A stretch of 37,183 nt of DNA from Limisphaerales bacterium (GTDB taxonomy: Bacteria; Verrucomicrobiota; Verrucomicrobiia; Limisphaerales; JADLHS01). The notes under the pieces were generated by a model. It was not told where the DNA came from. It did not search any database and saw only the letters and a program-made list of their open reading frames with translations. Positions 1-37,183 of the stretch are shown here, piece after piece. The position numbers were made by a program, and so were the translations under genes. Location of the stretch: contig JADLHS010000146.1 in the NCBI GenBank assembly GCA_020848635.1, forward strand, positions 1 through 37,183, in the 5' to 3' direction. The number at the start of each line of letters is the position of its first letter. Position 1 is the first letter of the stretch.

Positions 1-234
1 ATCTAATGACCCACTGGCGCAAAGGCAACGAAACTCGCCCGGTATAAGCCCCGCTTGGCAAAAAATGGTTATGGCTAATTGGCAACCGCGGGAGAGTCGT
101 CCGCAACCAGTGCCCCCAGACCCATCGGCTACGGCGGTGGCACACGGAAGAGTTCCGCGCCGTTTCCGGACGCACAGGGCGTGAGATTGAGCAAAAACTG
201 GTGGTTCGCGGTCAATCGCATAGACTGCCCGAGG
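1..234. other. Upstream region without a supported gene
   Basis: No start codon with a good ribosome site and no recognisable protein is seen here. The sigma factor reading frame is open back to a TTG at 79, but the residues encoded before the ATG at 235 are low-complexity and unlike any sigma factor region. This stretch therefore probably holds the promoter of the sigma/anti-sigma pair. I could not pick out a convincing -35/-10 pair. Confidence 0.4.
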
Positions 235-897
235 ATGAGCGCCGAACCGGAAGCCCAACTGCTCGCCCGCTGCCGAGGCGGCGAGGCGGCGGCATGGGAC
301 GAGTTGTTCGACCGCCACTACGCCGCGGCCGGGCGCTTTGTGTTCCAACTCGCCGCGGACTTCACGCGCGAGGACGTGGAGGAAGTGTGTCAGGAGGTGT
401 TCCTGGCGGTCATCAAGAACCTCAGCACTTTTCAGGGCGACAGCCAGTTCCAAACCTGGCTCTTCCGCATTGCCGCCAACAAGGCCCGGGACTTTCGGGA
501 GAAGCAACACGCGGCCAAGCGCGGGGGCAGGCAGTTGCCGCTCTCCCTGCAAGCGGAGGATGCGGAAACCGGCCTCATGCTGGATCCGCCCAGCGCGGCG
601 ACGGCCCCAGACGTGGATCTGTTGAATGGGGAGCGGGCCGAGCTGGTGCGGACGGCTCTGGATCAGGTCGGCGACCCATGCCGTGAAATCATCGAACTGC
701 GTTATTTCGGTGATTTAAGCTACGAGGAGTTGAGCGCCGAATTGAATTTGAACCCCAAAACCGTCAGTTCGCGCCTGAGCAAATGTCTGGATAAGCTGGA
801 GAGCATTGCCGCCAGAGTCTTTTCCGGGGAGAAAGCCAGCGGGTTGCCGTCTAATCCCATAACGGGACGGGGGCCGACGGGGCTTTACGCCCGATAG
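235..897 (+). CDS. ECF-type RNA polymerase sigma factor
   Basis: This 220-residue protein is an extracytoplasmic-function sigma factor that would direct RNA polymerase to a stress or envelope regulon. Region 2 spans about residues 10-92: it begins at ARCRGGEAAAWDELFDRHY and the promoter-melting segment is QFQTWLFRIAANKARDFRE. Region 4 is at about 138-190, with LRYFGDLSYEELSAELNLN followed by the recognition helix around PKTVSSRLSKCLDKL. The linker carries the usual variable stretch. The ATG at 235 was chosen because it starts just before region 2; the frame is open further upstream without family similarity. The next gene begins 6 bases downstream and encodes a membrane protein, the usual sigma/anti-sigma arrangement. 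Family assignment is firm; the regulon is unknown. Confidence 0.93.
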   Translation: MSAEPEAQLLARCRGGEAAAWDELFDRHYAAAGRFVFQLAADFTREDVEEVCQEVFLAVIKNLSTFQGDSQFQTWLFRIAANKARDFREKQHAAKRGGRQLPLSLQAEDAETGLMLDPPSAATAPDVDLLNGERAELVRTALDQVGDPCREIIELRYFGDLSYEELSAELNLNPKTVSSRLSKCLDKLESIAARVFSGEKASGLPSNPITGRGPTGLYAR

Positions 898-903
898 CCG
901 CCA

Positions 904-2211
904 ATGAACGACGAACGGCCAATTGAAAAACTGCTCCATCGCTACGCGAAGAAACGACGCGCCGACGCGGGCGCACCCGTCGAGCTGCATCCCGCCAGTC
1001 GGCGGCAGTTACAGGGCGAAGTCGCGCGGCAGTTTCGCAACGCCCGGCCGGGTCGGGCTCCGTTTTCATTCACCGGGTTGGGGAGAGGCTGGCTACCGCG
1101 GCTGGCCTGGGGGCTCCCATTGCTCGCGCTGGTTGCCGTTGGCTCGTGGGCACTCCTCGTCCGACCGGCGACCAAACAACTCGCACTCGGCACGGTGGCA
1201 GATCAAGCAACGCCCTATACGACCGATAAGAACCTGACCAAGCGCGAACGGGCGGAGGTCAGGTCGGTAGGAACACCACCGGTCGTTGCCAACACAATTC
1301 CGGCCGAATTCAGCGCGACGAAAGCGCCGCTGCCGTCCCCAGTCTCGGCTGCAGCTCCGTCGCGGAACCGGCCCGCCGCCAGGTTTGCCGACCATGGCCT
1401 TGAGGACGGGAGCCGCCGCGCAGAGCCGGCATTGGCCTTTGGCGCCAAAGGAGGGGGCCGGGCGGACAAGTCGGGAGCCGTCGCTGCCACCAAGACGGCC
1501 GTTTTGGCGGAGCCGGCAAAGGCCATCCAAGATTCGAATGAAAGCAAGACCAAGGCGCTGGCTACGGTCGCTCCGGGGAGCGTTGCTCCAATCGGCGAAG
1601 CCTCCAGTATGGCCACGAACTTGGCGTACTTCGACCACCTTGAGCACGAACAGGTGCCAACGTATTCCCAGTCCTTCGCCAACCGGGCGCCGGAAACGCC
1701 CAAGCAAAAGGCCGCAAAGGTCATTGCGCTGCCGCCCCTTTCGCCGGTGCTCGCGAATTTCCGCGTGGAGCAAACGGGCCGGCAATTGCGGGTAGTGGAC
1801 AGCGACGGCTCGACGTATATCGGGGAAACCGACGCGGCGCCGGAATTCGGGGGGGCCGTGGGCGGCCAGAAGCATCAAACGGTGCAATTGTTCAAGCGCG
1901 ACGGGAAGGTCAACCAACTTCCGGCCACGGCCGCCATGGTCCAGTCGCAGCCGACGCAAAGTAATTTCTACCGGGTTACCGGCACGAACCGCACGCTCAA
2001 TCAGGCGGTCGAGTTTACGTGGAGTTTCATGGAGCCGACCAACGCGCCGGTTTGGGCGCAGGCCAGACAATCCGGCGCGGAGCAAAACAAGGATGCGAAA
2101 AAGCTCCCGACGCAGTTCCCGGTGCCGTTGCAGAATTCTTTCATCAACGGTCGCGCGCAATTCGGGAGCGGCGAGGCGATCGAAATCAACGCCGTGCCCG
2201 TTTCACCGTAA
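904..2211 (+). CDS. Probable membrane-anchored anti-sigma partner
   Basis: This 435-residue protein has a basic, cytoplasmic N-terminus of about 60 residues, then one hydrophobic segment at about 67-87 (AWGLPLLALVAVGSWALLV), and a long region rich in Ala, Pro, Lys and Ser that would lie outside the membrane. I see no zinc anti-sigma motif (HxxxCxxC) and no FecR domain. The anti-sigma role is inferred from its position 6 bases after the ECF sigma factor and from its topology: a short cytoplasmic part could hold the sigma factor and the outer part could sense the envelope. The outer half (about 90-280) looks poorly conserved and disordered. The last 150 residues are more ordered, with a segment that reads like a beta-rich domain (LRVVDSDGSTYIGE). 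It could instead be an uncharacterised envelope protein. Confidence 0.7.
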   Translation: MNDERPIEKLLHRYAKKRRADAGAPVELHPASRRQLQGEVARQFRNARPGRAPFSFTGLGRGWLPRLAWGLPLLALVAVGSWALLVRPATKQLALGTVADQATPYTTDKNLTKRERAEVRSVGTPPVVANTIPAEFSATKAPLPSPVSAAAPSRNRPAARFADHGLEDGSRRAEPALAFGAKGGGRADKSGAVAATKTAVLAEPAKAIQDSNESKTKALATVAPGSVAPIGEASSMATNLAYFDHLEHEQVPTYSQSFANRAPETPKQKAAKVIALPPLSPVLANFRVEQTGRQLRVVDSDGSTYIGETDAAPEFGGAVGGQKHQTVQLFKRDGKVNQLPATAAMVQSQPTQSNFYRVTGTNRTLNQAVEFTWSFMEPTNAPVWAQARQSGAEQNKDAKKLPTQFPVPLQNSFINGRAQFGSGEAIEINAVPVSP

Positions 2212-2461
2212 CGGTTTCGCCGGTCTATACACGCCAAGGCAAACCGGCCAAGGCACAGCGCAGGGCCGCCACCGCCGCAGTGGAGCGCCACCGGCCCCCG
2301 ATCGCAGCGGCTGAACGGCAGAGAAGGCGTCAGCTAATCCGACCGTTTCCCTGCAGCCGAAGCGCTGCGGGCGCGGGCCCACCCGCGCTCCAGAAAACCT
2401 TCGCAAATGGGAACGATCTTGGGAGCGCGTACAGCATGGTTGATTCCGGCAGACCGCGCAT
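2212..2461. other. Convergent intergenic region with a GC-rich repeat
   Basis: The membrane protein gene ends at 2211 and the oxidoreductase gene ends at 2462 on the other strand, so two transcripts converge here. The stretch contains the 30-base imperfect palindrome at 2362-2391 listed separately. No clear hairpin followed by a T run is visible. Confidence 0.5.
2362..2391. repeat. REP-like palindromic repeat, copy A
   Basis: This is an imperfect palindrome reading GCGCTGCGGGCG, a short centre, then CCCGCGCTCC. Almost the same 30 bases recur at 10180-10209, differing mainly in the loop. Both copies are intergenic. It resembles the short palindromic extragenic repeats that bacterial genomes scatter between genes. 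Confidence 0.6.
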
Positions 2462-3820
2462 TTACGCGGGCGGCAACTGCCACGGCGCGCGGTAGGGCCG
2501 GCGGACCCATTGGGCGACTTCCGCGTCGCCCACCACGGCCTCCAGCTTCGGATCCCAGCGGACCTTTTTGCCGGTGCGAATGGCGATGTTACCCAGATGG
2601 CAGACGGTGGCGGAACGATGGCCAACCTCGACGTTACAGATCGGGTCCTGCCGGCTTTTGATGCAGTCGAGCCAGTTCTGATGGTGTTCCGGGCTGGCGT
2701 AGAGGCGCACCGATTTGTCGTCCAACGGCTGGGTGAGGATTTCGTCCGGGGTGGATTCGACATTGCCACGACTGACAAAAATGGTGCCGCGTTCTCCCTC
2801 GAACGTGGTGCCGCCGCGATATTTGTTGCCGCCGCCGTTGCAGAGCAACACGGTGCCGTTGGCATACCGGTAGGTCACGTCGAACGTTTGCGGGGTTTCG
2901 TAGTATTTTTCCGCGTTGTATACGGCGGTGCCCGCGATTTCCACCGGGCCGCTCGCGTCCATGCCCAGTCCCCATTGCGCGATGTCGAGGTGATGCGCGC
3001 CAAAGTTGGTCATCTGGCCGCCGGAGTAATCCCAGAAGAACCGGAAGAGATAGAAGACATGGTTCGGGTTGTAAGGTCGCTGCGGCGCCGGCCCCAGCCA
3101 CATCTCGTAGTCAAGGCCCGCAGGCGGCGTGCCGTCGGGAACGACCGGCGGTTTGGTCGCCCGCTCCAGATAATTCACCGTTGGCAAACCCACCTTGATC
3201 GTCTTGATTTTTCCGATCCGCCCCGAGCGGACGTATTCGCAGCCTTTGAGGAACTTGGCATCCGAACGTTGCTGACTGCCGGTCTGGAAGACCCGCTTGG
3301 TGCGGCGCACGGCGTCCACCAGCACGCGCCCCTCGTCAATGAAAAGGGTGAGCGGTTTTTCGCAGTACACATCCTTGCCGGCCTCGCACGCGTGGAGCGC
3401 AGGCAACGTGTGCCAGTGATCGGGCGTGCTGATGAGCACCGCGTCAATGGCTTTGTCCTCGAGCAATTTTCGGTAGTCGCCAAACACCCCGCATGGCCGG
3501 CCATTGGCTTGCTCGACGCGCGCCTTGGCGGTTTGCGCGCGGGTCTGATCCACATCGCAGACGGCGACGGCATTTTTCATCAGCGCCTGGAGATTACTGT
3601 TGCCCTGCCCGCCGACGCCGATGAAGCCGACGCGGATGAATTCGCTTGGATTCTGACCGGTGGCGGCTTTGGTGCGATTCAGGAAGAGATTCGGCCCGAC
3701 CACGCCCAAACCAGCGGCCAGGGCGGCGTTGCGCGTAGTGCGAAGAAAGCCACGCCGGGAAACAGCGGCGGGCTTTGACCGGGCAGCGCGTCCCGAGTTC
3801 AGATCAGGATTGTCAATCAT
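2462..3820 (-). CDS. Tat-exported Gfo/Idh/MocA family oxidoreductase
   Basis: This 452-residue protein is an NAD(P)-dependent sugar oxidoreductase of the Gfo/Idh/MocA family. A twin-arginine signal (SRRGFLRTT, residues 21-29) precedes a hydrophobic stretch, so it should be exported folded with its cofactor. The Rossmann fold shows a glycine motif at 65-74 (GFIGVGGQGN), CDVD at 88-91 and the family EKP motif at 154-156. The C-terminal domain includes FGAHHLDIAQWG, which carries a likely catalytic or substrate-binding histidine. The substrate cannot be told from sequence; exported members act on sugars or glycosides. It is divergent from the sialidase-like gene with 86 bases between the starts, so the two may share a control region. 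Confidence 0.88.
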   Translation of the reverse strand: MIDNPDLNSGRAARSKPAAVSRRGFLRTTRNAALAAGLGVVGPNLFLNRTKAATGQNPSEFIRVGFIGVGGQGNSNLQALMKNAVAVCDVDQTRAQTAKARVEQANGRPCGVFGDYRKLLEDKAIDAVLISTPDHWHTLPALHACEAGKDVYCEKPLTLFIDEGRVLVDAVRRTKRVFQTGSQQRSDAKFLKGCEYVRSGRIGKIKTIKVGLPTVNYLERATKPPVVPDGTPPAGLDYEMWLGPAPQRPYNPNHVFYLFRFFWDYSGGQMTNFGAHHLDIAQWGLGMDASGPVEIAGTAVYNAEKYYETPQTFDVTYRYANGTVLLCNGGGNKYRGGTTFEGERGTIFVSRGNVESTPDEILTQPLDDKSVRLYASPEHHQNWLDCIKSRQDPICNVEVGHRSATVCHLGNIAIRTGKKVRWDPKLEAVVGDAEVAQWVRRPYRAPWQLPPA

Positions 3821-3906
3821 GAGTAATTGGACGTAACTGTTGGAAATTGGTTCAACGTTGGCAAGGGATTATGAATTCCGGTAAACCTATTAAATCAGGC
3901 GGCCAA

Positions 3907-5175
3907 ATGAAAAAATGCGTCCTCGTCGGGTGGATGATCGCGGGGTTGATTGGCAGCGGCGGGGCGGGGCGGGCGGCGCAACCCGAGAAGCCGTTCTGCA
4001 AAGGGGAGCTGATCTTTCCGCTCGAACACTGGCACAACCACGGCTCGTGTATCGTCGAAACCCCGAAGGGCGACATTTTGGTGTGCTGGTTTCATGGCTC
4101 GGGCGAGCGCACCGCCGATGACGTACGCATCGAAGGCGCACGCCAACCCAAAGGCGCAACCACCTGGAGCCAGCGGTTCACCATGGCGGACACACCCGAA
4201 TATCCGGACACGAATTGCTGCATGTTCATTGATCCCGCAGGACGGCTCTGGCTGCTCTGGCCGACGATCCTCGCCAACCAGTGGGAGTCGGCGCTGATGA
4301 AATATCGCATCGCCGCGGACTATCACCGGAACGGCCCGCCGAAATGGGAGGTGAACGAAGTGCTGCACCTCACGCCCGGCCCCGAATTTGAAGCGAGCGT
4401 GAGCAATTTCGTAAACCAGACCGAAGCCAGACTCAAGGGCGGGGCGTTCGCCGAACCCGCTCGGGCCCGCGTCCAGCAATGGCTGGCAGCCATCCGAACG
4501 CGCGCCGCAGATAAGCTGCAACGGCGGCTGGGTTGGATGACGCGGGCGCATCCGTTCGTGCTCGATGACAAGCGCCTCATCGTTCCGCTGTATGCGGATG
4601 GTTTTTCCTTTTCCTTGATGGCCATCACGGATGATTGGGGCAAGACCTGGCATACGAGCACGCCGTTGATCGCCGGGGGCAACATTCAACCGAGCATTGT
4701 CCGGCGCAAAGACGGCGCCCTCTACACCCTGATGCGTGACAATGGCCCGGCGCCCAAACGCCTGCACCAAAGTGAATCGCACGATCGCGGCGACACGTGG
4801 GCGCCGGTGACGGACAGCGAACTGCCCAATCCCGGCTCGGGCGCGGAGATCATCTCGCTGCGCAACGGGGACTGGGTGCTGATCAGCAACGACACCGAAA
4901 ACGGGCGGCACCGCCTGGCGGTGCAGATTTCCGACGATGAAGGCAAAACCTGGAAGTGGAAGCGACACCTGGAGTCTTCGTCGCCGACTACCGACAGCCC
5001 GGACGCGTTTCATTATCCGAGCATCCTTCAGGCGCGCGATGGCACGCTGCACGCCAGCTACAGCTATCATCTGGGCCACGCGGAGGCAAAGGATGTGGAC
5101 GGTCAGCCCGCCCGCAAATCCATCAAGCACGCGCACTTCAACGAAGCCTGGGTGCGGCAGGGCGACGCCAAGTAA
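3907..5175 (+). CDS. Sialidase-like (BNR/Asp-box) secreted protein
   Basis: The 422-residue product has a signal peptide (MKKCVLVGWMIAGLIGSGGAG) and a six-bladed propeller signature. Asp-boxes of the form SxDxGxxW are seen near residues 240 (TDDWGKTWHTS), 290 (SHDRGDTW) and 342 (SDDEGKTWKW). It matches the exo-alpha-sialidase/BNR-2 type found in many Verrucomicrobia and Planctomycetes. Its real substrate may be another acidic sugar, because the family name is broader than sialic acid. The ATG at 3907 was chosen because it starts the signal peptide; the frame is open to 3847 but those codons encode no sensible extension. It is divergent from the Tat oxidoreductase, and both may act on the same sugar outside the cytoplasm. 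Confidence 0.82.
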   Translation: MKKCVLVGWMIAGLIGSGGAGRAAQPEKPFCKGELIFPLEHWHNHGSCIVETPKGDILVCWFHGSGERTADDVRIEGARQPKGATTWSQRFTMADTPEYPDTNCCMFIDPAGRLWLLWPTILANQWESALMKYRIAADYHRNGPPKWEVNEVLHLTPGPEFEASVSNFVNQTEARLKGGAFAEPARARVQQWLAAIRTRAADKLQRRLGWMTRAHPFVLDDKRLIVPLYADGFSFSLMAITDDWGKTWHTSTPLIAGGNIQPSIVRRKDGALYTLMRDNGPAPKRLHQSESHDRGDTWAPVTDSELPNPGSGAEIISLRNGDWVLISNDTENGRHRLAVQISDDEGKTWKWKRHLESSSPTTDSPDAFHYPSILQARDGTLHASYSYHLGHAEAKDVDGQPARKSIKHAHFNEAWVRQGDAK

Positions 5176-5178
5176 TCC

Positions 5179-5208
5179 CCTCGCCCAAGGAAGGGCAGGC
5201 GGGCGAGG
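5179..5208. terminator. Hairpin between converging genes
   Basis: A perfect 8-base inverted repeat (CCTCGCCC and GGGCGAGG) encloses 14 bases, just after the sialidase-like stop at 5175 and before the oxidoreductase stop at 5227 on the other strand. Its place fits a two-way terminator, but there is no T run on either side, so it may instead be a REP-like element. Confidence 0.4.
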
Positions 5209-5226
5209 CGTTGGCGCCGGTCGGCC

Positions 5227-6552
5227 TCAGCCGTTGAGCGTCCAGCCGGGGCGATACTTGCGTGCCAGCAGGGCGTTGGCTTCCGGGTTGTCCGTCACGC
5301 GACCGACGGCAGCATCGTAGCTAATCTTCTGGCCCACGCGGTAAGCCACCAGACCCAGCAGCATTTGTTCGATCAGATTGCCACCGTATTCAAAATCGCA
5401 CGAAGTTTTCAAATTGCCTTTGCAGGCGTTGATCCATTCCTTTTGGAATTCGCCCAACGGGGGAATCAAGTCCGCGGTTGCGCGCGGCTTGTAATAAGTC
5501 ATGTCCGCTTTGTCGCGGGCGGGCAGCAGAACCCGGGTGTTGAAATCGGCAACGAGGGTGCCTTTGCTGCCTTCGAACATCGCGCCGTGCCCGATCTTTT
5601 TCAGATCCAAATACGGAGCCGGGGACTCCGGCATGTGGCCACCTTGATACCATGAGACCCGAATGGCGGGACGCCAGTCGTTGGCGGGATGCTCAAACTG
5701 CATGGTCAGCGCCACCGGGGTGACCTCGGGATTGAATGGGTCGCCTTTGCCGGCGGCGGAGGTGGGGAGGCGGGCGTCAATCGCGTTCCACGCCAGATCC
5801 ATGGTGTGGCTGCCCATATCGCCGACCTGGCCGCTGCCGAAATCCCAATACATGTTCCACTGCAGACAATTCATTCCCGGACCTCCGGAAAAATAACCCG
5901 GGTTGTAGGGATGATGGGGTGAAGGGCCAAGCCACAAATCGTAGTGAAGATAGTCCGGCGGCTCGCCTTGCGCGGGCAGGTAACCGGGCTTGGGCAGCTT
6001 GCGGTCACCCCAGGCGCACACCTCCTGCAGTTCGCCGATGGCACCGTCACGGATCAATTCCCGAACACGGTTGAAGTTTTCGATTGCGTGGCGCTGGGTG
6101 CCGACCTGGGTGGCCAGTTTGGTTTTGTTCTGGAGATAATTGGCGCGGACGACACGCGCTTCGGCCACCGAGTTGGCGAGCGGCTTTTCACAATAGACAT
6201 GCAGGCCGCGGTTCATCGCCCAGTTCGCCACGAAAGCGTGCGTGTGATCGGCCGTGCAGCAGACCACCGCCTGAACGTCCTTCTGGTCGAGGCATTTTCG
6301 CCAATCCACGTAGGTCTTTGCCCCCGGAAACCGCTTCGCGCCGGATGCGAGGTGATCTTCGTTGACGTCGCATAGCGCGACGACGTTCTCGCTGGAGATG
6401 GCGCTGAAGTGGGCTTCGCCGCGGCCCCATGTGCCGAGCAAGGCGATATTCAGCTTATTGCTGGGAGCGTCCGCGCCAAGAATTGAAGTGCGCGGCAGGA
6501 GCAGTCCGGCCCCGGTGGCGGTCAGCGATTGGAGGAATTGGCGTCGTTTCAT
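5227..6552 (-). CDS. Tat-exported Gfo/Idh/MocA family oxidoreductase (paired with TIM-barrel gene)
   Basis: This 441-residue enzyme has a short Tat signal (KRRQFLQSL at 2-10), a Rossmann glycine motif LLGTWGRG at 38-45, CDVN at 61-64 and the family EKP at 122-124. The C-terminal part has GDMGSHTMDLAWNAI with the conserved histidine. It would oxidise or reduce a sugar hydroxyl, probably with a tightly held NAD(P) because the periplasm lacks free cofactor. It lies 58 bases downstream of the TIM-barrel gene on the same strand, so the two are probably co-transcribed. Known pairs of this kind oxidise C3 of a glycoside and let the partner carry out an elimination or isomerisation. That specific role is an inference here. 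Confidence 0.88.
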   Translation of the reverse strand: MKRRQFLQSLTATGAGLLLPRTSILGADAPSNKLNIALLGTWGRGEAHFSAISSENVVALCDVNEDHLASGAKRFPGAKTYVDWRKCLDQKDVQAVVCCTADHTHAFVANWAMNRGLHVYCEKPLANSVAEARVVRANYLQNKTKLATQVGTQRHAIENFNRVRELIRDGAIGELQEVCAWGDRKLPKPGYLPAQGEPPDYLHYDLWLGPSPHHPYNPGYFSGGPGMNCLQWNMYWDFGSGQVGDMGSHTMDLAWNAIDARLPTSAAGKGDPFNPEVTPVALTMQFEHPANDWRPAIRVSWYQGGHMPESPAPYLDLKKIGHGAMFEGSKGTLVADFNTRVLLPARDKADMTYYKPRATADLIPPLGEFQKEWINACKGNLKTSCDFEYGGNLIEQMLLGLVAYRVGQKISYDAAVGRVTDNPEANALLARKYRPGWTLNG

Positions 6553-6610
6553 AAAGTTGGCGGGTTGACGGGAGGAGGCCGAGGGGGTTGGTTTGTTATT
6601 TGCCGGACGC

Positions 6611-7504
6611 TCAAAGCAGATTCTGATACGCCAGCCAGAGCGAACGGAAGTATTTCAGGACGCGCACCGGGTCCTGGCTCTCCGAAATCTCGGCGAGGCA
6701 ATAGCCGGTGAAGCCGGCCGCGTTCAGGCCGTTCAGCAGTTTGCGGAACGGGTATTCGTCCAGATAAAGGTCGCGCATATGGACGGTGAAAATCTTGTCT
6801 TTCAAGAGATCAAAATTGGAATCAAACCCGGCACCGTCCAGATCGGATTGATTGCAATTCCAGCAAGCGCCGACGTTTGGATGGTCGGTCACGTCCAGGA
6901 TGGTTTTGATGTTCGGCACCAGGGACGTTTCCTTGCCATGAACCTCCAGGCGGATCTGCACCCCGTGGCCCGCGGCGAATTCGCCAAGCTCGCGTAGCGA
7001 TCGGCCAATTTGGGCCAGCGTTTTTTCCTTCGGCACTTCGGGGGGCAATCCGTTGGGGCGGACTTTGACCCCGGGCGCACCGACGTCCTGCGCCAGGAGG
7101 ATGTATTCCTTCGTGGCCGTGATATCGGCGCGGAGCTTGGCCGGGTCCGGCGTGTGGAAATCAAACGCGCTGCCCAGGCCCATCAATTCGACGGGCGAAT
7201 CGTGGAATTGCTTCTTGACCGCTTGGCGTTGGGCCTTGCTCAACAAAACCTCGACCCCGTGCGCGTGGGTCGTGCGGAGTTCGACGCCCTGGAACTTTGT
7301 CTCCGTGCAATTCTTGATGATCGTGGGCACGTCCCAGTCTTTGGCGATGTTGTAGGTAACGAGGCCAAGTTTCATCCTCGGGGGCCCAAGGATGAAGCTC
7401 GCGGGCTGGGAAGTTTCAGCGCCGAACGTCGAGCGTCCGAGAAAACCAGCGGCGCCCACGGTCAAACCGGCGGTCTTCAGGAAATCCCGGCGATGTAATT
7501 TCAT
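6611..7504 (-). CDS. Tat-exported sugar phosphate isomerase/epimerase-like TIM-barrel protein
   Basis: This 297-residue protein belongs to the xylose isomerase-like TIM-barrel superfamily (AP_endonuc_2). It starts with a clear Tat signal (HRRDFLKTAGL at 4-14), which fixes the start at 7504 rather than the longer open frame to 7561. Likely metal ligands are E187 (RLEVHG), the region around 214 (CWNCNQSD), H242 (VHMRD) and E272 (CLAEISE). Despite the family name, exported members are not expected to see sugar phosphates. More likely substrates are oxidised (keto) sugars made by the neighbouring Gfo/Idh/MocA enzyme, which is encoded 58 bases downstream on the same strand. Family assignment is firm; the reaction is unknown. 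Confidence 0.85.
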   Translation of the reverse strand: MKLHRRDFLKTAGLTVGAAGFLGRSTFGAETSQPASFILGPPRMKLGLVTYNIAKDWDVPTIIKNCTETKFQGVELRTTHAHGVEVLLSKAQRQAVKKQFHDSPVELMGLGSAFDFHTPDPAKLRADITATKEYILLAQDVGAPGVKVRPNGLPPEVPKEKTLAQIGRSLRELGEFAAGHGVQIRLEVHGKETSLVPNIKTILDVTDHPNVGACWNCNQSDLDGAGFDSNFDLLKDKIFTVHMRDLYLDEYPFRKLLNGLNAAGFTGYCLAEISESQDPVRVLKYFRSLWLAYQNLL

Positions 7505-7670
7505 GTTTGGATTGAACGCCAAACGGGTCTCAGGGTCAACTCCGGGAACAGCGGTCGTCACGTTTCGTTCCTTAATAAACCAACCCCAAGACCACCGACT
7601 CCGAATCCGCAGATGATGGTGATTACACGGATTCCTGATCTGCGTGACTCTGTGAAATCTGCGGACAACC

Positions 7671-8110
7671 TCAGTACACCAACACTAGCACCGCCGCCTG
7701 CTCCGCTTCCTTCACCACGTCCTCAAACTTCTTCTCCTTGGTCGAAGCCTCTTTGAGTTTGTTCGCCACCTCCGGGACGGACTCCAGGAAGCTCAGAAGA
7801 TAACTACTCTTCACCGCGTAATTCACATTCTCCGGGAGCGTGCCGCTCAGGGCCAAGGCGGCCGAAGCATTCAGTTTTGCGGAGACCACGCCCACCACGT
7901 TCCCGCGCTCATCCACCAACGCCCCGCCCGAATTGCCCGGCTGCACCGGCACGCTGATCTGGAAATACCGCGCGTCATCCCCCGCCCCGAGTAGCAAGTT
8001 TTTCTATCAACCATCAACACTCACCTATCAACTTCCCCGAAACCCACCGTCACCACCGTGCCGCCCAACTTCACCCCGCGACTCGCCGCCACTTTGATGA
8101 AAACGACTCG
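7671..8110 (-). pseudogene. Remnant of a trypsin-like serine protease gene
   Basis: The downstream piece (open frame from 7997 to 7671) keeps the serine nucleophile motif [19 protein letters not shown] and the typical C-terminus of a secreted trypsin/DegP-like protease. Upstream, in a different frame, the bases before 8023 encode GVKLGGTVVTVGF, a segment that normally lies about 20 residues before the serine motif. Between them the expected residues are missing and replaced by a short sequence with three copies of CYATCAAC at 8004-8032, ending in a stop. The His and Asp of the triad and the signal peptide are absent, because the gene stops short of the XRE gene ending at 8133. The locus is therefore both truncated and frameshifted. 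Confidence 0.72.
8004..8032. repeat. Short CYATCAAC repeat inside the protease remnant
   Basis: CTATCAAC at 8004-8011, CCATCAAC at 8011-8018 and CTATCAAC at 8025-8032 form a small tandem-like array. It sits exactly where the protease coding sequence is interrupted, so it probably marks the insertion or deletion scar. Confidence 0.5.
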
Positions 8111-8132
8111 CCTTTGCGTAACTTGCGAACCG

Positions 8133-8375
8133 TCAAGACCTCTTTTGTTGTAGTTGTTCTGCCTCGGCAATCATTTGAGCCAACGACAAACCGAGTGCGT
8201 CTGCGATGGCTTTAGCGACTTTCAGGCTTGGGTTACGGAGCGAACGCTCAATCAGACCGACATGCGTTGGGTGAATATCAGCTTTTTCAGCCAAGAGTTC
8301 TTGGGAAATTCCACTGGCGCTACGGTGCTTTTTAAGCACCAGTGCAAAGGCCGTGGATATTTCCAAATTCCGCAT
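8133..8375 (-). CDS. Small XRE-family helix-turn-helix regulator
   Basis: An 80-residue protein made up almost wholly of a Cro/CI-type DNA-binding domain: FALVLKKHRSASGISQELLAEKADIHPTHVGLIERSLRNPSLKVAKAIADALGLSL, with helix 2-turn-helix 3 at about residues 24-45. It has no sensor domain. Standing alone, it resembles the control proteins of restriction-modification systems or small phage-type repressors, but no such system adjoins it. It is divergent from the LamG gene, with 114 bases between the starts. It could regulate itself and that gene. The broken protease follows 22 bases downstream. Confidence 0.85.
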   Translation of the reverse strand: MRNLEISTAFALVLKKHRSASGISQELLAEKADIHPTHVGLIERSLRNPSLKVAKAIADALGLSLAQMIAEAEQLQQKRS

Positions 8376-8422
8376 TCATGGCATTCTGCCGCAGCGCAAT
8401 TTCTCGAACACAGACAATAGTC

Positions 8423-8451
8423 TTGACGCGCAGCCAGCGAATCGTCATAAA
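8423..8451 (+). promoter_or_regulatory. Possible sigma70-type promoter for the LamG gene
   Basis: TTGACG at 8423-8428 and CATAAA at 8446-8451 are separated by 17 bases, matching the consensus boxes at five and four of six positions. The start codon of the LamG gene is 39 bases beyond. The divergent XRE gene starts at 8375, so the same interval could hold its operator. Confidence 0.35.
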
Positions 8452-8489
8452 CGGAAATCGGCGAAAACTCAGTGAACTCACACCGTCCT

Positions 8490-9452
8490 ATGAAAGACAT
8501 CAAACTCTCGTTCGTGATTGTTCTCCTCACCTTTGGGGGCTTCCTTCCCGCCCAAGCCCAAGACCCGTTCACGAACGGGTTGGTGGCGTATTACTCGTTC
8601 AATGGGAATGCGAATGACGCGAGCGGGAATGGCAACAATGGGACGGTAACGGCGGCGGCTTTGGCTGTGGACAGGTTGGGAAATCCTGATTCAGCTTATG
8701 CCTTTGATGGCGTATCGGCCTTCATCACAGTGCCGGATTCCCCGTCATTGAGAATAACGAACGACATCACCATGTCTTGCTGGGTAAACTTTGCTCAATC
8801 GAATGGGAACGTAAGGATCGTTGGTAAGGGCGCAGACTGCGGCCGCAGTTACGGCTTGTGGGGGCACCACGGGCAACCCGGCAATTTTTGGATGTTCCAA
8901 CAGTTCCCCCCTGAGGGTGGCTGCATAGGATGCCAAGAAAACACTGCCAGCGCTCTTCCTGTAGCTCAATTTGGGCGCTGGTACCACATGGTCGCTGTTC
9001 GATCCACCAATGGTTCCAAGCTCTACATTGATGCGCAGCTTACCGAAGACAACGACGGCCCAACCGTCAACTGCTCTCCGACAACCTACACCGGAAACGA
9101 GCCCCTGCTCATCGGGGCGCCTGGCTATTCTAACCCGCAACACAATTTGGCGTTGATGAATGGCCGCATTGATGACATCCGAATCTACAACCGCGCATTC
9201 TCGCCGACTGAGGTGTTGCAACTGCACCTCATCGAGTCAGGACTACGCTTAAACTTGATCAAGGCGGTCAAACCGGCTTTCTCCGGCCTGACCCTTGGTA
9301 CAAATTACCAGTTGCAGGTTTCAGGAAATTTGAGTGCTTGGACCAACGAGGGCTCGATATTCACAGCCACGAACACCAGCATGGTTTATCCGCACTATTG
9401 GGACGTGGACAACTGGGGCAGTCTGTTCTTCCGGTTGCAAGTCGCTCCCTAA
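8490..9452 (+). CDS. Secreted LamG-like (concanavalin fold) domain protein
   Basis: The 320-residue product starts with a signal peptide (MKDIKLSFVIVLLTFGGFLPAQAQ) and continues with a LamG/Laminin_G_3 domain at about 28-250. Hallmarks are LVAYYSFNGNANDASGNGNNG, ITMSCWVNF, RWYHMVAVRSTNGSKLYID and GRIDDIRIYNRAFSPTEV. The last 65 residues form a separate small beta domain typical of Verrucomicrobia surface proteins (GLTLGTNYQLQVSGNLSAWTN). The role is probably carbohydrate binding or adhesion; no catalytic residues are recognisable. The start at 8490 was chosen for the signal peptide. The stop codon at 9450-9452 lies on the first bases of the 92-base repeat that follows, so the repeat may have supplied the present C-terminus. 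Confidence 0.8.
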   Translation: MKDIKLSFVIVLLTFGGFLPAQAQDPFTNGLVAYYSFNGNANDASGNGNNGTVTAAALAVDRLGNPDSAYAFDGVSAFITVPDSPSLRITNDITMSCWVNFAQSNGNVRIVGKGADCGRSYGLWGHHGQPGNFWMFQQFPPEGGCIGCQENTASALPVAQFGRWYHMVAVRSTNGSKLYIDAQLTEDNDGPTVNCSPTTYTGNEPLLIGAPGYSNPQHNLALMNGRIDDIRIYNRAFSPTEVLQLHLIESGLRLNLIKAVKPAFSGLTLGTNYQLQVSGNLSAWTNEGSIFTATNTSMVYPHYWDVDNWGSLFFRLQVAP

Positions 9453-9542
9453 GTCGGCGCGACTGGTGGCGTTGCCAACCGCCAGCTCGGTCCGGGGGAT
9501 CATTGGCTGCGGAATAAAGTCCGGGGCGTTCCCGGAGCGCGG
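9451..9542 (+). repeat. 92-base direct repeat, copy 1
   Basis: It aligns without gaps to 10016-10107, with 81 of 92 positions identical. The core GTTGCCAACCGCCAGCTCGG is identical in both. The copy begins within the stop codon of the LamG gene and ends at GGAGCGCGG, which opens a small hairpin. Confidence 0.8.
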
Positions 9543-9660
9543 CGTTCACGCCGCTTCACCGTCCGCACACCAGAGGAGGCCACGAGAAATCCAGCGCGCG
9601 CCATCATGCGGGTGTTGAAGCGGGCTGAAGCCCGCGCTCTGTTCCGCGCGGCATATTTGA

Positions 9661-9885
9661 GAATCCCAACGGGATTCCAGCCCTCAGCCCAGCGGTTGCG
9701 AGGCACGAGCTACCCTGGGTAATCGTCCAAAAAAACATCTACCCCAACGACCCCAACGGGGTTGCAACGCCCGACGCTCCATCTGGTTGCTGAAACCCCG
9801 TTGGGGTTTTGATTTGATGATCGTCAACCCAGGGTAGCCCGCTCTGCGGCCAACCCTGGGCTACATGCTGAAATCCCTTTGGGAT
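9661..9885. repeat. Long imperfect inverted repeat
   Basis: The left arm (from 9661) and the reverse complement of the right arm (ending at 9885) share, in order, the blocks ATCCCAACGGGATT, AGCCCAG, GAGCTACCCTGGGT and ACCCCAACGGGGTT. Two oppositely oriented copies of one repeat unit would explain this. The style matches the widespread intergenic repeats of Planctomycetes and Verrucomicrobia. Confidence 0.65.
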
Positions 9886-10015
9886 GTTCCGCAGGGCGAG
9901 ATTCGATGATGTCGCTCCGACGGAGCTTCGTTGGTTTGGTGACTGCGAAACTATAAATATGCCAGCCCTAACGGGCTTTCCCTGCGCATCCGCCTTCCTC
10001 CGATTTCCGGGAGCC

Positions 10016-10107
10016 AAGTCAGCGTGACCGTTGGCGTTGCCAACCGCCAGCTCGGTCAGGGGAATCATTGTCAGCGGAATAAAGCCCGAGGCGTTCCAGG
10101 AGCGCGG
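10016..10107 (+). repeat. 92-base direct repeat, copy 2
   Basis: This is the partner of 9451-9542, lying 565 bases downstream in the same orientation. It runs into a perfect small hairpin (GCGGACGG, then CCGTCCGC) at 10104-10122. Confidence 0.8.
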
Positions 10108-10179
10108 ACGGTCCCCGTCCGCAGCGCGTGAACGAGCAGAGAAGCTTGCGGATAAATCAACGCGTTCTGGTTTGGCGCA

Positions 10180-10209
10180 GCGCTGCGGGCGAGAGACCGC
10201 CCGCGCTCC
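10180..10209. repeat. REP-like palindromic repeat, copy B
   Basis: It reads GCGCTGCGGGCG, a short centre, then CCCGCGCTCC, matching copy A at 2362-2391 on both arms. Confidence 0.6.
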
Positions 10210-10293
10210 GGCTGCGTCAGCAAACCGCGCGGAGCGTCTGGAGTGCGCGTTCACCGCCGCTTTCCATTGTGTTGGAGAACTGCACTCGACCTC

Positions 10294-10440
10294 CCTCACC
10301 CCGGCCCTCCCCCCACGGAGAGGGTGAATCGTTCGCCGCATCGGTGAACTGCCACACGCTGGATTGGCCGGACGGTCAAGCGAACTACCGAAAACGTGCA
10401 AGGTCCCATCGTCTCCCCGGGGGGAGAAGGCGGGGTGAGA
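10294..10440. repeat. Inverted pair of CTCACCCCG-type units
   Basis: CTCACCCCGGCCCTCC at 10294 and the reverse complement of the sequence at 10411-10440 (CTCACCCCGCCTTCTCC) are close copies in opposite orientation. Each is followed by its own short hairpin-forming run of C and G. Confidence 0.5.
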
Positions 10441-10479
10441 ATTCCCCGAACAATTCGCCCATTGAACCCCCGAACTGTT

Positions 10480-10546
10480 GCAGCCGACGTCAGGAGGCTC
10501 TGACTTCCTGCTTCCGAAACAGAATGAGCCTCCTCACGTCGGCTGC
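10480..10546. repeat. 21-base inverted repeat
   Basis: The left arm is 10480-10500 and the right arm 10526-10546. The arms are complementary except at one position and begin GCAGCCGACGT. The 25-base loop lies between them. It is a compact hairpin unit that could be an extragenic repeat or a minimal mobile element. Confidence 0.65.
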
Positions 10547-10703
10547 TACGAAGCTCAGGATGGGGCGTGCGTCCCAACCATTCGCACTTTGATTCCTTTT
10601 GGGCCGGCGGCCTGCTTGGAATCACGCAAAGAATTATTCCTTTCGCACCGTGCGGCGAAGCGCAGCCCGCCATTAGCATGCCGGACGCGCCGCACGACGG
10701 AGT

Positions 10704-12050
10704 TCACGCCAACTGCGGCACTTCAAAGCCCTTGCGATACTCGCGCTTTACATACTTGTTGGCTTCGCGGTCCTTGAAGCGTTCCGCTTTGGGCTCGAAT
10801 TCCAGCGAGCGCCCCAGGCGAAAGGCGATGTTGCCGAGTTGGCAATGCACGCAGGAGTAATGCGCATCGAGCGTGGATACCGGCATGTCCGCCGGGTTGC
10901 GTGAGCGGATGGCTTTGAAGAAGCGGTCCCATTTATTGCCCTTGTCCAGCGCGGGCGCGGTGTCGGGGACGGGGATGGCTGCGCGGTCGCTCGGCTTGCC
11001 GTCCTTCTTGCCTTCCTGGTAGGAGAAAAATCCCCGACCCACCACATAGAAGCCTTTGGTGCCGAAAAAGCTGTTGCCGCAATTGCTGCCGTCGAATTCC
11101 TCGTACGAACCGAGGTTGCGTACTTGAAAGGTCAGGATGGTGCCGTCGGCATACGTGAAGGTGGTGGCCTGCGTGTTCGGCGTCTGGCCGTCGTCGTTCA
11201 AACCAAAGCGTCCACCCGCGCTGTACACGTTCACCGGCAGACCCCGGTTGTGGCCCCAACAGGCGATATCCATCTGATGCACGCCTTGGTTGCCAATCTC
11301 GCCGTTGCCGTATTCCCAGAAATAGTGCCAGTCGTAGTGGACGTAGAGGCCCGGCTTTTTGCGGTCAATGTTGATCATGAATTCGTGGTCGCGGGCCGGC
11401 CCCTGCCAGAGCGGCCAGTCGAGATTCGCCGGCACCGGACCGGGTTTGCCGTGGCCGATGGGCCCGCGGTTGCCGTTCTTGTAAACGTAGCCGCGGGATT
11501 CCACGATCTCCCCAATGAAACCGTCGTGAATCAGTTTGATGTCGCGCCGGAGCGTGGCGCTGGAACGGCTTTGCGTGCCGTGCTGCACGATGCGTTGGTA
11601 TTTCCCGGCCGCCGCGGTGAGCTGCCGGCCCTCATAGATGCTGTGGGAAAGCGGCTTCTCCACGTAAACGTCCTTGCCGGCCTGAGCCGCCCAGATGGCC
11701 GCGAGTGTGTGCCAATGATTTGGCGTGGCGATGGTGACGGCGTCTATTTCCTTGTCTTGCAAGGCTTCACGGATGTCCCGGTAGAGCTTGGGCGCTTTGC
11801 CTTGCTTGGCTTGAACCATTTCCGCACCACGCGCGAGCACTTCGGAATCCACGTCGCACAAGGCGGTGTATTCGGCCTCGTCCTTCAGGCCGAGAATGTC
11901 GTTGATGTGACCGCGGCCCTGGCCGTTGAAGCCGATGGTGCAAACGCGGATGCGGTTGTTGGCGCCAAAAACTTTGCCGGTGGCCATCATGCCGCCGACG
12001 ATCACTGCCGCCGTGGTTTTGCCGATAAATTGTCTGCGCGTGAGTTCCAT
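10704..12050 (-). CDS. Tat-exported Gfo/Idh/MocA family oxidoreductase (pectin locus)
   Basis: The 448-residue product has a Tat signal (TRRQFIGKT at 4-12), a Rossmann glycine motif (IGFNGQGRGHI at 39-49), CDVD at 65-68 and EKP at 131-133. The C-terminal half contains GNGEIGNQGVHQMDIACWG with the conserved histidine. It is a third paralogue in this window. Its ATG lies two bases beyond the stop of the PL1-like lyase gene, so the two are very probably translated from one message. That link suggests a substrate that is a sugar or oligosaccharide released by the lyase, but nothing in the sequence fixes it. Confidence 0.88.
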   Translation of the reverse strand: MELTRRQFIGKTTAAVIVGGMMATGKVFGANNRIRVCTIGFNGQGRGHINDILGLKDEAEYTALCDVDSEVLARGAEMVQAKQGKAPKLYRDIREALQDKEIDAVTIATPNHWHTLAAIWAAQAGKDVYVEKPLSHSIYEGRQLTAAAGKYQRIVQHGTQSRSSATLRRDIKLIHDGFIGEIVESRGYVYKNGNRGPIGHGKPGPVPANLDWPLWQGPARDHEFMINIDRKKPGLYVHYDWHYFWEYGNGEIGNQGVHQMDIACWGHNRGLPVNVYSAGGRFGLNDDGQTPNTQATTFTYADGTILTFQVRNLGSYEEFDGSNCGNSFFGTKGFYVVGRGFFSYQEGKKDGKPSDRAAIPVPDTAPALDKGNKWDRFFKAIRSRNPADMPVSTLDAHYSCVHCQLGNIAFRLGRSLEFEPKAERFKDREANKYVKREYRKGFEVPQLA

Positions 12051-12052
12051 AA

Positions 12053-13732
12053 TCAGTTTGGGGTTGGGGTTAATGAGTTCAGATATGCTTCGAGATTGGT
12101 GTAACCATTGCCATTGGTATCCGACGCGCCGTCGGCGGAATTGTTCAGGTCCAGCCCGTGTTTTCGCTCCCAGTCGTCCGGCATGCCGTCGTGGTCCGTA
12201 TCGGGCGGCGCCGGTTGCGAGCGCAACTCCGGCCAGCCACCCACGGCCGTCTGGGAGTCAATAATACCCTTGCCGCCCCCGCCATACGTTTCGCCGAACT
12301 TGGCAGTGCCGGTGCGAACCTCTTCAATGATGCGTTGGTCAACCGAATCACGAAACAACGAACAGCCCACCTGGGCAAGGACTAATTCATAGGCCGTTTC
12401 CGCCGGTTGGGTGGTCACCGGCGCCACGACCAAGGGGTGCGCGACCCGCAGCGTCGCTTCGGTGGCTTCCCCGTCCGGCGCGAAGTCAATTCCGCCCTGC
12501 CAGTTGTCGGCCGAGATGGCCGAGGCGCCGCAGACGAAATTACCCGCCGCATACATTTTGCCACGCGGATCCTTTTGCAGAAAAATGCGCCGGCGAACCT
12601 TTTCGGACGTGGCCGGGCCGGATTTATAGTAGTTGTTGATCCAGTTCCGCGGCCAGAGTTCACCCCCGTAGGCGCTGTTGAAGCCCCAATTGTAAACCAC
12701 GTTGTTGCGGTAATCCATCAAGCCGGACTCGGCATTCCCGGAAGCGCGCGGGTTGCGACTGCTGTGATGGGCCAGCAGATTATGATGCCACGAGCCGCCC
12801 GGCCCGCCCCACAGTCCGCCGTAGCCATGAGCCCCCTTCTTGTGCAGAGATTTGGTCAAACTCTCGCTGACCAGACACCACTGCACCGTGAGGTTCGTGC
12901 CCTTGTTGATCGAGAACGTCTCGTCCACGCCCCAGCTGGCGGTGCAATGATCAACAATGAGGTGATGGCCCTCGCCGCCAAAGCCGTCCTGCTCGACGCC
13001 TGATTCGTCCCCCGGCCGGAACCGCAGATAGCGGAGGATCAAATCGTGGGTATTGAAGCTGACCTGATAATTCTTGAGGCAAATACCAGCGCCAGGAGCG
13101 GTCTGGCCTGCGACGGTGAGAAAGGGTTCGGTGATCTTGAGCCTGGATTCGAGTGGAATCGTACCTGAGACCCGAAACACCACTGTCCGCGGCCCCTTGG
13201 CCAAGCACGCCGCGCGGAAGCTCCCCGGCCCATGGTCGTCGAGGTTGGTGACCTCAATAACTCTGCCGCCCCGACCGCCGAGCGTGTATTTGCCAAAACC
13301 TTCCGCGCCGGGAAAGGCGGGCGCGCGATCCGGGCGGAGGTTGGAAAGGGTAACCGTGCCCGCCTGCGGGTCGTATTTCAGATCATAGCGCCAGCCTTGC
13401 GGGAGAATTACATGATCGAACTTTCCCTCGATTGCCTCGACACCGGGAGCGCACAATTGGAAGAGCGAGTTCTCATGCGGTTCGATGGGCCCAGTGAACT
13501 GCACTTCTACGGTTCCGCCCAGCCTCCAGTGGCCGGACTGGAGCGGATTCAAAACCTCGTGGTCGTTGACCTCGAAAACGGTCCGCCCGGCGCACGTCCG
13601 CCACGCTGGCGGGGCCGGGACAACGGCCCCTGCAGCGTCCGCCCCTAGCGCAGCGAAGCCTGGACCGATGCCGAGGGAGAGCAGGATGAAACTCACCCAA
13701 GTGCGCCGGCAACACCACCCAGCCGGAAGCAT
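12053..13732 (-). CDS. Secreted pectate lyase-like protein (PL1 type) with C-terminal Ca-binding segment
   Basis: This 559-residue protein, counted from the ATG at 13732, opens with a signal peptide (TWVSFILLSLGIGPGFAALGA). The right-handed beta-helix domain starts with the hallmark FPGAEGFGKYTLGGRGG and includes GPGSFRAAC, VAGQTAPGAGICLKNY and IVDHCTASWGVDETFS. It would cut pectin-type chains by beta-elimination. The last 45 residues (DTDHDGMPDDWERKHGLD, then DTNGNGYTNLEAYLN) are a calcium-binding, thrombospondin-3/dockerin-like tail common in secreted Verrucomicrobia enzymes. The ATG at 13792 is an alternative start with a longer basic leader, and neither has a strong ribosome site. An extra N-terminal domain of about 100 residues before the helix is unassigned. 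Confidence 0.82.
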   Translation of the reverse strand: MLPAGWCCRRTWVSFILLSLGIGPGFAALGADAAGAVVPAPPAWRTCAGRTVFEVNDHEVLNPLQSGHWRLGGTVEVQFTGPIEPHENSLFQLCAPGVEAIEGKFDHVILPQGWRYDLKYDPQAGTVTLSNLRPDRAPAFPGAEGFGKYTLGGRGGRVIEVTNLDDHGPGSFRAACLAKGPRTVVFRVSGTIPLESRLKITEPFLTVAGQTAPGAGICLKNYQVSFNTHDLILRYLRFRPGDESGVEQDGFGGEGHHLIVDHCTASWGVDETFSINKGTNLTVQWCLVSESLTKSLHKKGAHGYGGLWGGPGGSWHHNLLAHHSSRNPRASGNAESGLMDYRNNVVYNWGFNSAYGGELWPRNWINNYYKSGPATSEKVRRRIFLQKDPRGKMYAAGNFVCGASAISADNWQGGIDFAPDGEATEATLRVAHPLVVAPVTTQPAETAYELVLAQVGCSLFRDSVDQRIIEEVRTGTAKFGETYGGGGKGIIDSQTAVGGWPELRSQPAPPDTDHDGMPDDWERKHGLDLNNSADGASDTNGNGYTNLEAYLNSLTPTPN

Positions 13733-13914
13733 CTTCTTTGCTCGCCGGCAATTCAGACTGCCGCGGCGTGGGTTTGCTCGATCCGCTTTCATCTGTTTGC
13801 CAGTCTGCCAGAAACGCCTTGAGATCGTCAAAGAAAACGGCAGCCCATGGGCGGATCCGAGTGCATGGAATTTTGAAATTGCCGACGCTGGGGCGGCATG
13901 GCATCAATCGTTCC

Positions 13915-15348
13915 TTGAACAGCCAACTGCTCCGCCTGCGTCCCCAGAATCGAACCACTCGCGCCCGTCACCGCTTCGGAAGTGGGATTGCGGCCCGCTT
14001 GGGGGCGGTCGCGATAGTTGCATTGGCGGGGAGCGCAATGGCCAAGGAACTCCCAGCTTTTCCGGGCGCAGAGGGCTTTGGCCGTTTTGCCACCGGCGGA
14101 CGCGGGGGAGATGTTTACATCGTCACCCACCTGAACGACGCCGGTCCAGGTTCGCTGCGCGAGGGAATCCGTTCCGCCACCGGCCCGCGCACCATTGTGT
14201 TTGGGACTTCCGGCACGATTGAACTGAAGAGCCGGCTTACGCTGGACAAATCCGCCATTACCATCGCGGGCCAGACCGCGCCCGGCGACGGCATCACGCT
14301 CAAGGATTTCACCTTCCAGATCAAAACCGCCACGAACGTAATCGTGCGCTACCTGCGCGTCCGCCTGGGGGACGAGCACAAAGAGAAAGGCGCCAAAGGG
14401 GGCGACGACGCGCTGAACACCGAGGACATTGACCGGGTGATCCTCGACCATTGTTCGTTGAGCTGGGCGATTGACGGCACGCACGATCTGCGGCGCGGCG
14501 GCAACTTCACCTTGCAATGGTGCATTCTCAGCGAGGCCCTCAATCACAGCTTGCACAATAAAACCGATCACGCCATGTGCGCTTCGTATCGCGATCTATC
14601 GGGCAACATTTCCCTACACCACAACCTGTTTTCCACCTGTCGCGATCGTCACCCTACCCTGGGCAGCGCGCAAGCTCCGCCCCGGCACCTCGTGGATTTT
14701 CGCAACAACCTCATCTACAACTGGAGCGCGGGCGGCACGGCCAACTTCGCCGACCATTTCATCAACTGCGTCAACAACGTGTTCCGTCCGGGCCCCATGA
14801 CCGATCCGGCAAAACTCCCGATCGCGATGAAAGGCAGCCTGCCCGATCTGGCCCGCGGCTACATGAGCGGGAACGTGTTCGAAGCGCGCGCGGATCTCAC
14901 CCGCGACAACTACGCCGCGCTCGACTTCAACCGCTGGCTGCATTCCGGTACCGGCTACAAGTATCGCGGCACGGTGGCCGACTGGAAGACCGCCGCATCC
15001 CCCGTTCCGGCGGACGACACGCCGCCGACGCAGCCGGCCCGCGAGGCCGCAGAACTCGTGCTGGCTCAAGCTGGCGCATCGTTGCGCCGCGATGCCGTGG
15101 ATGAACGGGTCACGGACAACGTTCGGCACCGCCGGGGCAAGTTGCTTGATTCACAAGCGGAAGTGGGCGGTTGGCCCAAGCTGCGCAGCGCGCCAGCCCC
15201 GGCGGACCAGGATCGAGATGGCATGCCCGACGCCTGGGAACAGGCCCGGGGACTGGACCCAACAAATCCAGCCGACCGCAACGCCGATCGGGACGGCGAC
15301 CGCTACACCAATCTCGAAGAATACCTCAACCATCTATGCGCGCCGTAA
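13915..15348 (+). CDS. Secreted pectate lyase-like protein (PL1 type), divergent paralogue
   Basis: The product is 477 residues if the TTG at 13915 is used. The family match starts with ELPAFPGAEGFGRFATGGRGG and continues with GPGSLREGIRS, IAGQTAPGDGITLKDF, LDHCSLSWAIDGTHD and LHHNLFSTCRDRHP. Its C-terminus (DQDRDGMPDAWEQARGLD, then DRDGDRYTNLEEYLNHL) is the same calcium-binding tail as in the neighbour on the other strand, so the two are paralogues arranged head to head. No ATG precedes the hydrophobic leader (GAVAIVALAGSAMA) in frame. The TTG at 13915 is the best candidate, and a TTG at 13738 would overlap the divergent gene. The stop overlaps the next start by 13 bases. Confidence 0.82.
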   Translation: MNSQLLRLRPQNRTTRARHRFGSGIAARLGAVAIVALAGSAMAKELPAFPGAEGFGRFATGGRGGDVYIVTHLNDAGPGSLREGIRSATGPRTIVFGTSGTIELKSRLTLDKSAITIAGQTAPGDGITLKDFTFQIKTATNVIVRYLRVRLGDEHKEKGAKGGDDALNTEDIDRVILDHCSLSWAIDGTHDLRRGGNFTLQWCILSEALNHSLHNKTDHAMCASYRDLSGNISLHHNLFSTCRDRHPTLGSAQAPPRHLVDFRNNLIYNWSAGGTANFADHFINCVNNVFRPGPMTDPAKLPIAMKGSLPDLARGYMSGNVFEARADLTRDNYAALDFNRWLHSGTGYKYRGTVADWKTAASPVPADDTPPTQPAREAAELVLAQAGASLRRDAVDERVTDNVRHRRGKLLDSQAEVGGWPKLRSAPAPADQDRDGMPDAWEQARGLDPTNPADRNADRDGDRYTNLEEYLNHLCAP

Positions 15349-16160
15349 CGCCGGTTGTTTTTCCACGGTCGCGTGGGGCCGAGGTTGGCCGCCGCGGGCA
15401 GGGCAAATCCGTCCGATGGCTTGGTCTTGTCCTGTTCGCCATCACCGGGTTGGCCGCCGCCCGCGCAGAGGCGCCGCCGCTCCGGATCTGCCTCCTTTCC
15501 GCTTCCGCGGAGTATGAGTCGGACAAATCCCTGGCCGGCTTCCAAGCTTACCTCGAAGCCCGCTACGCCGTGACCTGTCAGCGTGCCTTCGGCAAAGACA
15601 AAGCGGTGGGCCTGCCGGGCCTGGAGGCGCTCGATACGGCGGACTTGATGAGTGTCTTCACCCGCCGGATCACGTTGCCGCCGGCGCAACTCGAACGCGT
15701 ACAGAAATACATCGCCCGCGGCCGGCCGATCATCGGCCTGCGCACCGCCAGTCATGCCTTCCAGAATTACCTGGAATTTGATCGTGCGGTTTTGGGCGGT
15801 GGCTACGTCGGACACCACACCAATGCCGAGGCCGGGGTGCAACTGGCCGCCGGTCGGAGCCAACATCCCGTGCTCGCGGGGGTTTCGCCCTTCCCGACGC
15901 GCAAGCTCTACAAAAACCCAACCCTGGCGGATGATGTCGTCGTGCTGCTGGACGGCGTTACCGCGAGCGACCGCGAACCCGTGGCCTGGGTCCGCGAGCA
16001 ACACGGCGGTCGCGTCTTCTACACCTCGCTCGGCACCCCCGAGGATTTCAGCCAGGAAAGTTTCCGGCGGCTGTTGGTGAACGCGATCTTCTGGACCACC
16101 CAGCGGGACGAAGCGGCCCTCCGGCAGCCCCTGAGCGGCGGCAACCGGCCAAGCCAGTGA
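15336..16160 (+). CDS. ThuA-like domain protein (trehalose utilisation family fold)
   Basis: The 274-residue product has a basic leader and hydrophobic segment (WLGLVLFAITGLAAARA), then a ThuA-like, class I glutamine amidotransferase-type fold: LRICLLSASAEYESDKSLAGF, ARGRPIIGLRTASHAF, GGGYVGHHTN, VAWVREQHGGRVFYTSLGTPEDF and RRLLVNAIFWTT. The family is common in Verrucomicrobia and Planctomycetes beside sugar oxidoreductases, and its biochemistry is poorly known. The ATG at 15336 lies within the end of the lyase gene (13-base overlap), which implies translational coupling. The longer open frame upstream is only the shadow of the lyase gene. A role in handling lyase products is inferred from that coupling. 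Confidence 0.8.
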   Translation: MRAVTPVVFPRSRGAEVGRRGQGKSVRWLGLVLFAITGLAAARAEAPPLRICLLSASAEYESDKSLAGFQAYLEARYAVTCQRAFGKDKAVGLPGLEALDTADLMSVFTRRITLPPAQLERVQKYIARGRPIIGLRTASHAFQNYLEFDRAVLGGGYVGHHTNAEAGVQLAAGRSQHPVLAGVSPFPTRKLYKNPTLADDVVVLLDGVTASDREPVAWVREQHGGRVFYTSLGTPEDFSQESFRRLLVNAIFWTTQRDEAALRQPLSGGNRPSQ

Positions 16161-16242
16161 CGGGATGGAGATCCCCAGTCACTAAAATATTACGCCGCGA
16201 GGCACCTCGGGCAGCGGCGCTTTTCCAGGCTTCGCGCCGGCG

Positions 16243-17406
16243 TCACTGCTTCGGCTGGAACCGGGCGTCCAGCCACGCGAACGCCTCGTCCTGCATCGGG
16301 GCGTTAAATTCGTGCGGCGCGTCGTAGAGCCGCGTCTCCAGTTGGGCGCCCGCCTTTTGTGATTCCCACACACGGCGCATCTTGGCGAACGCTTCCTCGA
16401 TGCTGGGCAAGGGGAACAGCCCGTCGCGGCGGCCGCCGATGAACAGCATCGGTTTCGGGCACGCGATGCTGGCGACATCCGGGTAATCGAGGAAATTGGC
16501 CAATCCCGGATGGATCATCGTGAAGGCGGATTGACCCGTGGTCTGATTGTTGCCCGGCACAAGCAAGCCTTTCCCCGTGGCCATCCAGCACACGGACACA
16601 CCCGCGGCGATGCGATCGGACAAGGCCGCGAGCTGCCAGGTGCGAAAGCCGCCGACCGAAAGGCCCATCGCGCCGACGCGTTTCGGGTCCACCTCCGGCT
16701 GCGTGGCCAGAAATTCCGCCGCGCGCAAATCTTCGTGGGCGATCAGTCCGGCGAAACTCGTGCCGAATTGGAGAAGATTGGCCGCGAGCTTTTCCTGACC
16801 GTCAAAGCCGCCCCCGCCGCGATCGGACCAGTTAAGCATGTCCGTGGCAAAACAGACATACCCGCGCTTCGCCAGTTCGTCGCCGATGAACCGCCGGCCG
16901 TAACAATTCTCCACCCACTTGCCAGCGGACTCGAGCTTCGCCGAATTGTCGGCCCACGGCTGGATCACCTTTTCCTTGCCGATATCGAACTTCGCGCCGT
17001 GATCATGCAACAGCAGCACGGCGGGATGCGGCCCGGCGGATTTCGGAACGAGCAGGTACGCCAGCACCCGGCTGTCTCGCGTGACATTGAACACCACTTT
17101 ACGGGCAACGTAACTGCCGCGGTCCTGTTCCGCGACGACGACGGGAGCGAACGGCGCCACGGGCGGCGGCGGCAGCAGGCATTTCATCACCTGGGCGCGG
17201 GCCTGTTGGCGCCAGGAATCAAAATCACTGTGATCATGGTGGAGCCAGGAAAGGGGATACTCCATTCGCTCCGCCAGGCGCGCATGGAAAGCCGGCAGGT
17301 TTTTGACGACCCCGGGCGATTGGAAGGTTTCCGGCGCGGCAAAGGCTGGCAACGCGGAGGCGAGCAGGACAACGACTCGAAGCGCGAAGCTTTTGATGGT
17401 CTTCAT
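16243..17406 (-). CDS. Secreted alpha/beta-hydrolase (acetyl xylan esterase/dienelactone hydrolase-like)
   Basis: This 387-residue protein has a signal peptide (ALRVVVLLASALPAFA) and an alpha/beta-hydrolase fold of the Abhydrolase_7 type. The nucleophile elbow is GLSVGG with S250, the acid is D328 (GGRRDGLF) and the histidine is H365 (DAPHEFN). The oxyanion region is LLLHDHGAKF at 132-141. It probably removes acyl or methyl esters from polysaccharide chains, but family members include carboxylesterases with other substrates. Its start overlaps the stop of the upstream RIFT-barrel gene as ATGA, so the two are co-translated. It converges with the ThuA-like gene with 82 bases between the stops. 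Confidence 0.82.
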   Translation of the reverse strand: MKTIKSFALRVVVLLASALPAFAAPETFQSPGVVKNLPAFHARLAERMEYPLSWLHHDHSDFDSWRQQARAQVMKCLLPPPPVAPFAPVVVAEQDRGSYVARKVVFNVTRDSRVLAYLLVPKSAGPHPAVLLLHDHGAKFDIGKEKVIQPWADNSAKLESAGKWVENCYGRRFIGDELAKRGYVCFATDMLNWSDRGGGGFDGQEKLAANLLQFGTSFAGLIAHEDLRAAEFLATQPEVDPKRVGAMGLSVGGFRTWQLAALSDRIAAGVSVCWMATGKGLLVPGNNQTTGQSAFTMIHPGLANFLDYPDVASIACPKPMLFIGGRRDGLFPLPSIEEAFAKMRRVWESQKAGAQLETRLYDAPHEFNAPMQDEAFAWLDARFQPKQ

Positions 17407-19709
17407 GGTGGAGTAGCGGGCACGCGAGACAGCACCTGACCCAGTGGGCTGTCGGGTTTGGCTTCCGCCAGCAGTCGCGCGGCCGGGCGGTGTTGTAAAT
17501 AATACTCGAGGACTTCGGTGAAATACACAATGCCTTCCGGCGGCGCGCTGCCGAAACTTGCCTGTCCATCGGTATAGTCCCGGCTCACGTCGCGGTCGCC
17601 GGGTTTCTGGTACAAATCGTAAAGTTCCTTCCGTTCCTTGATCTTGCCGGTGGTGAACTCCCAGCCTTCGAGCCCGCTAAAGACCTGACCCGTCCGCCGC
17701 CAGCCTTGGATTCGTTGACGCAAGGTCGCTTCGATGGCGTCGAGCCACTTTTCCTCCGGCCCAAGCAGCCGGGCGGCCTGGGTGATTTGCCAGGCGTGTT
17801 CGAGGCCCTGGCTCATGATGATGGCGCTGGAGCGCGGATGCGGATAGCGCCAGCCGCCGACCGGGTCCTGGCTTTCCGCCACGAAACTCGCCACGGCCTT
17901 CACCACGTCACGCAGTTGCGGCTCGTCGGGTGTGTAAGGCGCCAACTCCGGCAGGCCAGCGAGCGCGTAGCCGATGATGTAGGGTTTGGCAAATCCCACC
18001 GTCAGTCCGCGCTGGTCTTCGTCAATGAATGGCGGGTCCGGCGCCAGCGGTTTGCCGCCCTGGTCAAAAAGATCTCCGGTGGAAAGCTTGCCGCGCAGTT
18101 CGCGGAACAACCGCGACGCCTCGGCGAGGTAACGCGGCTCGCCGGTATAACGGTACAGGCGGATGAAGTCGCGCACGTCACCGATATTGCGGCACTCGCC
18201 GCGATCGGCATGCAAGGATTGCGCGGCGTAGGCGATCTGGGCTTCAAGCGCCTCGCGCATCCGGGGATCGCCGGTCTGTTCCCACGCGAGCCAGAAGGCA
18301 TCGTAGCCTTTCGTGCAGAAATGCACCGAGCCATTGGACCGCCACATGTATTTCTTGTCGGGTGGGGTCTGGTTCCAACCAACGATGTTATTATAGCGCG
18401 TCCCGCCGTGTTCCTTCGCGCCCCACCAGATGGATTGATCGTAAAAATTGTCGCACCAGAGCACGCCGGTTTCGAGCAGCCGGCGGTCCCCGCTACGCCA
18501 GCCTTCCTCGAAAATTGCCGCGCAATGATTGAGCCGATTCATGCCGATAATCCCGCCGTGCTCCGTCGCATCCGCGTAACCGGTCACATTGCCCCAATCG
18601 TCGCCCACAACCAGGCTCCGAACGATTGCGTTGCGGTGGTAACGGACCAGCGCGTTCAACTCCGACGGCAGAGCGACGGTCGGCGCGCTGGTAACACCGT
18701 AAAGTTCCTGCCACCGGGCGGGGGCGACGACCACCTGGTGTGGCGATTCCAGCGTTGCCGAGAGCTGGGCGAGGGAAGGTGGGGCGATGACCAACTCCGC
18801 TCGCTGCCAGGAAGCCGGCTGCATGGGGACCTCCTCATCCGCTGTACAACGGAGGTAACGGTAGTCGAGTCGGCCCGGTTCGGGAAAGGTGATGGCGATA
18901 TGTCCCCGCCGTTTAAGCGGTGCCGCCGGGTGATACCAGGCAAGGGCTTTCTCCCCGAGCACAAACCGGGCACTCGCGCCGGCGGTAAAGTTGTGCCGGA
19001 ACGATTCGCCCTGCAACGCGACGGGTATATTCGATGACGTGCCGCTCAAGGAAGTGGTGCGGGTTTTGGCCTCCCAGCCGAAGTCGGGTACCCGGCCGTC
19101 CTCCGGCAAATTGCGCTGCAAATGGGCGACCAGCACCACGCCGCCGAGCGCATCGCAACGCAGCTCAACGATCCGCGGCCACTGCGGATCGGGGAAATGC
19201 CAGCGTTGCCAGCGATAGGCATCGTTGTCCTCGACCATTTCGAGCCGCGGCGCGGCGGTGGATGTCCGCGCAGGCGCAAGCAGGCTCACTGCCACACGCT
19301 CCCCATTTTTCCAGGTCAGGGTGACACTCTCACCCTGAAGGACCGCCGTCACCGGCAACGCCCGCGCCGCCGATTTGCCCGCCGCGCCCGGGCGGAGGGA
19401 GAATGTCACCGGCGCGGTGGTTGCAAACGAATAGGGAAAGGTCACCAGCGCCCGGCGCACGGACTTGGGCTCGCCGTTCGTGACCGGATGCCACGACAAA
19501 GGCCGAACCGCCGCCCGAACGTTTCGCTTGCCGGCGGTGACGACGAACTGCTCGCCTTCCCGTACTAACCCACGGGGGAAAGGCAGCGAGGTGCGGACGA
19601 GTTGTTCACCTGTGGCCGCCGGCGTGACGGTGAAGGGGGCGTCACCGCGCAGCGCCGCGGCGCCGGCGGGCAGCCGGGCGAGCAGAATGATGACCAGAAT
19701 GAGTCGCAT
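17403..19709 (-). CDS. Secreted RIFT-barrel/alpha-toroid protein, possible rhamnogalacturonan lyase-like enzyme
   Basis: The product is 768 residues from the ATG at 19709, which begins a signal peptide (MRLILVIILLARLPAGAAA). The N-terminal region (FTVTPAATGEQLVRTSLPFPRGLV) resembles the RIFT-barrel start of the exo-rhamnogalacturonan lyase/YetA-like family. Residues from about 370 look like an (alpha/alpha) toroid: WCDNFYDQSIWWGAKEHGG, GYDAFWLAWEQTGDPRMREA, RLYRYTGEPRYLAEASRLFRELRGKL and VGGWRYPHPRSS. No family-defining catalytic residues can be named from sequence alone. ATGA overlap with the esterase gene and closeness to two PL1-like lyases support a pectin role. Other families with toroid folds cannot be excluded. 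Confidence 0.6.
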   Translation of the reverse strand: MRLILVIILLARLPAGAAALRGDAPFTVTPAATGEQLVRTSLPFPRGLVREGEQFVVTAGKRNVRAAVRPLSWHPVTNGEPKSVRRALVTFPYSFATTAPVTFSLRPGAAGKSAARALPVTAVLQGESVTLTWKNGERVAVSLLAPARTSTAAPRLEMVEDNDAYRWQRWHFPDPQWPRIVELRCDALGGVVLVAHLQRNLPEDGRVPDFGWEAKTRTTSLSGTSSNIPVALQGESFRHNFTAGASARFVLGEKALAWYHPAAPLKRRGHIAITFPEPGRLDYRYLRCTADEEVPMQPASWQRAELVIAPPSLAQLSATLESPHQVVVAPARWQELYGVTSAPTVALPSELNALVRYHRNAIVRSLVVGDDWGNVTGYADATEHGGIIGMNRLNHCAAIFEEGWRSGDRRLLETGVLWCDNFYDQSIWWGAKEHGGTRYNNIVGWNQTPPDKKYMWRSNGSVHFCTKGYDAFWLAWEQTGDPRMREALEAQIAYAAQSLHADRGECRNIGDVRDFIRLYRYTGEPRYLAEASRLFRELRGKLSTGDLFDQGGKPLAPDPPFIDEDQRGLTVGFAKPYIIGYALAGLPELAPYTPDEPQLRDVVKAVASFVAESQDPVGGWRYPHPRSSAIIMSQGLEHAWQITQAARLLGPEEKWLDAIEATLRQRIQGWRRTGQVFSGLEGWEFTTGKIKERKELYDLYQKPGDRDVSRDYTDGQASFGSAPPEGIVYFTEVLEYYLQHRPAARLLAEAKPDSPLGQVLSRVPATPP

Positions 19710-19822
19710 CGTTGCGCGTCGGTATAGCGAGCTGCGATCGTGGGCGCAATCCATTGCTGCGCCGTTCCGCGCATCAACGTTGACACGGCCCACAGTCCCA
19801 CGTCAGATTTACACGTCAAGTC

Positions 19823-21088
19823 ATGAACAACTCCATGCGCGAATTCGTCGAGCACCTCCCCATCGTGGATGTGCATGAGCATCATCTGCCCGAGATCATC
19901 TTGGAGCGCGAGGTCAATCTGCTGCAACTGTTCCAGCAGAGCTACGCCGGCTGGGCACAGGCCCGGCCTTATTGCCTGCCGTCGGAGTCGCGCGATGCCG
20001 ACCCGATGCTCGCGGCGGCCGGCCCAACGACGTGGGCAGCGCTCGTGCCGTTTCTGGATCACAGCGGCTCGAACTTCTTCGTCCGGAATCTGGTGCGCGC
20101 CGTGGTCGAACTGCATGGCGGGGGTGGGGCTCCGGAGATCACGCGCGACAACTGGCCGGCGCTCGATGCCGCGGTGCGGGCCGCCCATCGCCGGCCCGAG
20201 TGGCAGCACGAAGTCCTGAACCGCGCGCGCGTCACGACCGTCATCACCGATGCCTACAACGATCCACTCCTCGATCCCCGGCCCACGCTGGGAGCGAACT
20301 ATCGTTCCGTGATGCGCACCAATTCGCTCGCGCTCGGCTGGCACCCCGATTCGCACGATCACAACGACAATCGCGCGCATGAACTCCTGCAGCGCGTCGG
20401 ACTGAAGGCCGAATCGTTCGATGAATACCTGGTCGCCCTGGATAAACTCGTGGCCGGCCTCGCGGCGCGGGGTCAGGTCGCCCTCAAAAACTCGCTCGCC
20501 TACGACCGCGACGTCAACTTCGACGAGCCGGACGAGCAGCTGGCCCGGGCCGCGTGGGGCAAGGTTTCGCCGCCGCCGGCGGAACGAAAGGCGTTTGGGG
20601 ACTTCATCGTGGATCATCTGTGCCGAATTGCCGCGGCGCGGGATATTCCAGTCCAGTTGCATTTGGGCACCGGGATCATTCGCGGTTCCCACCCGCTCGG
20701 CGTCGCCGGGTTGATTGAACGGCATCCGCGCACGCGTTTTCTGCTGATGCACCTGGCCTATCCGTGGAGCCGTGATCTGCTCGGCATGGCGTTCGTCTAT
20801 CGCAACATCTGGCTCGACCTGACGTGGTCATTCCTCCTAAGCCCGTCGCACTTCAGGCTCGCGCTGCATGAAGCCATCGAAGTACTGCCCAACGAATCCC
20901 GCATGATGCTGGGCGGCGATAACTGGCATGTTGAGGAAACCTACGGCGCCATGCAGACGGCCCGACGGTTGATTGCCGAAGTGCTGGATGAAAAACTGGC
21001 CGGCGGGTATTTCAGCCGTGCCACCGCCGAACGGCTCGCACGGCGGATCCTCAACGCCAACGCCCGCGAATTCTTTCGCCTCGATTGA
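19823..21088 (+). CDS. Amidohydrolase (Amidohydro_2-like, metal-dependent hydrolase)
   Basis: This 421-residue cytoplasmic protein has the TIM-barrel metal-site signature. VDVHEHH at 15-21 gives the HxH pair (H18, H20), and likely further ligands are in QLHLGTG (strand 5), LLMHLAYPW and the late aspartate in LGGDNWH. Members of this family hydrolyse or decarboxylate cyclic or lactone-like metabolites. Uronate isomerases also belong to this superfamily, so a step in uronic acid or lactone metabolism would fit the pectin-rich context, but this is inferred. There is no signal peptide. The phosphoesterase gene follows 15 bases downstream in the same direction, and the RIFT-barrel gene starts divergently 113 bases away. 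Confidence 0.75.
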   Translation: MNNSMREFVEHLPIVDVHEHHLPEIILEREVNLLQLFQQSYAGWAQARPYCLPSESRDADPMLAAAGPTTWAALVPFLDHSGSNFFVRNLVRAVVELHGGGGAPEITRDNWPALDAAVRAAHRRPEWQHEVLNRARVTTVITDAYNDPLLDPRPTLGANYRSVMRTNSLALGWHPDSHDHNDNRAHELLQRVGLKAESFDEYLVALDKLVAGLAARGQVALKNSLAYDRDVNFDEPDEQLARAAWGKVSPPPAERKAFGDFIVDHLCRIAAARDIPVQLHLGTGIIRGSHPLGVAGLIERHPRTRFLLMHLAYPWSRDLLGMAFVYRNIWLDLTWSFLLSPSHFRLALHEAIEVLPNESRMMLGGDNWHVEETYGAMQTARRLIAEVLDEKLAGGYFSRATAERLARRILNANAREFFRLD

Positions 21089-21103
21089 ACAAAAACTGAA
21101 ATC

Positions 21104-22918
21104 ATGAAACGACACACCCTGTCCTGCTCCTTGCTGCTGGCCACGTTGCTCGCGGGTTTTGCCCCGCTCCCGGCCGCCGCCCATACCGATGGTCATCCAT
21201 CCATTCACGATACGGTTGCCAGTGTCATTGTGCGCATGAAACGTGATTTGACTGCCGACCAGCTCACCGGGCTGACGGTGCCACTGGTCGAGGCGTTCCT
21301 GACCCCGGAGGAGCGCGACATTCTCGGCTCCGAGCATGTGCGATTCCGTGTCAACGTGCCGGTGGTGGTCACCCTCGTGCGCGACAGCAGCCTGGGCAAC
21401 GAACCCTTTTGGCTGGGGGCGCGGGGCTTCAAAGCCACCGGGCTTAAATTCAAACTCGCCAAACGCGATTTCGATACGTGGGAAAAGGAATTTCCCGCGG
21501 GCGAAATTGGGCTGGGCGTTCACAACCTGACCGGTCGCGGCAACCACTATCTCGTCCTGCTTAAACCCCAATCCGCCGGCAGTGCCGTAAAGGTCACGGA
21601 TATTTATCCGGCGCAGCTCCGTACGGCACGGTTCGTGGCGGGGGTCGAGCCGTACGTGGATCAGGCGGATAAGCTACCCACGGTGCCGGCGGAGCTGGAT
21701 GGTCAGTTGCTCGTCCAGACGGAGGATGACAGCTCGGAAGACGCTCGCCTAGTCAGCCTCTTCAGCAAGACGCAATACCCGGCGACCGATCGCGTGGATC
21801 AGGTGGTGCTCACCTGGAGCGCCGACCCGCGGACCAGCCAGACCATCCAGTGGCGTACATCCGCGAACGTAAAACGCGGCGTTGTCCGCTATCAACTCAA
21901 GTCCGCCAGCATGACCCTAAACGCGAAATCCGCCCGGATGAAACGCGCCACCACGGAACCGCTCGCCACGCCCACGCTCGTCAATGATCCGTTGATCAAC
22001 CGTCACACCGCCGCGTTGCGCGGCCTGAAGCCGGGCACAACTTATGTCTATGCCGTGGGCGACGGTTCACCCGACGGTTGGACCGCGCTGGCGGAATTCA
22101 CGACCGCGCCGGCGGGCGCGGCCCCATTCTCCTTCATTTACATGGGCGACGCGCAAAACGGGCTCGACCGTTGGGGCGTGTTGTTGCACAACGCCTATCG
22201 GGCCCGGCCCGACGCGGCGTTCTATTTGATGGCCGGCGACCTGGTGAACCGCGGTGCCGAGCGGTGGGATTGGGACAGTTTTTTCGAGAACGCCAAGGGC
22301 GTGTTTGATCGCCGCCCCATCGTCCCCGTGCTGGGCAACCACGAGTACCAGAGCGCGGACCCGATCCTCTACCTCGCGCAATTCGCCCTGCTCCGTAACG
22401 GCCCGAAGACCATCCCGCCCGAACGGGCCTACGCGTTTGAATACAGCAATGCCAAGTTCATCATCCTCGACTCGAACCTCGACGCCGCCAAACAGACTGC
22501 CTGGCTCGAAAAGGAACTCGCGAACACCAAGGCGATGTGGAAATTCGTGAGTTACCATCACCCAGCCTATTCCTCGGGCGGTAACCGCGACAACGTGGAC
22601 GTCCGCAAACTCTGGACCCCCATCTTCGACAAGTTCCATGTGGACCTCGCGCTCCAAGGTCACGATCACGCCTACCTGCGCACTTATCCCATGAACGGCC
22701 AGCAACGTGTCGCCACCGCGAAGGATGGCACGATTTACACAATTGCGGTTTCGGGAACGAAACATTACGACCAAGCGCCGCACGACTACACCGAGGTCGG
22801 CTTCACCAAGGTTTCGACCTATCAGGTGCTCGACATCCAGATCAACGGCCACCGCCTCATCTATCGCGCCCACGACGTGGACGGCAAGGTCCGGGATGAA
22901 TTTGTGATCGAGAAGTGA
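21104..22918 (+). CDS. Secreted purple acid phosphatase-like metallophosphoesterase
   Basis: The 604-residue product has a signal peptide (1-26) and an N-terminal segment of about 170 residues with no domain I can name (LTADQLTGLTVPLVEAFLT). The fibronectin-like PAP N-terminal domain follows at about 225-340 (QVVLTWSADPRTSQTIQWRT, then RGLKPGTTYVYAVGD). The catalytic domain carries all five metal-site blocks: YMGDAQNG near 347, AGDLVNRG near 373, GNHEYQ near 412, YHHPAYSSGG near 484 and GHDHAYLRTYP near 520. It should release phosphate from organic phosphates outside the cytoplasm. It lies 15 bases after the amidohydrolase gene, so a shared message is likely. Confidence 0.85.
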   Translation: MKRHTLSCSLLLATLLAGFAPLPAAAHTDGHPSIHDTVASVIVRMKRDLTADQLTGLTVPLVEAFLTPEERDILGSEHVRFRVNVPVVVTLVRDSSLGNEPFWLGARGFKATGLKFKLAKRDFDTWEKEFPAGEIGLGVHNLTGRGNHYLVLLKPQSAGSAVKVTDIYPAQLRTARFVAGVEPYVDQADKLPTVPAELDGQLLVQTEDDSSEDARLVSLFSKTQYPATDRVDQVVLTWSADPRTSQTIQWRTSANVKRGVVRYQLKSASMTLNAKSARMKRATTEPLATPTLVNDPLINRHTAALRGLKPGTTYVYAVGDGSPDGWTALAEFTTAPAGAAPFSFIYMGDAQNGLDRWGVLLHNAYRARPDAAFYLMAGDLVNRGAERWDWDSFFENAKGVFDRRPIVPVLGNHEYQSADPILYLAQFALLRNGPKTIPPERAYAFEYSNAKFIILDSNLDAAKQTAWLEKELANTKAMWKFVSYHHPAYSSGGNRDNVDVRKLWTPIFDKFHVDLALQGHDHAYLRTYPMNGQQRVATAKDGTIYTIAVSGTKHYDQAPHDYTEVGFTKVSTYQVLDIQINGHRLIYRAHDVDGKVRDEFVIEK

Positions 22919-22942
22919 TGGCGGCACGATCCCATAACTGCA

Positions 22943-23476
22943 TTGATTTCAACGTCCCGCTCAGTTTCCCGAATCGCTGACGGCGAAGCGGAGCGCGAGG
23001 GCCGGATGCGGATCGTGTCGCCGGGCCACGAGGAACAAGGCGGACCATTGGCCGAAGCATTTCTGACGCGGATCGATGCTCCCAGCGAAATCAAGGAGCG
23101 GGTCGTGCCGTTGGTGAAGCATCATCTCGCGCACTTGCAGACGGTCAGTGACCGCTCGGTTCGACGGCTCGCGAACTTTTTGAAACCCGCGACTATTTCC
23201 GAACTCTGCCTGGTGATGACAGCGGATCATTTCGGCCGGCCGCCCAAACCACGGGTGATTCACGCGGGTGTGACCGAGTTGCGTGCCAAGGCAGAAGTAT
23301 TACGCCTGCGTGATTCAGCGCCAAAATCGATACTGCAAGGTCGCCACCTGATTGCGCGAGGCATGCAGCCGGGTGTGCAGTTTGGCACTCTACTCGATGA
23401 GGCCTTTGAATCCCAGCTGGAGGGCGGGTTCGCGGATCTGGATGGTGCGCTGAAGTGGCTGGACGCACGAAATTGA
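22943..23476 (+). pseudogene. Truncated CCA-adding enzyme (tRNA nucleotidyltransferase) C-terminal fragment
   Basis: The readable part, from about 23009, encodes IVSPGHEEQGGPLAEAFL and RVVPLVKHHLAHLQ, the HD-type and arm regions found in the C-terminal half of CCA-adding enzymes, followed by SVRRLANFLKPATISELCLVMTADHFGRP. The N-terminal nucleotidyltransferase domain, with its GGxxRD motif and catalytic carboxylates, is missing. The codons between 22943 and 23009 do not resemble the family. The gene is therefore cut at its 5' side, close to the end of the phosphatase gene. A full copy presumably exists elsewhere in the genome, since this activity is essential. Confidence 0.65.
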
Positions 23477-23482
23477 TTCTTT

Positions 23483-23818
23483 ATGAGTTACATCATTGTT
23501 GATGTCGAATCTGATGGGCCGATTCCGGCGGAGTTTTCCATGGTGTGTTTCGGCGCGGTGCTTTTCGACGACCGGCTGGATAAATCGTTTTACGGAAAGA
23601 CCAAGCCCATCGCGGACCGGTTCGATCCCGATGCGCTGGCCATTAGTGGATTCTCTCGGGAACAACACCTGGGTATTGACGACCCCAAGACCGTAATGGA
23701 ATCCTTCGCAGTTTGGCTGGAACAACGCGCCAAGGGACGGCCGGTCTTTGTCTCGGATAAGACCGCCGCGATGATTGAGGGATCAGCAGGCTTTGCGAGC
23801 AGCCGAGTTGACGGGTGA
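23483..23818 (+). pseudogene. Truncated DEDD-type 3'-5' exonuclease
   Basis: The 111-residue frame opens with IIVDVESDGPIPAEFSMVCFGAVLFD, the first exonuclease motif (D7, E9), and continues with DPDALAISGFSR and ESFAVWLEQRAKGRPVFVSD. The family normally continues with a D-containing motif around the base of the active site and a further HxxxD block. Here the sequence changes to KTAAMIEGSAGFASSRVDG and stops, so the last half of the domain is lost. It starts six bases after the CCA-enzyme fragment. The two truncated genes meet at what look like deletion joints on both sides. Confidence 0.65.
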
Positions 23819-23851
23819 CGAAAGGTCGCAGTCTGCTGACCCCAATGAATG

Positions 23852-24604
23852 CTAAACACCTGCCGCCGGATGATCCACCGGATGCTGATTCCCATTCGCC
23901 CAGTATTTCTCTTCCGAGCCCCGCATCATCAGGAGGTGCGCAATCACCTCGTCGGTCGGGCACATGACACCAGCCCAAGTGTCGGCATAATAGCCGATGG
24001 GATGCAGGCACAGGGCACATAGCGGAAAGCCGCCGGTCTCATCCTGCCTTATGGCAATGGTTGGCCGGCCTTGACGAAACAAGTAGGTCACTTGACTGCG
24101 CTTGCTCAACTCAGCGAATTGACCGGTGAGTTGGTATAGTTGGAAGGACTCGCTGGGAATCAGGGTGGCGAGCTTCTGCTGGGCCTTTTGCTCGGCCTCG
24201 ATCGGCCAGACTACGGCTGCATCCAAGGTCCGTATGGTGAAAGAGAGCCGGTCCTCCGGGTCTAAAACGGCCCGTGCGCGGCCGTGCTTGTCGTGAAAAA
24301 CGATTACCCGGGCTTGGTATTTCTCATTCCACCAAGAGTTGACTCGCCGGTATTCTGATGGTTGGGACGGCGGCGACTCATCCAGCGACTGAAGGTCGCC
24401 ATGCTCGTCGTAACACTCCTTCCAACGGAAGTTGGCAATGCCGGGGTGCTTGTAGCGAGGCTCAAGCACGAGCGACAAGCCGGGGACTGGTAGTGGCAAA
24501 CCAGACCAATCCTGATGACCAATTCGCTGTTGTGCCACCAGTCGCACTGCCTCGTCCAAGGTGACCAGGTCCTTGCCGATGATTTGGGGCGCGTCGTTGC
24601 CCAT
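23852..24604 (-). CDS. Hypothetical protein, 250 residues
   Basis: I do not recognise this protein. It is soluble, without a signal peptide or membrane segment. The middle is rich in charged residues and reads as a folded domain (LIPSESFQLYQLTGQFAELSKRSQ). The C-terminal 60 residues contain LCALCLHPIGYYADTWAGVMCPTDE, with three cysteines, which could be a small metal-binding or zinc-ribbon-like end. It starts 3 bases downstream of the small gene ending at 24607, on the same strand, and so follows the DUF262-HsdM chimera as the third gene of a probable operon. A role in a restriction or defence cluster is only suggested by that position. Confidence 0.65.
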   Translation of the reverse strand: MGNDAPQIIGKDLVTLDEAVRLVAQQRIGHQDWSGLPLPVPGLSLVLEPRYKHPGIANFRWKECYDEHGDLQSLDESPPSQPSEYRRVNSWWNEKYQARVIVFHDKHGRARAVLDPEDRLSFTIRTLDAAVVWPIEAEQKAQQKLATLIPSESFQLYQLTGQFAELSKRSQVTYLFRQGRPTIAIRQDETGGFPLCALCLHPIGYYADTWAGVMCPTDEVIAHLLMMRGSEEKYWANGNQHPVDHPAAGV

Positions 24605-24606
24605 AC

Positions 24607-24864
24607 TCAGCCTCCGGCCGAGCGACCAACGGCCGTGGCTCGGGTTTCCGCAACCGGAACTTCCTCCGCTGGCGTGCTGCCGATGATGTAAACATTCCTG
24701 TCCACGTCAAATTTGCGCACGCGGAAAGTTTCCTGGCCCTGGCGCACAAAGATGGCGTAGCCGCGTTTGAGCATGTCCGTGATGGTCTCTTTGGCCTTTT
24801 GGACCTCGTCCGGTTTGTCGGGGTTAAAGCTCAGTTCAAAATCCCCGTAGCCAGTGTTAAGCAC
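24607..24864 (-). CDS. Hypothetical protein, 85 residues
   Basis: A small soluble protein with charged helical character (PDKPDEVQKAKETITDMLKRG) followed by two beta-like strands (YAIFVRQGQETFRVRKFDVDRNVYII). No family recognised. The open frame from the GTG at 24864 is listed. In the same frame the codons continue upstream to just past the stop of the HsdM chimera, encoding TQTTEQKLPGIDV without an ATG, so the real start may be an unusual codon or the GTG. It lies between the chimera and the 250-residue gene with spacings of 41 and 2 bases, so it is probably co-transcribed with both. Confidence 0.6.
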   Translation of the reverse strand: MLNTGYGDFELSFNPDKPDEVQKAKETITDMLKRGYAIFVRQGQETFRVRKFDVDRNVYIIGSTPAEEVPVAETRATAVGRSAGG

Positions 24865-24905
24865 GTCGATTCCCGGTAGTTTCTGTTCAGTTGTTTGCGT
24901 AACGT

Positions 24906-25997
24906 CTATTTTTTCAAATCCTCCGCAATGGTCGCGAACTGCTCCATTGCTGCTTCCAAGTCAGCCGTGATGTCAGCCGCGATAATTTCGGGAGCGGGCA
25001 GGTTCGCGGATTCTTCCAGCGCGTCGTCTTTCAGCCAGAAGATATCTAGGTTCACTTTGTCGCGCTTGGTCAGCTCGTCATAGGTGAAGCACTTGAAGCG
25101 CTCCGTCTCCACGCGGTTGATCCGATTCCCGGTAGGGCGGCGTTGCTGCGCCGCCTCCTTATTTGGGACGCGCGGCAACGCGTCCCTACCGACATTGCCA
25201 AAATAACAATTCACAAAATCATCCAGATCACTCCGCTTGAGCGTGTTTTCCTTGAGCGTGAAATGCAGGTTCGTGCGCAGGTCGTAAATCCAGAGCTGCT
25301 GCGTCCACGGCTTTTCCTGCGCGGGCTTGCGGTCAAAGAACAGGACATTAGCCTTCACGCCTTGCGCGTAGAAGATGCCGGTGGGCAGGCGCAGCAACGT
25401 ATGCACGTCCGCCTGCTTGAGCAGTTCGCGCCGGATTGTTTCGCCCGCGCCGCCTTCAAACAGCACGTTGTCCGGCAACACCACCGCCGCGCGACCGTGC
25501 TGCTTGAGAATGGTGAGAATGTGCTGGAGGAAATTGAGCTGCTTGTTGCTCGTGCTCGCCCAGAAATCGTCGCGGTTGGACAACATTAACTCGCAAATTA
25601 ACTCGACATGCTTCATGCGGCTCATCTGTCCCGCACTGAGGACGCCAGCTTCGGCAAAATACCATTCGTAACGACGAGCGAGCCAATCCGCCTCCTGCAA
25701 AAACGGGCTGTTGTAATACTTCGCCCGGCGTTTTTCTTGAGGGGTCAAGGCCTTGCCGGTGGAGTTGATTCGGACAACCCCTTCGACTAGCCGGATTTGA
25801 AACCGCGCCGTGCCGCCAGTTTCTAACAGCATGACGCTTCCGATTGGAAACGACCGCGCAATGCTGACGAGCAGGGAGCGGATATGAGCATCGTCCCAGA
25901 CCCAGCCGCGTTGAAAGTCGGGGAGCTGGATTTTGCCTTCCACTATCTGCTCCAGCAGTTTGCTCAGGGCCGTCTTGGTTGAATCGAAAGTTGCCAT
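24906..25997 (-). CDS. Chimeric DUF262-HsdM protein (internally deleted, fused in frame)
   Basis: The 363-residue frame from the ATG at 25997 joins three pieces. Residues 1-74 are the start of a DUF262 (GmrSD-type) protein (KLLEQIVEGKIQLPDFQRGWVWDD). Residues 75-140 are a later DUF262 segment (VRINSTGKALTPQEKRRAKYYNS, here shortened by deletion of the part holding the DGQQR motif). From about residue 142 it is the C-terminal half of a type I restriction-modification HsdM subunit (SNKQLNFLQHILTILKQHGRAAVVLPDN, then PTGIFYAQGVKANVLFFDRKPA). The methyltransferase NPPF motif is absent, so it cannot methylate. The reading frame survives both joints and a 20-codon palindromic insertion (25131-25190). 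No intact type I system is present in the window. Confidence 0.65.
   Translation of the reverse strand: MATFDSTKTALSKLLEQIVEGKIQLPDFQRGWVWDDAHIRSLLVSIARSFPIGSVMLLETGGTARFQIRLVEGVVRINSTGKALTPQEKRRAKYYNSPFLQEADWLARRYEWYFAEAGVLSAGQMSRMKHVELICELMLSNRDDFWASTSNKQLNFLQHILTILKQHGRAAVVLPDNVLFEGGAGETIRRELLKQADVHTLLRLPTGIFYAQGVKANVLFFDRKPAQEKPWTQQLWIYDLRTNLHFTLKENTLKRSDLDDFVNCYFGNVGRDALPRVPNKEAAQQRRPTGNRINRVETERFKCFTYDELTKRDKVNLDIFWLKDDALEESANLPAPEIIAADITADLEAAMEQFATIAEDLKK
25131..25190. repeat. 60-base palindromic element inserted in frame in coding sequence
   Basis: The element begins GGTAGGGC and ends CCCTACC on the plus strand, with terminal inverted GGTAGGG. Internally it forms two hairpins: one around GGCGGCGTT and CGCCGCC, the other around GGGACGCG and CGCGTCCC. 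It is exactly 60 bases, or 20 codons, so the HsdM reading frame stays open through it. In homologous HsdM proteins the two flanks (YFGN and NRVETERF) normally lie close together. No other copy exists in the window. Confidence 0.75.
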
Positions 25998-26002
25998 ACA
26001 AT

Positions 26003-26167
26003 TTAGAATTCTCTCGTGAATGCATTTTGGAGGATGGACTGGCGGAGGAGCAGTTTGTTCTCGGTCTGCAGGGTCGTGAGCGACTGTTGAAAATCGGCTC
26101 GCAGTTGTGTGATGAGGGCGCGCGCCTCGTCCAACGAGGTGATTTGATTGGCAAGCGTGGCGTCCAT
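26003..26167 (-). pseudogene. IS66-family TnpC N-terminal fragment
   Basis: A 54-residue frame whose first 44 residues (MDATLANQITSLDEARALI, then QLRADFQQSLTTLQTENKLLLRQ) look like the coiled-coil start of an IS66 TnpC transposase. The frame then diverges (SILQNAFTREF) and stops six bases before the start of the DUF262-HsdM chimera. The zinc finger and DDE domain are absent. Together with tnpB and tnpA pieces at 27933-28441 it marks the remains of one IS66 element split by the IS110 insertion. Confidence 0.6.
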
Positions 26168-26365
26168 CGTGAGTTGCAAAATCAGACGCGCCCGCCGCGA
26201 AAAAGTTCAAACTTTTTGGAACAATTTTGCGGTGAGAATTTTACGCCGCGCGCTCATACCACGGACGCAATTTTGCGCCCCGTAAATCGACGCCGTCGGT
26301 GAGCATCGCCAGCGCTTGGGGCGTCAAACTCAGCTCACCTCTGAGGTGATCCGACAAGCGGATTT
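26168..26365. other. Non-coding stretch between TnpC fragment and IS110 transposase
   Basis: This contains the left copy of a 16-base inverted repeat (26193-26208) described under the IS110 element, a hairpin around AAAAAGTTCAAACTTTTT (26201-26218), and then the non-coding 3' end of the IS110 element. No gene seen. Confidence 0.5.
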
Positions 26366-27667
26366 TTAATTTTTCTTCGCCGGATTTTTCCAGGGACTCT
26401 TGCCCAGTTCGACGCGGTCGAATAGGGCCACTAACGGACTGCCCGCTTTGCGCAACGCGGCTTCATATTTGGTTTCCTCGTAGGGTTGGCGATCCAGCCA
26501 GCAGCGCCAGATGATCCGCTGCCATTTGAAGGCCAGCGCCCGGACGGCGGTGTGGTGGTGACTGCCCTTGCTGCGTTGTTGCAGGTAATACGCCCCGGCC
26601 CACCGACTCCACAACACGCTCTCCTTGGCATATGCATGAAAGCTTTGCCGGTGAAACTTCGGACAGCAGTAGCGCCGATGGATGTAACAACTCCCTCCGC
26701 TGCGCTTGGTCACCGGGGCCACGCCCGTGTAGCGCTGGAGTTGCGCGGCGCTTTCGGCGAAACGTTCGCGGTTGGCGCCCAGGCTGGCCAAGAGGCGCGG
26801 GCCCAGCACCGGCCCGGCCCCCGGCAGACTGGCGAAGATCCTCCGGTCGGGATGGGCCGCATAGGCCGCCGCGATTTGTTGGTCAAACGCCGTCACGGTC
26901 CGCTGCACCAGTTGGAGCTGGCGGCAGAGCAACTGCACCCGCAGCACAAAGCTCCCGATCACCGCCGGCTCGTCGGTGACCGCCACCGCCTTGGCCACCA
27001 GCGCCAGCCGCTCGGTCTGCAAGCGGGTACTCCGGCTGCCGTGGAGATGATAAAACGTCTTGAGCCGCTCAGGCTTGGCCTTCTGCACGGTCTGCAAGCT
27101 GGGCCATTTCAACAGGAACGCCGTGGCCAACGGCCGCCACAGATCCTCGCCACACAGCAGCAGGGCCTGCGGATAATACTGTTTTAACAGGGCGATGAGC
27201 CGGTTGCTCAGGCCCGTGCGTTCATCGACCACGGCGCGGCGATGCACGACCAACTGCTGGACCGCTCGCGTGGCGCTGTCCTCCGGCGCCCAGACCGGCA
27301 GCTTGGCGTGGTGGGTCAGGAGCAGGTCGGCCAGATACTCGGCGTCCTTGGTGTCATCCTTGGCGCGGCTGGTCACGAAGGCTTCGCGATACTTCTGCAA
27401 CGTGATCGGGTTGATGGGATGAAGCGTGATCCAGGCGTAGGTTTCCAGGAACGGGATCAGGTGGACGGCGGGTTGTTCCAGACAGAGCCCGACGCGCGCG
27501 CCGGGCGATTTCTGGCGGAGTTCCAGGAGCCATTCCCAAAGCGCCCCGGGGGCGGTGGCAATCACGGCCGTGCGGCGTTGGCCCGTGTGCGTGTCAATCA
27601 GGCAGAGGTCGGCCTTCTGATCGGAGCGGTCCAGGCCGATGACCAGGTCATAGGGATGTGCAGTCAT
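26366..27667 (-). CDS. IS110-family transposase (DEDD)
   Basis: The 433-residue recombinase has an N-terminal RuvC-like DEDD domain: D13 (VIGLDRSDQK), the glutamate of GLCLEQPAV, and the two aspartates in SRAKDDTKDAEYLADLL. The C-terminal Transposase_20 domain is marked by FASLPGAGPVLGPRLLASLG and YTGVAPVTKRSGGS, which carries the likely serine nucleophile. The start at 27667 has a strong ribosome site (GGAAAGGA, 8 bases upstream); the longer frame to 27715 has none. The length is complete, so it may be active. Known IS110 recombinases are guided by a non-coding bridge or seek RNA encoded in the element ends. Confidence 0.9.
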   Translation of the reverse strand: MTAHPYDLVIGLDRSDQKADLCLIDTHTGQRRTAVIATAPGALWEWLLELRQKSPGARVGLCLEQPAVHLIPFLETYAWITLHPINPITLQKYREAFVTSRAKDDTKDAEYLADLLLTHHAKLPVWAPEDSATRAVQQLVVHRRAVVDERTGLSNRLIALLKQYYPQALLLCGEDLWRPLATAFLLKWPSLQTVQKAKPERLKTFYHLHGSRSTRLQTERLALVAKAVAVTDEPAVIGSFVLRVQLLCRQLQLVQRTVTAFDQQIAAAYAAHPDRRIFASLPGAGPVLGPRLLASLGANRERFAESAAQLQRYTGVAPVTKRSGGSCYIHRRYCCPKFHRQSFHAYAKESVLWSRWAGAYYLQQRSKGSHHHTAVRALAFKWQRIIWRCWLDRQPYEETKYEAALRKAGSPLVALFDRVELGKSPWKNPAKKN

Positions 27668-27880
27668 GTTTTTTGTCCTTTCCGGTTGCCCGCAGACTTG
27701 ACCCAGCGACGCCAATATAGAAGAGTCGTTCCGGGTTACAGCGACGCCCTCTGGAGTAGTCGTTAGAGGGTCAAGTCCCGCCCGGCGGGTCGGTCCATAA
27801 ACTCAAAGTCGTTACGACGACTGGTCGTTAGCAGACCTGACCCGCCGAGGCGGGCAAACCAAGACACGGATAGTGAAAAC
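27668..27880 (-). ncRNA. Candidate bridge RNA region upstream of IS110 transposase
   Basis: The non-coding bases directly before the transposase start form, on the transcribed strand, several strong hairpins: CCCGCC with GGCGGG (27841-27854), CCCGCC G GGCGGG (27780-27792), and CCCTCT with AGAGGG enclosing a 12-base loop AACGACTACTCC (27747-27770). The motif AACGAC recurs four times (27725, 27760, 27810 and 27826 areas), as expected for guide loops matching targets. IS110-group elements carry bridge RNA at this place. The exact RNA ends are unknown. Confidence 0.5.
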
Positions 27881-27927
27881 CCACGGGCCGCACCATCCGA
27901 ATCGGGCCGCGAACTTTTTCGCGGCGA

Positions 27928-27994
27928 CGAAGTTATTCACCGTCTGGCGCGCGCGCTTTCCGCACGGCTCGCGGCCAGCCCATGAATAACTTCG
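27928..27994. repeat. 12-base inverted repeat near the IS110 boundary
   Basis: CGAAGTTATTCA at 27928-27939 is repeated in reverse complement at 27983-27994, enclosing 43 bases with a smaller CTGGC/GCCAG pair. It begins two bases outside the 16-base repeat. It may be a small MITE-like remnant or part of the IS66 or island sequence. Confidence 0.5.
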
Positions 27995-28268
27995 GATCAC
28001 CTATATTGGTGGTTTGCGGTTCCACATGCCGGGGCCAGGAGAAAGTGCCGGCCTCGAGCCTTTTTGTCAGCACCCAGAGTCCAGTTCCGTCCCAGCACAA
28101 AATTTTTAAACGCGTGTGCCGCCGGTTGGAAAATACAAACAAGGCACCGCCGCGCGGATCTTCTCCGAGCCGCTCTGTCACCAGCGCGTGGAGGCCGTTG
28201 AAGCCATTCCTCATGTCACATGGTTCGACGGCGACGAACACCTTCAAGCTGCCGGAAAAACTTAGCAT
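27933..28268 (-). pseudogene. IS66-family TnpB (Orf2), C-terminus altered
   Basis: The first 80 residues match IS66 TnpB well: KVFVAVEPCDMRNGFNGLHALV, GGALFVFSNRRHTRLKILCWDG and KRLEAGTFSWP. After that the sequence departs from the family (RHVEPQTTNIGDPKLFMGW), so the last 25-30 residues were replaced at a joint near 28030, beside the IS110 element. Its start overlaps the end of the tnpA-like frame (stop at 28262) as usual in IS66. Confidence 0.65.
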
Positions 28269-28441
28269 AGCTTGGTTAATGCCCGCACCAAGCTCGCCGC
28301 CAGCACCGCCTGTTTTTCATCCGCCACTTCCAGGAGCACCCCGCCGGGCAGCTGCAATATCAACGGGACGCCAGCCGCCGCCACTGGGGCTGATGCAACG
28401 ACTGCTTCCAATACTGACGACTTTGTCGGTCGCTTTGTTTA
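28262..28441 (-). pseudogene. IS66-family TnpA C-terminal fragment
   Basis: The frame ending at 28262 encodes VPLILQLPGGVLLEVADEKQAV followed by LAASLVRALTKLC, as at the end of an IS66 TnpA. Its helix-turn-helix N-terminus is not visible upstream, so it was cut near 28440. It overlaps the tnpB start. Confidence 0.55.
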
Positions 28442-28550
28442 ACGCCTCCAATGGTTTCACCGCGACTTCGGCGACGTGCTTGAACAGGTCTGCCGCTTTC
28501 ATCGCGGTGTATTCCGTGAACGTGAGCAGTTTCTTTTCGACTTTGGGCAT
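28317..28550 (-). CDS. Hypothetical protein, 77 residues, C-terminus overrun by IS66 sequence
   Basis: The first 48 residues (MPKVEKKLLTFTEYTAMKAA, then LFKHVAEVAVKPLEALNKAT) look like a helical protein and have a good ribosome site (AAAGGAA just before the ATG). The frame then crosses the IS66 tnpA remnant in another phase, so the last 30 residues are not its own. No family recognised. It is divergent from the lipoprotein gene starting at 28749. Confidence 0.4.
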   Translation of the reverse strand: MPKVEKKLLTFTEYTAMKAADLFKHVAEVAVKPLEALNKATDKVVSIGSSRCISPSGGGWRPVDIAAARRGAPGSGG

Positions 28551-28674
28551 GTTTCCTTTCGTATGAGTCGCTGAACCGTGGACCCGTCCGGTTTCGCCAC
28601 ACGGTTTGGCTAAACACCGCTGCCGTGGGGGAACTTATCGCGGAGGAAACATCCGCACACACACGCGCCCGCAT

Positions 28675-28693
28675 CCACTCCGAGTCGGAGTGG
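28675..28693. promoter_or_regulatory. 19-base palindrome between divergent genes
   Basis: CCACTCCGA, G, TCGGAGTGG is a perfect 9+1+9 palindrome, 56 bases before the lipoprotein ATG and about 125 bases before the start of the divergent hypothetical gene. Its size and position fit a dimeric repressor operator. No regulator for it can be named. Confidence 0.45.
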
Positions 28694-28748
28694 CTGCCAC
28701 ACCAACGCCGGACGCGGCTCAACCAAACTCAACCCCATTGTTTCAGCC

Positions 28749-29369
28749 ATGAAATACCTTGCCTTGATTCCGCTTGTGTTCGTTGCCTCGTGCGCCTCGC
28801 GCCCGCAGGTTGTCCTCCGCCCCACGCCGCCGCCCGCAGTCGAGCCAGTCGAAACCGTCCGCTATGGCGAAGTTGTGCGCGCTTACCATATCGGGCGCTA
28901 CGCTGACCCAAACCACCCGGAGGCGATGCACGAGCAACATCCCGTGTATCGCATCGAAGTGTCCGCCCGCTGGAATCTCCATCCCGGCCCGCTCAACACG
29001 GCCAACTTGCTTAATCCGCCGCCGGACGCCGCATTCGCGCCACCACCGACCAACGATATCCTGGTCGCCGAGCTGAACCGCCAGCGCGAAACGACTGCGC
29101 GCGTGATGCTCGAAGCCGCAAAGCTTGCGCAGTCCTACGGCGAATTGCAGGCCGTGCTGGGTGAGATGAAGAACGTGGCGCGCAACAACGCACTTCTGAA
29201 TGTTCGTCTTGCGACCAACGAGCAGCGCGTCGTCGAGTTCAGCAGGGAACTTCAGAAGCTTTCAACCCCGCCGCTTCCCGCGACCAACGATGTGCCCGCG
29301 TTCACCCCGGAGGCAACTACCTGCTGGAGGTTGTTTATGACGGGTCATACGGCACGAACTTCGTCCTGA
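28749..29369 (+). CDS. Probable lipoprotein, C-terminus frameshifted
   Basis: The frame starts with a lipoprotein signal (MKYLALIPLVFVASCASRP, lipobox VASC) followed by about 160 residues with helical, coiled-coil-like composition (LNRQRETTARVMLEAAKLAQ, EMKNVARNNALLNVRLATNE). From about residue 187 the frame runs into a short unrelated tail (TTCWRLFMTGHTARTSS). The sequence that fits better continues in another frame from 29309. No family recognised. The gene is probably non-functional in its present form, or it encodes a shortened lipoprotein. Confidence 0.5.
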   Translation: MKYLALIPLVFVASCASRPQVVLRPTPPPAVEPVETVRYGEVVRAYHIGRYADPNHPEAMHEQHPVYRIEVSARWNLHPGPLNTANLLNPPPDAAFAPPPTNDILVAELNRQRETTARVMLEAAKLAQSYGELQAVLGEMKNVARNNALLNVRLATNEQRVVEFSRELQKLSTPPLPATNDVPAFTPEATTCWRLFMTGHTARTSS

Positions 29370-29605
29370 TTTACACCTTCCTGATGGTGTGTATCCGTGG
29401 CCGCAATTTGCAGCCAATTATCTCGTCGCTGGAATTGAGCACGACGGATTTCATTCAGGAGTTTGACGCCGACAGGTGGTCAAAGCCGAAGGACGAAAAA
29501 GCCCCGTTCATCGAGTCCATCGAGGTCGTCGTTCAAGAAAATGGCCCGCCGATTTCGGAGAGCGAAAAGACGGGCAAAGAAAAGCCAGGGCTGAATCTGC
29601 ATTAG
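29309..29605 (+). pseudogene. Fragment in shifted frame continuing the lipoprotein region
   Basis: This frame encodes GGNYLLEVVYDGSYGTNFVL, then FLMVCIRGRNLQPIISSLELS and TTDFIQEFDADRWSKPKD, ending at 29605. It has no own start. It abuts the lipoprotein frame at 29300-29310, suggesting a single frameshift or a deletion joint. Family unknown. Confidence 0.5.
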
Positions 29606-29668
29606 TTCAGTGTTGGAAGTTTAGGTTTGGGTTTAATTTTGGAATGAGGGTTAGAGAGGGAGTTTAGT

Positions 29669-29875
29669 ATGCGGGATATTCCAGAGACCGGCTTTGTGCG
29701 CTTGCCGGATGTTTTAAGTGTCATACCGCTGGGGAAATCATGCTGGTGGGCAGGAGTGAAGTCAGGGCGCTTCCCAAAGCCGGTCAAGTTGTCAGCGCGT
29801 TGCACAGCTTGGAAAGCGGAAGACATCAGGGAGCTGATCAAAATTCTCGGCGAACAGCGCCCTACTGAGAATTAA
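29669..29875 (+). CDS. AlpA-like phage-type helix-turn-helix regulator
   Basis: A 68-residue protein of the AlpA/excisionase type: a short N-terminus, then VRLPDVLSVIPLGKSCWWAGVKSGRFPKPVKLSARCTAWKAEDIRELIKIL, in which a winged helix recognises DNA. AlpA proteins switch on integrases or prophage-like excision. It is preceded by a good ribosome site (GAGGGAG). It lies 103 bases before the Fic gene, whose leader carries several palindromes, so it may bind there. It is typical of genomic islands. Confidence 0.8.
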   Translation: MRDIPETGFVRLPDVLSVIPLGKSCWWAGVKSGRFPKPVKLSARCTAWKAEDIRELIKILGEQRPTEN

Positions 29876-29876
29876 G

Positions 29877-29978
29877 ATGCGGTGAATAGAGGGCTTATTC
29901 ACCGCATGTTATGCGGAGCTTGTTGTTGCTTGTGCGGTGAATAAGGGCTATAATCCCCTTAGATTATGCGGAGCTTGT
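29877..29978 (+). promoter_or_regulatory. Fic gene leader with nested palindromes and a duplicated unit
   Basis: A perfect 12-base inverted repeat (ATGCGGTGAATA at 29877-29888, TATTCACCGCAT at 29896-29907) is followed by CCGCAT/ATGCGG (29903-29917). A 45-base unit (29879-29923) recurs at 29934-29978: both begin GCGGTGAATA and end TTATGCGGAGCTTGT, with different middles. The second copy holds a consensus TATAAT at 29949-29954 and supplies the GGAG ribosome site for the ATG at 29979. This looks like an autoregulated promoter. Confidence 0.7.
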
Positions 29979-31082
29979 ATGTATATCCATGAACTTAAGA
30001 ACTGGCCTGAACTAACTTGGAATCAGGCGAAACTAGCGGATTTGCTGGCCGAAGTGCGCCATTTGCAAGGCCGCTTGCTGGGGCGCATGGAGGCGTTGGG
30101 CTTTGATTTGCGGGAACAGGCAACCCTGCAAACCCTGACCCAAGACGTTATCAAAACCAGTGAGATTGAGGGGGAAAAACTGGATGCCGCACAAGTGCGG
30201 TCTTCCATCGCCCGAAGGCTGGGCATGGATATTGGGGCCACACTTCAAATTGACCGCAATGTCGAAGGCATTGTTGAGGTCATGCTGGATGCCACACGTA
30301 AATATGCTTCGCCGCTGACGGACGAACGATTGTTCGCCTGGCATTCGGCGTTGTTCCCCACGGGCAGAAGTGGGATGCGGAAAATAATCGTTGGCGCATG
30401 GCGCACAAAAGAAAGCGGATCGATGCAAGTGGTATCCGGCCCGATTGGTCGCGAATGGGTGCATTATGAAGCGCCCACGTATGACCGACTAAAGAAAGAA
30501 ATGGCGCGTTTCATGAAATGGTTTAACGCCGCGTCGGAAACCGATCCGGTGATTAAATCCGCCCTCGCCCACTTCTGGTTTGTAACCATCCATCCTTTTG
30601 ATGACGGCAACGGACGCATTGCGCGAGCGATTGCGGACATGATGCTGTCGCGGTCGGAGAAAAGCGCCCAGCGCTTTTACAGCATGTCGGCACAAATTCA
30701 GCGCGAGCGGAAAGAGTATTACGATGTTCTGGAGCACTGCCAGAAAGGTGAACTCGACATCACCGCATGGATTGAATGGTTTTTGAACTGCCTAAGACAC
30801 GCAATTGCGGCGTCGGAAAAAACACTGGAAGTGGTTTTGGTTAAAGCACAGTTCTGGAAATCTCATGCCGGTGAATCGTTCAATGAACGCCAGCGGACGA
30901 TTATCAATCGTTTGCTGGATGGTTTTGAGGGCAAGCTGAATTCCTCCAAGTGGGCGAAGATAACGAAGTGTTCGCAGGATACGGCGCTTCGCGACATTGT
31001 TGATCTGGTGAATCGAAAGATTCTCAACAAGGATGAAGCGGGCGGACGTAGCACAAGCTACGCACTCCGCCTGCCGACTTAA
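29979..31082 (+). CDS. Fic family protein (AMP-transferase type) with C-terminal winged helix
   Basis: This 367-residue protein has a short N-terminal DUF4172-like part (MYIHELKNWPELTWNQAKL), an inhibitory-helix motif TSEIEG at 60-65 (S/TxxxE(G/N)), and the Fic motif HPFDDGNGRIAR at 205-216. The motif is intact (H205, N and R present), so it should be catalytically able and self-inhibited. The last 65 residues (QRTIINRLLDGFEGK, then WAKITKCSQDTALRDIVDLVNRK) look like a winged helix that could bind its own leader. The ATG at 29979 has a GGAG ribosome site 5 bases away. It likely modifies a host protein as a stress or toxin-type module. Confidence 0.87.
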   Translation: MYIHELKNWPELTWNQAKLADLLAEVRHLQGRLLGRMEALGFDLREQATLQTLTQDVIKTSEIEGEKLDAAQVRSSIARRLGMDIGATLQIDRNVEGIVEVMLDATRKYASPLTDERLFAWHSALFPTGRSGMRKIIVGAWRTKESGSMQVVSGPIGREWVHYEAPTYDRLKKEMARFMKWFNAASETDPVIKSALAHFWFVTIHPFDDGNGRIARAIADMMLSRSEKSAQRFYSMSAQIQRERKEYYDVLEHCQKGELDITAWIEWFLNCLRHAIAASEKTLEVVLVKAQFWKSHAGESFNERQRTIINRLLDGFEGKLNSSKWAKITKCSQDTALRDIVDLVNRKILNKDEAGGRSTSYALRLPT

Positions 31083-31474
31083 TTTGCGATTCGCTTTTGG
31101 CGTAATGATTGAGAGTCAAAAACTGGGGGTATCTTTGGGGGTATATTTTTAGGGGTATCTGAAATTGCCTTTGAAAAACAGTTTGTAAGACCTAATTGTG
31201 TTTACCGTAGGGGTCACCAATTCTTTGGACATCAACGTCCATTACCATCCAAAAAATCTCCTGAAATCGACACTGAGAGCCACTTTCATGGCGACTCACT
31301 CGAAATAGCGTCCGGCAACAGTTCTCATTGTAGGTGCTCGACGATTCGAGCATGGGGAGGCGAGCCGGGCGTTGCATCGGGGTGTCGGGGGCGGTTTGTG
31401 GCCGTGGGGTGCCGCGAGCCGTACAAGCGCGGCCCCCACGCGGGGCGGGCGTGGTTGCTTGCGGGGCGGCTGGG
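31083..31474. other. Intergenic region after fic with GGGGTAT motif array
   Basis: Nothing coding is visible in these 392 bases. GGGGGTATC (31125-31133), GGGGGTATA (31137-31145) and GGGGTATC (31152-31159) form a loose three-copy array just after the fic stop. Further on, GGAC/GTCC flanks six bases near 31230. The last 120 bases are very GC-rich and probably belong to the end of the insertion sequence whose transposase fragment ends at 31475. Confidence 0.45.
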
Positions 31475-32077
31475 TCAGCTTTTTTGCACGGTGTAGGGGC
31501 CGATCTCCAGACCCCGCATCATGAAATCCATCAACTGGGCCCAGCCCTCGAAGTGCCAGTAGGTCGTCAGCGCTTCCAGATGCTGAAAGAAGCGCCGCCG
31601 CGCGCCCACGGTGGCCCGGATCAGGCGGTAGCTTTCATCGGCCAGTTCCAGCAACGTGTGCAGCCCGAAGGCCAGCAGGTTCATCGTCAGCAGCAGTGAA
31701 CTCAAGTGCTGCTGGCCGTGCCCGAAGTTGTGTTCCAGATGATAGCCCCGGTTCTTGAGCACGTTGTTGTGTTCGTTCTCGATCTTCCAGCGCGCCCGCC
31801 CGGCAGCCACCAGCCCGGCGACGTTGTCCGCAGTGATGTCCCAGTCGGTGATGAAGCTGTTGTGGTAACGCACCTGTCCTTCGGCGTCGGTGATCGTCAG
31901 CTCGCACCAGTTGACCTTCAGGGCGTCGTCGCTGTCGGTCAGGGGCACGGCATTGGCCCAGCGATACTGGTGGTGCAGGTCATCGAACAGGCTGAAGAGG
32001 TGATGCGGGGCCACCGGGTCGAGCGTCTGGCGGATGTGATTGTCGCTGTCCAGTCCGCAGGCTTCCTGGCCGGGCAT
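31475..32077 (-). pseudogene. DDE transposase C-terminal fragment (ISNCY/IS4-like)
   Basis: The 200-residue frame carries the transposase C-terminal half: VNWCELTITDAEGQVRYHNS, GRARWKIENEHNNVLKNRGY (the conserved YREK-like acidic helix area) and LEHNFGHGQQHLSSLLLTMN. The upstream part with the first catalytic aspartates is missing; the frame ends at the join with the recombinase fragment near 32077. The exact IS family cannot be fixed by eye. Several elements of ISNCY type share this end. Confidence 0.6.
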
Positions 32078-32733
32078 TTGAAGACATAGTCATTTCGTAT
32101 TTAGGTGAGATTGGGAAGCACCCAGAGATCATCGAGGCCGCGATGCGCGCGTGCCATGAGGCCAAAGCAAAGTCCGTCCGTCCGCTCAAATCGAAGCTCG
32201 CCGAAACCGAGAAGCGCTACCGTGAACGTTCTGCGGAAATGCGAAATTGCCTTGATGCCGCGAAGAAGATTGGGACGGCTGCTGTCACCGCTGAGTTCAC
32301 GGAAGAGGCGAATCGCATTTCAGCGGAAAAAAGAGATTTGGAACATGAAAGAGTCAGGATCAAAGCAGAAATCAATTACCTTGAGGGCGTGGCGGCCGAT
32401 ACTGATGTCATCGCTAATGCGCTCCTGCGATTTCAAAAGGTTGTCACAACCCTGCCACTGGAAGAGCAAAAGGAACTCATTCAGCTCATCGTCCGAGAAA
32501 TTGTTGTTAAGCCGTATGATCCTGAAAAGGATCCAAAAGCTGGAGAAAGGGGAATTTTCAAGACGCGAATCCGAACCAAATGGTATTTAGTTAACATTTC
32601 GATATTTGCAACCGACTTAATACCAAGCAGTTACAAAGTTGAAGAAATAAGTTCAGATTTGAAGGGACATGGCTCCAGAGGAAGGGCTCGAACCTTCAAC
32701 ATCGCGGTTAACAGCCGCGCGCTCTACCATTGA
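32074..32733 (+). pseudogene. Large serine recombinase C-terminal fragment
   Basis: The readable frame encodes FEDIVISYLGEIGKHPEIIEAA, the coiled-coil region (AKAKSVRPLKSKLAETEKRY, then ISAEKRDLEHERVRIKAEIN) and RFQKVVTTLPLEEQKELIQL, typical of the C-terminal half of phage-type large serine recombinases. The catalytic serine domain and the zinc ribbon upstream are lost at the joint with the transposase fragment. The frame runs on through the antisense strand of the tRNA-Asn gene and stops inside it (32733). The last 22 codons are therefore not recombinase. Confidence 0.65.
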
Positions 32734-32744
32734 GCTACTCTGGA
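32670..32744 (-). tRNA. tRNA-Asn (anticodon GTT) with encoded CCA
   Basis: The minus strand reads TCCAGAG, D arm GCTCAATGGTAGAGC, anticodon stem CGCGG/CCGCG with loop CTGTTAA (anticodon GTT), T arm GAAGG TTCGAGC CCTTC, and acceptor strand CTCTGGA with discriminator G. The three bases at 32670-32672 add CCA. All stems pair. The 3' end points toward the degraded mobile region, so this gene is a likely integration site. Confidence 0.93.
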
Positions 32745-32808
32745 ACACCAAAACCGTCCGCCAACGAGCGCAAACGGATGCGCACTCTACAAACCAGGAG
32801 CCCAACCG

Positions 32809-33699
32809 TCAAACGCTTTTAGCCCGCTTGGGGATTGAGACCGGCTTAAGCGGTTGGCAGGTGGGACAATAAAACGTGCTCCGAGCCGCTTGGACGATGC
32901 GCCGGATTGCCGTTTGACAGCGCGGGCAGGGCAATCCTTTCCGGTCGTAAACCCGCAGCCGCTCAGCATAATAATCGGCCGCACCCGCCGCCCGCCCAAA
33001 ATAAAACAACCCGTCGCCACCGGACTTTTCACCGTAATGCAAGGGAAGAGTGCTGCCAAAGCGAATCGCTTCCGTCAACACGGCGCGGATTGTATGCCGC
33101 AGGGCATTCACCTGAGGGCGGCTCAGTTTACGGGCCGCGAGTTGGGGCGCGATGCGGGCACGAAACAAAGCCTCACTCGCGTAAATGTTGCCCACGCCCC
33201 CGACCAGGGATTGATCGAGCAGCTTGACTTTGATGGCCTGCCGGGATCGGGTGAGCGCCGCGCCGAACGCGGCGACGGTGAAATCTTCACCCAGCGGCTC
33301 CGGTCCCAGGCGCGACACCGCCCGAGTGTCGAGTGTGAGCCGCCCAAAATAGCGCGGGTCCTCGTAAACAAACCATTCGCGGCCCAGATCAAGGATCACT
33401 GCCGCGTGTTTGGGCAACGGCGCGCGGCGCGGAGCCAGATACATCCGCCCCGTCATGCCCAAATGGCCGACCAGGATCAGGGGGGCGCGGCAGCCCGGCT
33501 GGCGCAGCTCAAAGACCAGGTACTTTCCGCGCCGGGACAACCCGGTGAAGCGGGCGCCGCGCAGCGAGCGTTGAAGTTGGCCCACCGGGGTTGGCTTCAG
33601 CACCCGCGCCCGTCGTACCGCCACGGCACGGATCGTCCGACCGCAGACCAACGGCCGCAAGTGGCGGACGAGGACTTCAACTTCGGGCAGTTCCGGCAT
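32809..33699 (-). CDS. mutM: Formamidopyrimidine-DNA glycosylase (Fpg)
   Basis: The 296-residue protein has the catalytic N-terminus MPELPEVEV (P2, E3), the conserved lysine region (SRRGKYLVFEL), the helix-two-turn-helix block LLDQSLVGGVGNIYASEALFRARI and a C-terminal zinc finger of two Cys pairs (CPRC and CPTC). It removes oxidised purines such as 8-oxoguanine from DNA and cuts the abasic site. Its start is three bases after the stop of pyrH on the same strand, so the two share a message. Length and motifs are complete. Confidence 0.95.
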   Translation of the reverse strand: MPELPEVEVLVRHLRPLVCGRTIRAVAVRRARVLKPTPVGQLQRSLRGARFTGLSRRGKYLVFELRQPGCRAPLILVGHLGMTGRMYLAPRRAPLPKHAAVILDLGREWFVYEDPRYFGRLTLDTRAVSRLGPEPLGEDFTVAAFGAALTRSRQAIKVKLLDQSLVGGVGNIYASEALFRARIAPQLAARKLSRPQVNALRHTIRAVLTEAIRFGSTLPLHYGEKSGGDGLFYFGRAAGAADYYAERLRVYDRKGLPCPRCQTAIRRIVQAARSTFYCPTCQPLKPVSIPKRAKSV

Positions 33700-33702
33700 C
33701 GG

Positions 33703-34524
<822 letters not shown>

Positions 34525-34537
34525 TTAATCTGAAGCC

Positions 34538-35041
34538 ATGCGAAGACTTGAACCGCCCGACGTGCATCATTTCCAAGCGGCGCAAGGCTGGCTCGGCCTT
34601 GGCGCACACGCCGACGCCTGGGCGGAGTTGGACGCGATTTCGCCGCCGAACCAGCGGCATCCGGCCGTGCTGGACTTGCGCTGGACGATGCACGTTGAGG
34701 CGCGGGAATGGGACGCGGCGCTGAAGGTTGCCGACGACATGCTGGCGCTGGCGCCGGAACGGGCGGATAGCTGGCTGCACCACGCGTATGCGTTGCGCCG
34801 CGCGTCCCACGGCGGGTTGGCTCAGGCCCGGGCCGCACTCGAACCCGCCGCAAAGAAATTCCCCAAAGAGCCCGTCATTCCCTACAACCTTTCGTGTTAT
34901 GCGTGCCAACTGCAACTACTGGAGGAAGCCCGGGCGTGGTTCCAACACGCCCTAAAGGCCGGCAAGAAGTCGGAACTCAAGCGCATGGCGCTCGCCGATC
35001 CCGATCTGGAAGCGTTGTGGGAGGAAATCCGACCGCTTTGA
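34538..35041 (+). CDS. Tetratricopeptide-repeat protein
   Basis: This 167-residue cytoplasmic protein is made of helical pairs of TPR type: ALKVADDMLALAPERADSWL, ALEPAAKKFPKEPVIPYNLS and AWFQHALKAGKKSELKRMAL. It has no signal peptide or catalytic residues, so it is probably a protein-binding scaffold. It starts 110 bases from pyrH in the other direction and is followed 80 bases later by lutA. Its partner is unknown. Confidence 0.8.
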   Translation: MRRLEPPDVHHFQAAQGWLGLGAHADAWAELDAISPPNQRHPAVLDLRWTMHVEAREWDAALKVADDMLALAPERADSWLHHAYALRRASHGGLAQARAALEPAAKKFPKEPVIPYNLSCYACQLQLLEEARAWFQHALKAGKKSELKRMALADPDLEALWEEIRPL

Positions 35042-35121
35042 TTCGGGGTGCTCCCCAAGCCAGCACGCCACCAATTCTTTTTGTCGCCAACGGCCCGGTT
35101 TCTTTCCAAGCTTCCCACGCG

Positions 35122-35838
35122 ATGACGATCACGTTGTTCATCCCCTGCTTTGTGGACCTGATGTATCCGCAGGTCGGCAGGGCAATGGTGCGCATTTTCG
35201 AGAGGCTCGGACACCAGGTGGTTTGCCCGGAAGCCCCGGCCTGCTGCGGTCAACCGGCGTTCAACACCGGATACTGGGACGAGAGCCGCGCCGTGGCCGT
35301 CAAAGTGATCGAGGCGGTCAAAGACGCCGAGGCGGTCGTGATCGCCAGCGGATCGTGCGGCGCGATGATGAGTGTCTTTTATCCGCAACTCTTTGCCGGC
35401 ACCCCGCACGAGGCCGCGGCCAGGTCCGTCGCGGCCAAGTGCTACGAATTCTCCAGCTTCCTCGTGAACAAACTCGGCGTCACCGATCTCGGCGCGAAGT
35501 TCCCGCACAAGGTCACGTTTCACGATGGCTGCCATGGCTTACGCGAGCTGAACAACAAACGCCCCCCGCGCGAACTGCTCGCGAAGGTGAAGGGTTTGGA
35601 ATTGATCGAGATGGGTGCGGCGGAAACCTGTTGCGGCTTTGGCGGAACGTTCGCCGCGAAGTTCCCCGCCATCTCAACTGCAATGGGGGAAGTGAAATGC
35701 GCCAGCGCGCTGGAAACCAAGGCGGATTATGTCGTCTCGTGTGATTCGAGCTGCTTGATGCAGATTCAAGGTTCGGCCGACAAACAGCATAAGGGCATCA
35801 AGACGATTCATTTGGCGGAGGTATTGGCCCAGTCATGA
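35122..35838 (+). CDS. lutA: Lactate utilisation Fe-S protein LutA
   Basis: The 238-residue protein belongs to the LutA/YkgE group: cysteine-rich CCG domains with CCGQPAFNTGYWDE, HDGCHGLRELNNKRPPRE, CCGFGGTFAAKFP and SCDSSCLMQIQG. It is one subunit of the LutABC complex that oxidises L-lactate to pyruvate. The start at 35122 (MTITLFIPCFVDLMYPQ) begins the family match; the longer frame to 34894 is the shadow of the TPR gene. It overlaps lutB by ATGA at 35835, so the two are translated together. Confidence 0.9.
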   Translation: MTITLFIPCFVDLMYPQVGRAMVRIFERLGHQVVCPEAPACCGQPAFNTGYWDESRAVAVKVIEAVKDAEAVVIASGSCGAMMSVFYPQLFAGTPHEAAARSVAAKCYEFSSFLVNKLGVTDLGAKFPHKVTFHDGCHGLRELNNKRPPRELLAKVKGLELIEMGAAETCCGFGGTFAAKFPAISTAMGEVKCASALETKADYVVSCDSSCLMQIQGSADKQHKGIKTIHLAEVLAQS

Positions 35839-37183
35839 GCACGCCCGCCACCCATTTCAACGAGGACGCCCGCCGGGTAGCGCCGGATTTGCGGCATCGC
35901 GGCATCATCCAGACGGCGATGGGCAAATACGAGGTCGTCCGCGACCAGCGCAAGTTGTGGTTTCAAGACTGGCAGGGCGCGCGGAATCTTGCCGCCCGCA
36001 CGAAGTTCGAAGCGGTTAACCACCTCGACAGGCATCTCGAACAGTTCGCACGCTTGCTCGAAGCGCGCGGCACGAAGGTGCATTGGGCCAGCAACGCGCA
36101 ACAGGGGCGTGACATCATCCTCGGCATTCTGCGCGAGAAGAACGCCAAGATCATTGTTAAGTCCAAGGCGATGACTTCCGAGGAAATCCACCTCAACGAC
36201 GCGATGGAGCACGCGGGTTACGAAGTCGTAGAGTCCGACCTGGGCGAATTCATCGTCCAACTCCGGCAGGAGCCGCCGTATCACCTCGTCTTCCCCGCCA
36301 TGCACCTGACGCGCGGCGAGATCAAGCAAACCTTCCAGGAAAAGCTCAACGACGCTCCGTCCGACGAACCCGAGGACCTGACGATGGTCGCCCGGCGTGT
36401 CATGCGGCAGAAATATCTTCAAGCCGACGTCGGCATCACCGGGGCGAACTTCGCGATTGCCGAGACGGGCATGATTTCGATCACGGAGAACGAAGGCAAC
36501 GCCCGGCTCACGGCAGCGCTGCCCAAGACAATGATTACGCTCGTGGGCATCGAGAAAGTGCTGCCACGCCTGGACGATCTCGCACTGTTCCTGCCGATGC
36601 TCGCGGTCATGGGCACGGGCCAGGCATTGACGTGTTACAACACGATGTATGGCGGGCCGCGGCAGTCCGGCGAAGCCGACGGGCCGGAGGAATACCACGT
36701 CGTACTGCTCGACAATCAGCGCACCACCCTGCTCGCGGACGCCGAGCAACGCGATGCGCTGGGGTGCATCCGCTGCGGTGCGTGCCTGAATGTCTGCCCG
36801 ATCTTTCGCAACGTTGGCGGGCACACCTACGGCACGGTCTATGGCGGGCCGATCGGTTCGGTCATCACGCCGCATTTGCGCGGTTTGCAGGATTGGAAGC
36901 ATCTGAGTTACGCGTCGTCGCTGTGCGGCGCCTGCACCGAGACTTGCCCGGTGAAAATTGATCTGCACCACCACTTGCTGCAAAACCGGCGAAACGGTTC
37001 CCAACAGAAACCGAGTTGGTGGCAGAAGCTGGCGTTTCAAATTTTCGCCCCGATTGCGAACAAGCCGGGGCTCTGGTCGTTGACGACGAAGCTGGGGCGC
37101 TTTGGACAACGGTTCCACGGCTTGATCAAGGGGAGCGCAATTGACCCCGCCCAGGCCTGGACCAAGACGCGCGAACTGCCGCC
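35835..37183 (+). CDS. lutB: Lactate utilisation Fe-S protein LutB (cut by the window end)
   Basis: The reading frame from the ATG at 35835 has no stop before the window ends, so only the first 449 codons are seen. The protein shows the LutB domain order: an N-terminal LUD-type domain (GITGANFAIAETGMISITEN) and then two 4Fe-4S motifs, CIRCGACLNVCPIF and CGACTETCPVKID. It accepts electrons during L-lactate oxidation. A lutC gene would be expected next, beyond this window. Confidence 0.92.
   Translation, partial: MSTPATHFNEDARRVAPDLRHRGIIQTAMGKYEVVRDQRKLWFQDWQGARNLAARTKFEAVNHLDRHLEQFARLLEARGTKVHWASNAQQGRDIILGILREKNAKIIVKSKAMTSEEIHLNDAMEHAGYEVVESDLGEFIVQLRQEPPYHLVFPAMHLTRGEIKQTFQEKLNDAPSDEPEDLTMVARRVMRQKYLQADVGITGANFAIAETGMISITENEGNARLTAALPKTMITLVGIEKVLPRLDDLALFLPMLAVMGTGQALTCYNTMYGGPRQSGEADGPEEYHVVLLDNQRTTLLADAEQRDALGCIRCGACLNVCPIFRNVGGHTYGTVYGGPIGSVITPHLRGLQDWKHLSYASSLCGACTETCPVKIDLHHHLLQNRRNGSQQKPSWWQKLAFQIFAPIANKPGLWSLTTKLGRFGQRFHGLIKGSAIDPAQAWTKTRELP

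Follow-up and report, generated by a model that had tools for sequence, protein, structure and literature searches.

The window, that is, the whole 37,183-nt stretch of Limisphaerales DNA that was analysed, carries an open reading frame (ORF) on its minus strand into which a palindromic repeat is inserted. Pfam matches in this ORF were limited to a GmrSD_N fragment (residues 83-130) and to N6_Mtase (residues 217-339), the latter covering profile positions 155-275 of 311 only, and the motifs DPACGTGG and NPPF were missing. Because its domains are partial, its catalytic motifs are missing and an IS110 transposase adjoins it, the host ORF is, as read from its sequence, a chimeric remnant in which GmrSD/DUF262 pieces and the C-terminal third of hsdM share one open frame, rather than a working HsdM. 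The original prediction of an HsdM-derived frame thus stands for the C-terminal part that bears the insert, but the ORF is not an intact hsdM and is fused to a GmrSD_N (DUF262) piece. The IS110-family transposase gene (26366-27715, minus strand) lies directly beside the hsdM remnant and may have had a part in the rearrangement. The features of the locus are collected in Table 1.

Table 1. Coordinates in the window of the inserted element, its parts and its host ORF.
Feature	Position	Strand	Description	Basis
Whole element	25131..25190	.	Two GTAG-tagged REP units arranged head to head (REPIN-like dimer), 60 nt	22-nt inverted arms, fold z -4.7, pattern in 0/100 shuffles
REP unit 1	25132..25155	+	GTAG + 8-bp stem + 4-nt loop, GTAGGGCGGCGTTGCTGCGCCGCC	Unit scan
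Spacer	25156..25165	.	Separates both REP units, TCCTTATTTG, 10 bp	Sequence read
REP unit 2	25166..25189	-	GTAGGGACGCGTTGCCGCGCGTCC; ~15 related genome copies at <=3 mismatches	Unit scan and genome search
Host ORF	24906..26210	-	434 aa; part of GmrSD_N (DUF262) joined to the C-terminal region of HsdM, no catalytic motifs	Pfam, motif check
HsdM-derived portion of host ORF	24909..25589	-	Insert in its CY...ETERF loop	Alignment and genome searches

The element runs from GGTAGGG to CCCTACC and is exactly 60 nt long (25131-25190), as originally predicted, and the two internal hairpins were located as perfect stems (25136-25142/25149-25155 and 25165-25172/25179-25186). Both stems are nested in a larger inverted repeat whose 22-nt arms are 86% complementary. 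The element strand folds at -22.3 kcal/mol (z -4.7, matched by none of 200 shuffles), and its minimum-energy fold is one long hairpin, as expected of a REPIN doublet. The pattern GTAGGG-N30-60-CCCTAC occurred once in the window and in none of 100 window shuffles. A scan of the 37-kb window for GTAG beside a perfect GC-rich stem-loop returned exactly two units, 25132-25155 (plus strand) and 25166-25189 (minus strand), while the tag-scrambled control returned none. With stems of 8 bp and loops of 4 nt, both units fall within the definition of GTAG REPs (GTAG or GTRG beside a 5-13 bp stem-loop), and their tags face outward, which makes them a head-to-head dimer, the arrangement most often met among GTAG-REP dimers. 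Searches for a known RNA family gave only Rfam matches far below threshold (E 0.33-0.78), and this assignment was rejected. We consider it highly probable that the element is a head-to-head GTAG-REP dimer, a miniature mobile sequence of REPIN-like, non-autonomous type, and that it became inserted in an hsdM gene. It is called REPIN-like because a cognate RAYT flanked by the same REPs was not found and the assembly is fragmented. For the window copy neither a target duplication nor a precisely matching empty site could be established; this counts against the explanation, as do the damage to the window hsdM and the upstream stop in the order-mate that shares the insert. As had been foreseen, the element holds no stop and the minus-strand frame (24906-26210) runs open through all of it; with a chimeric remnant as host, however, the open frame of this copy alone is no proof of selection.

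The family was surveyed in the source genome by pattern and similarity searches. With three mismatches allowed at most, approximately 15 copies related to the right-hand unit were counted in the 5.85-Mb assembly (control, 1). This is a modest number for a REP family; dimers are present in many genomes of the order. Further whole dimers with the same build and different stem sequences were found at C69, C71, C78, C262, and C563, and slightly degenerate dimers at C498 and C394. The tags point outward in the window dimer and in those at C69, C262, C563, and C78, and one tail-to-tail pair was found, at C2. Six of the eight dimers examined were in frame within genes: besides the window hsdM remnant, the hosts were ligA (an NAD-dependent DNA ligase, insert within the zinc-finger segment), genes for an NAD-dependent epimerase and a DUF3516 protein (both inserts within the domain), a DUF218 gene (insert ahead of the domain), and an ORF classed as methylase-like by visual inspection alone. 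The peptides encoded by in-gene dimers resemble each other (GRDALPRVPANRQVGPT, GRDALPRVPADRPVGPT, GRADLPVGSEALQCVPT, GRAALPRGQADRQVSPT, and GRAELPLGQDAQQRVPT). Five of the six in-gene dimers were 51 nt and one was 60 nt long; the two judged to lie outside genes measured 50 and 52 nt. The idea of a palindrome that can add about 20 residues to proteins is supported by this dispersed family, its other genome copies and the preponderance of in-frame dimers among those examined.

The place of the insert in HsdM was compared across homologues. Most of the homologues fetched lack the segment: nine residues link CY to ETERF in them, as in CY-NPKNRHxRK-ETERF, in agreement with the claim that the flanks are close in ordinary HsdM proteins. 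The window HsdM has 31 residues between CY and ETERF against the commonest nine; the alignment confirmed an excess, of 22 residues rather than the 20 proposed. The loop was empty in approximately 70 homologues and filled by other REP families in eight groups. Filled loops were seen in the window and its order-mate G582, which share the same REP, and in L032, L033/L198, L034, L040/L047, L052, L133, L196, and L201. Where their DNA was analysed, the filled loops contained outward GTAG- or GTGG-tagged dimers of several families, the inserts of L034 and L201 being composite and less clear as REP dimers. The L201 loop (hsdM of G648) combines several repeat-like pieces, including an HPGPLPGRG-type peptide. 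L034, L033/L198, and L196 are full-length with both catalytic motifs, and to judge by these motifs they are plausibly working HsdM proteins; L047 is full length with DPSCGTGG replacing DPACGTGG. In G582 the insert residues are all identical to those of the window; the 22 codons compared differ by four synonymous changes, one of which affects the CTAC tag, and by none that replaces an amino acid. Ahead of the insert, the G582 hsdM contains an in-frame TAG, for which decay and assembly error are both possible. More distant HsdM only were found on viral contigs, and the loop was empty in the one read in detail.

Full-length alignment revealed two more insert-bearing loops of HsdM: one close to the N-terminus, in L036, and one that follows LLLHGIG, in L033 and L047 and, with an insert of unassigned kind, in L038. 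In a structure model of L034 the insert (residues 411-445) was unstructured, with pLDDT mostly below 50 in a model that is itself only fair (mean 68.5). Among solved HsdM structures the length at the insert place is naturally variable, long in EcoKI HsdM and short in 2okc. This variation in length is in line with the CY...ETERF loop being permissive.

The ligase of the source genome has its REP in the zinc-finger loop (KDKIKTGRAELPLGQDAQQRVPTEDEEVAW), which is short (as in KEKMSGGDADEVAW) in about a dozen order-mates. The G655 LigA carries the same REP as the ligase of the source genome, and other inserts occupy the same zinc-finger loop in G296, G652, G673, and G648 (L372, L373, L375, and L379). 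The LigA loop has a pattern similar to that of HsdM and apparently also takes up repeats of different families from host to host. The L372 and L373 inserts look palindromic yet are not GTAG dimers. In the G477 LigA (L388) the zinc-finger segment is enlarged by an apparent second cysteine-pair module rather than by a REP.

The relation of REPs to reading frame was analysed in 69 dimers, drawn from the first matches listed for each of 13 genomes of the order, the source genome included. Codon usage served to assign a coding frame to each flank of 150 nt, independently of the other flank, with a pooled codon model trained on the same loci. Of the dimers with both flanks coding in the same direction, 20 kept a common frame across the element and one did not (p ~4e-9 against the one third in frame expected without selection); these genomes are fragmented, and a few of the pattern matches may not be true REPs. 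At a stricter threshold there were 16 in-frame and no out-of-frame cases (p ~2e-8). An earlier version with 240-nt flanks, which missed known genes including that of the window, gave 13 in-frame cases and one out of frame. The share of REPs lying in genes was roughly half that of random control positions (21/65 in the 13 genomes vs. approximately 60%). Dimer lengths ranged freely from 48 to 66 nt, and the length was a multiple of three in 14 of the 20 in-frame copies vs. 15 of the 49 others (Fisher p = 0.0035). Since in-gene copies are more often multiples of three than the others, phase is a survival filter and not a property of the element: insertion seems indifferent to frame, and survival dependent on it. 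The suggestion that the palindrome is selected for length and phase is therefore upheld only for surviving insertions, on which selection acts; the element itself varies freely in length.

Different REP families occupy one HsdM site, whether the origin of the filled state was single or repeated. We tentatively propose three loops as recurrent REP docking sites in Verrucomicrobiota: in HsdM the CY...ETERF loop and the one that follows LLLHGIG, and in LigA the zinc-finger loop. Unrelated families would independently insert or swap at the same codons there and steadily supply new loop sequence to DNA-acting proteins. It is also quite conceivable that a single ancestral event filled the HsdM loop and that the filled gene spread by descent and transfer, other families later replacing or overgrowing its REP with no repeated landing. 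Such a single filling would agree with the CYFG and RV flanks common to most filled genes and with the insert that the window and G582 both bear, and the AU test did not reject a single filled clade (p = 0.138). The best HsdM DNA tree, however, requires seven changes of the filled state (bootstrap 6-8) and places the filled rows L052 and L040/L047 away from the main group; moreover, the inserts come from unrelated families, and LigA independently shows the same pattern. As the CYFG and RV flanks recur in many filled loops, these loops are likely to descend in part from a common source, their REP having been exchanged later.

Usefulness of the inserts, for example as regulatory or binding segments of HsdM and LigA held by positive selection, appears improbable to us. 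Inserts do recur in DNA-acting proteins, here and in a 2013 survey (PMC3733652), and the insert shared by the window and G582 has changed at synonymous positions only, but insert sequences differ widely among hosts, the modelled loops look unstructured, hsdM is damaged in both carriers of the window insert, and REPs are depleted in genes overall. It is very unlikely that the element is a Rickettsia-type palindromic element (RPE) or belongs to another MITE family designed to stay in frame: the outward behaviour is alike, palindromic and in frame in genes (PMC3733652), yet the GTAG tags and the two-unit build differ, and outside genes the lengths of the family are not confined to multiples of three. 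RPE membership, the original prediction having drawn a parallel with these elements, was rejected on the tag (GTAG at both ends) and the build, RPE-4/6 being of the CGTC super-family and the present element a GTAG head-to-head dimer. A chance palindrome or an ordinary variable segment of HsdM is hardly credible even though HsdM loop length naturally varies here, given the shuffling and folding results and the absence of the segment from most homologues, and is refuted by the approximately 15 genomic copies of one unit.

For a mobile GTAG-REP dimer, the following course of events may be envisaged. As no Y1_Tnp gene was seen beside the GTAGGG family in the source genome and ten relatives, we infer the mobilising enzyme: a REP-associated tyrosine transposase (TnpA_REP/RAYT), a Y1 HUH enzyme, would spread the units in trans. 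Y1_Tnp genes were present in all 11 genomes searched, and those whose flanks were read had no GTAGGG units there. Units would land irrespective of frame, selection would remove the frame-breaking or structurally harmful insertions, and the survivors would be frame-keeping insertions in exposed flexible loops. The element should be readily translated, with the TAG of the tag in frame in one of three phases and stems without stops, so that it would add some 17-20 tolerated residues. A loop once enlarged may accept further or different REPs, which would account for the presence of several families in one and the same loop of HsdM. The Y1_Tnp genes of G703, G446, and G652 (L348, L356, and L369) are flanked by other GTAG families (GTAGCCCACGGCG... 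and GTAGCGCAGGCGTCC...), and these genes and their flanking REPs are likely RAYT-REP pairs.

Intragenic GTAG-REP dimers encoding 20-30 residues were described in 2013 by Di Nocera et al. (PMC3733652), so that the kind is already known. That survey found most intragenic GTAG REPs in the verrucomicrobium Opitutus terrae, DNA ligase being among the targets, suggested that flexible-loop insertions are possibly neutral, and reported different REPs at about the same recB site in two Xanthomonas species. The present units resemble its GTAG super-family in their GTAG tag, 6-9 bp perfect stem, short loop and outward dimers coding within genes, the comparison with its 24 families being one of anatomy. 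The super-family is typically extragenic; here 21 of 65 REPs in 13 genomes lay in genes, yet six of eight did so among those examined in the source genome. The main text of that study contains neither hsdM nor frame statistics across genomes. What is new in the present analysis is the hsdM case and the frame statistics, together with the observation that different families repeatedly fill the same loops.

In Pseudomonas fluorescens, REPINs (Bertels and Rainey 2011, PMC3116915) are likewise inverted REP doublets that can fold into one long hairpin, and for them a RAYT acting in trans was proposed. They are mainly extragenic and lie beside RAYT genes, whereas many of the present copies are in genes and none was found beside a RAYT. 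The 23-nt units of SMAG/REPtron Sm in Stenotrophomonas maltophilia (PMC8266576), with GTAG, an 8-bp perfect stem and a short loop, have nearly the same anatomy. There the tag and stem of GTAG REPs are the recognition determinants of TnpA_REP, and the cognate enzyme cleaves the REP in vitro (PMC8266576); no such enzyme was found beside the units described here. Rickettsia palindromic elements also place palindromic repeats in frame in many genes, but RPE-4/6, intragenic in R. conorii, are CGTC-tagged (PMC3733652) and RPE-1 is longer, unlike the GTAG-tagged, two-unit element of the window. By the frame test, GTAG-REP dimers add to coding sequence to an extent that can be seen inside a single order, and what keeps the frame is selection acting on the survivors, not the design of the element. 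Filled loops are natural insertion maps of permissive protein loops, and the filling of the same loop is a test bed for a possible target preference in REP dissemination.

The inserts of filled HsdM loops were also used in searches of six host genomes, which proved to contain further copies. With a query of five concatenated inserts, so that the counts mix families, there were more than 50 matches in each of G390 and G393, 14-19 in G389, G391, and G392, and three in G388. In G389 (L172, C65:7001-27000) the GTGGAAGCGGCG-family REPs among the matches listed all lay on one contig, within approximately 11 kb around the hsd genes (5709-16733), clustered as if a restriction island had carried its own REPs from another host. 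In G392 (L173, C22:366001-386000) two REP families, of the GTAGAAGCGGCG and GTAGGGCGGGC types, were packed into approximately 5 kb around one hsd gene (6149-11499).
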